Below are positions 1 through 64,000 of a stretch of 64,000 bases of DNA, in pieces. Origin of the DNA: Pseudanabaena sp. BC1403 (GTDB lineage Bacteria > Cyanobacteriota > Cyanobacteriia > Pseudanabaenales > Pseudanabaenaceae); NCBI RefSeq assembly GCF_002914585.1, contig NZ_PDDM01000004.1:1-64000 (forward strand), written 5' to 3'. The notes beneath the pieces are model-generated. The model was given only the letters and a program-made list of their open reading frames with translations, did not search any database and was not told the DNA's origin. A program made the translations under genes and the position numbers. How positions within the stretch are numbered: position 1 is the first letter of the stretch; the number at the start of each line of letters is the position of its first letter.

Positions 1-122
1 TTATGGATAAGGTCTATGCCAAAGGTAGAGAAGTCGCTGATGGTTTCAAGGAAAATCTACCTATCATTTTTGATGAATATCTTCCTAAATGGAATTATAG
101 AGCCATTCCTCAAAATAACTGA
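1..122 (+). CDS. C-terminal fragment of an unidentified protein (runs off the left edge)
   Basis: The frame beginning at base 3 is open from the window edge to a TGA at 120-122 and encodes 39 residues ending in KWNYRAIPQNN. The composition is normal protein-like, with a charged amphipathic stretch followed by an aromatic tail. The gene must begin outside the window, so the ATG at base 3 is probably internal. I do not recognise the family. A transposase tail is possible because the window also ends in a transposase fossil, but nothing here proves it. Confidence 0.45.
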   Translation, partial: MDKVYAKGREVADGFKENLPIIFDEYLPKWNYRAIPQNN

Positions 123-390
123 AATGCATAAGTTATTTATTTTTCATTCCTAATGGTGTTTCGTTTGAGCCTGTTCCGCGAGCAGATGCTAAGCTCATGG
201 TCGAAAATCAAATGCGATCGCTACGACATATTGGTTCTCATACCGATCAAAAAGATTTACGACATATATACAAACGAACTTTTTCCCAATGACCTCGCTA
301 TTTATGTCAAAAATGCAGCAGAATTTAGTCTTTAATCATAAAGAAGCTACTAAATAGGCTTTATTTGCTGTGTGATAGTGAAAAGCTTAT
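123..390. other. Intergenic stretch without a supported gene
   Basis: This spacer separates the left-edge fragment from the 3' end of dxr. A 60-codon ATG frame runs from 153 to 335, but it has no ribosome-binding site and no family resemblance. A second frame (about 119-293) is open without any start codon. Both may be decayed coding sequence. No hairpin or tRNA is visible. Confidence 0.5.
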
Positions 391-1554
391 CTAAACTTTA
401 AGTAGAACTTGTTCGATCACTGCATTTCTAGCCCATTTGTCAGCTTCAAGAATATCTTCAAGATCAGGCTTAGAAACACAATTGTGTCGATCGCATACAT
501 ATTTAATCAAATCGGCAATTTGGACATAACGAATTCGCTCTTGCAAAAATAGTTCTACTACTTGCTCATTAGCGGCATTCAATACCGCAGGCATGGTTCC
601 ACCTGCACGACCAGCGGCATAAGCTAGCTCCATACATGGGTATTTCTGATGATCGGGGGCACGGAATGTGAGTGTACCGCATTTCACTAGATCGAGGCGT
701 TCCCATTGAGTAGGAATGCGATCGGGATAAGAGAGGGAATAAAGCAAGGGCAAACGCATATCGGGAATGCCAAGTTGAGCAAGTACTGAGGTGTCTTCTA
801 ATTCGATCAGCGAATGAATAATACTTTGAGGATGAATCACAATCTCGATTTGGTCATAATCAACCCCAAAGAGATAATGGGCTTCGATTACTTCCAATCC
901 CTTATTCATGAGGGTTGCTGAGTCAATCGTGATCTTTTTGCCCATCGCCCAGTTAGGATGCTTCAATGCATCGGCAACAGTTACCGATGCGAGTTCCTCT
1001 GTAGGGCGATCGCGAAATGCGCCGCCTGACGCTGTCAGAATAATGCGTCTAAGCCCGCCTTCGGGAACGCCTTGCAAACATTGGAAAATCGCTGAGTGTT
1101 CAGAATCCGCAGGCAATAACTTCACGCCATGCTTTTTCATTAATGGAACAACTACCTCACCGCCTGCGATTAAAGTCTCCTTATTCGCCAATGCAATATT
1201 TTTACCTGCTTTAATCGCTGCGATCGTTGGTAATAGTCCAGCACAACCAACTATTCCCGTTACCACTGCCTCTGAGTCCCCATAGGCTGCAACTGTTTCC
1301 ACACCCTCGGCTCCTGCTAGCAGGATTGGCTTCACAGCAAGATCGGCGATCGCATCTTTAAGTTCAGAGATTTTACTTTCACTAGCGATCGCTACAATTT
1401 CGGGCTGAAACTGGCGGATTTGTTTTGCGAGCAGTTCGATGTTTCCCCCCGCTGTCATCCCCACCACCTGAAATTTTTCAGGATACTCAGCAACGATATC
1501 TAGTGTTTGTGTGCCAATCGAACCAGTGGAGCCAAGCAGGGTAATGCGTTTCAT
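391..1554 (-). CDS. dxr: 1-deoxy-D-xylulose 5-phosphate reductoisomerase
   Basis: This enzyme converts DXP to 2-C-methyl-D-erythritol 4-phosphate with NADPH. It is the committed step of the MEP isoprenoid pathway, which feeds carotenoids, the phytyl chain of chlorophyll and quinones. The 387 residues match the usual family length. Visible motifs are the N-terminal nucleotide-binding GSTGSIG (8-14), NKET (124-127), the metal ligands Asp150 and Glu152 in [13 protein letters not shown], the SGGAFR loop (176-181), HPNW (199-202) and MNKGLE (216-221) with the third metal ligand Glu221. The ATG start gives an N-terminus that begins directly at the Rossmann strand. It appears to be transcribed alone, with a long palindrome lying upstream of its start. 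Confidence 0.97.
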
Positions 1555-2185
<631 letters not shown>

Positions 2186-2290
2186 TTTTAGTTGGCGAGA
2201 TTCTTGTTTATTTTTCGTTAAGTGCAATTATTCTTTATCCTGCATTTAGATTTAGGCGTACCAATTGGTGCGCTTAAATTGTTTTTACAA

Positions 2291-2319
2291 ACAAAAGGCA
2301 CGCATAGCGTGCCTTTTGT
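2291..2319. terminator. psaC terminator hairpin
   Basis: A 13-bp stem (ACAAAAGGCACGC) with an ATA loop is followed by a T-rich run. It lies about 105 bases after the psaC stop, ahead of the next gene on the same strand. Confidence 0.75.
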
Positions 2320-2323
2320 TTTA

Positions 2324-2352
2324 ATAGAGACGGCGCTTAGCGCCGTCTCTAT
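2324..2352. repeat. GCGC-core palindrome
   Basis: The arms ATAGAGACGGCGC pair perfectly around a TTA loop. The element sits immediately downstream of the psaC terminator and ends 16 bases before the next start codon. It shares the GCGC-NNN-GCGC centre that recurs across the window. Confidence 0.8.
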
Positions 2353-2368
2353 CTGAAATATATTTTCT

Positions 2369-3385
2369 ATGCTTGATATTTTTGATCGCATACCCGATGG
2401 CTTACTAGATCTTGAATCTACTCAACTTTGGCAATTACTAAAGCACCCCACACTGATCCACCTCGAAGGTGATCGCCAGCCAGCGTTATTTGTTTCGATT
2501 TTGTTACATGGCAATGAAACAACTAGTTGGTTAGCGATGCGGGAATTGCTTCGTAAATATCAAAACAAAAAGCTGCCGCGATCGCTTTCTTTGTTTATCG
2601 GCAATATCGAAGGTGCTAAATATCGCCAAAGGCATTTAGCCCATCAGCCTGACTACAATCGCATTTGGCAAGTCGGAGACTCCTCAGAGCCTTTGCCAGA
2701 GCAAATCATGGCACAAAAAGTAATTACTGAAATGCGATCGCGCGGTACATTTGCCAGCATCGATATTCACAACAATACGGGCAAAAATCCTCACTATGGC
2801 TGTATTACCCACTTAGATAAACATTCTCGACATTTAGCTCGGCTATTCGAGAAAACAGTGGTGTACTACACCAGCCCTAAAACTGTGCAATCCTATGCCT
2901 TTGGTAAGTTTTGCCCTGCGATCGTTTTGGAATGTGGACAGCCTGATAAACCTGATGGAACGGCTCATGCGCTGGAATATGTAGAAACCTGTCTTAATCT
3001 CGATAGTTTTGATGATTTACCTGATTCCGCGATCGCCGATATTAATTTGTTTCACACAGTTGCGATCGTGAAAGTGCCAGAAGAAATTAATTTCAGCTTT
3101 ACTGGTGAGTCTAATGATGACATTACTTTCCCATCTGAGATGGATTGTTTGAATTTCTGTGAACTACCAATTGGGGCAAACTTTGGAGCAGCAAAAACTG
3201 AGAGAGCTTATTTATCAGCTTTAAGTGAAGAAGGAGAAGAACAAGGCGATCGCTATTTTCAAATTCAAAATGGCAAAATTATTTTAAAAGCTCCTGTGAT
3301 GCCATCAATGCTCAGTTTCAATACTGATATCGTTCGTCAAGATTGTCTTTGCTACTTGATGGAACGTTTGCCAAACCCAGAATAA
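2369..3385 (+). CDS. Zinc-dependent M14/AstE-AspA type deacylase (aspartoacylase or succinylglutamate desuccinylase-like)
   Basis: This 338-residue protein has the layout of the aspartoacylase/succinylglutamate desuccinylase branch of M14 zinc hydrolases, which release a carboxylate from an N-acyl amino acid or a small amide. Zinc-ligand motifs are visible: HGNE (His47, Glu50), His134 in DIHNNTG, and a candidate catalytic Glu188 in VLECG. The strands around them (ALFVSILLHGNE, LSLFIGNI) fit a carboxypeptidase fold. The substrate cannot be read from the sequence. The last three codons and the stop lie within the left arm of the following palindrome, so the extreme C-terminus may have been supplied by that element. 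It converges with the inositol-phosphatase gene. Confidence 0.8.
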   Translation: MLDIFDRIPDGLLDLESTQLWQLLKHPTLIHLEGDRQPALFVSILLHGNETTSWLAMRELLRKYQNKKLPRSLSLFIGNIEGAKYRQRHLAHQPDYNRIWQVGDSSEPLPEQIMAQKVITEMRSRGTFASIDIHNNTGKNPHYGCITHLDKHSRHLARLFEKTVVYYTSPKTVQSYAFGKFCPAIVLECGQPDKPDGTAHALEYVETCLNLDSFDDLPDSAIADINLFHTVAIVKVPEEINFSFTGESNDDITFPSEMDCLNFCELPIGANFGAAKTERAYLSALSEEGEEQGDRYFQIQNGKIILKAPVMPSMLSFNTDIVRQDCLCYLMERLPNPE

Positions 3386-3425
3386 AAAAGCTGGTGCAAA
3401 GCACCAGCTTTTTTATTCTGGGTTT
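3373..3425. terminator. Palindrome acting as a bidirectional terminator
   Basis: The 53-base element has long perfect arms beginning AAACCCAG and closing on CTGGTGC-AAA-GCACCAG, with A and T runs on both sides of the GC stem. It separates two convergent genes. It overlaps the last codons and stop codon of the deacylase gene. Confidence 0.85.
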
Positions 3426-3435
3426 TAGAGTGGAA

Positions 3436-4287
3436 CTAACGCCCAAAGGGAAACTTAAATGGTAAAGGCTTGATTAGTGCTAATTCTGCAATCATTTGTT
3501 CGTGCAAATGACCATTGGTTGCTAGCAACCTTCCAGACTTGGGAATATGTTCGCTACCATCGTAAGCCGTAACAATACCACCAGCTTCACGCACAACTAC
3601 CACGCCCGCCGCCAAGTCCCACAGTGATAAACCACGCTCCCAATAGCCATCCAATCTTCCACAGGCAACATAGGCTAAATCCATCGCCGCAGAACCTCCA
3701 CGTCGCACGCCTTGAGTGATATGCGTGAAATGGCAAAACTCAGCGTAATTATTATCCTCAACGAGCGTGCGATCATAGGCAAAGCCAGTCACGAGTAAAC
3801 TGCGGCTGAGTTCTGTAGTTTTAGAAACATGGATCGGCAGACGATTACGAGTTGCTCCTAAACCTGTCGCCGCCCGAAATATCTCATCGCGGAATGGATC
3901 GTAAATTGCTCCAACTGAGGGGATTCCATCTATCAATAAAGCGATCGAAACTGATGAAAACGGATATTGATGAGCATAATTAGTTGTGCCATCAAGAGGA
4001 TCGATCGCCCATAAATATCGACTTTCGGTATTCCCCAATACACCCGATTCTTCTGCCAAAATTCCATGATCAGGAAAGTGTCGTTGCAAGATTGAGAGAA
4101 CCATCGCTTCTGATTCTTTATCTGCGATCGTCACTAAATCTCCTGGACGCTTTTCTTCAACTTCTTTTTCCTTCAGATTTCCCATATAGGATTTCAGGAC
4201 TGCGCCACCAGCACAAGCTGCCTCAGTAGCAATATCTAAGAAGATTTGTAGTTGCTCTTTACTAACAGAAGCTAGTGAATTTGTCAT
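3436..4287 (-). CDS. Inositol monophosphatase family phosphatase
   Basis: This is a member of the Mg2+-dependent, lithium-sensitive phosphomonoesterase family (IMPase/SuhB/histidinol-phosphatase-like), 283 residues, full length. The signature metal sites are intact: Glu79-Glu80 in LAEESG, the DPLDGTTN motif (96-103) and the C-terminal Trp223-Asp224 in SLWDLAAG. Family members in cyanobacteria dephosphorylate inositol phosphates, histidinol phosphate or other sugar phosphates, and the sequence does not distinguish these. The ATG start leaves a normal short N-terminal helix. It appears monocistronic, ending at the shared terminator hairpin. Confidence 0.93.
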   Translation of the reverse strand: MTNSLASVSKEQLQIFLDIATEAACAGGAVLKSYMGNLKEKEVEEKRPGDLVTIADKESEAMVLSILQRHFPDHGILAEESGVLGNTESRYLWAIDPLDGTTNYAHQYPFSSVSIALLIDGIPSVGAIYDPFRDEIFRAATGLGATRNRLPIHVSKTTELSRSLLVTGFAYDRTLVEDNNYAEFCHFTHITQGVRRGGSAAMDLAYVACGRLDGYWERGLSLWDLAAGVVVVREAGGIVTAYDGSEHIPKSGRLLATNGHLHEQMIAELALIKPLPFKFPFGR

Positions 4288-4675
4288 GATTTTTGGAAGT
4301 GTTTTTTGATTTGTTTTGGAAAAGATAAACTTGATCTAATTCAGATTGCCAATAAAAAAATTAGCAAGCAATTCACAGCAATTTTCGAGCAAAAGACCCA
4401 ATAAATTTTTTAGAAGTGTTGCTTTGCAACACTTCTAAAAAATTTATTGGGTCGGGGTTGAGTTTAAAGAACTTGAACTCTATCTAATTTCACCAGATCG
4501 GTGGTGTTGATAAAGTGACGATCGCTGCGAAAATACTTAAGCATTTGTTTTGTGAAGATTCTTGTTTTAATTCTTCATATTTTGTTACTTTCTTTGTCAA
4601 ATCACAAATATCAAATCACAAATTTAGCCTCTTATTCTCCCTCATATCTCCCACACGTATCTCAAGTAACACTCC
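4288..4675. other. Divergent intergenic region with one large palindrome
   Basis: The 388-base AT-rich spacer lies between the IMPase gene and the LysM-M23 peptidase gene and should hold both promoters. It contains the 59-base palindrome at 4395-4453. The repeat ATCACAAAT occurs twice near 4600-4623. Nothing else was recognised. Confidence 0.5.
4395..4453. repeat. 59-base perfect palindrome
   Basis: The arms start GACCCAATAAATTTTTTAG, continue through AAGTGTTGC, and close around a TTT loop with exact complementarity. It has the same A+C-rich outer end and GC-containing centre as the other palindromes but different arm bases. Confidence 0.85.
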
Positions 4676-5635
4676 ATGAAGCCGTCTTGGAAAATATCCC
4701 TGCTACTAGTTTTAATCTCTAGTGCGATCTCTAGTTTATTTCCCTCAGTAATACTAGCGACTACTTCAACCCCAACAACCCCGATTGATCAAGCCAACTC
4801 AAAAGAGGCGGAAGAACTTTGCGGTAAGCCAACCCTCGATGATCTTGCTCAGCACAAGGTCAAACAGGGAGAAACTTTAGAAGCGATCGCCAAGCAGTAT
4901 GAACTGAAAACTGCAACCCTGATGGGGTTTAATCCCGAAGTCCGTAACGGTGAAGTCAAGGTGGGGCAAACCTTATCGATTCCGCCCCTAGATGGTTTAA
5001 CCTATCGCTTTCAAAACGAAGAAAACTACACCACCGTTGCCAAAAAATTTAAGATTCGCGCCGATGTTCTTTTCGAGCGTAATGGCTGTCAACGCAAGCC
5101 TAAGGTCGTATTTGTGCCAGGGGCAATCTGGCAGCCTGAGGCTGTTCCTTTCAATTCTGCGATCGCTTCTAGAGGCTCAGGCAATCCTGATGTCATCTTT
5201 CAAACTGGCGGATATCCTCTGCCCTATGCAGTCCCCGTCACCTCCAACTATGGCTGGCGCATGAATCCTGTCACAACAATCTGGTCATTTCATAGCGGCA
5301 TCGACCTCGGCGCATCTTTCGGTACCCCCGTACTTGCTGCCAAGGCAGGACGTGTCGAATTTGCAGGTTGGGGCGATGGTTACGGCAACCTTGTCGAACT
5401 AGATCATGGCTCCACGGGTACTCGTTATGCTCACCTTGAGGCAATTTATGTCCATCAGGGGCAGAATGTAGCTCAAGGTCAACAACTGGGTATTGTTGGC
5501 TCCACAGGACGTTCTACGGGGCCACATCTGCATTTTGAGATCATGGTTTCGTCGGGTGATGGCTGGGTCGCCCTTGATCCTGCCCCCTATCTCAATCGCA
5601 TTGCATCCGTAATGACCAATTTATTTCTGCTCTAA
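4676..5635 (+). CDS. Secreted LysM-M23 peptidoglycan endopeptidase
   Basis: The 319-residue protein starts with a basic-hydrophobic signal segment (about 5-29) and is predicted to act in the periplasm on peptidoglycan cross-links. A LysM domain (about 59-103, KVKQGETLEAIAKQYELK) and a weaker second LysM-like segment (about 109-150) precede an M23 lysostaphin-type domain (about 185-300). The zinc motifs HSGID (His206, Asp210) and HLHFE (His284, His286) are intact, so it should be catalytically active rather than an EnvC/NlpD-type activator. It is probably involved in septation or wall remodelling. It is a single gene with a palindrome after the stop. Confidence 0.93.
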   Translation: MKPSWKISLLLVLISSAISSLFPSVILATTSTPTTPIDQANSKEAEELCGKPTLDDLAQHKVKQGETLEAIAKQYELKTATLMGFNPEVRNGEVKVGQTLSIPPLDGLTYRFQNEENYTTVAKKFKIRADVLFERNGCQRKPKVVFVPGAIWQPEAVPFNSAIASRGSGNPDVIFQTGGYPLPYAVPVTSNYGWRMNPVTTIWSFHSGIDLGASFGTPVLAAKAGRVEFAGWGDGYGNLVELDHGSTGTRYAHLEAIYVHQGQNVAQGQQLGIVGSTGRSTGPHLHFEIMVSSGDGWVALDPAPYLNRIASVMTNLFLL

Positions 5636-5659
5636 ATTTTGTACTCCAGTGCTTTAAAT

Positions 5660-5710
5660 CCCAGATCAAAATAAAGGCGGCGCTCCGCGCCGCCTTTATT
5701 TTGATCTGGG
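5660..5710. terminator. Palindromic element after the M23 gene, probable terminator
   Basis: The arms CCCAGATCAAAATAAAGG pair exactly, enclosing CGGCGC-TCC-GCGCCG. It follows the M23 stop by about 25 bases. It could terminate in either direction, although the next gene points the same way. Confidence 0.75.
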
Positions 5711-5712
5711 AA

Positions 5713-5735
5713 GAGGTCACGCACAGCGTGACCTC
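5713..5735. repeat. Short GC palindrome
   Basis: GAGGTCACGC pairs with GCGTGACCTC around an ACA loop, two bases after the preceding palindrome. It forms a tandem hairpin with it. Confidence 0.8.
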
Positions 5736-5856
5736 ATTACCATTTGTAAACTTGTGTAACCAAACTTTGGAGTTAGCGCTTGCCTAGAAATACTGTTCGC
5801 TAGCATGGTCAATAGTATTTTTTATTCTCCTAGTTTTTAAAACTCGACATACAAAT

Positions 5857-6171
5857 ATGAATTTCTCCCCAAGTACTATTGCCTTGCTTGTCTATGGAGT
5901 CATTGCGATTATTGGCGGCATCATCGGCTTTACCAAAAGCCAAAGCAAAGCATCCATCATCTCAGGCAGCATTAGCGGTGTGGGATTACTTATTGCAGGA
6001 ACCGCCGCTGCCCAAAATCAAGAGTGGGGCAAAATCGCTGGGATGGCGATCGCGGCCTTGCTAGTGATCGTTTTTATCGTGCGCTTGATCAAAACCAAAA
6101 AATTTATGCCAGCAGGTCTGATGATCATCGGAGGGGTTTCAACTCTAGGTGCAGCTTTGCTTTCAGCCTAA
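5857..6171 (+). CDS. TMEM14-family small membrane protein
   Basis: The 104-residue protein consists of four short hydrophobic helices (about 7-25, 33-51, 61-80, 86-103) rich in Gly and Ala, with small polar loops such as KSQSKAS and KTKKFMPAG. This pattern and length match the TMEM14 family, whose plant plastid members (FAX) export fatty acids. A role in moving fatty acids across a cyanobacterial membrane is inference from that family only. No signal peptide or soluble domain is visible. It lies upstream of apcA on the same strand but about 250 bases away, so it is unlikely to be cotranscribed. Confidence 0.8.
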   Translation: MNFSPSTIALLVYGVIAIIGGIIGFTKSQSKASIISGSISGVGLLIAGTAAAQNQEWGKIAGMAIAALLVIVFIVRLIKTKKFMPAGLMIIGGVSTLGAALLSA

Positions 6172-6423
6172 TTGATCTCACTTTTCAAGTCTGGTGTTAA
6201 CATAATAATTGTTAAGAAGTGTGATGAAGAAAAGCTTGTAGACAACGCAATGCTTCAAAATGTTTTGGTAATCATTGCTTTGACAAAGAAACCTTCCATG
6301 TCGGATCTGCCTATAACGTTTTTGCGATTGTCCCTAGGACATAGCTAAAGCAAAGGAATTCCTGCATGGTATGGCATCACATCAATCGTTTTTATTCACA
6401 TTTTTGATTGGAGAAAAAATTAA

Positions 6424-6909
6424 ATGAGCGTAGTCACGAAGTCTATCGTGAATGCAGATGCTGAAGCACGTTACCTCAGCCCTGGCGAACTAGATCGTAT
6501 TAAGGGCTTTGTAAGCTCTGGTGAGCGTCGTCTTCGCATTGCCCAAACTTTGACAGAATCCCGCGAGCGCATCGTTAAGCAAGCTGGCGATCAACTTTTC
6601 CAAAAGCGTCCTGATGTTGTTTCTCCTGGTGGAAATGCATATGGTGAGCAAATGACCGCAACTTGTCTTCGTGATCTAGACTACTACCTCCGCCTAGTAA
6701 CCTACGGAGTTGTATCTGGTGATGTCACTCCTATCGAAGAAATCGGTCTAGTTGGCGTTAAGGAAATGTACAACTCTTTAGGCACTCCTATTCCTGGTGT
6801 TGTCGAAGGTGTACGTGGTCTCAAGAATGCAGCAGCTTCCTTGTTGTCTGGTGAAGATGCAGCCGAAGCTGGTTACTACTTTGACTACGTCATCGGTGCA
6901 ATGCAGTAA
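6424..6909 (+). CDS. apcA: Allophycocyanin alpha subunit
   Basis: ApcA forms the alpha part of the allophycocyanin trimers that make the phycobilisome core and pass excitation to photosystem II. The 161 residues align along their whole length with the family. Cys81 in [13 protein letters not shown] is the phycocyanobilin attachment site. A GGAG sits 11 bases before the ATG. The 250-base leader region upstream is free of other genes and must contain a strong promoter. It is followed by apcB after 135 bases and apcC after that, the standard core operon order; apcE is not in the window. Confidence 0.98.
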
Positions 6910-7044
6910 GTCTGTCTTGGAACTCTCTTCGATTGTTTTCAGATTGTTCTCGGATTAATTTTCTTTAAAAACAGAATTTAAGCTATTCAGAATTCTGAAT
7001 CCGTAATTCAAAAAACTAATTGCAAACCTAAAAGATATACAAAA

Positions 7045-7530
7045 ATGCAAGACGCAATTACTTCCGTCATCAATTCTTCTGACGTTCAAGGTAAATACCT
7101 TGATGCCGCTTCTCTCGAAAAGCTAAAAGCATATTTCGCAACTGGCGAACTTCGCGTTCGTGCTTCCGCAGCGATCTCCGCTAACTCTGCAACCATCGTT
7201 AAGGAAGCAGTTGCTAAGTCCTTGTTGTACTCAGATGTTACCCGTCCCGGCGGCAACATGTACACCACCCGTCGTTATGCCGCATGTATCCGCGACCTCG
7301 ACTACTACCTTCGTTATGCAACCTATGCAATGCTTGCTGGTGATGCTTCGATCCTTGACGAGCGTGTCCTCAATGGTTTGAAAGAAACCTACAATTCTCT
7401 TGGAGTACCTGTAGTTTCTACCATTCAAGCTATCCAAGCAATCAAAGAAGTTGCCGCTAGCATCGTTGGTTCTGAAGCTGGTAAGGAATTGGGTGTATAC
7501 CTTGATTACATCAGCTCTGGCTTGAGCTAA
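7045..7530 (+). CDS. apcB: Allophycocyanin beta subunit
   Basis: ApcB pairs with ApcA in the (alpha-beta)3 discs of the phycobilisome core. It has 161 residues, with chromophore Cys81 in [17 protein letters not shown]. Asn71 in RPGGNMY is the position that is gamma-N-methylated in beta-type phycobiliproteins. The ATG start gives the conserved [10 protein letters not shown] terminus. It is cotranscribed with apcA, judging by strand and spacing. Confidence 0.98.
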
Positions 7531-7713
7531 TTGCTTGATATGGCGTTAATTGTTACTTATTGATTTTTTAATAATTAATATTTACAAGGCGGCGGAGGTA
7601 GGTAGCTTGAGCTTCCTATCTTGCCGCCAACGCTTATATCAGTCTAGAAATATTTCTTTGAAATTAACTTCTAATTAATCTTTAAATAACTGGCTCTGAA
7701 GGAGATCGCCGCT

Positions 7714-7917
7714 ATGCGGACTTTTAAAATCACTGCTTGTGTACCTAGTCAAACTCGCATTCGTACACAACGAGAGTTGCAAAATACCTATTTCACGAAG
7801 CTAGTGTCCTATGACAACTGGTTCGCTGAACAGCAACGCATTATGAAAATGGGCGGCAAGATTATAAAAGTTGAACTAGCTACGGGCAAGCAAGGCGCAA
7901 ATACTGGCTTGCTTTAG
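7714..7917 (+). CDS. apcC: Phycobilisome core linker LC (7.8 kDa)
   Basis: ApcC caps allophycocyanin trimers at the ends of the core cylinders. The 67-residue protein is a CpcD-like domain with the typical start MRTFKITACVPSQTRIRTQR and YFTKLVSYDNW. A strong GAAGGAGAT ribosome-binding site lies 9-14 bases upstream. The 183-base gap after apcB may hold an mRNA processing or attenuation site; the sequence CGGCGGAGGTAGG...CTTGCCGCC in the gap can form a hairpin. The palindrome at 7933-7985 probably ends the transcript. Confidence 0.96.
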   Translation: MRTFKITACVPSQTRIRTQRELQNTYFTKLVSYDNWFAEQQRIMKMGGKIIKVELATGKQGANTGLL

Positions 7918-7932
7918 TTTTTTTCTTATCCC

Positions 7933-7985
7933 CAAACCTAAAAAGCAGAAGATTCACAACGTGAATCTTCTGCTTTTTAGGTTTG
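7933..7985. terminator. apcABC terminator palindrome
   Basis: A perfect 25-bp stem (CAAACCTAAAAAGCAGAAGA and on to TTCAC) closes over an AAC loop. It starts 15 bases after the apcC stop and overlaps a T-run region. It belongs to the AAACC-ended palindrome class. Confidence 0.8.
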
Positions 7986-8046
7986 AAACTGTTCTTGTTT
8001 GAATCAAGACAAAAGCTATAGCTACTTGCATAGCAATGATTGAGTT

Positions 8047-8149
8047 ATACCAATTCACAAAAGTGTGACAACACTTCTGTGAATTAAAAAGCAAACCCTA
8101 TAAGGGTTTTAAAAACACAAAGTGGCGTAGCCACTTTGTGTTTTGGTAT
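8047..8149 (+). mobile_element. MITE-A copy 1 (103 bp, three internal hairpins)
   Basis: The ends ATACCAA and TTGGTAT form 7-bp terminal inverted repeats. Inside are three hairpins in fixed order: AATTCACAAAAGTGT with its complement, AACCCTATAAGGGTT, and ACACAAAGTGGC-GTA-GCCACTTTGTGT. Five other full copies and one fragment occur in the window. No coding capacity is present, so it would need a transposase in trans. Confidence 0.85.
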
Positions 8150-8153
8150 TAGT

Positions 8154-8227
8154 TAGGACATAAAACCCAAGAATTGATTGGCGGCGCTCCGCGCCGCCAA
8201 TCAATTCTTGGGTTTTGATTTGTCCTA
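8154..8227 (+). mobile_element. MITE-B inner shell with GCGC palindrome (partial copy)
   Basis: TAGGACATAAAA on the left and TTTTGATTTGTCCTA on the right match the inner shell of the complete MITE-B copies. The outer TATAGCAA ends are missing. The enclosed palindrome is 55 nt long (arms AAAACCCAAGAATTGATTGG, core CGGCGCTCCGCGCCG), the same length as in the two complete forward-oriented copies but different in sequence. Confidence 0.8.
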
Positions 8228-8243
8228 AGACAATTAAAAAAAC

Positions 8244-8298
8244 AAAGACCCAAAAGGGTGTTGCGGCGCTTTGCGCCGCAACACCCTTTTGGGTCTTT
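8244..8298. repeat. 55-nt GCGC-core palindrome
   Basis: The arms AAAGACCCAAAAGGGTGTTG pair exactly around CGGCGC-TTT-GCGCCG. It is the third palindromic element in a row between apcC and the DUF2288 gene. Confidence 0.85.
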
Positions 8299-8371
8299 AG
8301 AGTAACAATAGCTATATTTTGAGTTTGTTTCTTAATTTCCACAAGTAGGACTAACTTTTAGAAATTGTCAA

Positions 8372-8662
8372 TTATGAGTCAATTCTTGCAAGAACAAATG
8401 GCGGGACTACAAGACTCGTAAATTCTTTCTCTTTGTTATCATTCCAAGCGCTAAGCTCTTCAGCCGTTGGATGACGCAACCAACCATCTTCTATCCATGA
8501 CTGTACTAAATGCTTATTATCCTCAGTCAGAGCAATTCCCACATCAACAAGATCGAGCTTTGCCCCAACCAAAATTACTCTTGCTCTTGCTGCATGGGGA
8601 GATAACCATTCCCACAATGCCACATCGACCATTTCTTCAAAATCTTTTCTTGTGTTACTCAC
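8372..8662 (-). CDS. DUF2288 family protein
   Basis: The 96-residue protein matches the DUF2288 pattern: WEWLSPHAARARVILVGAKL, LVDVG, VQSWIEDGWL and a C-terminal FVLARI. Its function is unknown. The start is a GTG whose first base is shared with the last base of the upstream uracil-DNA glycosylase stop codon (TAGTG), which indicates translational coupling and a two-gene operon. No signal peptide or membrane helix is visible. Confidence 0.8.
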   Translation of the reverse strand: MSNTRKDFEEMVDVALWEWLSPHAARARVILVGAKLDLVDVGIALTEDNKHLVQSWIEDGWLRHPTAEELSAWNDNKEKEFTSLVVPPFVLARIDS

Positions 8663-9441
8663 TAAAATTCCTCGTCATCATCAACTACGCTATCAGTACC
8701 GATAATTTCTAGATACTTAGCTTTGATAGCTTTAACATCTTGCCATGTTAGCCACTTCGGACTGCCCTGTTCGCGACTTTGATTTCGCAATAAATACGAA
8801 GGATGGAATATTGGCATCACTAAACGCCCTTCCCACTCATACCATTTGCCACGAACTTTAGTAATGCCTAACTTTTCGCCCAATATTGACTTCAGTGATG
8901 TTGCACCCGTCAACAAAATGATTTTCGGATCAACGAGACGAATTTGCTCAAGCAAATAGGGTTTGCAGGTTGTGGTTTCTATTTCGGTGGGGACACGATT
9001 ATTGGGTGGGCGACATTTGACGGTATTGCAAACATAGATGTCTTTATTTGTGTCAAATCCTACTGATTCTAAGATTTTGTCTAAAAGCTGTCCAGATTTT
9101 CCAACAAATGGCAATCCTGATAGGTCTTCTTGTTCACCAGGGGCTTCGCCGATGATCAGGATTTTGGCATTGCGATCGCCTCTCTCGACGACAACATTAG
9201 TCCGCGTTGGGGCAAGCGGGCATTTCTGACAATTGCAAGCTGCCTCTCGCAATTTGTCTAGGCTAGCAAATTGTTCATGTACTGGAACGGCTACCGCAGG
9301 TGTAGGAGTATTGTTTTTTGAAGAACGCGCAGTCTTTTTCGCAGTCGGAGCCGCCTCAGAGACATCTGCATGGGGAAGCTCTACCAAAGGAACCTCCGAT
9401 GGAGTCAAATCAAATAGGCTCATTTGTTCTTTGTCAGTCAT
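8662..9441 (-). CDS. Family 4 uracil-DNA glycosylase (iron-sulfur type)
   Basis: It removes uracil arising from cytosine deamination, the first step of base excision repair. The 259 residues comprise a low-complexity N-terminal tail (1-60) and a catalytic domain (about 65-250). Cys71-x2-Cys74, Cys143 and Cys159 are placed as the [4Fe-4S] ligands of family 4. The active-site motif GEAPGEQED (99-107) and the base-flipping HPS loop (213-215) are present. Enzymes of this family are heat-stable in thermophiles but are also widespread in cyanobacteria. It is the first gene of a coupled pair with DUF2288. Confidence 0.93.
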   Translation of the reverse strand: MTDKEQMSLFDLTPSEVPLVELPHADVSEAAPTAKKTARSSKNNTPTPAVAVPVHEQFASLDKLREAACNCQKCPLAPTRTNVVVERGDRNAKILIIGEAPGEQEDLSGLPFVGKSGQLLDKILESVGFDTNKDIYVCNTVKCRPPNNRVPTEIETTTCKPYLLEQIRLVDPKIILLTGATSLKSILGEKLGITKVRGKWYEWEGRLVMPIFHPSYLLRNQSREQGSPKWLTWQDVKAIKAKYLEIIGTDSVVDDDEEF

Positions 9442-9588
9442 AGACAGGATATGCGCCCCAAATCAGTATTATTGCTAATATCTTACCTGTGTCAGTAAAG
9501 TATTTGAAATCACGTTGCGGTAATTTGTATTTTAATTTCTTGACACATCCATGATTCTTTGGAACAGGATGAACTTAATGATGCAACT

Positions 9589-10746
9589 CTAGATAGTTTT
9601 CGGTAAAGTCGTAAGACCGATCGCATGGACAACATTAATCCTTGGCAATCGATTCTTAAACCCGCAGAGAATTTCCCATGAAATCGTGCTTAATAAATTT
9701 GCCCAGTCGTCAGCAGTATTTTCAGATTCGCCACCTAAAAATGTCACTACATCGCCAACATTTACATTGGGGACATGAGTCACATCGATCGCACATTGAT
9801 CCATCGTGATTGTACCAATCTGAGCAACTTTTTGACCGTTTACTGCTACACGAATCCGATTAGACAAACCGCGAGGAATGCCGTCAGCATAGCCGATCGC
9901 TACAGTTGCCATTTTTATGTCCTGTGCGGCGATGAACGATCTCCCGTAACTAACGCTTGTCCCTGCCTTAATTTCTTTGACTTGAGTAATTCTTGCCTTG
10001 ACAGTGAGAGCAGGACGTAGATCAACAATATTTTTGAGATGGGGTGCGGGATAAAGTCCGTACAGACCTAAACCAGTTCGCACAATGTCGTAATGGATTT
10101 GGCGATCGCATAACATCGCGGCTGTATTGCAAATGTGAATATGAGGCGGATAGATACCTTCATCCTTAAGCGCTGCGATTACCTGCCCAAATCTTTGGGA
10201 TTGTAGCTGCATGAAAGTGCGATCGCTGTCATCGGCAGTAGCAAAGTGCGAATAAACGCTCATTATTTCTAAATTAGGTAAATGCTGAACCAGTTGAGCA
10301 AAGGCGATCGCCTCCTGCCAATTTACCCCTAGCCGTGACATGCCCGTATCAATTTTGAGATGGACAGGAACCTGCTCGCCAGTTTGAGAGAGCACTTCGT
10401 GATAGATCAGAGCTTGCTTGGGATTACAAATCGTCGGTTGCAATCGATACTCTGCGATCGCCTTAATCTCATCAACGCCATTAGTCGCACCTAAAACCAC
10501 AATTGGCGCTGTAATTCCTGCTCGACGCAACTGAATACCTTCAGGAATTGTGGCAACGCCTAACCAAGTCGCTCCTGCCTCGATCGCAGTTTGACTAACA
10601 TCAATCGCCCCATGACCATAGGCATCAGCCTTTACAATCGCCATTAACTCAGTTGGCGAAGTCAGCAAGGATTTTAATTGATGCACATTATGCTTAATTG
10701 CTGAGAGATCGACTTCCACCCATGCCCGATGGTTTTGCTTGAGCAT
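9589..10746 (-). CDS. alr: Alanine racemase
   Basis: A PLP enzyme that makes D-alanine for peptidoglycan. The PLP lysine is Lys39 in AIVKADAYGHGA and the second catalytic base is Tyr267 in SVSYGRSF. The 385-residue length is typical. A GTG 39 bases further upstream gives a longer frame, but the ATG at 10746 is preceded nine bases upstream by GAGGAG and yields the conserved N-terminus (AWVEVDLSAIKHN), so I chose it. It appears monocistronic. There is no adjacent ddl. Confidence 0.95.
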   Translation of the reverse strand: MLKQNHRAWVEVDLSAIKHNVHQLKSLLTSPTELMAIVKADAYGHGAIDVSQTAIEAGATWLGVATIPEGIQLRRAGITAPIVVLGATNGVDEIKAIAEYRLQPTICNPKQALIYHEVLSQTGEQVPVHLKIDTGMSRLGVNWQEAIAFAQLVQHLPNLEIMSVYSHFATADDSDRTFMQLQSQRFGQVIAALKDEGIYPPHIHICNTAAMLCDRQIHYDIVRTGLGLYGLYPAPHLKNIVDLRPALTVKARITQVKEIKAGTSVSYGRSFIAAQDIKMATVAIGYADGIPRGLSNRIRVAVNGQKVAQIGTITMDQCAIDVTHVPNVNVGDVVTFLGGESENTADDWANLLSTISWEILCGFKNRLPRINVVHAIGLTTLPKTI

Positions 10747-11035
10747 TACAGCGCACTCCTCATACGTTAATCTGGTTTGCAGCACCTACGATAATGCAAA
10801 CCTCTAATTTTTTTTAGCTTACAAAACGTTATATTAATTTGATTCGGCAAAAACACGCTTGTCTTTCTAGCAAGATCTGTAACAAACTCAAATTAGCTTT
10901 TGATAGCTCCCTTAATTCTCAGGATAGAAACTAAATCTAAGTTTACCGATTCTTGCCCAAGACCAGCATCGCCAAAACTAGATTTACAATGAGAATTGCG
11001 ATCAGTATTTTTACTTAGTCTAATAATCTATACTT

Positions 11036-12412
11036 ATGCGACTCATGCAACTACCAAGTTTTATGCCTCAAGATTGGCGGAAACATAAATTTAGTCATAA
11101 TCTTAGACATATATTTAGGCAAATGTTGCGATCTCGCAAACGTTTTTTGTCATTTCTTTTTGTCGTAACTTTTGCCACCACGCTACTTTTACATAGCTTT
11201 GCTCCTGCATTTCTAGTAAATGATCAGGCGATCGCTCAAATAAAACCGCAAGTAAAACCACCAGTAAAACTCCTAGTCCCACCATTAAAGCAACCTGTTA
11301 TCTCCCCTAGTGCACCAATCAACCAACCCATAGACAAGCGTCAAGAGATTCGTGGGGTATGGTTGACGAGTAATGACTTTGCAATGTTTAGCGATCGCAA
11401 ACAGCTGAGTGAGGCTCTGCAACAACTCAAGCAACTCAATTTCAACACTATCTATCCAGTTGTCTGGAACTCAGGCTATGCCATGTATCCCAGTACTGTC
11501 GCCCAAGAAGCAGGAGCGCAGCCTTTTGTCTATCGTGGTTCTGAAGGTCATGATATTGTTGCGGACATCATCGCACAGGGACATAAAAATAATTTATTAG
11601 TAATGCCTTGGTTTGAGTTTGGATTTATGGCTCCAGAAATGTCTGAGCTAGCGATCGCACATCCCGATTGGCTCACCCAACAACGCAATGGCGATAAAAC
11701 TTCGATCACGGCTGCTGGTGAAGTTGCATGGCTCAATCCTTTTCACCCTGAAGTTCAGAAATTCCTGACAGAATTAGTATTGGAAGCAGTTTCTAATTAT
11801 GATTTAGACGGAATTCAATTTGACGACCATACTAGTCTTCCTAAGACCTTTGGCTACGATCGCTACACCCTCAATCTTTATCGCCAAGAGATGAAAGAAG
11901 ATGCTCCAGCTGATGTGAATGATCCTGATTGGGTGCGCTGGCGAGCTAATAAAATCACAGCTTTTATGTCAAGACTAAGTAAAGCTGTAAAACAAAGAAA
12001 GCCCAATGTAATGTTCTCGGTGTCTCCTAATTATTATGAGTTTGCGTATAAACAGCAGTTGCAAGACTGGCTAGTCTGGGTACGCCAAGGCTTTGTTGAT
12101 GAATTGCTGGTACAGGTATATCGCAATGACTTAGATGATTATCTTTCTCAAATTAGCCGTCCTGAGATTGCAGAAGTACAAAATAAGATTTCCACAGCGA
12201 TCGCAATTCTCTCTGGACTTCGCAATAGTAATGTGCCAATGTCAAGGGTTTATTCCCAAGCTATAAATGCCCAAAGTAGAGGCTTAGGTGTTTCGTTCTT
12301 TTATTACAAGAGCTTGTGGGGATATGGCCCAGAAACAGTTGCTGAACGACAAAAAGAATTGCAATATCTCTTCCGAAGTCCTGCGCCAAGGTTTGCGAAT
12401 AGATATCCATAA
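11036..12412 (+). CDS. Glycosyl hydrolase-like 10 (GHL10/DUF187) secreted protein
   Basis: The 458-residue protein has a basic N-terminal region followed by a hydrophobic segment (about 36-59) that is a signal anchor or uncleaved signal peptide, a Pro/Lys-rich linker, and a TIM-barrel domain (about 104-440). Markers of GHL10 are REIRGVWLTSNDF, FNTIYPVVWNSGYAMYPS, MPWFEFGF, DGIQFDDH and MFSVSPN. Acidic residues in WFEFG and FDDH are plausible catalytic groups. It is expected at the cell surface and may cut a polysaccharide, but the substrate is unknown. It converges with the C39-like gene at a shared terminator. Confidence 0.85.
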   Translation: MRLMQLPSFMPQDWRKHKFSHNLRHIFRQMLRSRKRFLSFLFVVTFATTLLLHSFAPAFLVNDQAIAQIKPQVKPPVKLLVPPLKQPVISPSAPINQPIDKRQEIRGVWLTSNDFAMFSDRKQLSEALQQLKQLNFNTIYPVVWNSGYAMYPSTVAQEAGAQPFVYRGSEGHDIVADIIAQGHKNNLLVMPWFEFGFMAPEMSELAIAHPDWLTQQRNGDKTSITAAGEVAWLNPFHPEVQKFLTELVLEAVSNYDLDGIQFDDHTSLPKTFGYDRYTLNLYRQEMKEDAPADVNDPDWVRWRANKITAFMSRLSKAVKQRKPNVMFSVSPNYYEFAYKQQLQDWLVWVRQGFVDELLVQVYRNDLDDYLSQISRPEIAEVQNKISTAIAILSGLRNSNVPMSRVYSQAINAQSRGLGVSFFYYKSLWGYGPETVAERQKELQYLFRSPAPRFANRYP

Positions 12413-12464
12413 TTTTTTAGCGATTATGAAGTATAGCGATCGCTGATTTAGGCAACTCAACCCC

Positions 12465-12498
12465 AAAAAAAATCGCCCGCGTAGCAGGCGATTTTTTT
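12465..12498. terminator. Bidirectional terminator
   Basis: A stem AAAAAAATCGCC/GGCGATTTTTTT with a CGCGTAGCA loop has A-runs and T-runs on its two sides. It lies between two convergent genes, so it can stop transcription from either side. Confidence 0.85.
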
Positions 12499-12504
12499 GT
12501 TTTT

Positions 12505-13362
12505 TTAAACTTTTTTTGAAGCCACCGTCACAAATATTGCTTCTCCGAGCCAATAGTCTTTCATTCCCTCGAATGTTTTAATCTGTTTTCCATACAGAGG
12601 ATTGGCAACAGTTAAGTTGCCTTTTGAGAAATCGATTTCAAATAGAGCGATCGCATGTTGGATTCTTTGACCTGCAACTGGTTCCATGACATGTAAAACT
12701 GCCATTTGTCTGCGATTAGCTAAATCTTTAATCGTGAGATTTCGCTCATACTGGGGCTTTAAACCAAGTTCTTCCATTGCTTGAATTTCGGCAAGAGTGG
12801 TTGTTCCTAGCCGACTAGTTCCTGCGATCTTGACTACATCTCTTTCGGTTATATTGAGATTTGGATTTACCTTGCGAACAAGAGTAGCGATCGTGGCAGC
12901 AGCACAACTGTAAGGGGTTGTCTGAAACACAACTCCATCCAAAACACGAGGTGATTCCACTAAATCAGTAATTGGCAAACTTTGGTAAAGCAAAAAGCAA
13001 ATAGATAAAAAGCTAACAGACAGAAAAACAGTAAGTTGTTGTAATCTTTGACGATCTTTCCATCCTGTTAGCTCTAATAGGAGCAGTAATCCTGTGCAAA
13101 AAAAGCAGATGAGTAAAATGGTGTACCAGAAATATGCGCCAACATAAAGCAACAGAAAAGAAGGAATCCAAGGGCTATTGCGTCCATATGCCAGCAAAAT
13201 GCTAATCAGCGTAACTGCTCCCAAAGTAATGCAGCCAATCAAATAGACCTGACGTTGATTGTGTTTTAAGGCATTGTCAGCGGTTACGCCTTTTTTAGCT
13301 AAGCCCCAGCCTAGCCACGATCCTGCCAAGAAAAAAATCAGAATAGCGACTATAAGAAACAT
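12505..13362 (-). CDS. Membrane protein with a C39-like cysteine peptidase domain
   Basis: The 285-residue protein has four predicted membrane helices (about 2-20, 38-58, 68-98, 108-126) followed by an extracytoplasmic or cytoplasmic papain-like domain (about 140-280). The catalytic pattern of C39 peptidases is visible: Cys153 in QTTPYSCAAATIATL, His236 in QHAIALFEI and Asn254 in ANPLYG. Family C39 classically removes double-glycine leaders of bacteriocins within an ABC exporter, but here no ATPase domain is attached and no bacteriocin-like ORF is adjacent. The substrate is unknown. It appears to be a single gene. Confidence 0.75.
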   Translation of the reverse strand: MFLIVAILIFFLAGSWLGWGLAKKGVTADNALKHNQRQVYLIGCITLGAVTLISILLAYGRNSPWIPSFLLLYVGAYFWYTILLICFFCTGLLLLLELTGWKDRQRLQQLTVFLSVSFLSICFLLYQSLPITDLVESPRVLDGVVFQTTPYSCAAATIATLVRKVNPNLNITERDVVKIAGTSRLGTTTLAEIQAMEELGLKPQYERNLTIKDLANRRQMAVLHVMEPVAGQRIQHAIALFEIDFSKGNLTVANPLYGKQIKTFEGMKDYWLGEAIFVTVASKKV

Positions 13363-13408
13363 TGGTTTTAGGGATTATTATAGTTGCCGCAGTTTCTGCT
13401 AAATATAA

Positions 13409-13459
13409 AAGCCTAAAACCTGAGATGTCCGCTATGCGGACATCTCAGGTTTTAGGCTT
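13409..13459. repeat. 51-nt perfect palindrome
   Basis: AAGCCTAAAACCTGAGATG and TCCGC pair exactly around a TAT loop. It lies upstream of the C39-like gene and downstream of rpsA. Confidence 0.85.
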
Positions 13460-13489
13460 GGACGCAAACGGCTGTAATTACCAATCAAA

Positions 13490-13522
13490 AAAAACAAGGT
13501 GAGATAATCTCACCTTGTTTTT
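13490..13522 (-). terminator. rpsA terminator
   Basis: A 15-bp stem AAAAACAAGGTGAGA closes on a three-base loop and ends in a T-run when read on the minus strand. It lies 30 bases past the rpsA stop. Confidence 0.8.
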
Positions 13523-13552
13523 AGAAAAATATTAACTCTTCTTTAAGATTAA

Positions 13553-14593
13553 CTACGCTTCAGCAGTAACTTCTTCTACTACTTCGGGTTCAGCTGCGAC
13601 TTCTTCAGGGATTTCAGCTTCTTCCATAGCATCGGGAACTTCATACTCTTCTTCTTCAACTGCTGCTACAGGAATTTCCATTACCGCAGGAGCCGCATTG
13701 AGTTGTTCACGATACTTAGCAGCCATCTCTTCTGCCTTAGCGTAAACCAGTTGAGGGTCTTTGACCATATCACCTGGTTCGGCTTCAAGTTGCTTAGTAG
13801 AGAGTGAAATGCGTCCACGCTCTGCATCAAGATCAATAATCATGACCTTCACTTCGTCATTGACGTTGAAGACATTGTGAGGAGTTTCGATATGCTCGTG
13901 GGAGATTTCGGAGATGTGCAACAAGCCGCTGACACCACCGATGTCAATGAATGCACCGTAAGGCTTGATACCGCGTACTACACCAATTACGACTTCGCCA
14001 ACTTCGAGCTTGTTCATCTTGCGTTCAACAAGGGCGCGGCGATGACTGAGGACGAGACGGTTGCGGTCTTCATCCACTTCCAAGAATTTGAGTGGCAATT
14101 CTTCGCCAACCAATTCTTCCTTAGGCTTGCGGGTGCTGATGTGTGAACCAGGGATAAATCCGCGTAGTCCTTCGATTCTGACCAGAGCGCCACCACGGTT
14201 GGTAGCAAAAATAAGCGATCGCACGGTTGCGTCTTCTGCTTGCAACTGACGCACGCGCTCCCATGCTCTCATGTACTCGATCCGACGAATCGAAAGGGTT
14301 AGTTGCCCTTCTTCGTTTTCATCAGCTAGGATGAAAAATTCACGGGTTTCATTGTTTTGTAAAACTTCTTCAGGCTGATCAACGCGGTTGATCGACATTT
14401 CCTGAATCGGGATGTAGGCTGCTGTTTTTGCACCAATGTCAATAAGTGCGCCTCTCGGCTCGATGCTAAATACTGTTCCTGCAACGATGTCGCCAGGACT
14501 GAAGTGATAGTCGTATTTATCTAAAAGCTTCGCGAAATCTTCATGTGTGAAGCCGACATTGGTCGTAGTAGCAGTTTTTGCCCGATTGATCAT
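13553..14593 (-). CDS. rpsA: 30S ribosomal protein S1
   Basis: S1 delivers mRNA to the 30S subunit. The 346-residue protein has three S1 RNA-binding domains (about 33-105, 120-188 and 203-273), the shorter cyanobacterial/chloroplast layout rather than the six-domain form of E. coli. Typical segments are GDIVAGTVFSIEPRGALIDIG, RIEGLRGFIPGSHIS and GVVRGIKPYGAFIDIGGVSG. The C-terminal 60 residues are very acidic (Glu/Val/Ala). The 270-base spacer upstream could contain an autoregulatory leader, but no specific element was recognised. Confidence 0.95.
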   Translation of the reverse strand: MINRAKTATTTNVGFTHEDFAKLLDKYDYHFSPGDIVAGTVFSIEPRGALIDIGAKTAAYIPIQEMSINRVDQPEEVLQNNETREFFILADENEEGQLTLSIRRIEYMRAWERVRQLQAEDATVRSLIFATNRGGALVRIEGLRGFIPGSHISTRKPKEELVGEELPLKFLEVDEDRNRLVLSHRRALVERKMNKLEVGEVVIGVVRGIKPYGAFIDIGGVSGLLHISEISHEHIETPHNVFNVNDEVKVMIIDLDAERGRISLSTKQLEAEPGDMVKDPQLVYAKAEEMAAKYREQLNAAPAVMEIPVAAVEEEEYEVPDAMEEAEIPEEVAAEPEVVEEVTAEA

Positions 14594-14808
14594 AACTAAA
14601 TTTTTCCTTGTTCCTGTTTTGAATTTATCTGGTTTCCTCCCAGAAATGTAAGAGCATGAGCCATTAGAGCTTTTTGCGGTTTACATCCTACGCCTATTTA
14701 TATTGTTAATATGTTGTTTATATTTAGTAAAACCTATAGGCATAGGTTTGCAATTATAGCGCACTTAAGCTGTATCTCGAAAGTGTTTGCAAATATTTTT
14801 ATTTATAG

Positions 14809-14866
14809 CTATAACCCAAAAAACGAGAGAGGTGCAACGCACCTCTCTCGTTTTTTCTGGTTATAG
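14809..14866 (-). terminator. Palindrome overlapping the rsmB stop codon
   Basis: Arms CTATAACC and AAAAAACGAGAGAGGTGC (with one mismatch between the two segments) pair around an AAC loop. The element covers the rsmB stop and has U-rich tails, so it is a likely terminator for rsmB. Confidence 0.8.
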
Positions 14867-16210
14867 TCTTTGAAGCTTTGCCATAAAGAAACCATCCATA
14901 TCGTGTTCATGAGGTAATATTTTCACCCAGCCCCGATCGCAAACAAAATGAGCCGCAGGATTGTCAGCACTTGGCGGCACAATTTGCCAATCGGGATGAT
15001 TTGCTAAAAACTGCGTAATTACTTCTTCGTTTTCGGCAGGATGCATGGTGCAGGTGCTGTAAACAATTACGCCTTCAGGTTTTACCCATTGCGTAGCACG
15101 TTCAAGTATTTCGGCTTGAGTTTTGGCTAATTTATAAGGTTCTTCAGGAGTTTGTCTCCAACGGGCATCGGCATGACGATGTAGCGTACCTAGTCCAGAG
15201 CAAGGCACATCTAGCAAAACGCGATCGCATTTTCCAGAAGGCAATTCTGCAAATTCCCTTGCATCAATCTCAAGGGTTTGCACATTAGTGATCCCTAGTC
15301 GTGCTGTGTTTTGATCGACTTTTTTGAGGCGACTGGCTAGACGATCTAGGGCGTATACTTTGCCAGTATTTTTTAAGCGATCGCTAATATGCGTAGTCTT
15401 GCCTCCCGGGGCAGCACATGCATCAATAATGATCTCATTGGGCTGGGCATCTAATAGATAAGTAACTAACTGAGCGCTAGCATCTTGAACCGACCACCAA
15501 CCCTCTTTAAATTTCGGTAATTGACTGACATCGCCTGCACCTTGGGCAACGCGGATTCCTTCGGGTAAATGGGGAATTGGCTCAGCTTTGATCTCGGCTT
15601 CTGCAAAAGCGGCTAGAACTTGATCCCGCGTTGCATGTAAAAGATTTACCCGTAAATCGAGATGAGGCGTTTGATTAAACCAATTGCAAATGCTTGCGAT
15701 CGCCTCTTGCCCAAATTCTTTTTGCCATAGCTCGATCAACCATTCAGGAAAACTATAAAAGCTGGCTGGATCAGTAATTTTGGCAAGAATATCTTCCTTA
15801 TCCTTGGCTCTGAGTATGGATCGCATGATCCCATTGGTAAAGCCAGATAAACCCTTTAAATTGTTTTCTTTGACTAATTCCACAGTGGTATGAACGATCG
15901 CTGATGGCTTAATGCGATCGAGAAAACATAGTTGGTACACACCAATCTGTAAGATTATTAATAAGTCTGGTGGTAATTTTGCAGTTGGTTTTTGTGAAAA
16001 GTTTTGCAAAACTGCTTGCAGGGTTTTTTGGCGGCGCGTACATCCATACACTAACTCCGTGATCAGACGGCGATCGCTTTCTAAAAGGGTAATGTTTTCT
16101 TGTCGCGCTCGTGAAAGCGTGCAGTCAAGCGCTACATCAGCATAAGCATTGCGTCTTTGAATCAAACGTAGGGCTTCTAAAGCAATTTGTCGAGAATTCT
16201 TACTCGTCAT
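14861..16210 (-). CDS. rsmB: 16S rRNA (cytosine-967 C5)-methyltransferase
   Basis: It methylates C967 of 16S rRNA with S-adenosylmethionine. An N-terminal NusB-like domain (about 4-140) is followed by a Rossmann methyltransferase domain. The SAM motif DACAAPGGKT (about 263-272), the motif IV cysteine in LDVPCSGLGT (about 334-343) and the catalytic motif VI Cys387 in VYSTCTMHP are present. A TTG codon two codons upstream extends the frame, but the ATG at 16210 is the normal start. The gene stands alone. Confidence 0.94.
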   Translation of the reverse strand: MTSKNSRQIALEALRLIQRRNAYADVALDCTLSRARQENITLLESDRRLITELVYGCTRRQKTLQAVLQNFSQKPTAKLPPDLLIILQIGVYQLCFLDRIKPSAIVHTTVELVKENNLKGLSGFTNGIMRSILRAKDKEDILAKITDPASFYSFPEWLIELWQKEFGQEAIASICNWFNQTPHLDLRVNLLHATRDQVLAAFAEAEIKAEPIPHLPEGIRVAQGAGDVSQLPKFKEGWWSVQDASAQLVTYLLDAQPNEIIIDACAAPGGKTTHISDRLKNTGKVYALDRLASRLKKVDQNTARLGITNVQTLEIDAREFAELPSGKCDRVLLDVPCSGLGTLHRHADARWRQTPEEPYKLAKTQAEILERATQWVKPEGVIVYSTCTMHPAENEEVITQFLANHPDWQIVPPSADNPAAHFVCDRGWVKILPHEHDMDGFFMAKLQRL

Positions 16211-16453
16211 CGGCAATTTAATAAACTTAAGTTAAAGGGCAATTAAAGGGCTATCTACAAAGATTGAGTGCAAGGATTCAAGAATTATCAAAATTCAATG
16301 TTTGCACTGTAGACAAATGCGGTCATTATTTGGTATCTAAGAGCGTATATTCAGATGATCTTTAATCATCTGTTACAAAGCTGTAAAAAAGCTTCTGATC
16401 TAAAGTTCGATCTAAAAAAAGTGTGATGGTTACTGTGGGTGTGAGGAGCGGCA

Positions 16454-17557
16454 ATGGTTGATACTGGTGTGAGAGTTAGGAAAGCAAAATTTCCGACAGG
16501 AAGTAGCCTAGCACTTGGTTTAGCAATTGGTTTAATAAGTTTAATTGTCGGTGTCGATCTTTTCTTGAATCCTAATATAAGTTCAAGTCTGCTGCTGCCA
16601 TTCACGTTTGGGGGGGCTGGAGTTGCATTTTTAGGCACTTTTGCAGTTCCAGCTTTGCGTCAGCTTAAGGCTGGGCAAATCATTCGTGAAGATGGGCCAC
16701 AAGCTCATCTGAAGAAACAAGGAACTCCGACGATGGGGGGGATATTTATTATACCTGTCGGAATTTTATTAGCGCTAGTATGGTCTGGCTTTAATGACAA
16801 AGTAGTAGCCTGTAGTTTGCTGACTGTCTCCTTTGGCTTTATCGGATGGTTAGATGATTGGAAAATTTTGCGTCGTCACTCCAATAAAGGCTTGTCTCCG
16901 CGCTCCAAGATTTTCCTTCAAGCATTTTTCGCCGCTTGTTTCTGTGCATGGCTGGGGCTAACCCAAAACTGGCAAGCGATCGCCACGATTAATTTGCCTC
17001 TGAAATTTGTGATTCCTCTGGGCTTACTGTTTTTCCCTCTTGCCCTGTTTGTATTTCTCGGCAGTAGCAATGCTACAAATCTCACTGACGGTTTGGATGG
17101 GCTTGCAGGTGGTACAGGTGCGATCGCCTTATTTGGCATGGGTCTACTACTGTTTCCTCAGAACAAAGAACTCGCCATTTTTTGCATGTGCCTCAGTGGT
17201 AGCTATTTAGGGTTTCTCTGGCACAATCGCTATCCTGCACGCGTATTTATGGGTGATACGGGATCGCTAGCTTTAGGTGGTGCTCTTGCCTCAACTGCAA
17301 TTCTTGGTAACTTGCTATGGGCATTTTTAATCGTCGGTGCAATCTTTATCTGGGAATCAATTTCGGTGATTGCACAGGTTTCCTATTACAAGGCAACCAA
17401 AGATGAAACTGGCATGGGTAAGCGCCTTTTCAAAATGGCTCCTTTTCACCATCACCTAGAGCTAAGCGGCTGGCATGAGTTACATGTGGTTAGGTTCTTT
17501 TATCTAACAGGTGGTTTTTTGGTGGGGATCGCTATTGTAATTAGTAAGCTTGCTTAA
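16454..17557 (+). CDS. mraY: Phospho-N-acetylmuramoyl-pentapeptide transferase MraY
   Basis: This integral membrane enzyme transfers phospho-MurNAc-pentapeptide to undecaprenyl phosphate, forming lipid I for peptidoglycan. The 367 residues contain about ten membrane helices and the family motifs LDDWKIL, NATNLTDGLDGLAGG, VFMGDTGSLALGG and the C-terminal FKMAPFHHHLELSGW. A GAGGAG precedes the ATG by eight bases. It is not inside a mur/dcw cluster here; neighbours are unrelated, as is common in cyanobacteria. Confidence 0.96.
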   Translation: MVDTGVRVRKAKFPTGSSLALGLAIGLISLIVGVDLFLNPNISSSLLLPFTFGGAGVAFLGTFAVPALRQLKAGQIIREDGPQAHLKKQGTPTMGGIFIIPVGILLALVWSGFNDKVVACSLLTVSFGFIGWLDDWKILRRHSNKGLSPRSKIFLQAFFAACFCAWLGLTQNWQAIATINLPLKFVIPLGLLFFPLALFVFLGSSNATNLTDGLDGLAGGTGAIALFGMGLLLFPQNKELAIFCMCLSGSYLGFLWHNRYPARVFMGDTGSLALGGALASTAILGNLLWAFLIVGAIFIWESISVIAQVSYYKATKDETGMGKRLFKMAPFHHHLELSGWHELHVVRFFYLTGGFLVGIAIVISKLA

Positions 17558-17578
17558 ATTTAAGTTAAAAACACTCGC

Positions 17579-17608
17579 AAAAAAGCCGCCCAATTGGGTG
17601 GCTTTTTT
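17579..17608. terminator. Bidirectional terminator between mraY and the pentapeptide gene
   Basis: A stem AAAAAAGCC(G)CCCA/TGGG(T)GGCTTTTTT sits between convergent genes, with poly-A on one side and poly-T on the other. Confidence 0.85.
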
Positions 17609-18114
17609 TATTCACATTCTAAAGATTCTCTAGTATCTACGCCAGTTTGTGAGTTTGTGCCTTTAGCTTTAGTGCATAGCCATTTCCGTTGTCCCCCATC
17701 CATGATCGCGTCAGTGAAATCTGCCCCATCAATATTTACAAAATCAAAGGTACTGCGTAACAAAATCGTTTCGACCAGTAAAGCATCACTAAGATCAGCC
17801 TTAGCGAAATCAGCTTGATCCAGTAAGCCACTGGAAAAGTTTGCTCCTTTGAGATTAGCATTTCGCAAAACTGAAGCGCTAAATACGGCTCCGCGTACAT
17901 CAGCATTTTCAAAGTTTGCCCCTTCCATGTTGGCATTGGCAAAACCTGAACCAGCCAGATCTCTTCCTGAAAAGTCTCTGTTTTTTAACTGGGCATGGCT
18001 AAATGAGAGGGTTTCTGCTTGAACATTGATGGGCGATGTCAGTAAATAAGCAAGCATGATGATCGCGATCGCCAAGCGCAAAAATGACATATTTAAAAAT
18101 TTAAAAAATGACAT
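17608..18114 (-). CDS. Exported pentapeptide-repeat protein (thylakoid-lumen type)
   Basis: The 168-residue protein has a signal peptide (hydrophobic 12-27, likely cleavage after VQA at about 33) and a right-handed beta-helix of pentapeptide repeats A(N/D)LXX (about 40-135), for example ANMEGANFENADVRGAVF and ANLKGANF. It ends in a Cys-containing tail (WLCTKAKG and the final LECE), which in lumenal relatives can form a disulfide. A second ATG at codon 9 is possible. Function is unknown. The repeat rod suggests a binding scaffold in the lumen or periplasm. Confidence 0.82.
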   Translation of the reverse strand: MSFFKFLNMSFLRLAIAIIMLAYLLTSPINVQAETLSFSHAQLKNRDFSGRDLAGSGFANANMEGANFENADVRGAVFSASVLRNANLKGANFSSGLLDQADFAKADLSDALLVETILLRSTFDFVNIDGADFTDAIMDGGQRKWLCTKAKGTNSQTGVDTRESLECE

Positions 18115-18161
18115 AGCAATAAATCTAAAGATAATTGCTTTATCTTAGCCTCTGTCAAAAG

Positions 18162-18202
18162 CAGGAAAGGCGATCGCTACATTGTAGCGATCACCTTTCC
18201 TG
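18162..18202. repeat. Palindrome built around a HIP1 site
   Basis: CAGGAAAGG-CGATCGCTAC pairs with GTAGCGATC-ACCTTTCCTG around ATT, with one mismatch. It lies between psaI (minus-strand end) and the pentapeptide gene start and may terminate psaL-psaI transcripts. Confidence 0.7.
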
Positions 18203-18292
18203 TGTTTGAGAATGTAATAATAAAAGATACGAAGAGCAAGTTAAAGGTATTGAAAATAAGACTAACAAAAGCCTAGTTTCCAACTTTGTAAA

Positions 18293-28900: not shown

Positions 28901-29286
28901 GGGACAAGTAAGTAAGCCTTGCCTGCAAATATTTCAGCTAAGTTAATCTCGTATCTAGATAATCCCGCAGTATAGAGATCAATGATTTGCCCCGTAGTGT
29001 CCTGCCCCCACTGATATTCTCCTCTCAGGATATTTTCAATCTGCTCTGGCGAAATAGGCTCACAATTTGGCGCGATCGCCTCAGCCACAATCTTGCCACT
29101 GATTCTCGTTCCATTATGATCATCTATAAATTTATCCAGCTGATAGATTACGACATGCGCAGCCTGAACTAAATTTAGTAACTTTGCGGTGATCCCCTGA
29201 AAAATCTTGTCTAGGTGGTCAGACTGACGCATACTTTGCAGAATATCTGAGCAAAGTAACATCCTTGATCTTACTTTTTCCATCAC
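25909..29286 (-). CDS. Hybrid histidine kinase (GAF-PAS-PAS-HisKA-HATPase-REC-REC-Hpt)
   Basis: The 1125-residue signalling protein has, in order, a GAF-like domain (about 20-190), two PAS domains (about 210-335 and 345-460, each ending in a DISDRK motif), a HisKA with HELRTPMNAVIG (about 485), an HATPase with NLVSNAIKF, DTGIGI and GGTGLGLAI, a first receiver that has lost the N-terminal acidic pair (ILCVNPNS), a second complete receiver (VVEDNPVNQK, FMDIQMPIMNG) and a C-terminal Hpt (ENHVLKGGSGSFGA). No membrane helix is visible, so it is cytoplasmic. The stimulus is unknown. A phosphorelay partner is not adjacent. Confidence 0.9.
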   Translation of the reverse strand: MMEKVRSRMLLCSDILQSMRQSDHLDKIFQGITAKLLNLVQAAHVVIYQLDKFIDDHNGTRISGKIVAEAIAPNCEPISPEQIENILRGEYQWGQDTTGQIIDLYTAGLSRYEINLAEIFAGKAYLLVPIVLSEREGDKPLWGFLILHQCAVLDREAFQGSWDQDDVLMLQQIAIQIEITLHRVNRDHSLLEQLEEADQAYAVLYRWIQQYRALVEQIPSVSYVSQLNNNPEFAYVSPQLQELLDVPVSEWNLNPLNSWQKHIHPDDLDLVQQEIRHTIESGEPFCCEYRMLDSKGKIIWVRDTAQLGLAIDGETQVFRGSAFDISDRKAIEQALRESEARLIEAQRIAKVGNWELNVVTKKVVWSAELFNIFGRDIALGVPTLEEALAYYTIEDKEKLSQSINRSINTGKSYHLELRLAKSNQYLETYCLAELDNHGQVIRLYGTVQDISDRKLTEAKLTAGRVAEAENKAKGEFLAIMSHELRTPMNAVIGMTEILQRTALSRQQQQYVNTILQGGEVLLSAINNILDFSRIEAGNFELEERPFKLHQCIEEVLELMASRTAEKFIELVPFISLDVPQQLLGDYTRLRQILVNLVSNAIKFTEAGEIVITVNSKLIDRETNTYELQFEVRDTGIGIAPEAIAKLFKAFSQADNSIARQYGGTGLGLAICKQLCELMGGEIGVSSNVGTGSTFGFSIQVQAIIEDLDTTNAIASELKGKNILCVNPNSTLQQAIALYAQSWEMTIQAAYTATEALKLLTTSNFEVVLIDQQLVEADGSEVDVLEIAKSIKEIFPDINLILLTTINVVLNENINFTYFRDCITKPISTSKLYQAFLNVFTNPKNTTFSDQNFQLIPQPLSGTDNILGDENFAKSYPLKILVVEDNPVNQKILLLMLENLGYQADAVENGQSAVNQFLSQSYDLIFMDIQMPIMNGLDATKIIRQISNHQPWIIGLSANAFSESRDSAMNAGMNDYLTKPLQTKSLIAALQRIPQQQHLFVDHSQSPIDLSTLADLEESLGKEDLEELINAYLEHSACAIAKMKEAFTKQDFITIEAENHVLKGGSGSFGAIQLCNSCQDMQSILCSRLIKSNEHTNEDIAKVGSLLKNIEEQYNYAYQTFQSFNI

Positions 29287-29731
29287 AACACTTAAATAAT
29301 AAATAGAGATCGAATCTACTTGATCTTTGCGCTTATTGTGATTACATCACATTTTTAGAATCAAAATTACCCAAGCATTTCAGTATGTTTATAGTTTACA
29401 AGATTTATACTAATTACAAAAAATTATCAAAAAATATAGATAAAAAGCATTAAACCAAAAAAAATACAATTGCTCAACCTAGGTAAATCAGTAAAATAAT
29501 GGTAATCAGAGATATTAATTTTATATGATGTGATTATCATTAAGGGTTGTTTTGGTGGTTTTTGCTGTTTCCGACTGTCTGAAACTCTAGTATTTCTTTG
29601 CAATCAAAGAAATACTAGAGTTTTTGAGGTTTTATCATCTTCTTTTTGACTAAAGTTGTGCAGCACTTTTCCTCTATGTTTATTGATTTGTTACACTTGC
29701 AGAAGACCTAATCAACAAATTGCCAGCCATT
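29287..29731. other. 445-base divergent spacer between the kinase and tldD
   Basis: Strongly AT-rich (29340-29530) with no gene. It contains one perfect palindrome at 29582-29623. Promoters for both divergent genes should be here, but I could not place them. Confidence 0.5.
29582..29623. repeat. AT-rich perfect palindrome
   Basis: AAACTCTAGTATTTCTTTG pairs with its exact complement around CAAT. It lies about 110 bases upstream of tldD and has no GC core. Confidence 0.85.
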
Positions 29732-31201
29732 ATGATCAGTAACCTGCTCCAGACCAAAGAGCTACCAAATTTGCAGTATTCTCCCGTAAGCGATCGCTTT
29801 GACGAGACATGGGAAGCACCACTCTCGATCTTGTTGGGACTCGGTCGCGCAGCAGGAGCTGATTTTGTGGAGTTTTTCTTGGAGCGTAATAATTACATTA
29901 GCTGTCTCGCTGAAGATGATACGATTACCAGCATCTCGCCACGTTTATCCACAGGAGCAGGGATTCGTGCCTTCAAGGGCAAAGCTGATTGTTACGTCAG
30001 CACCAATGATTTGACTTTTCTAGGATTAAAATCTGCCCTCGAACGTGCCCTTTCCATTTTAGGATTGCAACTTCCCTCTCAAAATTCAATCATTCCCTCG
30101 ATTCATTTGGAACTCTTTCGTGACTATGCCACCAAAAAGAACAAAGAATCATGGATCGCTCAATGTAGCCCCATGCGTGAAATGGGTGACATCTTGCTTG
30201 GGACAAATCAAATGCTTGCTAAAAAAGGTAAGCATATCCAATCAAGGCGGTCGGGCTATTTCCGCGATTGGCAGGAAATCTTGGTTGCTGCAAGTGATGG
30301 CACATTTGCCAGAGATATTCGCCTTACACAGTCGATTGGTTCTAACTTACTCTGTGCCGATGGCACAAATCGTTCATCAATTGGGAAGCGTGTTGGCGGC
30401 ACGAGCGATCCCAGCTACCTCCGCAATTGGAACTACGAACCCGTCGTTGATGAAATCATCGAAGCCGCAGGCAAAATGCTCTATGCCGATTATGTCGAAT
30501 CTGGTTCCTATCCGATCATTATGGCAAATCAGTTTGGCGGTGTGATCTTCCATGAAGCTTGCGGACATTTGCTAGAAACTACAGGCATCGAAGCTAAAAC
30601 TACACCCTTTGCAGAAATGAAAGGTCAAAAGATCGCCCATGATAATCTCACGGCTTGGGATGAAGGAAGATCTGAGGAAGCCTTTGGAACTATCGATATG
30701 GATGATGAAGGAATGCCCACACAGCGTACCCTCTTAATTGAGAATGGCATTCTGAAAAACTTTATTAGCGATCGCGCTGGGGAGTTACGCACAGGACATC
30801 CGCGCACAGGTAGTGGTCGTCGTCAAAGCTATGCCTATGCAGCGGCTAGTCGGATGCGAAATACCTATATTGATGCAGGTGATTTTTCTTTGGACGATCT
30901 TTTTGCCTCAGTCGATAAAGGTATCTACTGCAAAAAAATGGGCGGCGGTAGCGTCTTGCCTACTGGTCAATTTAACTTTGCCGTTGACGAAGCTTATCTG
31001 ATTGAAAATGGCAAAATTACCAAGCCTCTCAAGGGCGCAACACTGATTGGCGATGCCAAAGAGATTATGCAAGAAATCTCCATGAGTTCTCGCGATCTGG
31101 AGCTTGCGGCAGGTTTTTGTGGCTCTGTTAGTGGAAACGTCTATGTTACCGTCGGACAGCCTCATATCAAAGTAGAAGCAATTACCGTTGGTGGTCGTTA
31201 A
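29732..31201 (+). CDS. tldD: Metalloprotease TldD
   Basis: TldD with its partner TldE/PmbA forms a zinc protease that trims unfolded or leaderless peptides (microcins, CcdA). The protein is 489 residues from the chosen ATG; a TTG four codons upstream is the alternative. The metal motif HEACGH (274-279) in [13 protein letters not shown] is intact, and the C-terminal beta sandwich ([20 protein letters not shown]) matches TldD. No pmbA is adjacent. The gene sits between two divergent and unidirectional kinase genes with no evident link. Confidence 0.9.
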
Positions 31202-31207
31202 TATTTT

Positions 31208-31300
31208 TAGGACTTACGTAAAAACGTCTTGAAAAAAGCATTTCATCGTAGGGGCAATTCTTGAATTGCCCCTACATTTCGTCATTTTGAGCAAGTCCTA
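31208..31300. mobile_element. MITE-C-like element (93 bp)
   Basis: The ends TAGGACTT and AAGTCCTA are 8-bp inverted repeats. A central hairpin GTAGGGGCAATTC-TT-GAATTGCCCCTAC is perfect. It starts seven bases after the tldD stop and may also terminate transcription. One copy in the window. Confidence 0.65.
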
Positions 31301-31423
31301 ATTTTGCTAATCATATTTTTATAAAAAGAGCTGCTTAGTGGTTCTTTTTATAGAAATATAGCTTTTACTTCAGGACAAAGCACTGTAAGCTTTCTACTAA
31401 AGTGATCAAAAGGTGATCAAGTC

Positions 31424-33901
31424 GTGCAAGCAAAAGAGATCGATGTTTCTCAATCAACGATACTTGTAGTTGACAATCAGCTAGATATTCGCCATGAGCT
31501 AGCATCAGCACTGAAAGAACATGGCTATATCGTCAAAGCTACTGGAGATAGTAGTGAGGCTTTGCTATCTGTGCAATCCTGTCCTCCAGACCTGATCCTT
31601 TTGAATATATCCATGCCACAAGTAAGTGGCGATGAACTTTATCATGTCCTTAAAGTCGATGCGATCGCTGAAAATATCCCAATTATTTTTACGAGTAGCA
31701 ATGATGACATTCAAACAAAGCTTCAAGCTTTTGAACGGGGTGGCGTGGACTACATCGTCGTCAAACCGCTTCAACTTGCTGAGCTAATTGCGCGTGTACA
31801 TACACATTTGACATTACTGCAACTGCAACAGCAACTTGCGCAAAAGAACCATGAATTATCGCAGTCAGCCATTGACCAAGTTGAGATGGTCAAACATCTT
31901 CAACGGACGAACTTGTTACTCCATGCGCAAAAAGAGGCTGCGATCGATGGAATTTTTGCCGTCGATGAACAGGGGCGGATCGTCAGTCTTAATCGTCGTT
32001 TTTGCGAAATGTGGAATATTCCCCATGACTTATTTATTAATGATGACATTGAGAATGAGTTTTATAACGGATCGCCATTAGGGGCATTTCTAACTAAACC
32101 TGATCTTCCCACCGCTTTAATAAATCTGTTAGAGACTACCTACGATGCACCTGATCTAGTTAGACGTGGTGAAATTGTTTATAGAGATCGCATATTTGAT
32201 TACTACACAAGTCCTGTCAGTTCTGCGCAAAACAAGTTTTTTGGCTTGATTTGGTGTTTTCGCGATATTACTACCAAAAAACATGCAGAGCGGCGACAGA
32301 CGCAATTAATGGAAGATCTCCGTAAAGCGAAAGAGGAAGCAGAAGGAGCAGTCAGTACCAAAGCAGCATTTCTGGCGATGATGAGCCATGAAATTCGTAC
32401 ACCGATTAATGGGGTGCTCGGCATGACCCAACTCTTAGCAAGTACTGATCTCAACGCCGAACAGAATAAATTTGTACGCACGATCCAAATTAGTGGGGAA
32501 ATGCTACTTTCGGTAATCAATGATATTTTGGACTTCTCCAAAATTGAATCGGGCAAATTGGAATTAGAAAATGCGCCTCTGGATGTAAAAGCCTTGGTGC
32601 GAGATATCTACGATGTGCAGTTACCTAAAGCCAAGGAAAAGAGTCTTAGGTTTGAAGTCATGATGCAGCAACAAGTTCCACCATTTATAATTGGTGATGT
32701 GACGCGACTGCGACAAATTTTATTAAATCTGGTTTCAAATGCGCTTAAATTTACGGATAAAGGTTTAGTGCGAATTGGGGTGCGCTTAGCCTCTGAGCAG
32801 GTTTGCACTGTCGATAGCCCTTTTCAATTGCTGTTTTCGGTCACTGATACAGGTATTGGCATTAGTACTGAACAGATGCAGCGGCTCTTTCAGCCTTTTT
32901 CACAAGCAACGGTTTCTACCTCCCGCAAGTATGGTGGGACTGGACTAGGACTGGTGATTTGCAAGAATTTGGTCGAAAGCATGGGGGGCACAATTCAAGT
33001 TGAAAGTAAGGCTAATCAGGGTTCGACTTTTTCATTTACGGTGATGACCCAAATCGCTAAGGAGCAGCCAAGTTATACATTGCAGGATGCGATGAATAAG
33101 AGTGTTGCTGGAAAGGTTCGGCTAGGCGATCGCATCCCATTGAAGATTTTGATTGCTGAAGACAACTTAATCAATCAAGAGTTATCCATGGCGATGCTGA
33201 TTAAGATGGGCTACCAGCCCGATGTTGTCGATAATGGATTGGCAGTGCTAGAAGCTCTACAGGTTAATCATTATGACTTGCTCTTACTAGATGTGCAGAT
33301 GCCCGAAATGGATGGGCTAGAAACGTCTACCTATTTAGTTAATCATTGGGATGAACTCCATACAGGTTATGAACGTCCTACGATTATTGCGATGACGGCT
33401 AGTGCGATGCAGGGCGATCGCGAGATGTGTTTACGGGCTGGCATGGATGATTACATCAGCAAGCCGATTATGATGGATGCGCTGCACCGCACGATCGAAA
33501 AATGGGCAGCGGGTTCTCAATTTGATCATGAGAGCACAGATTCAGCATCAAAAGAAGTTATTTCTTCAGTGATTGATCCAGCCGCGATTATGAATCTTGA
33601 GCAAATTAATCCCAACCTAATTGGGCGGATGATCAAATTATTCACGATCGAAGAAGCACCGATCCTATTGCAAAACCTTCGACAGGCGATCGCTAATAAC
33701 AACCTTCAAGAGATTGGCTATAATGCTCATACCCTGAAAGGCAGTAGTAATATTTTGGGAGCTAAAGCATTGGGCAAGCTCTGCCTCGAAGTCGAGCTAA
33801 AGAGCAAACGTGGAGACAATCAAGGCTTACCAGAACTATTAGCCAAAATTGATTGGCAATATCAAATTGCTTGTCAAGAACTTGCAAAATTATCCAGCTA
33901 G
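31424..33901 (+). CDS. Hybrid histidine kinase (REC-PAS-HisKA-HATPase-REC-Hpt) with a pseudo-receiver
   Basis: The 825-residue protein starts at a GTG with AGGTGATC eight bases upstream. Domains in order: a receiver-like domain (about 12-125), a PAS domain (about 160-290), HisKA with [14 protein letters not shown], HATPase with [15 protein letters not shown] and GGTGLGLVI, a complete receiver ([21 protein letters not shown]) and an Hpt ([14 protein letters not shown]). In the first receiver the phosphorylatable Asp is Asn (LILLNISMP) and the acidic pair is only VVDNQ, so it probably cannot be phosphorylated. It is cytoplasmic, stimulus unknown. Confidence 0.9.
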
Positions 33902-33906
33902 CATTT

Positions 33907-34009
33907 ATACCAAAACACAAAGTGGTGTAGCCACTTTGTGTTTTAAAAACCCTTACAGGGTTTGCTTTTTAATTCACAGAAGTGTTGTTACACTTTTGTG
34001 AATAGGCAT
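33907..34009 (-). mobile_element. MITE-A copy 2 (103 bp)
   Basis: In reverse orientation to copy 1: ATACCAA, the ACACAAAGTGG...CCACTTTGTGT hairpin, the AACCCTTACAGGGTT hairpin and the TTCACAGAAGTGT...ACACTTTTGTGAA hairpin, ending in TAGGCAT. One base separates it from the next copy. Confidence 0.85.
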
Positions 34010-34010
34010 T

Positions 34011-34113
34011 ATACCAAAACACAAAGTGGCATAGCCACTTTGTGTTCTTAAAACTCTTACAGGGTGTGCTTTTTAATTCATAGAAGTGTTGTCACACTTT
34101 TGTAAATTGGTAT
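34011..34113 (-). mobile_element. MITE-A copy 3 (103 bp), tandem with copy 2
   Basis: Same orientation and length as copy 2 with about 10 percent base changes, for example ACTCTTACAGGGTGT in the middle hairpin, which is now imperfect. Ends ATACCAA and TTGGTAT are intact. Confidence 0.85.
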
Positions 34114-34116
34114 TAA

Positions 34117-34149
34117 AAGTATTGGCAGCACTAAGCGCTGCCAATACTT
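34117..34149. repeat. Palindrome
   Basis: AAGTATTGGCAGCAC pairs with GCGCTGCCAATACTT around TAA, with one mismatch. Confidence 0.8.
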
Positions 34150-34162
34150 CTTTGGGTTTGCA

Positions 34163-34209
34163 TTGAAGGTTAGAATGGCTAAGCTTAGCTTTGCCATTCT
34201 AACCTTCAA
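34163..34209. repeat. Palindrome overlapping the false start of the ABC gene
   Basis: TTGAAGGTTAGAATGGC is repeated as its exact complement after a 13-base loop. The TTG and ATG inside the left arm give an apparent 18-codon N-terminal extension of the next gene. Confidence 0.85.
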
Positions 34210-34216
34210 AAACTTT

Positions 34217-34834
34217 ATGCTCTCCATCCGCAATCTTTGCTATCACCCTCCCGCCACTCCTGAAGCAATTCTCAACAACATATCCTTTGAGTTACAAGAT
34301 CGGCAATTGGGCTTGATGGTGGGGCCAAGTGGCTCTGGTAAAAGTACATTACTGGAAATTTTGGCAGGATTTGTCGAATGGAATAGCGGCAGCATTTATT
34401 GGAAATCTCAAGAACTGATGCCCGATCACTTACAGCAAATATGCGGGTTAGTGTTTCAGTTTCCTGAACGTCATTTCTGTGGGAGTACGATTTTAGAAGA
34501 ATTAAGATTAGGGCATATTGATCTAGACGGCGATCGCATACAGTCCGCATTAAGTTCTGTAGGTTTGAGCCATCTCAATCCCAGCAATTCTCCGCAGTCG
34601 CTAAGTGGTGGTCAGCAGCGACGGTTAGCACTTGCTGTGCAGTTAATTCGTCAGCCTAGCTTGTTACTGCTAGATGAGCCAACCGCTGGCCTAGATTGGT
34701 CAATGCGTAAGCAAATTCTCGGTATATTGCAAGAACTCAAAAAGAATTGGACGATTCTTGTCGTTACCCATGATCCTGAAGAGCTTAACTCGATGGCAGA
34801 TCAAACTTGGACAATTTCCCATGGCAAGATCTAA
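34217..34834 (+). CDS. ECF/CbiO-type ABC transporter ATP-binding protein
   Basis: The 205-residue ATPase has Walker A GPSGSGKST (36-44), the Q-loop FQFPERHF (80-87) with the Pro-Glu typical of energy-coupling-factor ATPases, signature LSGGQQRRLALA (129-140), Walker B LLLLDEPTAGLD and H-loop VVTHD. It probably powers uptake of a vitamin or metal ion together with a T-component and a substrate protein encoded elsewhere. The start at 34217 is chosen because the frame upstream of it lies in a palindrome and the family begins at the first beta strand. No permease is adjacent. Confidence 0.85.
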   Translation: MLSIRNLCYHPPATPEAILNNISFELQDRQLGLMVGPSGSGKSTLLEILAGFVEWNSGSIYWKSQELMPDHLQQICGLVFQFPERHFCGSTILEELRLGHIDLDGDRIQSALSSVGLSHLNPSNSPQSLSGGQQRRLALAVQLIRQPSLLLLDEPTAGLDWSMRKQILGILQELKKNWTILVVTHDPEELNSMADQTWTISHGKI

Positions 34835-34876
34835 AAGTAGCAGGTTGCAGTGCTTTGCACTGCAACCTGCTACTTT
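34834..34876. terminator. Palindromic terminator
   Basis: AAAGTAGCAGGTTGCAGTGC pairs exactly around TTT. The first base is the last base of the ABC gene stop codon. Confidence 0.8.
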
Positions 34877-34920
34877 GGTTTCCGATGTAAACTAAGCTAA
34901 GAAATCTGTGGAATTCCTAA

Positions 34921-35376
34921 ATGACTGATAGTACTGATAGTTTAATCGTCAAACCAAAAAAATCTGGACTTGCTCCATTGATTCTCACGTTGGTGGAATT
35001 GTTGCGTCAGTTAATGGAAGCTCAAGTGATTCGGCGGATGGATGCTGAAAAATTAACTGAGTCTGAAATCGAGAAAGCTGCTGATAGCTTGCAAGCTTTA
35101 GAACAACAGATTTTTAATCTTTGCGAAGTTCTCGATATTGATCCTGAAGATCTGAATCTTGATTTAGGTGAATTTGGTAAGCTTCTGCCTAAGCGTGGAG
35201 CCTATTATCCAGACAAATCATCAAGTGAGTCATCTATTTTGGAACTACTCGATCGCTTAATCAGTACAGGCATCGTTTTGGAAGGTGATGTCCAGATTGG
35301 TTTAGCGAATATTAATTTAATTGATCTCAAATTGAAGTTGCTACTGACTTCAGGCGATAAGTCTGCATCTCATTAA
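34921..35376 (+). CDS. gvpK: Gas vesicle protein GvpK
   Basis: The 151-residue protein matches GvpK along its length: GLAPLILTLVELLRQLMEAQ, VIRRMDAE, a coiled region with SLQALEQQIFNLCE, DLNLDLGEFGKLLP and the C-terminal ILELLDRLISTGIVLEGDV. GvpK is an accessory factor needed to assemble buoyant gas vesicles. The C-terminal segment visibly resembles the amphipathic core of GvpA/GvpJ shell proteins. No gvpA, gvpN, gvpF or other gvp gene is in the window, so it is detached from the usual cluster. Its reading frame is complete. Confidence 0.9.
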   Translation: MTDSTDSLIVKPKKSGLAPLILTLVELLRQLMEAQVIRRMDAEKLTESEIEKAADSLQALEQQIFNLCEVLDIDPEDLNLDLGEFGKLLPKRGAYYPDKSSSESSILELLDRLISTGIVLEGDVQIGLANINLIDLKLKLLLTSGDKSASH

Positions 35377-35385
35377 TTCATCAAG

Positions 35386-35480
35386 CCCAGCACTCAAGTG
35401 CTGGCTAAGAGCTAAAGTCGGTTGAAACCGACTAAAGAATATTTCCACAGTCCACTTCAGTGGACTTGAGCTTTTAGCCA
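35386..35480. repeat. Compound inverted-repeat element between gvpK and larC
   Basis: Three perfect hairpins follow each other: CCAGCACTCAAGTGCTGG, AGTCGGTTGAAACCGACT and AGTCCACTTCAGTGGACT. GGCTAAGAGCT and GAGCTTTTAGCC form imperfect outer arms. The right end covers the larC stop codon. It is probably a noncoding mobile-type repeat and a transcription stop for both convergent genes. Confidence 0.8.
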
Positions 35481-35980
35481 AGAACTTGAGTTATTGGTTT
35501 ATTTGTTTGTACAAATTTCTCTCCAGCTACCTTAACTATTTCTTGCACTTGTGTTAATGGAATATTTTGCGATCGCGCCAACTTTGCACAGTCCTCATAT
35601 TCTGGCTGAATTGTACAAAATCCATCGCGCCATGCAATCTTAACTCTTGCCTTGCCAAATTCTGTTTCTACTTCATGGATCTCACGATAGAGAACTTTGC
35701 GATCTTGTAAGCGATATCTAATGCCAAGAGTGCTAGTTTCGCGAAAAAGAATTTGTTCACAAATATTTTGGCGATCGCAGGGGCAAATAACCGTAATTAA
35801 TATCCCATTACGCGATTTTTTCATGCCGATCGCTTGGGTATATACGTCTAAAGCGCCATTTTGCAATAACTGCTCCATCGTATAGGCGATCGCCTGAGCC
35901 GTCATATCATCAACTTGCGTTTCTAAGACTGCGATCGTTTCTATACTTTGAAACCCTTGAAATAAGGAAACATCGGGCAT
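35474..35980 (-). CDS. larC2: LarC C-terminal part (nickel-pincer cofactor synthesis), separate frame
   Basis: The 168 residues match the C-terminal domain of LarC/DUF111: LETQVDDMTAQAIAYTMEQL, GALDVYTQAIGMKKSRNGI, RETSTLGIRYR and PEYEDCAKLA. LarC inserts nickel into the pyridinium-thiocarboxylate cofactor (CTP-dependent cyclometallase). The ATG at 35980 lies inside a palindrome, and the frame is open further upstream as far as the A9 run in larC1, in the -1 frame. A fused product by -1 frameshifting is therefore possible. Free translation from the ATG is the alternative; no clear ribosome-binding site precedes it. Confidence 0.85.
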   Translation of the reverse strand: MPDVSLFQGFQSIETIAVLETQVDDMTAQAIAYTMEQLLQNGALDVYTQAIGMKKSRNGILITVICPCDRQNICEQILFRETSTLGIRYRLQDRKVLYREIHEVETEFGKARVKIAWRDGFCTIQPEYEDCAKLARSQNIPLTQVQEIVKVAGEKFVQTNKPITQVLG

Positions 35981-36007
35981 TGCCCGATGTTTCTTTATTT
36001 CAAGAGT
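35968..36007 (-). promoter_or_regulatory. Candidate -1 frameshift site of larC: A9 run plus hairpin
   Basis: On the minus strand the larC1 frame reads AGC AAA AAA AAA CTC TTG AAA TAA. A slip of one base back on the A9 run opens the frame ACT CTT GAA ATA AAG AAA that runs into larC2. Immediately downstream a hairpin (inner stem GAAACATCGGGCA, extended by CTTGAAATAA) can fold. Slippery run, nearby stop and stem-loop are the parts of a programmed frameshift signal. Polymerase slippage on A9 would give the same result. Confidence 0.6.
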
Positions 36008-36870
36008 TTTTTTTTGCTTTTACCAACCCACAAACGCAAAGCGTTAGGAATTTCTAAATCCTGCGTACCTGCACCCAGACCTACTTTTTTGATTTTCATT
36101 AAGGGAACCTCACCAAACTTTTCACAGAGTGTGACAGCGATCGCAGCTCCTGTAGGTGTAACTAATTCTTTTCTAATCCCATTATCAAACGTAGTCACCT
36201 CATGCATTTCCCATAATTTCAATGTGGCAGGAGCTGGCACTGGCATCTTGCCATGATCACAATCAACATAGCCACCACCCGCAGGCAAAGCAGAGCAATA
36301 GATCTTATCAACTTCCAGCCAAGCGAAGCCTGCACAGGTACAGACAATATCCACGATCGCATCGATCGCACCAACTTCATGAAAATGTACTGCCTCTGGT
36401 GCAATGCCATGTACTGAACCCTCTGCGATCGCGAGTTCTTTAAATGTTGCTAAACTCCAAATTTCAACCTGTTTTGGCAATTTAGCATTACGAATGATCT
36501 TCTCAATATCAGGCAAGTGGCGATGAATTTGATGGGAATGATCCTTATGGGAATGTTTATGAGTATGTTCTTCATGGCTATGTTCCTCATGGCTATGAGA
36601 ATGAACATGATTAGCATGGGAATGATTCTGTTCAATCGCAACGGTAGGTGGCTCTTCGCCGTTATAGTTTAATAATTCAACATGCATTTTTGTCGCTTCG
36701 ATACCGCCACGATGAACGGATTCTGTCCATAACTTAACTTCATGATCGAGTCCTAATTTATGAACAATATCTTGTAAATATTCTAAAGGTACACCTGCAC
36801 TCACCAGCGCACCTAGACACATATCACCCGCGATTCCTGTCGGACAATCCAAATATGCAATGCTTCCCAT
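35995..36870 (-). CDS. larC1: LarC N-terminal part (DUF111) with a His-rich segment
   Basis: The 291 residues cover the N-terminal domain of LarC: YLDCPTGIAGDMCLGALVSAG, a His-rich stretch (about 82-118, some 18 His) likely to hold nickel, FHEVGAIDAIVDIV, GGGYVDCDHGKMPVPAPATL and ELVTPTGAAIA. The frame ends eight codons after the usual LRLWVG motif, in an A9 run, where the C-terminal part continues in the -1 frame. In many bacteria LarC is one polypeptide; in Lactiplantibacillus plantarum it is made by ribosomal frameshifting. No larB or larE is adjacent. Confidence 0.88.
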   Translation of the reverse strand: MGSIAYLDCPTGIAGDMCLGALVSAGVPLEYLQDIVHKLGLDHEVKLWTESVHRGGIEATKMHVELLNYNGEEPPTVAIEQNHSHANHVHSHSHEEHSHEEHTHKHSHKDHSHQIHRHLPDIEKIIRNAKLPKQVEIWSLATFKELAIAEGSVHGIAPEAVHFHEVGAIDAIVDIVCTCAGFAWLEVDKIYCSALPAGGGYVDCDHGKMPVPAPATLKLWEMHEVTTFDNGIRKELVTPTGAAIAVTLCEKFGEVPLMKIKKVGLGAGTQDLEIPNALRLWVGKSKKKLLK

Positions 36871-36975
36871 GCTAATCCTTACAGAAGTTATAGAAATCTC
36901 CCCTGAATCCTAGCATTTCAAAACCCAAAAAGCTTGAGGTAGAGCTTTGCACTGTCTCTAATCTAGTGCGAGGCA

Positions 36976-38073
36976 TTATTTCTGAGAAAGTCCAATCACA
37001 CCTTGGATATTTGCGCCTGTCCAAATAGTACTTTCGATAACTACATCAGTTAAATTAGCATTAGCGAGATTGGCATTCTCTAAATTAGTTCCAATTAAGA
37101 CCGCACCACTCAAATCTGCACCGCCAAAGTAAGCATTTTGAAGGTTTGCGATCGCAAAATTAGCTTGTTTGAGAATTGCCCTACTCAAATCAACTTCCTT
37201 CATATCGGCATGATGAAATTTAGTGTTAACACAGGTTGACTGCGACAAAACTGCTCCATACATGTAGGATTGTCTGAGATCGGCATCACTAAGATTAGCT
37301 TTAGTAAAGTTAGCAAGGCTCATAGAAGCATCGTTCAAGAATGTATTACATAGAGATGCCCCAACCAGTTGCGCTCCACTTAAGATCGCGCCACCTAAAT
37401 TCGCGTTGTTCAAAATGGCATTATTTAAAATTGCCTCACTAAAATTTGCCATCAGACATCCAGCCATACTGATATCAGCAAAATCGAGGGAAGCCCCGCA
37501 TAAATTTGCACGAGTTAATAAAGCGCCCCTTAATTTGGCTCGATTTAGTGTTGCTTTATTGAAGTTCACATTGCTTAAGTTCGCGCCACTAAAATCAGTG
37601 TTTTGGAGATTTGCGCCACTGAGATTTGCGCCACTGAGATTTGCACCTTTGAAACTTTCCCCACTTAGATTTACGCCGCGTAAGTCTGCGCCACTGAGAT
37701 TTGCTATACCAAGATTTATGCCTCTCAATTCTAGTGATCGCAAATCCGTGCTAGCCAGATTGACATCTTGAAGATTTGCCTGACTAAAATTTACCTGATG
37801 TAAAATTGCACCACTGAAATTGGCTCCCTGCAAATTGGAATTTACGAAGGCAGCTTCACTTAAATTTGCTCCTGATAGATTTGCTTGATTTAAATCTGTC
37901 TTACTTAAGTTGGCTTTAGTTAAGTTTACATGTGACAGATTTGCGCCGACTAGCTTCAACCCAGACAAGTCGGCTTTTTGCAGGTCGATTTCCTCAGGCT
38001 GAGTGTTTTCGCGCCAAGCATTCCAGCGCTCGGCACCGTCTTTAATATGTCGAACAATCTTTAGATCAGCCAA
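36976..38073 (-). CDS. Pentapeptide-repeat protein
   Basis: The 365-residue protein has a short N-terminal helical region (1-30, with WNAWRENTQPEEI) and then about 60 pentapeptide repeats of the A(D/N)LXX type up to residue 350, forming a long right-handed beta-helix. There is no signal peptide. The N-terminal motif is shared by many cyanobacterial pentapeptide proteins. Function unknown; scaffold or DNA-mimic roles are known for the family but nothing here selects one. The DNA is internally repetitive. Confidence 0.88.
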   Translation of the reverse strand: MADLKIVRHIKDGAERWNAWRENTQPEEIDLQKADLSGLKLVGANLSHVNLTKANLSKTDLNQANLSGANLSEAAFVNSNLQGANFSGAILHQVNFSQANLQDVNLASTDLRSLELRGINLGIANLSGADLRGVNLSGESFKGANLSGANLSGANLQNTDFSGANLSNVNFNKATLNRAKLRGALLTRANLCGASLDFADISMAGCLMANFSEAILNNAILNNANLGGAILSGAQLVGASLCNTFLNDASMSLANFTKANLSDADLRQSYMYGAVLSQSTCVNTKFHHADMKEVDLSRAILKQANFAIANLQNAYFGGADLSGAVLIGTNLENANLANANLTDVVIESTIWTGANIQGVIGLSQK

Positions 38074-38197
38074 GATGGTTTAATTACTCAAAATTTATGT
38101 TTAGAGATGATTCTAATTTAAGCTGTTTTCTAGAATAAATCTATACAAGCTAAATGGCTTACCCAACCACCTTAATTCACAGTGATAGGAAGCCCCA

Positions 38198-39136
38198 CTA
38201 TGAATTATCCCTTACTGTTTTGGCATTGCGTTTCCAGCGATCGCGTTTAATTCGCCTGAGAGCTGAGCCTGTAAAATTTTGATCCCATTCTTGATCAGTC
38301 ATATTTACCAAATCTTCTAACTGAGGATCAATATTATGGGGAAAAGGTTGAAAATCAGACTCTAAGGTTTCTTGAGCAAATCTCTGATTCCAAGGGCAAA
38401 CATCTTGGCAAATATCACAACCTGCTACCCAGTTTTGTAAATTAGCCGCGATCGCTTCAGGGAGCTGTTCGGCTTTATTTTCAATCGTGTGAAAAGCAAT
38501 ACAGCGATTAGCATCGACGACGAATGGCTGCGCGATCGCTCCCGTTGGACAAGCATCAAGGCAGCGCGTACAAGTACCGCAATGATCAGTGTGTGGAGTG
38601 TCAGGCTCTAGTTCTAAATTTGTTAGCACTTCTCCCAAAAATAGCCAAGAACCATATTCTCGCGTAATTACATTGCTATGTTTGCCAATCCAGCCGATCC
38701 CTGCTCTCTGGGCGAAGGCTTTTTCTGCGATCGGACCAGTATCCACATAATATCGAGTTTGAATATTTTCCCCTTGAGTGTTTAACCAAGTTGCCATAGC
38801 TTTGAGCTTCTTGGTCAAGACCTTGTGATAGTCACGTCCCCAACCATAGCGGGAAATCTTGCCCACATTGCGATCGCCTGAATGTTGATGCGGAGTGTAG
38901 TAGTTTAAAGCTACACAAATTACCGTCTTGACTCCTTCCATCACCTGTGTAATATCTTGCCGCTTGGGATTTGTCATCCACTCCATATCTGCTTGATATC
39001 CCAGTGCTAGCCATTCCTGTAGTCGTTCCGCCTCGATGCCAGACTCTGCTTTGGCAATCCCAACTTTACTAAAACCAAGGGCGATCGCTTTTTGTTGAAT
39101 TGCTAATTTAATTTCAGCTTGCGATAAATTTTCCAT
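38198..39136 (-). CDS. queG: Epoxyqueuosine reductase
   Basis: QueG performs the last step of queuosine synthesis in tRNA, reducing epoxyqueuosine with a cobalamin and two [4Fe-4S] clusters. The cluster motifs are complete: CGTCTRCLDACPTGA and CDICQDVCPWN. DTGPIAEKAFAQRAGIGWIGKH is the cobalamin/active-site region. A TTG ten codons further upstream extends the frame, but that stretch runs into a palindrome, so the ATG at 39136 (MENLSQAEIKLAIQ) is preferred, giving 312 residues. No other que gene is adjacent. Confidence 0.93.
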   Translation of the reverse strand: MENLSQAEIKLAIQQKAIALGFSKVGIAKAESGIEAERLQEWLALGYQADMEWMTNPKRQDITQVMEGVKTVICVALNYYTPHQHSGDRNVGKISRYGWGRDYHKVLTKKLKAMATWLNTQGENIQTRYYVDTGPIAEKAFAQRAGIGWIGKHSNVITREYGSWLFLGEVLTNLELEPDTPHTDHCGTCTRCLDACPTGAIAQPFVVDANRCIAFHTIENKAEQLPEAIAANLQNWVAGCDICQDVCPWNQRFAQETLESDFQPFPHNIDPQLEDLVNMTDQEWDQNFTGSALRRIKRDRWKRNAKTVRDNS

Positions 39137-39157
39137 AATTATAGTCGCCGTCAGTAT

Positions 39158-39212
39158 TAAACCCAAAAGATGAGAGGCGGCGCGAAGCGCCGCCTCTCAT
39201 CTTTTGGGTTTA
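39158..39212. repeat. 55-nt GCGC-core palindrome
   Basis: TAAACCCAAAAGATGAGAGG pairs exactly around CGGCGC-GAA-GCGCCG. It sits between queG and the J-domain gene, six bases before the latter's stop. It may terminate the J-domain gene. Confidence 0.85.
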
Positions 39213-39217
39213 GGGAA

Positions 39218-40369
39218 TTAACCACCACCTAACCAACCAAAAAATCCACCCTTTTTGTCATTCTTTGCTTTAGGATCTGTTTTTGATGCATTAGTGCCGC
39301 CAGAATTTGTACCACTGACTTGATCAATATACTGCTTGGCTATAGGTTCATCAGGGTTTAGTTTTAGCGCTTGCAGAAAACTTACTTTTGCCATGCCTGA
39401 TAACTTTTGATTCATATAGACAAACCCCAACAAAGCATGACATTTGCTATTGTTGCAATCAACTTGGATGGCACTTCGTAGCTCCTTTAAGGCTGAAGCC
39501 CATAATTTTTGATTGATGTAGTTTTCGGCTTGGCGGATATATTGAGTGATTGAACCATCAGCAGCATTGCTTTTATTGCTGGCTTGGCTGGAATTACTAG
39601 CTTGATTAGTACTTTTTGCTGAAGTGTTAGACGAAGTATTAGTTGTATTAATATTATTGCGCAAAGGCGTTTGAGACTCACTCCGCATTTGATAACTGCT
39701 ACCAGCACTAGAATAAGATGAATTTGATCTATTTGCCCCTGTGTTATTAACACTGGTATTGCCAGATGAACTTGGTCTAGTAACCGCTGTGTTGCCAGTT
39801 TGAATTCTTGTATCATCACCATCAGGTCTTGTAGAAGACATATAGCTAGAGGAGCTTGTAATTGGTGTACTTTGTACAGGTTTATAACCCTCTTGCAGCA
39901 GGATATGTACTAGATTTAGTTCACTCAATAAGCCAGTTTGCTCTAGGGCTTTACCTAGATCTTGATACTGGGCTTTAGCTATGTCATGAACAGTTTGTTC
40001 ATAATTAAAATCTTTCGAGGAAACTAAATATTGTTGGGCTATATTCGACTGCGGCAAAAATTTTTGGTTACGCTTCATTAGGCGCTTGCCTAGAAGTTTT
40101 AGAATTGCTGAATATTCTGTCCGCTCTCGTTCTTGGGACAGCACATTGTAAGCAGGATTAACTAACTTAGATAGATATTGAGTAGCGACTTCCTTTTCAG
40201 TACTTGATCGTCCATGAATATCAGGATGAAGACATTTGGCAATTAGAAGATATCGCCTACGCACAAGAGAAGATTCCGCTGTCAGTGGTAAGCCCAACAC
40301 AGCGTAGTAATCATTAAAGTCATATTGACCGATGCCACGATCTATACGAAATGTTCTTGGGTTTTCCAC
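39218..40369 (-). CDS. J-domain protein with C-terminal TPR
   Basis: The 383-residue protein begins with a J domain (about 18-90) with HPD at 48-50 (CLHPDIHG), so it should stimulate an Hsp70. A Ser/Thr/Asn-rich linker (about 160-275) of very low complexity follows, then a TPR-like pair (about 285-350, WASALKELRSAIQVD, AKVSFLQALKLNPDEP) and a Gly-rich tail FFGWLGGG. No membrane segment or zinc finger is visible, so it is not a classical DnaJ. Partner and client are unknown. Confidence 0.85.
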   Translation of the reverse strand: MENPRTFRIDRGIGQYDFNDYYAVLGLPLTAESSLVRRRYLLIAKCLHPDIHGRSSTEKEVATQYLSKLVNPAYNVLSQERERTEYSAILKLLGKRLMKRNQKFLPQSNIAQQYLVSSKDFNYEQTVHDIAKAQYQDLGKALEQTGLLSELNLVHILLQEGYKPVQSTPITSSSSYMSSTRPDGDDTRIQTGNTAVTRPSSSGNTSVNNTGANRSNSSYSSAGSSYQMRSESQTPLRNNINTTNTSSNTSAKSTNQASNSSQASNKSNAADGSITQYIRQAENYINQKLWASALKELRSAIQVDCNNSKCHALLGFVYMNQKLSGMAKVSFLQALKLNPDEPIAKQYIDQVSGTNSGGTNASKTDPKAKNDKKGGFFGWLGGG

Positions 40370-40563
40370 GATCTATCCTCTGTGTTGCTCTACCCAAACA
40401 AGGTCTTTTAGATTCAAAAAAATTCTAAACTAGATAAGTAATGATAGCTTACCCACCACTATTACAGGTGCGATCGCTATAATCATATTTTTTCTATAGA
40501 ATAATATCAATTTTCGATAGTGCGACTACATTGCGATGCCACTCATCTCTTGGATAAAAACAG

Positions 40564-41313
40564 TTATGAGCCTGCTAAAACTTGTTTTGCTGTTTGAATT
40601 TGCTCATTACTAAAACCTGCTTCGTTAAGAAAATTTAAAAATTCAGGATTACGATACCGAGGATCAACTCCGATCGCTTCACGGAAAGTTTTTTTGGCGC
40701 TAGTCTGATCGCCTGAGGTCCATTGCGCGATCGCACTAGCAACAAATGGATGAGGATTACTAGGTTCAAGTTCGATCGCTTTCTGAGCATAGGCGATCGC
40801 TAGATCATATTGTTTTAAGCGTTGATAAGCAAGACTGAGATTGTAATGGGCGATTTCGTTATCTGTCTTAAGAATTGCTGCCCAGCTATGTAGAACTATA
40901 GATTGCGGTAAATCGCCACGCACTAGGTAAACAATGCCGATCGCATTAAATGCTTGCAGTGATGTTGGTGATAAATAAATTGCTTCCCAGAGAGATTCGG
41001 CCGCCGCATCATATTTTTTAGAAAGATGCTGTGTCCAGCCGAGGATGATTCGCCCATCTAGGTTACTGGGATCGAGGGCAACTGATTTTTGTAAAGCGGC
41101 GATCGCGTCATCAAAACGTTCTTGTTGACGATAGGCAAGTCCCATTTGGCGATATTCATCGGCGGCACGCTTATCGGCTTTGGATGATTTAGGCTGCACT
41201 ATATTTGGGTTGGTTGTGTTGGTATTAACCGCGATCACAGGTAATACTGACATGATGCTTGTGAGTATTACGTACAAATTCAAACAACCTAATATTTTTA
41301 GCGATCGTTTCAA
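40564..41313 (-). CDS. Exported TPR-repeat protein
   Basis: The protein has an N-terminal signal segment (LKILGCLNLYVILTSIMSV) and about five tetratricopeptide repeats (AYRQQERFDDAIAALQKSVA, IAYAQKAIELEPSNP, KTFREAIGVDPR). The available frame has no ATG before the mature part. The TTG at 41313 is preceded by AGGA eight bases upstream and gives a normal signal peptide (KRS-hydrophobic), so I chose it over a TTG 12 codons further upstream. Probably periplasmic. The function is protein-protein scaffolding at most. Confidence 0.78.
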   Translation of the reverse strand: MKRSLKILGCLNLYVILTSIMSVLPVIAVNTNTTNPNIVQPKSSKADKRAADEYRQMGLAYRQQERFDDAIAALQKSVALDPSNLDGRIILGWTQHLSKKYDAAAESLWEAIYLSPTSLQAFNAIGIVYLVRGDLPQSIVLHSWAAILKTDNEIAHYNLSLAYQRLKQYDLAIAYAQKAIELEPSNPHPFVASAIAQWTSGDQTSAKKTFREAIGVDPRYRNPEFLNFLNEAGFSNEQIQTAKQVLAGS

Positions 41314-41392
41314 GACAAATTTCCTGCTGGTTATACAAACAAGTGGCAATTCTAATTATTAAACCGATTTTGTCTTTTACAAACAATGCTCG

Positions 41393-41443
41393 AAACCAAA
41401 AAGAGGATGTCGGCGCAAAGCGCCGACATCCTCTTTTTGGTTT
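41393..41443. repeat. 51-nt GCGC-core palindrome (first of three in tandem)
   Basis: AAACCAAAAAGAGGATGT pairs exactly around CGGCGC-AAA-GCGCCG. Confidence 0.85.
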
Positions 41444-41446
41444 GTA

Positions 41447-41485
41447 ACAAGGGAGAGACGGCGCTTCGCACCGTCTCTCCCTTGT
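41447..41485. repeat. Palindrome (second of three in tandem)
   Basis: ACAAGGGAGAGACGGCGC pairs with GCACCGTCTCTCCCTTGT around TTC, with one mismatch. Confidence 0.85.
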
Positions 41486-41537
41486 AAATAAATTATGTAA
41501 AAGGCTCACTCTGCGAGCCTTTTACATAATTTATTTA
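41485..41537 (-). terminator. Palindrome overlapping the end of the next gene (third of three)
   Basis: TAAATAAATTATGTAAAAGG and CTC pair with the complementary right arm around a short loop. It covers the stop codon and last codon of the minus-strand gene at 41531-42574, and should act as its terminator. Confidence 0.8.
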
Positions 41538-42574
41538 CTTGCAGTCAGTTGTCGATATGCCCTAGACACTAGTTGATCGTTGACAAAAGTAGCATTCATA
41601 CTTAAGTCAGAACTTGTCCAACTAACTACTACCGCCCCTTTTCCAAACTTGCGATCAATTCCCAACGGCTTTCCTTCAGTTCCTAATATACTTGCCACTT
41701 GGTCGTAACGCATTCCCCGATTCAGGCAGACATAGTTTTTGAGATTTACAGCAGGATTACCACAACGGTACTGGGCGGTAGTCATATTGCTGTCATGATG
41801 TTGCTTTGGCAAAAGTGCCAAGTTAAGCGATGGACCAGAGAGAGCTTCGATCAACCACAAGGCGGCTATGACCATCACCCCGACAATTAGGACATCTTCA
41901 ATTACTGATCGCACCAAATTGCGTTGATGGCGACGTTTGATTTGCTGGGTTTTTTCCTTTGTCCAAGTTTCCCAGGGGAAAGTATCAACCCATTGGATCG
42001 TGTCATTAAATTTTGCGATCGCATTAATTCGCACGGCATCTAAAGCGCCTCTAGGATCGCGAATCGTGATGCGACTAGCGGTGCGAGCGGCTTGGATAGT
42101 CTTGGGATCGACTAACCAGCCACGAAAACGGCGAACTAGATTGCTAACTTTCGATTTCCCTTTAGAAATAGAACTGTCGTTAGCATTACGCACTAGCGAT
42201 CGTCTAGCAGTATTACGCACAAGAGCATTTTGTGGTAAAGGGGCTGGTGCATCGATTAGTCGAATGTCACGACCCTGTGCTAAGAATGGTGTTGCTTCCC
42301 CAATCACATAAAATTCCCATTCAATGCGCCTTACCCCAATTAGCTGTATACGATTGAAATATCGATCAATATTTTGCGTAAATTCGTTGAGGCGATCGCG
42401 ATCGGCATCAGAAGCAATCAACGTAAAAGCAATGGATAGAACTTGCTGCTCAAACTTGAATTCAGTTTGCTCAGCAGCTACTAGATCCATATAATCGGAA
42501 GCAAGACTAGTCAGAACATGCTGCAATTTCTGCCAAGCTTGTCTATCTTCAAGATTTAATCGCACTGCTTTCAT
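41531..42574 (-). CDS. Unknown membrane protein with a BamE/SmpA-like C-terminal domain
   Basis: I do not recognise the whole 347-residue protein. It has a soluble N-terminal part (1-205), one membrane helix (about 224-244, VIEDVLIVGVMVIAALWLIE) and a C-terminal domain with the pattern of BamE/SmpA-fold modules: YVCLNRGMRYDQVASILG, VVVSWTSS and ATFVNDQLVSRAYRQL. The topology would put this domain in the periplasm or lumen. The N-terminal part has several Arg-rich segments. An outer-envelope or thylakoid assembly role is speculative. Confidence 0.7.
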   Translation of the reverse strand: MKAVRLNLEDRQAWQKLQHVLTSLASDYMDLVAAEQTEFKFEQQVLSIAFTLIASDADRDRLNEFTQNIDRYFNRIQLIGVRRIEWEFYVIGEATPFLAQGRDIRLIDAPAPLPQNALVRNTARRSLVRNANDSSISKGKSKVSNLVRRFRGWLVDPKTIQAARTASRITIRDPRGALDAVRINAIAKFNDTIQWVDTFPWETWTKEKTQQIKRRHQRNLVRSVIEDVLIVGVMVIAALWLIEALSGPSLNLALLPKQHHDSNMTTAQYRCGNPAVNLKNYVCLNRGMRYDQVASILGTEGKPLGIDRKFGKGAVVVSWTSSDLSMNATFVNDQLVSRAYRQLTASK

Positions 42575-42853
42575 GATTTATCCTCATCTTGACCCTAACT
42601 AGGTCTCATCATCAGTTTTGCAACTTTTTGAGTATGTGGTTGCTTTGTTGTGTAACAAGCGTGATGTTACCCAAACCCATAGAGTTTTTTAACATGCTTA
42701 AAAAATATGGCGACATATTGGCTGTTCAAAATGCAAGAAGCTGATGAGGATCGGTAAGAGTCGGGAGCATATCACTTTTCTTGTTTTAAGGTTTCTTTTG
42801 CTTAGTTACTTATTTATATTTTTTAATATCTAGACAGGGTAGTGCTAAAGAGA

Positions 42854-42888
42854 TAGGTATAGGCGGCGCAAAGCGCCGCCTATACCTA
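42854..42888. repeat. GCGC-core palindrome
   Basis: TAGGTATAGGCGGCGC pairs exactly around AAA. Confidence 0.85.
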
Positions 42889-42916
42889 CCATATAAATAC
42901 TTTCCTTTTTAGGACA

Positions 42917-42955
42917 ATCCACGAAAGTGTTGTCGCACTTTTGTGAATCGGTATT
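42917..42955 (-). mobile_element. MITE-A fragment
   Basis: Only the terminal hairpin (CCACGAAAGTGT-TGTCGC-ACTTTTGTGAA) and the end CGGTATT remain. The other two hairpins are missing. Confidence 0.65.
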
Positions 42956-43287
42956 ACGTAGAATTAGGAAAACTGTGAGGACAGGATCATGTATACTTCG
43001 CAGATGGCGATGATGCTCAAGGTATTTTAGAAGCGATCGCTCACTATCAATGTTGATAATATAAGGCGCAAAGCCACAAAGCACAGACCACACAAACCAC
43101 TAAATATTATCATTCCTATCAAGTTTTAATACATTCCTATACAAGTCAAGTAATCCAGCGATTTCGGTATACATGATTTCAATCATCTCTTAGTTATAGT
43201 CTCATTAGTTAAGATAACAACCTTTAGATAAATTAGATAAAGAAGTTATCATCGCCTGCGATAAATTTTATAGACAGGAGATTCATA

Positions 43288-44364
43288 ATGAGAATTGCCC
43301 AAGTTTCACCACTATGGGAACAAGTTCCTCCCCCCGCCTATGGAGGCACTGAACTAGTAGTAAGTTTACTTACTGAAGAATTAGTCAAACGTGGTCATGA
43401 TGTCACTCTATTTGCTTCAGGAGATTCTACAACTTCAGCCAAATTAGAATCTGTTCATCCTAGAGCTTTACGATTGGATACTAGTGTTAAAGATCCTAAT
43501 ATCTATGACATGTTGAATATGACACGAGTCTATGAGAATGCAGATCAATTTGACATTATTCATTCTCATGTTGGTTGCGTCGCACTGCCCTACGTTAACC
43601 TAGTAAAAACACCTACAGTTCATACTTTGCATGGTATTTTCACGCCCGACAACGAGAAATTATTTACCCATGTACGTAAACAACCTTTTATCAGTATTTC
43701 TAATTCCCAAAGGGATACAAATTTAGGCTTAAACTATGTATCCACAGTTTATAACGGCATCGCTCCTAATACTTATAGCTTTTATAACCAGCCAGAACAT
43801 CCACCGTATCTGGCTTTTTTGGGTCGGATGTCACCTGAGAAAGGAGCGCATTTAGCGATCGCTATTGCTAAACAGTCAGGGTGGCATCTCAAAATGGCGG
43901 GTAAAGTTGATTCCGTAGATTTAGATTATTTCGAGACTCAGATTCGCCCTCATATTGATGGTCAGCAAATTGAATTTCTCGGTGAAGCTAATCACCAACA
44001 AAAAAATATTCTCATGGGTGGAGCCGTTGCTACTCTTTTCCCGATTACATGGAAAGAACCTTTTGGACTGGTAATGATTGAATCAATGGTCACAGGAACG
44101 CCTGTAATTGCTATGAGTTTAGGCTCGGCTCCTGAAGTGATTTCTCATGGAGTAAGTGGATTTCTCTGTCAGACTGTCACTGAATGTGTAGATGCGATCG
44201 CTCTTGCTGCCCAGTTAGATCGGCTGGCTTGTCGCGAGCATGTCCTCATAAATTTCACTGCGAAACGAATGGCAGATGGCTATGAGGCGGTATATCAAAA
44301 GATTTTAGCCGAGAAATATTCTCGAAATGGGCAAAAGCGCGATTTGGTAATGCTAACCCACTAG
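43288..44364 (+). CDS. Glycosyltransferase family 4 (GT-B fold)
   Basis: The 358-residue protein has the two Rossmann halves of GT-B enzymes: N-terminal PPPAYGGTELVVSLLTEELV with GHDVTLFASGDS, and the C-terminal nucleotide-sugar site LAFLGRMSPEKGAHLAI and EPFGLVMIESMVTGTPVIA. CAGGAG lies eight bases before the ATG. It probably adds a sugar to a lipid, glycan or small molecule; donor and acceptor are unknown. A second GT4 gene follows after 55 bases, so the pair is likely one operon. Confidence 0.88.
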   Translation: MRIAQVSPLWEQVPPPAYGGTELVVSLLTEELVKRGHDVTLFASGDSTTSAKLESVHPRALRLDTSVKDPNIYDMLNMTRVYENADQFDIIHSHVGCVALPYVNLVKTPTVHTLHGIFTPDNEKLFTHVRKQPFISISNSQRDTNLGLNYVSTVYNGIAPNTYSFYNQPEHPPYLAFLGRMSPEKGAHLAIAIAKQSGWHLKMAGKVDSVDLDYFETQIRPHIDGQQIEFLGEANHQQKNILMGGAVATLFPITWKEPFGLVMIESMVTGTPVIAMSLGSAPEVISHGVSGFLCQTVTECVDAIALAAQLDRLACREHVLINFTAKRMADGYEAVYQKILAEKYSRNGQKRDLVMLTH

Positions 44365-44397
44365 AGAGTTAATGGAGCAAAGCGCCATTAACTCTCT
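44363..44397. repeat. Palindrome between the two glycosyltransferase genes
   Basis: AGAGAGTTAATGG pairs with CCATTAACTCTCT around AGCAAAGCG. The left arm contains the end of the first gene's stop codon and an ATG that gives a false start for the second gene. Confidence 0.85.
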
Positions 44398-44419
44398 CAT
44401 ACACAATGAGAAAAATATT

Positions 44420-45715
44420 ATGATTAGTTTGAATAGACAGGCGATCGCTCTTATTTCTGATCATGCTGATCCTGCGGCGGAGATTGGATTAGAGGAGGCT
44501 GGCGGACAGAATGTATATGTGCGCCATGTGGGTGAAACCCTTGCGGCTCTTGGTTGGCAAGTGGATATGTTTACGCGCAAAAGCCATGCTGATGATGATG
44601 TGATTGTGCAGCATTCACCCCATTGTCGAACGATTCGCCTCAAAGCAGGTGAAGAAGCTTATATTCCTAGAGATCGCTTGTTTGATCATATGCCAGAGTT
44701 TGTGGACTCATTTCAATCATTCCAAAGGAGTCAGGGTATGAATTATCCCTTAATTCATACTAATTACTGGCTATCAGCTTGGGCAGGAATGGAGTTGCAA
44801 AAAACCAGCGGTATCCAATTGGTGCATACTTACCATTCATTGGGAGCCGTAAAATATCAATCTCAAGTGGAGATTCCTCAAGTTGCGAACATTCGCTTGA
44901 GGATTGAGCGAGAGATTTTAGAACGGGCTAATTGTGTCGTAGCAACTAGTCCTCAAGAGCAAGAGACTTTGCGATCGCTTGTTTCGACTCGTGGGCAGAT
45001 CGAAGTTATTCCCTGTGGAACTGATACTGCTAACTTTCGACTAACATCGAAGACTCATGCTCGCGCTAAATTGAAACTAGATAACTGCGAAAAAATCATA
45101 CTCTATGTTGGGAGATTTGATGAAAGGAAGGGAATTGAAACTTTAGTAAGAGCTTTTGCACTCCTTAAAAGCCATGATCTCAAAAATCTCAAGTTGATTA
45201 TTGTCGGAGGCAGTTCGGTAAATATGCCTGACGGGGCAGAAAGAATAAGGATTGAAAATATTGTAGATGAACTAGGACTTAAGGATTCTACATTTTTTGC
45301 AGGTAGGATTGGGCATGATATTTTACCGCTTTACTATACTGCGGCTGATGTTTGCGTGATCCCTAGCCATTATGAGCCTTTTGGTTTAGTTGCGATCGAG
45401 GCTATGGCATGTGGTGTGCCTGTAGTTGCTTCTAATGTTGGTGGCTTGAGGTTTACGATCATTCCTGAAGAAACAGGGTTATTAGTAGAACCGAAAAATA
45501 TTGAAGCTTTTGCTAATGGTATTCATCGAATTCTGTTTGATGAATTATGGGTCAGAAAAATGCGGAAACAGGCTTCAGCCAATGTAAATCAGCGATTTAG
45601 TTGGATGGGAGTAACGATCCAATTGAGCGAACTCTATCGCCATGTTTTAGCGCGATCGATTATGCATGAGCAGGCTTGGAGTTATAAGATGCCAAGTATA
45701 AATAGATCGGCGTAG
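44420..45715 (+). CDS. Glycosyltransferase family 4 (sucrose-phosphate-synthase-like)
   Basis: The 431-residue GT-B enzyme has the N-terminal motif EEAGGQNVYVRHVGETLAAL used for sugar-acceptor binding in sucrose-phosphate-synthase-like GT4 enzymes, HTNYWLSAWAGMEL, the donor site LYVGRFDERKGIETLVRAFA and EPFGLVAIEAMACGVPVVAS. An ATG 16 codons upstream lies in the palindrome arm, so the ATG at 44420 is used. Probably works with the preceding GT4 in making a glycan or compatible solute. The product is unknown. Confidence 0.88.
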   Translation: MISLNRQAIALISDHADPAAEIGLEEAGGQNVYVRHVGETLAALGWQVDMFTRKSHADDDVIVQHSPHCRTIRLKAGEEAYIPRDRLFDHMPEFVDSFQSFQRSQGMNYPLIHTNYWLSAWAGMELQKTSGIQLVHTYHSLGAVKYQSQVEIPQVANIRLRIEREILERANCVVATSPQEQETLRSLVSTRGQIEVIPCGTDTANFRLTSKTHARAKLKLDNCEKIILYVGRFDERKGIETLVRAFALLKSHDLKNLKLIIVGGSSVNMPDGAERIRIENIVDELGLKDSTFFAGRIGHDILPLYYTAADVCVIPSHYEPFGLVAIEAMACGVPVVASNVGGLRFTIIPEETGLLVEPKNIEAFANGIHRILFDELWVRKMRKQASANVNQRFSWMGVTIQLSELYRHVLARSIMHEQAWSYKMPSINRSA

Positions 45716-45717
45716 AT

Positions 45718-45766
45718 CAATTCATTCAAGAAATTAAGCAATCGCCTGTCATAGTGAAAATTTTAC
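45718..45766 (+). repeat. Leader repeat copy 1
   Basis: CAATTCATTC, a variable segment, then ATCGCCTGTCATAGT and AAAATTTTAC. A near copy is at 49000-49048. Both lie 9-42 bases upstream of small membrane-protein genes on the same strand. Confidence 0.7.
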
Positions 45767-45807
45767 GTCTCTAGAGAGTGAATTATTGATAACTATAGAC
45801 AATCCAA

Positions 45808-46146
45808 ATGGATAGTAATACCAAATTAATACTCATTAAAGTCATTCACACTCTGATTTGGATATTCTTCAACTTTGTGATTTTCTATATGCTTTATGCG
45901 GCGATCGCTAACAAAATCGATGTCTGGCTATGGATTGGCTATGGCTTGATAATGCTAGAAGGAATAGCCTTGCCAACTTTTAAACTCCAATGCCCATTGA
46001 CTTTGATGGCTCGAAAATACTCAAATTCCACAGAAGATAATTTCGCAATTTATCTTCCTAATTGGTTATCCAAGTACACGATGTTAATTTACACATCGAT
46101 TTTAACAATTATCTTTATCATTACCATCTACCAAATTATGAATTGA
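45808..46146 (+). CDS. Small membrane protein of unknown function
   Basis: The 112-residue protein has three hydrophobic segments (about 12-34, 39-58, 87-110) and a conserved-looking loop QCPLTLMARKYSNSTEDNF. The CPLT motif resembles that of DUF2784-type membrane proteins, but I cannot assign it. The gene has a plain ATG start. It is preceded by a 49-base repeat also found before the DUF6544 gene, suggesting a shared origin or control. Confidence 0.6.
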   Translation: MDSNTKLILIKVIHTLIWIFFNFVIFYMLYAAIANKIDVWLWIGYGLIMLEGIALPTFKLQCPLTLMARKYSNSTEDNFAIYLPNWLSKYTMLIYTSILTIIFIITIYQIMN

Positions 46147-46204
46147 GAAACATGATAGCTATAGAAAAATATCAATTCATTATGATTGCCAAGCGAGTAA
46201 TTTA

Positions 46205-46873
46205 ATGAAAAATAAGTGGATATATCGTTTGACTGTATTTTTAGTGTCTTTAATTATATTTACAGGCTGCTCTTTGAGCTTGATTGGAATTAGAGGAGAT
46301 GGAGTCTTCAAAACTGAGTCTAGAGAAGTAACTTCGTTCTCCTCTATTTCCTTTAAATCTGTAGGTAAGCTCAAGGTGATCCAGAATGGGAAAGAGTCTC
46401 TTACGATCATTGCCGAGGAAAATATTCTCCCAATCCTAGAGAGTCATGTGGCTGATAAAACCTTGTATATCAACAATGTAAACGGGTCAAGCGTCAATCC
46501 AACTAAGCCTGTTGAATTTGTGGTAGAGGTTAAGACTCTAGAGAATTTGTACACTAAAGCAGTTGGTAGCATAGAAGTCAACGGTATTCAGGGTAAACGG
46601 TTATCGGTTTCGCTTGATGGTGTGGGTAGTGTGGCGATTGCAGGAAATGTTGATGTACTAGATCTCGACCTTTCTGGAGTCGGAAGCTTTGATGGCAAAG
46701 ATTTGGAGATAAAGCAAGCTACAGTTCGGAATAAAGGTGTCGGTAGTGCATTGGTCAATGTTAGTGAACAGTTGGATGCATCAGTATCAGGTATTGGGTC
46801 AATAGAGTATATTGGCTCTCCCCAAGTTACGGAATTTGTGAAAGGGCTGGGGGGAATCAAGAAAAGAAGTTAA
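46205..46873 (+). CDS. GIN-domain (DUF2807) lipoprotein
   Basis: The 222-residue protein has a signal peptide with the lipobox IFTGC (Cys22) and a repetitive beta-helix GIN domain (about 45-215): FSSISFKSVGKLKVIQNGKE, VGSIEVNGIQGKRL, GVGSVAIAGNVDVLDL. Repeated V(G)xGSxxx units indicate parallel beta rungs. It should be anchored to a membrane, facing the periplasm. The function of GIN domains is unknown. It precedes a DUF998 gene by 27 bases. Confidence 0.85.
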   Translation: MKNKWIYRLTVFLVSLIIFTGCSLSLIGIRGDGVFKTESREVTSFSSISFKSVGKLKVIQNGKESLTIIAEENILPILESHVADKTLYINNVNGSSVNPTKPVEFVVEVKTLENLYTKAVGSIEVNGIQGKRLSVSLDGVGSVAIAGNVDVLDLDLSGVGSFDGKDLEIKQATVRNKGVGSALVNVSEQLDASVSGIGSIEYIGSPQVTEFVKGLGGIKKRS

Positions 46874-46900
46874 AAGCGGACGTTTCAGATAAAAAATCAA

Positions 46901-47509
46901 GTGAAACAATCTGTCATGAATAAATTAAGACTTTCTGGTTTATTATTCTTTCTTGCTGGTTCAATTGCCTTGATGGGCATTATCACTGCTGAGGCATTGT
47001 ATCCATCAGGTACTGGTTATACAACTTTTAGCAGCGAAATCAGCGATCTTGGCGCAACCAGACCGCCCAACAGCATAATCTATCAGCCGTCTTCGAGCAT
47101 TTTTAATACCACAATGCTGTTGTCAGGGCTGATGACTTTGACAGCAACATTTTATCAGCATAGATATTTCAGAAAATTGCTTATTAGCATTCCACTTAGT
47201 CTATTTGGTTTCGGTTTAGTGGGTATTGGAGTTTTTTCTGGAGACAAAACTCCGTATCATGGAATGTTTGCAATGCTTACATTCTTGTCTGGTGGATTTT
47301 CAGCGATCGCATCCGCCAAAATTGCTTCAGCACCTTTCAAATATATTGTGATTCTACTTGGTTTAGTTGTATTACTTACTTGGTCTATCGCCGTGTTTTT
47401 TCCCGCCATTATTGTCCCTTTTATTGGTATTGGCGGAACAGAAAGATGGATAGTGTATTCACTTGTATTATGGTTAACTGGCTTGGGCGGTTATCTAATG
47501 AATAAATAA
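46901..47509 (+). CDS. DUF998 membrane protein
   Basis: The 202-residue protein has about six hydrophobic helices with LFFLAGSIALMGIITAEALYP, a loop SSEISDLGATRP, MFAMLTFLSGGFSAIASAKI and GGTERWIVYSLVLWLTGLGG, the DUF998 pattern. The frame starts at a GTG; the ATG at 46916 (MNKLRLSG) is an equally good start. Function unknown. Likely cotranscribed with the GIN lipoprotein upstream. Confidence 0.75.
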   Translation: MKQSVMNKLRLSGLLFFLAGSIALMGIITAEALYPSGTGYTTFSSEISDLGATRPPNSIIYQPSSSIFNTTMLLSGLMTLTATFYQHRYFRKLLISIPLSLFGFGLVGIGVFSGDKTPYHGMFAMLTFLSGGFSAIASAKIASAPFKYIVILLGLVVLLTWSIAVFFPAIIVPFIGIGGTERWIVYSLVLWLTGLGGYLMNK

Positions 47510-47528
47510 TGATTTAAAAAATGAAACA

Positions 47529-47633
47529 GTGAAAAAATACTCATTATCGATAGACATCCAGACAAGAAGAGTTTCTGTTTTGCACTCGCAGAAAGCTACA
47601 AGAAGGGAGTAGATTTATCTGGAGTAGATTGTA
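47529..47633 (+). pseudogene. Fragment of an NAD(P)H oxidoreductase (flavodoxin-like fold), cut by MITE-A
   Basis: After correcting one base in a poly-A run behind GTG at 47529, the frame reads KKILIIDRHPDKKSFCFALA followed by ESYKKGVDLSGVDC. This matches the N-terminus of NQO1/MdaB-type flavodoxin-fold oxidoreductases (KILIINGHPD...). It stops at the left end of the MITE-A copy at 47634. The rest of the gene is absent. Confidence 0.7.
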
Positions 47634-47738
47634 ATACCAATTCACAGAAGTGTTATCACACTTTTATGAATTAAAAACCAAACCCTGTAAGGGTTATACC
47701 AAAGCACAAAATGGCTGTGCCACTTTGTGTTTTGGTAT
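47634..47738 (+). mobile_element. MITE-A copy 4 (105 bp)
   Basis: Ends ATACCAA and TTGGTAT, with all three internal hairpins in the order of copy 1. The left end abuts the oxidoreductase fossil. Confidence 0.85.
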
Positions 47739-47922
47739 AACCAGTGCCCGCGATCGCGAAGATAAATTTGTAAATATATATTACGTTTTCATACAACTCA
47801 ATCAATTAATACATTACTCAACCATTATTTTAAACAATAGAATGACTATGCTTATAGCTATAAATAAGACTTAGTAAGAATCTTAGAATATCCACCTTAT
47901 GTTATTAATGTGGAGAAATAAT
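47739..47922. other. AT-rich spacer before the GGDEF gene
   Basis: No gene is visible; the 74-codon frame that spans the MITE is an artefact of the repeat. The only clear site is the GGAG at 47912 for the next gene. Confidence 0.5.
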
Positions 47923-48840
47923 ATGGACAATGAGATTAAAGCTAACTTTAGTGCTTTTAAAGAGCCGACACTTGACATGAAAATTCCTCTCAAACATTTA
48001 CTTGAACAAAGTGAAGAAATCAAAGCAGATGTCGAGAAGGCTGCGGTACAAATTAGTTCGGTGAATGCAGTCCTTACGAATGACACTAAAGTCCTGCCTC
48101 CATTTCCGACCATCGAAGAGGTGATTGCTCAGAACGAAGAAGTCGAAAAAAAGGTGGTAAAAGCTGCGGAAGATCTGGATTATGTTAATGCCGAACTCAC
48201 TAAGCAGGTGGAGGAGAGAATCGATATCGAATCTGAACTGAGGCAGACAAGAAAAGAGCTGTTTGAGTTGCGTACTGATTTATCGGAATCTCAAGCAAAG
48301 GAGAAAGATGCACGACATAGTGCACTTCATGATCCACTCACAGGATTGCCAAATCGTTTGTTGCTGGAACAGCATCTCGATCATGGATTGACTCAATCAA
48401 GACGGCATGGTTGGAAACTCGCGCTCATGTTCATCGACCTAGATAAATTTAAGAACATTAATGATACTTACGGTCATGACGTTGGCGATAAGGTGTTGAT
48501 CACTGTGGCAAAACGTTTACAAGATTTTGTACGTGGTGAAGATATCGTCAGTCGATGGGGCGGCGACGAGTTTATCTGTGTTCTCTTAAACATCAAGCTT
48601 GAAGAGGAAGTAATTAAACTTGCTAATAAGATGGTTGCTCGAATTTCTGAGGACTGTGATTTTGACGGAACCATTGTTTCTGTAGGAGCTTCTATTGGGA
48701 TTGCCATATGTCCTAGAGATGGAGAAACGGCTGATATCCTTTTTAAGCAGGTTGATAGAGCTATGTATAGATCAAAAGGATCTTCCAAGAGCGTTAAGCT
48801 GTTTAGCGGAGCTATTTTGGATATTCCTGCTGTTGAATAG
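47923..48840 (+). CDS. GGDEF diguanylate cyclase with an N-terminal coiled coil
   Basis: The 305-residue protein makes cyclic di-GMP from GTP. A helical N-terminal part (about 20-135, Glu/Lys-rich heptads) precedes a complete GGDEF domain with HDPLTGLPNR, FIDLDKFKNIND, the active-site WGGDEF and IGIAICPRDGE. There is no sensory domain or membrane helix. The ATG at 47923 has GGAG seven bases upstream and is preferred over an earlier in-frame ATG at 47899. The N-terminal helices resemble coiled coils that mediate dimerisation. No EAL domain nearby. Confidence 0.9.
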   Translation: MDNEIKANFSAFKEPTLDMKIPLKHLLEQSEEIKADVEKAAVQISSVNAVLTNDTKVLPPFPTIEEVIAQNEEVEKKVVKAAEDLDYVNAELTKQVEERIDIESELRQTRKELFELRTDLSESQAKEKDARHSALHDPLTGLPNRLLLEQHLDHGLTQSRRHGWKLALMFIDLDKFKNINDTYGHDVGDKVLITVAKRLQDFVRGEDIVSRWGGDEFICVLLNIKLEEEVIKLANKMVARISEDCDFDGTIVSVGASIGIAICPRDGETADILFKQVDRAMYRSKGSSKSVKLFSGAILDIPAVE

Positions 48841-48999
48841 ATGCCTTTACTTGACAACAATCATGTGTTAGCCATTACTGCGATCGCGATAACTTTGCTA
48901 TAAGGAACAGAAACTCTGGGTAAATATAGATTCTCTTAACGAGTTATTTGATTTCAGCGCCATTCAGTTACATTTTGTACCGTATTCAATCAACTCAAG

Positions 49000-49048
49000 C
49001 AATTCATTCTCTGAATCAAGCGATCGCCTGTCATAGTTAAAATTTTAC
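49000..49048 (+). repeat. Leader repeat copy 2
   Basis: Matches copy 1 at 45718-45766: CAATTCATTC, variable part, AAGCGATCGCCTGTCATAGT and AAAATTTTAC. Ends nine bases before the DUF6544 start codon. Confidence 0.7.
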
Positions 49049-49056
49049 ATAGAAAA

Positions 49057-50007
49057 ATGATATTTATCCAAACATGGCGATCTGTAGTCTTCATACTAGC
49101 TGGATTTAGCTTGAGTCTAGGGTTATTCATGACGTATTCGTTGAAATTGCCACTAATAGTCACTGTTATTGTCTTGATCGTAGCCTTGTTTGCGATTGTT
49201 ATGATGTACGGGAGCGATCGCTGGCGGTCTGAGACTGATAAATTACGAATCAAACTGACAAATGGACAGCAATTAATTCAGCCTAAAATCTATGATCAAA
49301 AAGAGATCGTAGATTTACCAGAGCCTGTACAACGATTTTTTAAGACTGTGCTTAGGGATGGACAAGCGATCGTCACAAAGGCTTCCCTCTCTCAGTACGG
49401 ACAGTTTCATATGAATGAAACAGAGGATAAATGGCATAAGTTTACTGCTACGCAACTTGTGACTACGCAAATGTTAGGCTTTGATTGGGATGCAAAAATT
49501 CAGATGATTCCATTGATTCCATTCGTAAATGTATTTGTTCATGATACATATCTGCTAGGAGAAGGGAATTTACAAGCCTCAGTGTTCGGTCTTCTCACGG
49601 TTGCTAAAATGCACAATACTCCTGAATTAAATCAAGGCGAATTATTACGCTTCCTTGCGGAAACGGTTTGGTATCCGACATCGTTACTACCTAGTCAAGG
49701 TGTGGTCTGGGAAGAGATCGATCAACATTCTAGCCGAGCCACTTTGACGGATGGCGAGACAACTGCTTCTGTTGTATTTCAGTTTGATGCTGAAGGGTTA
49801 ATTACAAGTATGCGAGCTGAATCTCGTTGTTATCGTGTAGTTGATGACAAATTGATGTTTATGCCTTGGGTAGGTAATTTCAGGGAGTATTCTGTTCGTA
49901 ATGGAATGCGAATTCCCTTAGAAGGCGAAGTTGGATGGGAGCATCCAGAAGGTGTTCGCCTCTATTTTAAAGGAAAAATCACCAAGATTAGCTATGAGTT
50001 TACATAG
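49057..50007 (+). CDS. DUF6544 family protein with N-terminal membrane helices
   Basis: The 316-residue protein has two hydrophobic segments (about 10-27, 32-50) and a soluble domain (about 80-315) with DLPEPVQRFFKTVL, LLGEGNLQASVFGLLTVAK, GELLRFLAETVWYPTSLLP and RLYFKGKITKISYEF. These are the DUF6544 patterns. Function unknown. Its C-terminal 17 codons are duplicated as a fossil at 51426-51515. The gene lies after the leader repeat copy 2. Confidence 0.75.
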   Translation: MIFIQTWRSVVFILAGFSLSLGLFMTYSLKLPLIVTVIVLIVALFAIVMMYGSDRWRSETDKLRIKLTNGQQLIQPKIYDQKEIVDLPEPVQRFFKTVLRDGQAIVTKASLSQYGQFHMNETEDKWHKFTATQLVTTQMLGFDWDAKIQMIPLIPFVNVFVHDTYLLGEGNLQASVFGLLTVAKMHNTPELNQGELLRFLAETVWYPTSLLPSQGVVWEEIDQHSSRATLTDGETTASVVFQFDAEGLITSMRAESRCYRVVDDKLMFMPWVGNFREYSVRNGMRIPLEGEVGWEHPEGVRLYFKGKITKISYEFT

Positions 50008-50130
50008 TGACCGTGTTTATTGTAGATACATTGGTTGAAAAAATATTTTGAGATCGCGACGGAAAAGATATTCTTGCTGAAGTTAAGAGCATGTTTGAAA
50101 AGTTTTACGGAATGAAAAAACGGAAAATCT

Positions 50131-51096
50131 CTAATTTTCTTGAGGATGAATCACTAACACGCGGACTTTAGAATCAGTTGTGGCAATGTCTGAATCTATT
50201 GGATCGCTTTGATTTTGTTCTAAGTCGAGTTTTAATCCTAGAAACTTCAATGATTGGCAAATGAGCTCGCGGATGATCTCCGAATTTTCACTTAATTCAG
50301 CTGTAAATACCAAACCATCCATACCACCTAAAATCATCAACATGGAACCAAGGCACGATCTCAAACGATGAATGTAAATATCCAAGGCTTGTTTTGCTCT
50401 AGAATTATCCGTTTCAACCTCAGATGCTACTGATCGTGGGTCATCTGACACTTGAGCAGCAGACATTAAATTCGATTCTTTAACCACTTCTCGATTTGAA
50501 GAATCATCAGTGTTGTTATCTTGTCGCATCATTTCACTCAAAACGCTTGGGTCAATTGAGCCAGAGCTATAATCAATCATCAACCCCTCTAAAGGAGTGA
50601 ATCCTGTAACCGTATCAATGATCTGACCATTGTGGATTGCGGCTAGAGAACACCCACCGTCTAAATTGCAAGTGATCAGACGCAGCTCATTGAGATCGCG
50701 CTTTAAGATTTGGGCAGCTCGTTCAGCACAATACTGGTGAACACTTTCATTAAGTCCATAATGTCGTTTATCAACTTCTACAGGAACGGTAGGAAGTGCA
50801 GAGATAGTAGCAAGATTAGAACTATTAGAAACTGCCGCAAGTTTATCAGTATCAGTATCATTAGGTTCCGCTGGTGGATTGGAAGCTATCTCTCGCCAAT
50901 CCAAATCTAATTTTGCACAAATTTCAAAAAAGGTAAACCGCTCAACTGCTTTTCCTGCAAAAAAACGATAAATCGGTTGACGTGTTTTTATACCGACTTC
51001 AATGGCAAGATATTCTTGAGTCCAACCTTTACTATTAAACTGCTGCTTAGCTTGTTTAATTCCTGATAGTGAGGCTTTTAATGATCGCTTAGAGAT
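50131..51096 (-). CDS. Helix-turn-helix fused to a degenerate acetate-kinase C-terminal domain
   Basis: The open frame spans 50131-51108 and encodes about 321 residues from a possible ATC start at 51096 (AGGA 9-10 bases upstream). No ATG, GTG or TTG lies upstream of residue 65. Residues 4-72 (SKRSLKASLSGIKQAKQQF, KGWTQEYLAIEVGIKTRQPI, FFAGKAVERFTFFEICAKL) match the HTH found at the start of cyanobacterial NACHT/TPR signalling proteins. A linker follows; then residues about 108-320 align with acetate kinase from its HGTSH motif to its C-terminus (RLITCNLDGG, GFTPLEGLMIDYSSGSIDP, GGMDGLVFTAELSENSEIIR). Catalytic His180, Arg241 and His208 equivalents are changed, so it is likely a ligand-binding pseudo-kinase regulator. 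It may also be decaying, given the missing start. Confidence 0.7.
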   Translation of the reverse strand: MSKRSLKASLSGIKQAKQQFNSKGWTQEYLAIEVGIKTRQPIYRFFAGKAVERFTFFEICAKLDLDWREIASNPPAEPNDTDTDKLAAVSNSSNLATISALPTVPVEVDKRHYGLNESVHQYCAERAAQILKRDLNELRLITCNLDGGCSLAAIHNGQIIDTVTGFTPLEGLMIDYSSGSIDPSVLSEMMRQDNNTDDSSNREVVKESNLMSAAQVSDDPRSVASEVETDNSRAKQALDIYIHRLRSCLGSMLMILGGMDGLVFTAELSENSEIIRELICQSLKFLGLKLDLEQNQSDPIDSDIATTDSKVRVLVIHPQEN

Positions 51097-51108
51097 AGTA
51101 GGAAATTC

Positions 51109-51555
51109 CTATTGTGTAATTCGTTATTATCTATGTTAACACTAATCAAAGCCTTAGTGTTTCAAGATATATATTTGTAATGAAATCGAACATTTAATAC
51201 ATATCAATCATTAAAAGATTAGACTTTTTGTAGAATAAGTTCAAAAAAACCTGTAACCTAAAAGGATGTTCAATTAAAATCCTTGAATTCTAATCTCTGC
51301 AAAGTTTTTAAGGTTTTTGGCGATTTTTAATCACTATTGCCTAACAGGTCTAAAGCAATCCGAAATGATTTGTTGCCAAGGCATTATCCATAAGCGAAAA
51401 GTTTAGGGAAAGAGAAGAAAGTACTATGGAGAATATCAACAAAGAGAGAACCATAGATCTTCGACTGTACTTTAAAGGAAAAATCACCAAGATTAGCTAT
51501 GGGCTTGCAGTGTAATTAAAGAAATCAATCTCAGTAAAAAATTCTACTAAATAAC
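51109..51555. other. 447-base spacer with a gene fossil
   Basis: AT-rich, with the DUF6544 tail fossil at 51426-51515. The rest shows no gene, hairpin or element. It must contain the promoter of the debranching-enzyme gene. Confidence 0.55.
51426..51515 (+). pseudogene. Duplicated C-terminal tail of the DUF6544 gene
   Basis: A 29-codon frame ends RLYFKGKITKISYGLAV, matching the C-terminus of the DUF6544 protein 1.5 kb upstream (RLYFKGKITKISYEFT). Thirty-one consecutive bases (51471-51501 and 49966-49996) are identical. It is either the remnant of a tandem paralogue or a by-product of the insertion of the HTH gene. Confidence 0.8.
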
Positions 51556-53838
51556 ATGCCTGATAAAACTTCACAATCCATAATTGAGCCTCTTGAGCCT
51601 ACGACAATTGAAGTTAATGGAAGATCATTTATTCCTCTTGATAAAAGCCAGATTTCCCCTTGGGTTTGTGTGATTGGTGAGCATCCTATTTCCACATTGA
51701 CTCTAAAGGATGATGACTTATTTCTAATCACGGACACATTAGGCAATATCTCTGATTTAAGCTGTCGCCTTGGTGGTATTGAAGACAGCATGGGATTATT
51801 CTGTCGTGACACTAGATTTCTCAGTCGCCTAGAGTTGCAAATTGAAGGGCGATCGCCGATTGCCTTTAGTAGTACGGCTCGTAAAGGCTTTGCGATGACA
51901 GTTTTATGTGCAAATCCCGAAATTGATGATAAAAATGGTGGTCACATTAAGGCGGAAACCATTGATATCCATCGTGAAATTGTGATTAAAGGTGGCTTTT
52001 TTGAGCAGACACAAGTGACTAACTACAATACCCATCCTGTTAGCTTTACGCTCAGTTTAAGCTTAGATGCGGATTTTCTGGATTTATTTGAAGTGAGAGG
52101 ATCTAAGCGAGAAAAAAGGGGCAATTTCCTTCGCTATCTACCGAATCAAGATCAGAAATCTGTGGAAATGTTGCCTAAAGAAATAGTGCTTGCCTATGAA
52201 GGATTAGACGGCTCTGTGATGGAATCACGAATTCAATTTGATTCTTTTCAGCCCCAAGAGATTCAAGATCATACTGCCATCTGGCATTTAGATTTAGCCG
52301 CCCATGAATCGAGAACGATTGGATATCGTATTCATCTATTTACGAATAATTGTCCCACTTCAATCGTTAGTGTTCCTGAAACCTTTGCACAGGCAAAAAC
52401 AGAGGAATTATTAGAAGAGAAGCTCTGGACTGAGCAAATTACTAAAATTCAAACTGATAATAAATCTCTAAATCATGTAATCGATCGCGCTGTGCAGGAT
52501 ATTTATTTGCTCAGACAGACATCACAAAAACATAATTTTCTTTCGGCGGGAGTCCCTTGGTTTTCGACCCTATTTGGGAGAGATTCCATAATTGCGGCTT
52601 CACAAACTTTAGTTTTAGATCCCACGATCGCCCGTGATACGCTTTCGGTCTTAGCTCACTTTCAAGGCAAAGTTGATAACGAATGGCAAGATGAGCAAAA
52701 AGGGAAAATCCTCCATGAAATCAGGCTTGGAGAAATGGCACGTTGTCACGAAGTCCCCCATACTCCTTACTATGGAACTGTCGATGCTACACCTCTATGG
52801 TTAATGCTCTATGCCGAATATTATGCTTGGACTGCTGATCAGCCAACGTTGGATCAGCTATGGTCGAATGCGCTCTCGGCGATGGCGTGGATTGATCGCA
52901 ACTGTCAAGAAACTGGATATCTCCGTTATCATCGTTCCTCAGAAAAAGGTTTGCTCAATCAAGGCTGGAAAGATTCGGAAAACTGTATTGTCAATAGTAA
53001 GGGAGAAATAGCCGAGGGGGCGATCGCTTTATGTGAAGTGCAGGGCTATGTCTACGCAGCAAAAATCCGCATGAGTGAATTAGCTGAAAAAAGAAAATTG
53101 TTCGATCTCGCTGAACTCTGGCGATCGCAGGCACAAGATTTAAAATTGAGATTCAATCAAGATTTTTGGATGCCCGATCAAGACTATTGTGCTCTTGCCC
53201 TAGATGGTGCAGGTATGCAAGTTGATAGTATTGCGTCGAATGCTGGTCATTGCTTGAATTTAGGCATTTTTGATTACGAAAAAGCGATTAGTGTGGCAGC
53301 TCGTTTAAATGCTCCTGATATGTTCAATGGTTGGGGTATTCGGACTCTGAGCAACCTTTCGCCTGCTTACAATCCGATGGGATATCACATTGGTTCAGTT
53401 TGGCCCCATGACAATAGCTTGATTGCAAGCGGTATGCGATCGCATAGTCTTGTCAAACAATCCTTGAGAATTGCGCAAGGCTTAATCGATATGACCATCG
53501 CTCAGCCCTATAATCGTCCGCCTGAGTTGTTGTGTGGCTACGAGCATGATGGCTTTAGTCTTCCCGTTCAATATCCTGTCGCTTGTTCGCCGCAAGCTTG
53601 GGCGACGGGAAGCATCTTCCAATTAATTTCGATCATGGTCAATCTTGTCCCCGATGCACCTAATAATCAGCTTCGGATTATCGATCCCTGCTTACTCAAT
53701 TCCATTAATCGTCTATCCATTCAAAACTTACGGATTGGACAAACATTATTAGATCTAGAGTTTGAGCGTTCTGGAGATACTACTGCTTGTCGTGTCAATA
53801 AAAAGCGCGGTAATGTCCGCGTCATTATTGAGGCGTAG
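51556..53838 (+). CDS. Glycogen-debranching/amylo-alpha-1,6-glucosidase family protein
   Basis: The 760-residue protein has an N-terminal beta-sandwich domain of the GDE_N_bis type (about 45-245; FLITDTLGNISDL, DTRFLSRLELQIEGR, IDIHREIVIKGGF) and an (alpha/alpha)6-barrel catalytic domain (about 300-750) with AGVPWFSTLFGRDSII, HEIRLGEMARCHEVPH, NQGWKDSENCIV and NPMGYHIGSVWPHDNSLIA. Conserved acids in FGRDS and GWKDS and in VWPHDN are likely catalytic. It may trim or remodel glycogen or a related glucan. No partner gene adjacent other than the two glycosyltransferases 6 kb away. ATG start. Confidence 0.87.
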   Translation: MPDKTSQSIIEPLEPTTIEVNGRSFIPLDKSQISPWVCVIGEHPISTLTLKDDDLFLITDTLGNISDLSCRLGGIEDSMGLFCRDTRFLSRLELQIEGRSPIAFSSTARKGFAMTVLCANPEIDDKNGGHIKAETIDIHREIVIKGGFFEQTQVTNYNTHPVSFTLSLSLDADFLDLFEVRGSKREKRGNFLRYLPNQDQKSVEMLPKEIVLAYEGLDGSVMESRIQFDSFQPQEIQDHTAIWHLDLAAHESRTIGYRIHLFTNNCPTSIVSVPETFAQAKTEELLEEKLWTEQITKIQTDNKSLNHVIDRAVQDIYLLRQTSQKHNFLSAGVPWFSTLFGRDSIIAASQTLVLDPTIARDTLSVLAHFQGKVDNEWQDEQKGKILHEIRLGEMARCHEVPHTPYYGTVDATPLWLMLYAEYYAWTADQPTLDQLWSNALSAMAWIDRNCQETGYLRYHRSSEKGLLNQGWKDSENCIVNSKGEIAEGAIALCEVQGYVYAAKIRMSELAEKRKLFDLAELWRSQAQDLKLRFNQDFWMPDQDYCALALDGAGMQVDSIASNAGHCLNLGIFDYEKAISVAARLNAPDMFNGWGIRTLSNLSPAYNPMGYHIGSVWPHDNSLIASGMRSHSLVKQSLRIAQGLIDMTIAQPYNRPPELLCGYEHDGFSLPVQYPVACSPQAWATGSIFQLISIMVNLVPDAPNNQLRIIDPCLLNSINRLSIQNLRIGQTLLDLEFERSGDTTACRVNKKRGNVRVIIEA

Positions 53839-53848
53839 CTACCTAATT

Positions 53849-53951
53849 ATACCATTTTACAAAAGTGTAACAACACTTCTGTGAATTAAAAAGCAAACCC
53901 TGTAAGGGTTTTAAAAACAAAGAGTGGCGTAGCCACTTTTTGTTTTTGTAT
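53849..53951 (+). mobile_element. MITE-A copy 5 (103 bp)
   Basis: Ends ATACCAT and TTTGTAT (each with one change), all three hairpins in place. Starts ten bases after the stop codon of the debranching gene. Confidence 0.85.
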
Positions 53952-54015
53952 TAATGAGATCTTTATAAATGTTAGCAAGTTGGGAACTTGACTACCTATC
54001 GGTAGACATTTATCC

Positions 54016-54129
54016 TATAGCAAAAAAAGAGTTAGCTAGTACAAACCAAAACCAGAAGATGAGTGGTGGCGCAAAGCGCCGCCACTCATCTTCTGGTTTT
54101 ATGTCCCAAGCAAACCAAGGTTTGCTATA
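54016..54129 (-). mobile_element. MITE-B copy 3 (114 bp, reverse orientation)
   Basis: TATAGCAAAAAAAGAGTTAG on the left and AAGGTTTGCTATA on the right are degenerate ends of the element. The inner shell TAGTACAAACCAAAACC and GGTTTTATGTCCCAAGC flanks a perfect 53-nt palindrome with arms AAAACCAGAAGATGAGTGGT and core GGCGC-AAA-GCGCC. Confidence 0.8.
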
Positions 54130-54156
54130 GCTGAGCTAAAAAGACTATATAGTCAT

Positions 54157-54474
54157 TTAGCTCCATTTTTTTTGACTCTGTTCAATAAACTCTTCTATTG
54201 CTGCTTTAGATTCTCTAAGACTTGTCCCTGTTTCTTCTCGATAAAGCTTGATCGCTTCTATTTTGCGATAGGGATCTAGTGCAATCTGTTTTACTCGATC
54301 TGAGAGTAGAGATGGAACTTCAATCTCCATTCGATTTAATAGCAAGCTTAGAGAAAGATCCATACGCTTTATCTTTTGCTCAAGCTTTTTAATACTTGAT
54401 TGAGTGCTAAGGATAACCCACACAATGATGAAGAGACAAGAAACATAAATAAATCCATCTGTAGCGGACACCAT
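54157..54474 (-). CDS. Membrane-anchored ribosomal L7/L12 C-terminal-like protein
   Basis: The 105-residue protein has one N-terminal membrane helix (about 5-23), a short coiled region (28-50) and a C-terminal segment (about 70-100) KIEAIKLYREETGTSLRESK that resembles the EF-G/EF-Tu-binding C-terminal domain of L7/L12 (KIxxIKxVRxxTGLGLKEAK). The rest of L7/L12 is missing. A role at the membrane-ribosome interface is speculative. ATG start. Confidence 0.65.
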   Translation of the reverse strand: MVSATDGFIYVSCLFIIVWVILSTQSSIKKLEQKIKRMDLSLSLLLNRMEIEVPSLLSDRVKQIALDPYRKIEAIKLYREETGTSLRESKAAIEEFIEQSQKKWS

Positions 54475-54507
54475 AGTTAATCCTAGTTTTTGTCTTGCAC
54501 TTTAAAT

Positions 54508-54563
54508 ATACCAAAGCCAAAATAGGAAGGGCACTTTGCGCTCTCCCATTTTGGCTTTGGTAT
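54508..54563 (-). terminator. Imperfect palindrome after the TolC-type gene
   Basis: ATACCAAAGCCAAAAT pairs with ATTTTGGCTTTGGTAT; the centre is imperfect. It ends one base before the stop codon of the minus-strand TolC gene. Confidence 0.75.
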
Positions 54564-56243
54564 TTATAAACCACTTATAGCTCGTTCAAGATTAGCGCGG
54601 GACTGGTTATAACCAATGATTGCTTGCACTCGATTGACATCAGCCGTAGTTAGCGCTGCTTCAGCCGTAATTACTTCAAGCTGAGTTCCAACGCCTGCAT
54701 CAAGACGTAGACGGGCTAAACGCAGCGCTTCTTCAGCTTGTTGGACAGCTTTAGTAGCAGTGTCAATTTGCTTAAGGCGCGATTGCTGATTGATATATGA
54801 CTCTTCCACGTCAAAACGAGCTTGACGAGCAGCCTGCTCAAATTTACTTTCAGCAGTGGCTTGATCGGCTTTAAATTGGTCTACTTGAGCAGCAGTTCTA
54901 CCACCATCATAGAGAGTCCAATTTAAGGTTGCTCCAACTTGATAACCAGTACCAATACCACTCCCATTAGTAAAATCATTCGCCGCATTGAGGTTGGCAA
55001 ATACGCTAACCTGTGGGCCTAACTTTGCTAGTGAGGCATTAGCATTATCGCGGGCAACTTCTCTTTGTAATCTCTGAATGTCTAACTCAGCACGATTCCT
55101 CACTGCTAGTAAGATTGTTTCTTCTACTGGTAACTTCCATTCGGGCACGGGCGTAATTTTATCAGCAGCCGTAAGTTCGACTGTAGGCGGATAGTTGAGT
55201 TGTCGAGCCAATTCACGCCTTGCCACTAATTGAGCTGCCTCGGCATTGAGTAAATCTTGCTTAGAATTAGCAAGTGATACATCAGATTGCAGTACATCAA
55301 ATTTTGTGCCAACGCCTGCTCGTTCTCTAGCCTTTGTATCTTTTAAGCTCCTTTCGGCATTTTCAACAGCTTTACGCTGAATCCGAATGGTTTCATCAGT
55401 ATTTTGCAAGCTGTAATAGGCAGTGACAATATTCAGACGAATTGTCTGTTTAACTTGGTTAAGGTTTGATTCAGCAATTCGTAAGTTGTTCTCAGCAGCG
55501 CGGATTGTAGCATCGTTAACACCTGAGTCGAAGATGTTGTAATTAATTCCCACAGTGCCTGTGAGGGATTGATTAGTCTGGTTAGCTGCTAAGTTGGTCG
55601 TTGAATCTGTAACACTATACTGTAAGGAACTCGAAGCGGTGGGAGTGCGACCTGCTTCTGCAAATCTTAGCCCAGCGCGAGCGCGATCTACAGCAATTCG
55701 CGCTTGAATTGCATCGGAATTAGTTCTTTCAATTAAGTCAAGAATTTCTGCTAGAGTGACTGGCTTGGTGATATCCAATCTAACTTGGCTTGGTGTCGTT
55801 GGCACAACTAGCGTCTGGGCGGGATCAAGTTGCCCTGAGTTAGAAGCCGCAGCGCTAGGAATTACTCTGGCAGGTTCAGTAGAAGAACTGACTTTTTCAG
55901 GTTGCGATCGCAGACTATCTTGAAGGATAGTAGTCTCTAAGGTAGGCAATTTAGACGATTCTGAAACATCGGCTTTCGGTAAAGCCGCAATCACTATCTG
56001 AATGTCTTGGAGAATAGGTTGCTGATTACTTACTAACTCAGGTTTGGGTTTAAGGATCTCTACCTTTTTTTGGGTAGTTACTTCATTAATTGATGAAGTA
56101 ACTTTGATCGAACTATCAGGCTCTAAGACGACCTTTGTATAAGGTTTTAGAGGCATGGTAAATTCTTGAGCATTGGCTGTCCAAGCTGGAATCAGAAGCG
56201 ATAAACTCGCACCAAGCGTCAACCAACTGGAATAAATTCGCAT
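54564..56243 (-). CDS. TolC-family outer-membrane efflux protein
   Basis: The 559-residue protein has a signal peptide (1-25, cleavage near NAQ), a long low-complexity N-terminal extension (about 26-165, Ser/Pro/Thr/Val) and two outer-membrane efflux repeats (about 165-355 and 360-555). Typical segments are NLRIAESNLNQVKQTIRLNI, LKDTKARERAGVGTKFDVLQ, LRLARLRLDAGVGTQLEVIT and the end INYNIFDSG/LNWTLYDGG turns. It forms the trimeric exit duct for type I secretion or drug efflux. The partner transporter is not adjacent. It is divergent from pepA. Confidence 0.9.
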   Translation of the reverse strand: MRIYSSWLTLGASLSLLIPAWTANAQEFTMPLKPYTKVVLEPDSSIKVTSSINEVTTQKKVEILKPKPELVSNQQPILQDIQIVIAALPKADVSESSKLPTLETTILQDSLRSQPEKVSSSTEPARVIPSAAASNSGQLDPAQTLVVPTTPSQVRLDITKPVTLAEILDLIERTNSDAIQARIAVDRARAGLRFAEAGRTPTASSSLQYSVTDSTTNLAANQTNQSLTGTVGINYNIFDSGVNDATIRAAENNLRIAESNLNQVKQTIRLNIVTAYYSLQNTDETIRIQRKAVENAERSLKDTKARERAGVGTKFDVLQSDVSLANSKQDLLNAEAAQLVARRELARQLNYPPTVELTAADKITPVPEWKLPVEETILLAVRNRAELDIQRLQREVARDNANASLAKLGPQVSVFANLNAANDFTNGSGIGTGYQVGATLNWTLYDGGRTAAQVDQFKADQATAESKFEQAARQARFDVEESYINQQSRLKQIDTATKAVQQAEEALRLARLRLDAGVGTQLEVITAEAALTTADVNRVQAIIGYNQSRANLERAISGL

Positions 56244-56548
56244 AATTCAGTCCGTCTCTCATCGTCATTAAAATAGCAGCTAACATACCTTACTGTGATC
56301 ATCTTCTGATAGCTCACATGTGACAATCATCATGCTATCGGGTCAAAATGAGAAGAAGCGCCGTATGTTTGCCTTACAGATTGTAGTACAAACCTAGAAA
56401 TTTGGGGGTAATGCTTTGCCATGACTTCTAAGAAAACAGCAAAAAAAGGTGGTTATCGCTTCGCGATAACCACCTTTTTTCGCCATCGTCGAACTGGCGT
56501 TAATATTAGTTGTAACGTCGCAACAAAATTTACAGACTGTATCCACAA
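56244..56548. other. Divergent spacer between the TolC gene and pepA
   Basis: 305 bases with no gene. A short ATG frame at 56421 reads through the palindrome at 56441-56480 and is not credible. Promoters for both divergent genes should be here; none could be placed. Confidence 0.5.
56441..56480. terminator. Terminator-like hairpin in a divergent promoter region
   Basis: AAAAAAGGTGGTTATCGC pairs exactly with GCGATAACCACCTTTTTT around a TTC loop, with A and T runs at both ends. It lies about 70 bases upstream of pepA, so it may act as an attenuator or stop an unseen short transcript. Confidence 0.75.
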
Positions 56549-58078
56549 ATGAATATTCTTACATCATTAACTGCTCCGCAGGCTTGGCATGGTGATGCCC
56601 TTGCGATCGCTGTTTTTGCTAGTCCAAAATCTAGCAATGAGCAATTAGAAAATCCAGAAAAAAAAGCTTTACAACTATCTGAAGCACTGAAAAACTTGGA
56701 TATTCAGGTTCTAGCTTGTACTTTAACTGATTTGATTACTGAGTCAGAATTTACGGGGGAGATTGGTACATCGGTCAGTGGGCGTGTGGGTATTGACTAT
56801 GCGATCCGTAAGGTGATTTTGATCGGCATGGGTGATCCCGCTAAGGCTAATGCTGATGTTTGGCGCAAAGCCGCCGCATCGGCGGTGAAATGGGCAAATA
56901 AGGGGAAGGTGAAAAAGCTGGCTCTGGCTTTTCCTACCTATAACCAAGATGTGAGTTTGACAACTCAGGCGATCGCAGAGGGTGTGTTACTTGCAGCACA
57001 TCAAGACAAGCGGTTTAAATCCAAAAATGCTAATCCCCAGTTTCTAGAGCAAGTTGAGATTTTAGAAACCGAGCCTGAGTTAGCCAATCCTGCGATCGCA
57101 AAAGCACAGCAGATCGTCGATGGTGTAATTTTGGCGCGTGAGTTAGTATCTGCACCTGCAAATGTCGTTACGCCGATTACGCTGGCTGATACTGCCGTGG
57201 CGATCGCTGAGGAATCAGAGTATTTCAACGTCAAAATTCTCGAACAAGCCGAATGCGAAGCTCTAAACATGGGGGCATTCCTTGGTGTGGCAAGAGCCTC
57301 AGATATTTCGCCCAAGTTCATTCATCTTACCTACAGCAACGGTACGCCGAAGCGCAAATTAGCGATCGTGGGCAAAGGTCTAACCTTTGACTCTGGCGGC
57401 TTGAATCTAAAAACTGGTGTGGGCAGCAGCATCGAACTGATGAAAACTGACATGGGCGGATCGGCGGCGGCGCTAGGTGCAGCTAAGGCGATCTCGAAGC
57501 TCCAACCTACAGACATCGAAGTGCATTTCATTGTCGCCGCTTGCGAAAACATGGTCAATGGTAGTGCGATGCGCCCAGGGGATATCCTGACTGCTTCTAA
57601 TGGCAAGACTATTGAGGTAAATAACACTGATGCTGAAGGTCGCTTGACTTTGGCGGATGCCCTCGTCTATGCCGATAAACTGGGTGTGGATGCGATCGTC
57701 GATCTGGCGACGCTGACAGGTGCTTGTGTGGTCGCTTTGGGCGAGGATATTGGAGGGATGTGGTCGATTGATGATGACTTTGCCGAGGCGATCGCTAAAG
57801 CCGCTAAGGATGCTGGTGAGAAATTCTGGCGGATGCCCCTCGAAGAACCCTATTTTGATCAATTAAAGTCAGTAGTTGCTGATTTTAAAAATACAGGTTC
57901 GCGGGCTGGTGGTGCGATTACAGGGGCTTTATTCTTGAAGCAATTTGTCGAAAAGACTACTGCATGGGCGCATCTTGATGTGGCTGGACCAGTCTGGACT
58001 GAGCGCGATTCTGGTTACAACAATGCTGGAGGCACTGGTTTTGCCGTTAGGACTTTGGTGAATTTAATCCTGAATTAA
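56549..58078 (+). CDS. pepA: Leucyl aminopeptidase PepA
   Basis: An M17 aminopeptidase that removes N-terminal residues from peptides. The 509-residue protein has a macrodomain-like N-terminal part and a catalytic C-terminal domain with [16 protein letters not shown] (metal-binding Lys/Asp), KTDMGGSA, the signature [18 protein letters not shown] (about 353-370) and the end WAHLDVAGP. All metal ligands are intact. It is monocistronic, ending at a bidirectional terminator. Confidence 0.96.
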
Positions 58079-58080
58079 GT

Positions 58081-58108
58081 AAAAAGCGGCACATTGTGCC
58101 GCTTTTTT
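58081..58108. terminator. Bidirectional terminator
   Basis: AAAAAGCGGCAC-ATT-GTGCCGCTTTTT lies between convergent pepA and the gamma-carbonic-anhydrase gene. Confidence 0.85.
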
Positions 58109-58620
58109 TACTGCACATGCAACAGCGATAACTGATAATAATTTTCTGCATGGGCGATCGCATTTTGTTGTTCCTCTTCCGAAAGCTCGCGCATCACCTT
58201 CGCAGGCACGCCCGTTACCACCACACCCGCAGGCACATCCTTAGTAACAACAGCCCCCGCCCCGACAATACTCCCCGCCCCAATTTTCACTCCTTCTAAT
58301 AGAATTGCTCCCATCCCGATCAAGCAACCGCGCCCAATTTCTGCACAGTGAATCACCGCCCGATGCCCGATCGTCACATATTCACCAATTATCAAAGGTT
58401 GGTCAGGATCTCCATGCAAAATCGCTCCATCCTGAATATTTGTGCAGTAGCCAATATCCATGCGATTGACATCAGCCCTGATCACCACCTTGTACCAAAT
58501 ATTCACGCGATCGCTGAGATGCACATCGCCAATTACCACAGCATCACTAGCTATAAAAGCCGCGCGATCGCGATCGGGTGTAAGTAGTTGCGAATAGGGA
58601 AGATGCATATTATTAATCAT
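58108..58620 (-). CDS. Gamma-carbonic-anhydrase family protein (YrdA/PaaY-like)
   Basis: The 170-residue left-handed beta-helix has hexapeptide repeats ([54 protein letters not shown]). The metal His residues His69, His86 and His91 in ILHGD and IGHRAVIH are at the gamma-class positions. It may bind zinc and hydrate CO2 or may be an inactive trimer. It is not the carboxysomal CcmM because the long linker and RbcS-like repeats are missing. ATG start. The gene is single. Confidence 0.85.
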
Positions 58621-58697
58621 TCATTAACTAGGAAAGCATTAAGCTCTCTCCTAATAATTCTCCTATAATAATGAATAATTCTGCCAGCTAATAATCT

Positions 58698-60503
58698 ATG
58701 TCACAATCCCCCGCTTTAGCCCAAGATCCAGTCCAGACTGAAGATTTATTGCTTTCGGTGCGTAACTTACAGGTTTCCTTTAGGGGCGATGAAGGTATCG
58801 TCAAGGCAGTCAAAAATATTTCTTTTGATCTTGCCCAAGGACAAACCCTTGGCATTGTTGGTGAATCTGGCTCTGGCAAATCAGCAACAGCTTTAGCAAT
58901 CATGGGCTTATTGGGGGAATCTGGCAAAATTACCAATGGTGAAGTCATATTTCGCCCCAGTGACGAAGTACCTCTTGATCTAGTGCGAGTATCGCCACAA
59001 AAAATGCTGAAATACCGAGGCGATCGCATATCAATGGTATTTCAAGAACCAATGACATCGCTCAATCCTCTATTTACCTGTGGCTATCAAGTCATCGAAG
59101 CGATTCGCTTACACCAAAAAGTTTCTAAGCAGGAAGCCGAGACACGCACGATCCAGCTATTTCAGGAAGTGCAGTTACCCAATCCTGAGCAATTAATAGA
59201 ACGCTATCCCCACGAGCTTTCAGGCGGTCAATTGCAGCGCGTGATGATCGCGATGGCGATTTCCTGCAATCCCCAATTGATTATTGCCGATGAGCCAACA
59301 ACAGCGCTTGATGTAACCGTACAGGCAACTATTCTCGAACTGCTAAAAGAGATTCAGAGATCGCGTCAGATGTCGATGATTTTTATTACTCACGACTTAG
59401 GGATTTTGGCAGCGATCGCGGATCATGCGATCGTTATGAATCAAGGAGAAGTCGTCGAAAGTGGCGATACACAAGCCATCTTCCAATCGCCAAAACATCC
59501 CTATACTAAGGGCTTAATCGCTTGCCGTCCTCAACCCGATCGCCAGTTACGCTTATTACCAACGGTGAGCGACTTTATGGAAATTCAAAATGGGCAAATG
59601 GTTGAGAAAGAACCCAGTGATTCTCGTTATTTAGAAGTTGTTCCCCCCGAAGAAACAGTTGCTCGTTTAGCGGAATTGCAAAAGCAAGCCCCAATTCTCT
59701 CTGTCCAGAACCTCAGAATCGAGTTCCCAATTCGTAGCATTTTAGGACTCAAAAAACGCTATCTAGTCGCCGTCAACAATATTAGTTTTGATGTCTATCG
59801 TGGCGAAACCCTTGGACTAGTTGGCGAGTCAGGTTGCGGTAAAACTACCGCAGGTAGGGCAATTCTGGGCTTGACCAATGGCGTGATGGGTTCAGTCAAA
59901 TTTGAAGGACGGGAAATCTCAAAATTAAAAGGAGAAGCCCTACAAAAGTTACGCTGCGATCTGCAAGTTATATTTCAAGATCCTTACGGCTCACTAAATC
60001 CGCGTATGAGTGTTGGCGATGCGATCGCTGAGCCATTAATCGTCCACAGCCATCAAGAACGCTTTGAGCGTTATCGCAAAGCTGAAGCCAGAAGAGAAAG
60101 AGTCGCCTATTTACTAGAGCGCGTTGGTTTAACCAAAAGCGCGATGCGCCGCTATCCCCATGAGTTCTCTGGTGGTCAGCGGCAACGTATTTGTATTGCG
60201 AGAGCCTTGGCACTTAATCCCAAATTAATCATTGCCGATGAACCTGTTTCTGCTCTTGATGTATCGGTACAGGCCCAAGTTCTCAACCTATTAAAGGAAC
60301 TACAAGCAGAATTTGGATTAACTTATATTTTTATTTCCCACGATCTCGGTGTAGTTAAATTTATGAGCGATCGCATTATGGTGATGAACAAGGGCGAAAT
60401 TGTCGAACTGGACACCGCTGAATCCATCTACACCAATCCTCAAAAGCCATACACCCAAAAGCTGATCAGCGCCATTCCCAAAGCTTTAGTTTTTTCCCCT
60501 TAA
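58698..60503 (+). CDS. Fused dual ATPase of an oligopeptide/nickel-type ABC importer
   Basis: The 601 residues contain two ABC ATPase domains, DppD-like (about 12-260) and DppF-like (about 325-595). Walker A motifs are GESGSGKSA and GESGCGKTT, signatures [15 protein letters not shown] and [15 protein letters not shown], Walker [13 protein letters not shown] and [12 protein letters not shown]. Each has the C-terminal Cys/Pro loop with [12 protein letters not shown] and [12 protein letters not shown] typical of peptide importers (YejF/GsiA layout). Permeases and binding protein are not adjacent. Confidence 0.9.
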
Positions 60504-60514
60504 ATAAACTATTT

Positions 60515-60617
60515 ATCCCAAAGCAAAAAATGGCGCAGCCATTTTTTGCTTTTAGAACCCTTTCTGGGTTTGGTTTTCAATTCACAAAAGCGCCGTCACA
60601 CTTTTGTGAATTGATAT
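60515..60617 (-). mobile_element. MITE-A copy 6 (103 bp)
   Basis: Ends ATCCCAA and TTGATAT. Internal hairpins AGCAAAAAATGGC-GCA-GCCATTTTTTGCT, AACCCTTTCTGGGTT and ATTCACAAAAGCG...CACTTTTGTGAAT. The first hairpin arms differ from other copies but still pair. It ends on the first base of the next gene's stop codon. Confidence 0.85.
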
Positions 60618-62482
60618 TATGGATTTAAGCTCACTGGGCAATTAGGCTTTTCAGCAGTTTCCACAGGAGCGGGATCGGGTGGTAAAAGTGCCACAATGTG
60701 CGGAACAGGTCGAGGCTCGTAAGCCATGACTGACTTGCCCCGATAGGCAAGCGATGCACTTGCGCCAGAGTCGAGCATGACTACATCTCTCAACCCAGCT
60801 TTCGCCAAGATTTTCCCTAAGCCGACGGAATCGATCATTTCCATAGTTACGCCGATTGTCGGTCTACCTGAACGATCAATTCCCCAAAAAGCGCGATCGC
60901 GACTTGCGTCAAATCCATAAAGCTTACCAAAGGATTCTGCTGATTGTGGTTTACCATCGCGGACTAGCCAACCTGCGGCGACAAAGGCATCAGTGACATC
61001 AGGCAATTCTGCTCTTACAGCTTCTAGAGAAGTGTGCTTAGCGGCATTAAAGGGAATGAATTTGACTGTCGTAGGGCTAATCAAAACCAGAGGACGACCA
61101 TTGAGAAGGGGGTTTTCGCCTTTATTCCCAGTGTTAAAAACTCCTGCATAGCTGGAAAACTGACTCATTACGGGTCCAATCATCGTATTGCCATCAATAC
61201 GTTCGAGGGAGAAAAAGCCGCCATCAACCGCCGCGATCGCATTGGGAGTCATGGCAAGAATCTCAGCAACCTGAGCGCGTTTATCAGCATGAGTTGTGAC
61301 TGCGCGGCCGCCATGTACAAGAGTAAGTGGCAGTCCATCAATAGTAACAGTGCGCTTCTCTACAGGAGTAGTAAAATTGATTACTCCATTACTTACTGTT
61401 GGCAAAAGTGAAACTTGACTTGCAGAGGTTCCTCCAGAAGCTTGCTCGATCGCTTCACTAAAACGTGATTGACCAAAACGCATAATAGACATCAAATCTT
61501 CTGATTCATTAGCTGAGCGCTCTTGACGAGGATCGAGGCTCATTGAAAGTGCGGCTTTATAACCAACATCCTTAACTTTGTCCTTGGCTCGTTCCGTAAA
61601 TTCTCCTTCAGGATAAGTGAAGTAATCTATAGGAATCCCTAATTCTTTTTCAAGTACTTTCTTCGATTCCAACACTTCTCGTTCAATTTCAGAATCGCTC
61701 AAGTTCTTCATGTTTAAGTGATTAACTGTATGGGAAGCAACGGTGATCAAACCACTTTTTTGCATTTCCCGAAGTTGATCCCATGTAGCTTTAGGTTTTT
61801 TCCCACCTGTGCCGACAAAGCGAGTGTGAACAGACCATACTGCTGGATAGTTATATTTTTTTAGCAGTGGAAACGCATATTTGTACTGTCCGACATAGTT
61901 GTCATCGAAGGTGAGCAATACAGGCTTCTCTGGCAATTGCGCACCTGTACGCAGATGATTAACCATGCGATCCATCGTAATCGGTGTATACCCACCTTCT
62001 TGGAGTGTTTGAAAATGTTTTTCGAGATCTTCAGGTGTGACATCCCAATCTACGTCTTTTACCGCAGTGATGTCGTGATACATGATGATCGGGATTTTGG
62101 CAGTACGGGCGCGATCGCTGATTTGAGGAAATGGGGCGGGGGTAAAACTAGCGATCAGATCAGCATTAATACTGCTGCTCAGACTTGATAAAACTGGTAA
62201 TGGGTCGTTGGCGATCGCATTGATCGATCTGACCTGATAGAGGGAAGCCGTCACCGACTCCAAAGCATTGTATTGACAAAAGGCTCGCGATTCATTACTT
62301 GCAACAGGATTCGCAGGGTTTAAAGCTGATTCATTTGTGGCTGTGGCTATCTCCGTAGAGGATGTTCGGGAGACCAATCGCGAAGCGATCGCTGCACCCA
62401 TGCCAGTTCCGAGGGCAGCTAATCCCAGCACGAGCCAAATCGTGTTCATGCTGCTGCTATTTTTGCCGTTGCCCCTGCTCAT
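60617..62482 (-). CDS. Polysaccharide deacetylase fused to a phosphodiester glycosidase (NAGPA) domain
   Basis: The 621-residue protein starts with a membrane anchor (about 12-34). The NodB deacetylase domain (about 128-330) has IPIIMYHDI, the TFDDN motif (Asp193/Asp194) and zinc ligands His251 and His255 in SHTVNH. The C-terminal NAGPA/DUF2233 domain (about 370-610) has VDGGFFSLE, GKPQSAESFG, RPTIGVTMEMI and LDSGASASLAYRG. Both domains act on glycans outside the cell: one removes N-acetyl groups, the other cleaves phosphodiester-linked sugars. The fusion suggests wall or exopolysaccharide modification. ATG start. Confidence 0.88.
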   Translation of the reverse strand: MSRGNGKNSSSMNTIWLVLGLAALGTGMGAAIASRLVSRTSSTEIATATNESALNPANPVASNESRAFCQYNALESVTASLYQVRSINAIANDPLPVLSSLSSSINADLIASFTPAPFPQISDRARTAKIPIIMYHDITAVKDVDWDVTPEDLEKHFQTLQEGGYTPITMDRMVNHLRTGAQLPEKPVLLTFDDNYVGQYKYAFPLLKKYNYPAVWSVHTRFVGTGGKKPKATWDQLREMQKSGLITVASHTVNHLNMKNLSDSEIEREVLESKKVLEKELGIPIDYFTYPEGEFTERAKDKVKDVGYKAALSMSLDPRQERSANESEDLMSIMRFGQSRFSEAIEQASGGTSASQVSLLPTVSNGVINFTTPVEKRTVTIDGLPLTLVHGGRAVTTHADKRAQVAEILAMTPNAIAAVDGGFFSLERIDGNTMIGPVMSQFSSYAGVFNTGNKGENPLLNGRPLVLISPTTVKFIPFNAAKHTSLEAVRAELPDVTDAFVAAGWLVRDGKPQSAESFGKLYGFDASRDRAFWGIDRSGRPTIGVTMEMIDSVGLGKILAKAGLRDVVMLDSGASASLAYRGKSVMAYEPRPVPHIVALLPPDPAPVETAEKPNCPVSLNP

Positions 62483-62585
62483 AAGGATTTATAAATTTTG
62501 TGATATTACTAGCGCCTATTTAATCAGAGAGCCATCATGTGCACAAGTACCTACGGTAAATGGTGGTATTTATTACGTTGAAATC

Positions 62586-62644
62586 AAAAGGCAAGTTTTC
62601 TTAAAAGTGCTGCTTTGCAGGACTTTTAAGAAAACTTGCCTTTT
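62586..62644. terminator. Palindrome after the DUF218 gene
   Basis: AAAAGGCAAGTTTTCTTAAA and AGT-CCTGC-type arms pair with two base differences in the centre. It lies between the DUF218 gene stop (minus strand) and the start of the deacetylase gene, and could terminate the former. Confidence 0.75.
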
Positions 62645-62654
62645 CTTTTGGCAG

Positions 62655-63494
62655 TTAAGCCCATCCTGCTAATTGATAAACAAGTAAGCCAATGTACTCT
62701 TTGATCGCATTGGTGGAGTTTTTGAGCGCATCCACACTTGGCAATAACTCAAGTATTGAGGCGAAACCTTTGTTGTTGTCATTTTGCACCGATAAAAAGT
62801 CAGTTGGGACAGCAATAGACTCAACGCCGACTTTCCGAAATATTTCCATCGATCTCGGCATATGCAGAGCCGATGTTACTAGCAATATTTTATTGATTCC
62901 CTTTTTAGCAAGGATTTCCTTTGTGTTAATCGCGTTATCGCGGGTATTAAAAGATTGCGATTCTTGGATAATGGCATCAGAGGGCACACCCATAAATTCA
63001 GCGATCGCAGCCATATCCTCGGACTCAGGGTTACCGCCCTCGCCTAACCATTCGGCTCTGCCACCAGTGACGATCATTAAGGGAGCCTTGCCCTGCTTAT
63101 AGAGCCACGAGCTATACAAAATGCGATCTCCAGCTTCATTGACCTCGTACCAAGGTCTCGGCGCTATGCGTGGTCTTGTACCGCCGCCCAAGACTACGAT
63201 TGCTTCAGCTTTGGGGATATCCCCATTTGGCAGATATTGCCATTCCAGCGATCGCACTAACCACTTAGAAAAAATTTCATTGCTGCTTAACAATAAAATT
63301 ACTAGTGCGATGCCTATTAGGGTTGAGGCAAAACGATTTTTTTTAAATAAGCTGATTAATTTACTAGAGTTACTAGCATTACGCGATCGCTTGGTTCTCC
63401 ATAACAAAATTACTAAGGCGATCGTAATTAATAGACTGGATAATCCAAGTGGATAAAAAAACAGAGGCAAAAGTTTCGATAAAAAAAGCGACAC
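62655..63494 (-). CDS. YdcF/SanA-like DUF218 membrane protein
   Basis: The 279-residue protein has two N-terminal membrane helices (about 12-32, 54-70) and a DUF218 domain (about 95-265) with AEAIVVLGGGTRPR, RILYSSWLYKQGKAPLMIV, SFNTRDNAINTKEIL and ILLVTSALHMPRSM. DUF218 proteins such as ElyC and SanA affect envelope integrity, possibly via lipid carrier recycling. Exact activity is unknown. It is upstream of the deacetylase fusion on the same strand (172 bases), so the two may be cotranscribed. Confidence 0.85.
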   Translation of the reverse strand: MSLFLSKLLPLFFYPLGLSSLLITIALVILLWRTKRSRNASNSSKLISLFKKNRFASTLIGIALVILLLSSNEIFSKWLVRSLEWQYLPNGDIPKAEAIVVLGGGTRPRIAPRPWYEVNEAGDRILYSSWLYKQGKAPLMIVTGGRAEWLGEGGNPESEDMAAIAEFMGVPSDAIIQESQSFNTRDNAINTKEILAKKGINKILLVTSALHMPRSMEIFRKVGVESIAVPTDFLSVQNDNNKGFASILELLPSVDALKNSTNAIKEYIGLLVYQLAGWA

Positions 63495-63536
63495 AGTTTT
63501 AAGACCATTTGTTAGGGTTCTATATTTTAGTAATCC

Positions 63537-63652
63537 TATAGCAATGTAAGCTTTGCTTAGGACTTAAAACCCAAATTAATAAAGGCGGAGCTTCGCTCCG
63601 CCTTTATTAATTTGGGTTTTGATTTGTCCTAGCTATCTCTTACATTGCTATA
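63537..63652 (+). mobile_element. MITE-B complete copy (116 bp)
   Basis: The perfect 14-bp inverted ends TATAGCAATGTAAG and CTTACATTGCTATA flank the inner shell CTTAGGACTTAAAA and TTTTGATTTGTCCTAG. The 55-nt palindrome inside has arms AAAACCCAAATTAATAAAGG and core CGGAGC-TTC-GCTCCG. The total length equals the copy at 25798-25913, but the hairpin bases differ almost completely. Confidence 0.9.
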
Positions 63653-63690
63653 AATCATTAACAGTGACGACGCAAAGGATGAAACAGATT

Positions 63691-63719
63691 CCAGCAATTC
63701 TCATAATGAGAATTGCTGG
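63691..63719. repeat. Perfect 14-bp hairpin
   Basis: CCAGCAATTCTCAT pairs with ATGAGAATTGCTGG around a single base. It lies at the left end of the transposase fossil. Confidence 0.85.
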
Positions 63720-64000
63720 TCAGTATCGAGATGGAATCCCAAATCGGCTCGATTCTGGTTCCATCCCAAGTTCGCCGAGTTGAAGAAAGCGATCGGATAT
63801 TGGGAAAGTGATACCGTAATTGGTTGCAACCATTCGGTTATTGTGTTTACGAATGTTGACAAAGCATCGAAGTATTTACTTGCTGGTTTAGCCCAAAAAA
63901 GACGATGACAGAAATAAATAGAGTGAGGGAAAGTGAGGACTAAACTCTTTATTTCTGCAAAACCAGCATTCCTAAAGACGAGGGCATTTGATAATCGAAG
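63718..64000 (+). pseudogene. IS30-family transposase remnant
   Basis: Three frame fragments match the IS30 core: GQYRDGIPNRLD (from 63718), then IGYWESDTVIGCNHSVIVF and TNVDKASKYLLAGLAQKR (63780-63908), then KTRAFDNR at the window edge (KTMTFDNG in intact copies). At least one frameshift and a deletion separate them. The DDE acid in WESDTV and FDN is recognisable. It may continue beyond the window. Confidence 0.8.
63909..63957. repeat. Inverted repeat in the transposase fossil
   Basis: CAGAAATAAATAGAGT and AACTCTTTATTTCTG (one indel) surround an 18-base loop. It replaces the deleted middle of the IS30 transposase, so a palindrome may have inserted there. Confidence 0.65.

Follow-up and report, generated by a model that had tools for sequence, protein, structure and literature searches.

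A conserved, probably programmed -1 frame change at an adenine run in the nickel-insertion gene larC of Pseudanabaena and its relatives

Is the larC locus of Pseudanabaena sp. BC1403 a pair of genes, a broken gene, or a single gene that is read in two frames? The nickel-insertion gene larC acts in the synthesis of the nickel-pincer-nucleotide cofactor. In the stretch of 64,000 nucleotides analysed here (the window), its two halves, larC1 and larC2, lie in different reading frames that overlap at a run of nine adenines (A9), and a near-perfect palindrome overlaps the end of this run. An initial annotation of the locus proposed a candidate programmed -1 frameshift at A9 and regarded the palindrome either as a repeat recruited to stimulate the shift or as an insertion that had simply disrupted the gene. 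Comparison with other genomes indicates that larC very probably carries a conserved programmed -1 frame change, which would give a short LarC1 and a full-length LarC. A locus with the appearance of two genes, or of a damaged one, would then be a single recoded gene that a cyanobacterial family has retained. The frame change is judged to be programmed because of the arrangement itself, its conservation, the conservation of the A-run, the selection acting on both halves and the missing larC2 start codons in many genomes. That the fused LarC is produced, and its proportion, we infer.

The larC junction and its conservation

On the minus strand, larC1 ends with GTG GGT AAA AGC AAA AAA AAA CTC TTG AAA TAA. 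One base back on A9, the reading continues as ACT CTT GAA ATA AAG AAA CAT CGG GCA ATG CCC GAT, and the -1 reading of the junction is SKKK-TLEIKKHRAMPDVSLFQGFQSIETIAVLETQVDDM, with no stop before the LarC2 domain (Table 1). The end of larC1 from AGC onwards and the -1 frame running into larC2, both described in the initial annotation, are thus borne out by the sequence. Because the larC2 frame opens at 36019, just 5' of A9, and larC1 stops at 35995-35997, any -1 change is confined to 22 nt, nine of which are taken by A9 itself. By profile, both domains of LarC are present and contiguous across the junction: larC1 covers positions 1-238 of PF01969 (Ni_insertion) and larC2 covers positions 241-374, and the NCBIfam models TIGR00299 (nickel_LarC1) and NF052512 (nickel_LarC2) match larC1 and larC2, respectively, above their cut-offs. 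Relatives of LarC2 with solved structures include 6bwo and 12bi.

Table 1. Features of the larC junction in Pseudanabaena sp. BC1403, in window positions
Feature	Position	Strand	Description or basis
larC1 ORF	36870-35995	-	291 aa, zero frame; LarC N-terminal domain, His-rich stretch; C-terminus SKKKLLK, then stop
A9 slip site, AAA AAA AAA in codon phase	36015-36007	-	Sequence; genome pattern search
Overlap of larC1 and larC2 frames, 22 nt	35998-36019	-	Stop positions in three frames
Zero-frame stop TAA, 9 nt past A9	35995-35997	-	Sequence
larC2 reading frame (-1), LarC C-terminal domain	35474-36019	-	ORF list; profile matches
Near-perfect palindrome (hairpin), 59 bp	35951-36009		Immediately past slip site, overlapping the last three As; read as coding sequence at -1; optional within Pseudanabaena
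ATG in hairpin loop	35978-35980	-	Sole start codon 5' of the conserved LarC2 domain in BC1403; not conserved

The A-run by itself is not diagnostic, since runs of A9 or longer number 34 in the genome (both strands, 5.51 Mb) and many of them lie inside ORFs; the idea that A9 is unique in the BC1403 genome was rejected on this count. From 34 runs in 5.51 Mb, we calculate a chance of about 4e-5 that such a run starts at one of the 14 possible positions in the overlap.

The arrangement extends far beyond this strain. Among the 26 Pseudanabaena genomes searched, larC was found in 25 (one gave no match), and in all 25 larC2 lies at -1 behind A9 or A10. The same -1 split is present in eight of the nine split genomes from six sister genera (g2, g4, g5, g6, g7 and g8), so that it is found in 33 genomes of seven genera including Pseudanabaena (BC1403 and 32 others). 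The slip site is A9-A10 in 31 of these 33 genes, and in the other two, from genomes L153 and L154 of g8, it is A_AAA_AAG followed directly by a stop. One of the two g7 genomes has the -1 split; genome L152 of the same genus has A8 with larC2 at a +1 offset, which is either an assembly error or a genuine indel in the A-run.

Elsewhere in the phylum, larC occupies a single frame in 107 other cyanobacteria (an even sample across the class) and in about 40 more from the genome collection, with few exceptions. These are contig-end fragments, one gene split at another place, and L156 from another cyanobacterial family, in which a -1 offset at the linker occurs with no A-run and perhaps reflects a sequencing error or a broken gene. 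The larC gene is also uninterrupted in g3 (L138-L140), a genus placed inside or beside the split clade, which shows that members of the cyanobacterial family can do without the split. A tree built from the flanking domains places every split in a single supported (starred) clade and requires two changes, which would be either one gain followed by one loss in g3 or two gains, the supports within the clade being modest.

Both halves of the gene are under strong purifying selection, with a median dN/dS of 0.06 for larC1 and 0.10 for larC2. Two features by which a programmed -1 gene is recognized, namely a slip sequence conserved in the frame overlap across species and purifying selection on the downstream frame, are found together here. 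Homopolymer runs are error-prone and hypermutable, and an A9 indel, the palindrome or a sequencing error could in principle account for a broken larC. This explanation is next to impossible, given that the same state recurs in 33 genomes of seven genera with both halves under purifying selection, and that the palindrome preserves the larC2 frame and is missing from many equally split relatives. A pseudogene or a sequencing error was ruled out by the conservation and the dN/dS values. Simple disruption by the palindrome and an error in A9, both of which the initial annotation had allowed for, are thereby excluded; in the comparison with close relatives that it had called for, 25 of 25 Pseudanabaena genes are split at -1, palindrome or not. 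The proposed -1 frameshift at A9, on the other hand, gains strong support from its conservation over seven genera.

The A-run and the routes to LarC2

The linker that connects a conserved tryptophan-glycine motif to the LarC2 domain ranges from 26 to 149 nt in split genes and is variable in sequence, with the A-run as its constant element. The three Lys codons of the run in Pseudanabaena are AAA in 75 of 75 cases, which are not independent because the genomes share ancestry; in the rest of these genes AAG accounts for 32% of the Lys codons, and each of the nine conserved Lys columns of larC1 contains AAA as well as AAG. The first A of the run falls on codon position 1 in most genomes, on position 2 in g7 and on position 3 in g6. 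Since it is kept in differing codon phases, the run itself appears to be what is maintained. None of 50 intact cyanobacterial larC linkers contains an A-run longer than 8. Conversely, no genome with A9 or A10 is in the fused frame, though one inserted A would fuse larC permanently, and the A10 genomes retain the -1 offset and look like products of a substitution adjoining the run. The lack of any fused A-run genome argues that short LarC1 and full LarC are both maintained.

In the explanation that we favor, ribosomes remaining in frame would stop a few codons past the A-run (one to three in most genomes) and give LarC1, while for a fraction of products the frame would shift at A9 and reading would extend across the linker to the end of LarC2, yielding full-length LarC. 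The slip would be made either by tandem ribosomal slippage on A_AAA_AAA or by RNA polymerase adding one A on A9; a downstream hairpin would not be required, and where present it may raise ribosomal frameshifting.

Which machine slips is close to evenly balanced, with a slight preference for the ribosome. A heptamer of the form X_XXY_YYZ in zero-frame phase is available as A_AAA_AAA in every A9 and as A_AAA_AAG in L153 and L154. Slippage by RNA polymerase, which is a variant of the favored explanation and not an alternative to recoding, would generate transcripts with A9 of variable length, the fusion being encoded by those that have gained one A (or lost two), and would make the hairpin irrelevant. 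This variant is a serious contender, if somewhat short of even. Runs of at least nine As are found in 31 of the 33 genomes, whereas a ribosomal heptamer needs only seven; g6 and g7 keep A9 in other codon phases; selection against slippage usually becomes visible at nine As, in many bacteria (PMC1088944); and Thermus dnaX uses A9 for transcriptional slippage (PMC3711429). However, the run of g8 is just A6 with a G behind it, a site fit for the ribosome but not for the polymerase, and the hairpins cluster 3' of the site, where they are still untranscribed while the polymerase is on the A-run and could act on ribosomes. With poly-A cassettes of another gene, efficiency increased as the run was lengthened from 7 As to 9 and then to 11 (PMC3711429), which fits selection for length under either machine.

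LarC2 might also be reached with no frame slip, if larC2 were translated separately by re-initiation after the larC1 stop. The ATG that BC1403 has 13 codons before the conserved domain and the existence of LarC1 and LarC2 as separate genes in some Bacilli fit such a route. However, no ATG, GTG or TTG occurs between the opening of the frame and the conserved LarC2 domain in 10 of 25 Pseudanabaena genomes and 6 of 9 others (16 of 34), and in many genomes the larC2 frame opens within the A-run itself. The BC1403 ATG is in the loop of a stable hairpin with no Shine-Dalgarno-like sequence, and it is not conserved, as close relatives have TTG or nothing at its place. A route through a start codon is thus unavailable in about half of the genomes. 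Re-initiation would moreover leave the conserved A-run unexplained, and we regard it as quite improbable. Still less probable is phase variation, in which indels at the DNA level in A9 would toggle LarC between fused and split forms within populations. A9 is indeed prone to replication slippage and L152 has A8, but not one A9 or A10 genome is found in the fused frame when a single added A would suffice, and the genomes with A10 are still offset by -1. A programmed -1 frame change, whether made by ribosome or polymerase, is left as the explanation that best accounts for the locus.

The junction palindrome

The initial annotation described a 49-base palindrome close to the slippery run. A palindrome is present there, but it measures 59 bp (35951-36009) and overlaps the last three As. 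Its arms of 29 nt are 93% complementary, with the outer stem taking in these three As, and the RNA of the 101-nt junction folds at -41.3 kcal/mol (z -9.1). The palindrome had also been taken for one of the gene-flanking repeats of this genome, and it does share their architecture, with arms of 25-30 nt and an outer AAACCC...GGGTTT. The likeness ends at architecture, because the sequence is single copy, its strong matches in the genome being the site and its own reverse complement alone; a dispersed repeat similar to Rickettsia palindromic elements (RPE) was rejected, as no further copy exists in the genome.

In the window, 29 palindromes have arms of 16 nt or more (between 3373 and 63624), and all but two of them are located between genes or at gene ends. 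They are dense, long and mostly perfect; in many, the arms measure 25-30 nt, the loop 3 nt, and the outer AAACCC...GGGTTT encloses differing middles, and the intergenic ones may form a class of terminators or of mobile palindromes. The only other in-gene example is a perfect palindrome with 16-nt arms at 21122-21156, in the ORF at 20381-23245. On the + strand, the larC palindrome followed by T9 (35957-36015) reads as a strong intrinsic terminator. It faces the convergent gene at 34921-35376 and could stop antisense transcription into larC. This convergent gene, an ORF of 151 aa, has matches to GvpK as well as to the Gas_vesicle (GvpA-type) domain and is an apparent fusion.

Across the 34 split larC genes, a junction palindrome is clear in 12 by one search (13 with the degenerate one of L031), all from Pseudanabaena, and no clear one is present in 12 of 25 Pseudanabaena genomes or in any of the nine split genomes of other genera. 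Judged by eye, the palindromes represent about five sequence types, found in the BC1403 clade, L034/L035/L038, L046/L048, L049 and L041. No palindrome was found elsewhere in larC in the 34 split genes, and no strong fold (z below -4) in the 50 intact larC linkers. Within the BC1403 clade, four stem pairs have changed on both sides.

Has the palindrome been recruited as a stimulator, as the initial annotation suggested? According to such a reading, a hairpin 0-9 nt past the slip site would raise ribosomal frameshifting, and unrelated palindromes would have been recruited repeatedly. The recurrence of several types at the exact spot supports this part of the suggestion, as do their lack elsewhere in larC, the intact linkers with no strong fold, the intergenic position of nearly all other long palindromes in the window, and the stem pairs with two-sided changes. 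The absence of palindromes from the rest of Pseudanabaena and from all other split genera speaks against it. In addition, template-switch correction of quasi-palindromes also yields paired changes, a variable linker may merely tolerate inserts, and the outer stem begins at zero spacing from the slip site. Since the split is present with and without a palindrome, the arrangement can do without the hairpin; and since 12-13 species have a palindrome precisely here, with several unrelated sequences among them, and no palindrome in the rest of larC, the hairpin may plausibly stimulate the shift as an optional element. We therefore hold recruitment as a tentative reading, with the balance somewhat against it, and the hairpin may be a stimulator that has been recruited several times or a passenger that a permissive linker tolerates. 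A bolder and rather unlikely scenario is that the Pseudanabaena slip site repeatedly gains unrelated near-perfect palindromes of the intergenic type as exchangeable frameshift stimulators, and that a sister genus swapped its slip site between polymerase-type A9 and ribosome-type A_AAA_AAG with the -1 arrangement retained.

lar genes in other lineages and known recoding systems

The BC1403 genome encodes LarB, LarC and LarE, and LarA (PF09861) is absent in all 26 Pseudanabaena genomes searched. With LarA absent and the other three present, the user of the cofactor is presumably an enzyme not yet known.

Outside cyanobacteria, the two halves of LarC are arranged in several ways. In the Bacilli genome L203 (1180-1420), LarC1 ends with ATA GAA AAA AAA AAC TAG, which contains an A10 run, and LarC2 lies at -1. 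This case is apparently independent and falls at the same domain boundary, suggesting that recoding has arisen recurrently where the two LarC domains meet. In many genomes from the class to which L125 (Paenibacillus) belongs, including L204 and L205, LarC1 and LarC2 are on opposite strands, often adjacent and convergent, and LarC2 is frequently within a longer ORF of 300-400 aa. With LarC1 and LarC2 as separate genes in some Bacilli, the fused protein is not strictly needed everywhere. The more than 30 natural larC variants (A9, A10, A_AAA_AAG, with or without hairpin) offer material with which slippage by the ribosome can be told apart from slippage in transcription, and also bear on why cells retain the short LarC1.

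Among known systems, larC of Lactiplantibacillus plantarum, in work attributed to Desguin and colleagues in 2014, is reportedly encoded in two frames with full LarC made via frameshifting. Its larC1/larC2 pair resembles the present one in both the split and the frameshift, but belongs to a distant lineage. Precedents for both machines are found in dnaX, where Escherichia coli combines A_AAA_AAG with a hairpin and Thermus thermophilus uses transcriptional slippage on A9. Like larC, dnaX has an A-run, a -1 change near a stop codon and short and long products; unlike larC, in which the shifted product would be the longer one, dnaX yields the shorter product by shifting. By eye, no clear Shine-Dalgarno-like stimulator, a point of comparison with dnaX, is seen at the larC junction. 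Rickettsia palindromic elements and similar sequences provide another parallel, as a palindrome is tolerated in frame in a protein linker, whereas the larC palindrome is no member of a dispersed repeat family.

Another close relation is to DUF111, which we take to be the older Pfam name of the LarC family. DUF111 is one of four families with new programmed frameshifts, reaching up to 39% in E. coli, in Antonov et al. 2013 (PMC3711429). As described there, the DUF111 cluster is like larC here in its protein family, its adjacent ORFs that are fused elsewhere and its A-rich slip site; the main text, as far as available, does not include Pseudanabaena, a family-wide cyanobacterial case or hairpin turnover (PMC3711429). 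Our literature search found nothing relevant on frameshifting in Pseudanabaena among the papers listed. Frameshifting in the LarC/DUF111 family is thus already known, and what is new here is a deep and well-sampled cyanobacterial case.

Follow-up and report, generated by a model that had tools for sequence, protein, structure and literature searches.

A conserved fusion of an XssQ-type HTH with a degenerate acetate-kinase domain in Pseudanabaena, and its apparent AUU/AUC/AUA start codon

Does the minus-strand frame at positions 51108-50131 of the window (the whole 64,000-nucleotide stretch of Pseudanabaena sp. BC1403 DNA analysed here) encode a working protein, where would its translation begin, and what could a helix-turn-helix (HTH) joined to half of an acetate kinase (AckA) do? 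The sequence-only reading had claimed that this frame is open over its full length, and 325 open codons were indeed found between an upstream TAG (51109-51111) and the TAG that ends the frame. The parts of the gene and of its upstream region are collected in Table 1.

Table 1. Features of the fusion gene and its upstream region, in window coordinates.
Feature	Position	Strand	Basis
27-bp upstream element, TGTTCGATTTCATTACAAATATATATC-like	51167..51192	-	Profile match (E=1.2e-4); gene-type-specific pattern
Shine-Dalgarno-like AGGAA	51106..51110	-	Sequence; SD strength comparison
Proposed start codon ATC (AUC)	51094..51096	-	AUC/AUU/AUA in 16/16 orthologues
XssQ-type HTH, frame residues 5-78	50875..51096	-	Identity to XssQ and HTH-NACHT proteins; model helices
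Variable linker	50809..50874	-	Omega about 0.56; low pLDDT
Degenerate acetate-kinase domain II	50137..50808	-	PF00871 (E=1.1e-58); residue table; Foldseek
Stop codon TAG	50131..50133	-	Sequence

The N-terminal half had been likened to the HTH of cyanobacterial NACHT proteins, and residues 5-101 do match the N-terminus of a NACHT protein of about 775 aa encoded in the same genome (64% identity), with identities of the fusion HTH to Pseudanabaena HTH-NACHT paralogues ranging from 64 to 74%. Against a NACHT protein on the Synechocystis plasmid pSYSM, which we took as XssQ from its gene surroundings (glycosyltransferase and two-component genes), 41/74 residues were identical (55%; E=2e-24). XssQ, a STAND protein whose N-terminus is an HTH, bound DNA in EMSA and activates exopolysaccharide genes (PMC8205485). 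Judged by these alignments, the fusion HTH is of the XssQ type found in HTH-STAND activators, and its recognition-helix region, KTRQPI(W/Y)RFF, is common to the fusion and the HTH-NACHT paralogues. A NACHT/STAND ATPase, present in the same-genome paralogue, gave no match in the fusion protein.

The C-terminal half was matched by PF00871 (acetokinase) at residues 101-324 with E=1.1e-58, in agreement with the acetate-kinase likeness noticed earlier; since the match covers only model positions 155-386 of 392, the absence of the N-terminal half of the enzyme, also claimed, holds as well. What is retained is the C-terminal domain (domain II), and the HTH occupies the place of the missing domain I. 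Identity of this domain is about 50% to cyanobacterial AckA and 63% to the second AckA (AckA2) of genome G020. Two AlphaFold models were built. The first drew on 16 sequences and came out poorly, at a mean pLDDT of 51; the second used a deeper alignment. The better model (mean pLDDT 66.7) contains a five-helix HTH and an AckA core and is of moderate confidence, with residues 82-118 (the linker area) and 171-234 below pLDDT 50. Its top Foldseek matches were acetate kinases (E=1.6e-13); the ROK-type regulator MecR2 (4ija) was only a weak match of the first, poor model, and the PF00480 ROK domain had no match in the fusion protein.

Catalytic residues were compared against a baseline of 29 cyanobacterial AckAs, numbered as in the Methanosarcina acetate kinase. 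Six replacements are fixed in all 16 fusions, namely H180N, G181E, H208N, G210D, R241S and G331E (N120, E121, N148, D150, S181 and E271 of the window protein), and G239D (D179) is found in 15/16, while about 53-54 AckA-invariant positions are kept. The earlier claim of catalytic loss is right for H180, H208 and R241 and wrong for the C-terminal Glu: the equivalent of Methanosarcina E384 is retained as E324, just after the residues aligned to 381-383. Four invariant glycines of the phosphate and nucleotide loops (181, 210, 239 and 331) have turned acidic. From this residue pattern kinase activity appears unlikely, as does binding of ATP or acetyl phosphate, because H180, H208 and R241 are lost and the four glycines are acidic.

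These replacements bear directly on the sequence-only proposal that the AckA-derived half is a sensor of acetyl phosphate or of a nucleotide and in this way switches the HTH. Many core AckA-invariant columns are kept, and the nucleotide site of the active enzyme sits in domain II, as that proposal would have it; against it, Asp or Glu at the four loop glycines in nearly all orthologues, together with the lost H180, H208 and R241, should repel phosphates, and the protein lacks domain I, without which the substrate site is incomplete. We consider such sensing very improbable. The broader part of the proposal, an HTH and a dead ASKHA domain serving together as a regulator, most likely stands, with the pair conserved in orthologues. 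The suggested defence context gained no support, as no known defence model in PADLOC matched the fusion protein.

Full-length orthologues with both domains joined were found in 15 further genomes (14 of Pseudanabaena and one of a sister genus), with identities of 70-87%. Among 390 genomes of the class, the fusion was not seen outside Pseudanabaena and this sister genus; the remaining matches listed consisted of the AckA part alone, and almost all of their frames are as long as a normal AckA. Median dN/dS (omega) was 0.14 for the HTH and 0.13 for the AckA half, the mark of strong purifying selection on both, and 0.56 for the linker. A decayed or chance fusion is ruled out by the 16 orthologues and the low omega, and the window frame is a real gene without decay. 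Genome G012 holds the fusion as a truncated remnant, and an HTH fragment in G027 was rejected as a fusion since it belongs to a broken HTH-NACHT gene with ATG. The AckA halves of the fusions form a single clade (support 100/100), and the enzyme nearest to this clade is the second, catalytically intact AckA of G020 rather than a housekeeping AckA. That full-length acetate kinase (L022; G020:C22, frame covering 1489-2184 and upstream) carries an EF-hand-like insertion (DLDGDGFVSREEW...DIDRDGKISPAE) within its N-terminal half.

Gene surroundings of the fusion vary among clades, and the fusion therefore has no fixed operon partner. On sequenced plasmids no fusion was found. Separately, the HTH-NACHT gene was seen to be plasmid-borne in two Pseudanabaena strains (NZ_AP017563.1 and NZ_CP112876.1; L176 and L193). 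Two fusion genomes (G029 and G008) had no visible HTH-NACHT paralogue in assemblies from which plasmids may be missing. A further observation concerns a GGDEF (diguanylate-cyclase-like) gene at window positions 47899-48840 on the plus strand, 1.3 kb past the end of the fusion frame: members of its family lie near the HTH-NACHT gene in five genomes (G025, G012, G021, G024 and G032) and near the fusion in G026, and one lies near an orphan copy of the 27-bp element in G018. These neighbours hint at a link to c-di-GMP or exopolysaccharide.

Where translation begins was less obvious. The sequence-only reading had noted that no ATG, GTG or TTG precedes the HTH, which is correct, and had placed the first start available to a gene caller at residue 65, which is not: the first canonical start of the window frame is the TTG of codon 69 (50904). 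In 14/16 orthologues, likewise, the in-frame stretch from the preceding stop to the HTH contains no ATG, GTG or TTG; L015 and L019 do have such codons, but these are unconserved and stand 35 or more codons upstream. An in-frame stop stands four or five codons 5' of the HTH in 11/16. The first canonical start of L007 is codon 176, far inside the AckA half, and its conserved HTH therefore needs a non-canonical start. An upstream or frameshifted start was rejected, as the orthologues have no common open frame bearing a canonical start.

An ATG directly before the SKRSLKAS segment, which that reading had suggested looking for in relatives, was present in no orthologue. The codon directly 5' of the S/A-K/T-R-S-L motif is ATC in ten of the sixteen, ATT in five and ATA in one (AUC, AUU or AUA, abbreviated AUH), and at the homologous position all 20 HTH-NACHT paralogues have ATG-GCN. 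Conservation has its edge at this codon, with A and T invariant in 16/16 and eight forms of the codon before it. An AGGAG-like Shine-Dalgarno (SD) sequence ends 6-9 nt upstream of the AUH codon; it reads AGGAG in most orthologues, and the window copy, AGGAA, overlaps the in-frame upstream TAG. Predicted SD pairing was stronger for the fusions than for the HTH-NACHT paralogues (median -6.9 vs -2.6 kcal/mol, p=6e-4); other local ATG frames gave -2.1 kcal/mol, and the fusion SD ranks within the best 8% of these. A strong SD is what would be expected if it compensates for a weak start. On the strength of codon position, SD, conservation edge and lack of alternative starts, the gene appears to begin at AUU, AUC or AUA in all sixteen species, and we infer that initiation takes place at this codon.

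Such a codon might also be a poor start that is merely tolerated: the ancestral AUG would have changed to AUH, a stronger SD would have rescued initiation, and drift would have done the rest, with no regulatory meaning in the codon even if a DNA-binding role persists. The third base of the AUH codon resembles usage in other Ile codons, and although it has changed at least four times with no change to G, G is missing from all 16 rows in 17/53 fourfold columns too, so that the lack of AUG is in itself weak evidence of selection against AUG. Set against tolerance are the invariant A and T beside a freely varying preceding codon, the failure of those repeated third-base changes ever to return to AUG, and an SD that exceeds that of the paralogues. 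We regard a codon without regulatory meaning as rather unlikely.

Precedents for starts of this kind are few. In E. coli, infC and pcnB start with AUU (PMC9410913), and S. aureus has non-AUG starts in infC (AUA), cvfC1 (AUU) and ccpN (AUA), of which cvfC1 and ccpN keep the weak start and an extended SD in relatives, gave about 10-30% of the AUG level in reporters and, for ccpN, have an output that responds to the medium (PMC13009471). A strict analogy in which infC is AUU-started here as well was discarded, since infC in these genomes appears to start with ATG. A search for AUH starts of XssQ-type HTHs elsewhere in the phylum was also fruitless, the remaining pattern matches being chance ones in frames of 5-76 codons without an HTH.

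What the HTH might bind is suggested by the region upstream. An element resembling TGTTTGATTT-N-RTTACAAATATATACA lies about 60-210 nt before the start in 14/16 fusion genes (L014 and L021 are without it; the window copy is 71-96 nt 5' of the proposed start) and also 5' of some HTH-NACHT genes. A pattern search allowing one mismatch across 25 genomes returned nine sites, all nine upstream of fusion or HTH-NACHT genes. The profile search returned 20 sites at E<0.002 (the next at 0.02). Nineteen of them are at fusion or HTH-NACHT genes and either had served to train the profile or match a training sequence exactly; the twentieth, the sole new one, is an orphan sited at the end of a contig in G018. 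No wider regulon was seen, with no sites beyond the fusion and HTH-NACHT genes save this orphan. The common element and the identical recognition region fit a shared binding site, that is, a candidate operator; the element may instead be an inherited promoter and no operator of the fusion HTH. Extra direct and inverted copies of TGTTTGATTT were seen upstream of seven fusions (L009, L010-L012 and L015-L017), and in L015 they form the palindrome TGTTTGATTTTAAAATCAAACA. In L008, L017, L019, L020 and L021 insertions of ~40-110 nt, some hairpin-like, separate the element from the start; these are perhaps small mobile elements.

Taken together, we favour, at a probability of about 0.5, a dedicated DNA-binding regulator with a 27-bp operator, a dimerising AckA domain II, a repressor or competitor role towards the HTH-NACHT gene, and synthesis limited by the AUH start. 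The HTH, derived from an XssQ-like HTH-STAND (NACHT) activator, would bind the 27-bp element of both genes. Domain II, stripped of its kinase residues, would serve as a dimerisation module and possibly also as a module for a small ligand or cation; in Salmonella AckA the dimer is held mainly through this domain (PMC3475010). Because the NACHT activation module is missing, the protein would most likely repress or compete with the HTH-NACHT activator and act likewise on its own gene. An AUU, AUC or AUA start with a strong SD would keep the protein scarce and make its synthesis sensitive to IF3 and to how much initiator tRNA is available, in the manner of infC and ccpN elsewhere. Fusion, purifying selection, AUH position, SD strength, catalytic loss and the common element are established by comparison of sequences, from which DNA binding to the element, dimerisation and repression are presumed. 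Points against this reading are the lack of the element in L014 and L021, the two fusion genomes with no visible HTH-NACHT paralogue, the possibility that the element is an inherited promoter, the limited confidence of the structure model and the failure to see a wider regulon. A more specific form of this reading, in which a new HTH and AckA domain II regulator has the AUH codon read the state of initiation and antagonises the HTH-STAND activator through the common operator, is offered tentatively and seems to us less probable than its opposite.

A dimer-forming domain II could also act on the enzyme itself, with the fusion pairing with full AckA through the domain II interface, lowering or targeting its activity, and the HTH being secondary. 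The AckA dimer is built by this domain, and a normal AckA is encoded in every fusion genome (in the window's genome it lies on a different contig, in G024 about 3 kb from the fusion gene). An HTH constrained as much as the AckA half argues otherwise, as do a recognition region and an upstream element in common with HTH-NACHT regulators and an identity to housekeeping AckA of only about 50%; we judge pairing with AckA quite unlikely and retain the DNA-binding regulator as the preferred reading.

An enzyme fold turned regulator is known from sugar kinases: in the ROK regulators (NagC, Mlc, XylR; PF00480) an N-terminal HTH sits on an ASKHA kinase-like domain that is used for regulation. The fusion follows the same design principle of an HTH and a kinase-like ASKHA fold, and differs from ROK proteins in having domain II of PF00871 only, no PF00480 and an XssQ-type HTH. 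ROK proteins are described as sugar kinases or transcription regulators (PMC4856308). A limited search of the open-licence literature returned no report of an acetate-kinase fold turned regulator, nor one of an HTH and AckA combination with a conserved non-AUG start. With XssQ and other HTH-STAND proteins the fusion shares the HTH, and with the Pseudanabaena paralogues also the identical recognition region and the common upstream element; unlike these activators it is without the NACHT ATPase and the C-terminal sensor, has AckA domain II instead, and has AUH for AUG. From AckA (PF00871) it keeps the dimer-forming domain II, whereas domain I is gone and H180, H208, R241 and glycines 181, 210, 239 and 331 are replaced.

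Like infC and pcnB of E. coli and infC, ccpN and cvfC1 of S. aureus, the fusion gene combines a near-cognate AUH start with an SD; unlike infC, pcnB, ccpN and cvfC1, it encodes an unrelated protein, and its start is proposed from sequence comparison. To our knowledge, conserved non-AUG starts beyond infC are rare, and those of regulators were mapped only recently, in Gram-positive bacteria. Gene callers accept ATG, GTG and TTG starts only, and the fusion protein should therefore be truncated or missed throughout the genus; further AUH-started genes may escape notice likewise. The present locus adds a cyanobacterial non-AUG case, drawn from comparison alone, in which the AUG-keeping paralogues serve as a built-in control, and it makes the question of weak start codons as regulatory inputs directly testable within one gene family.
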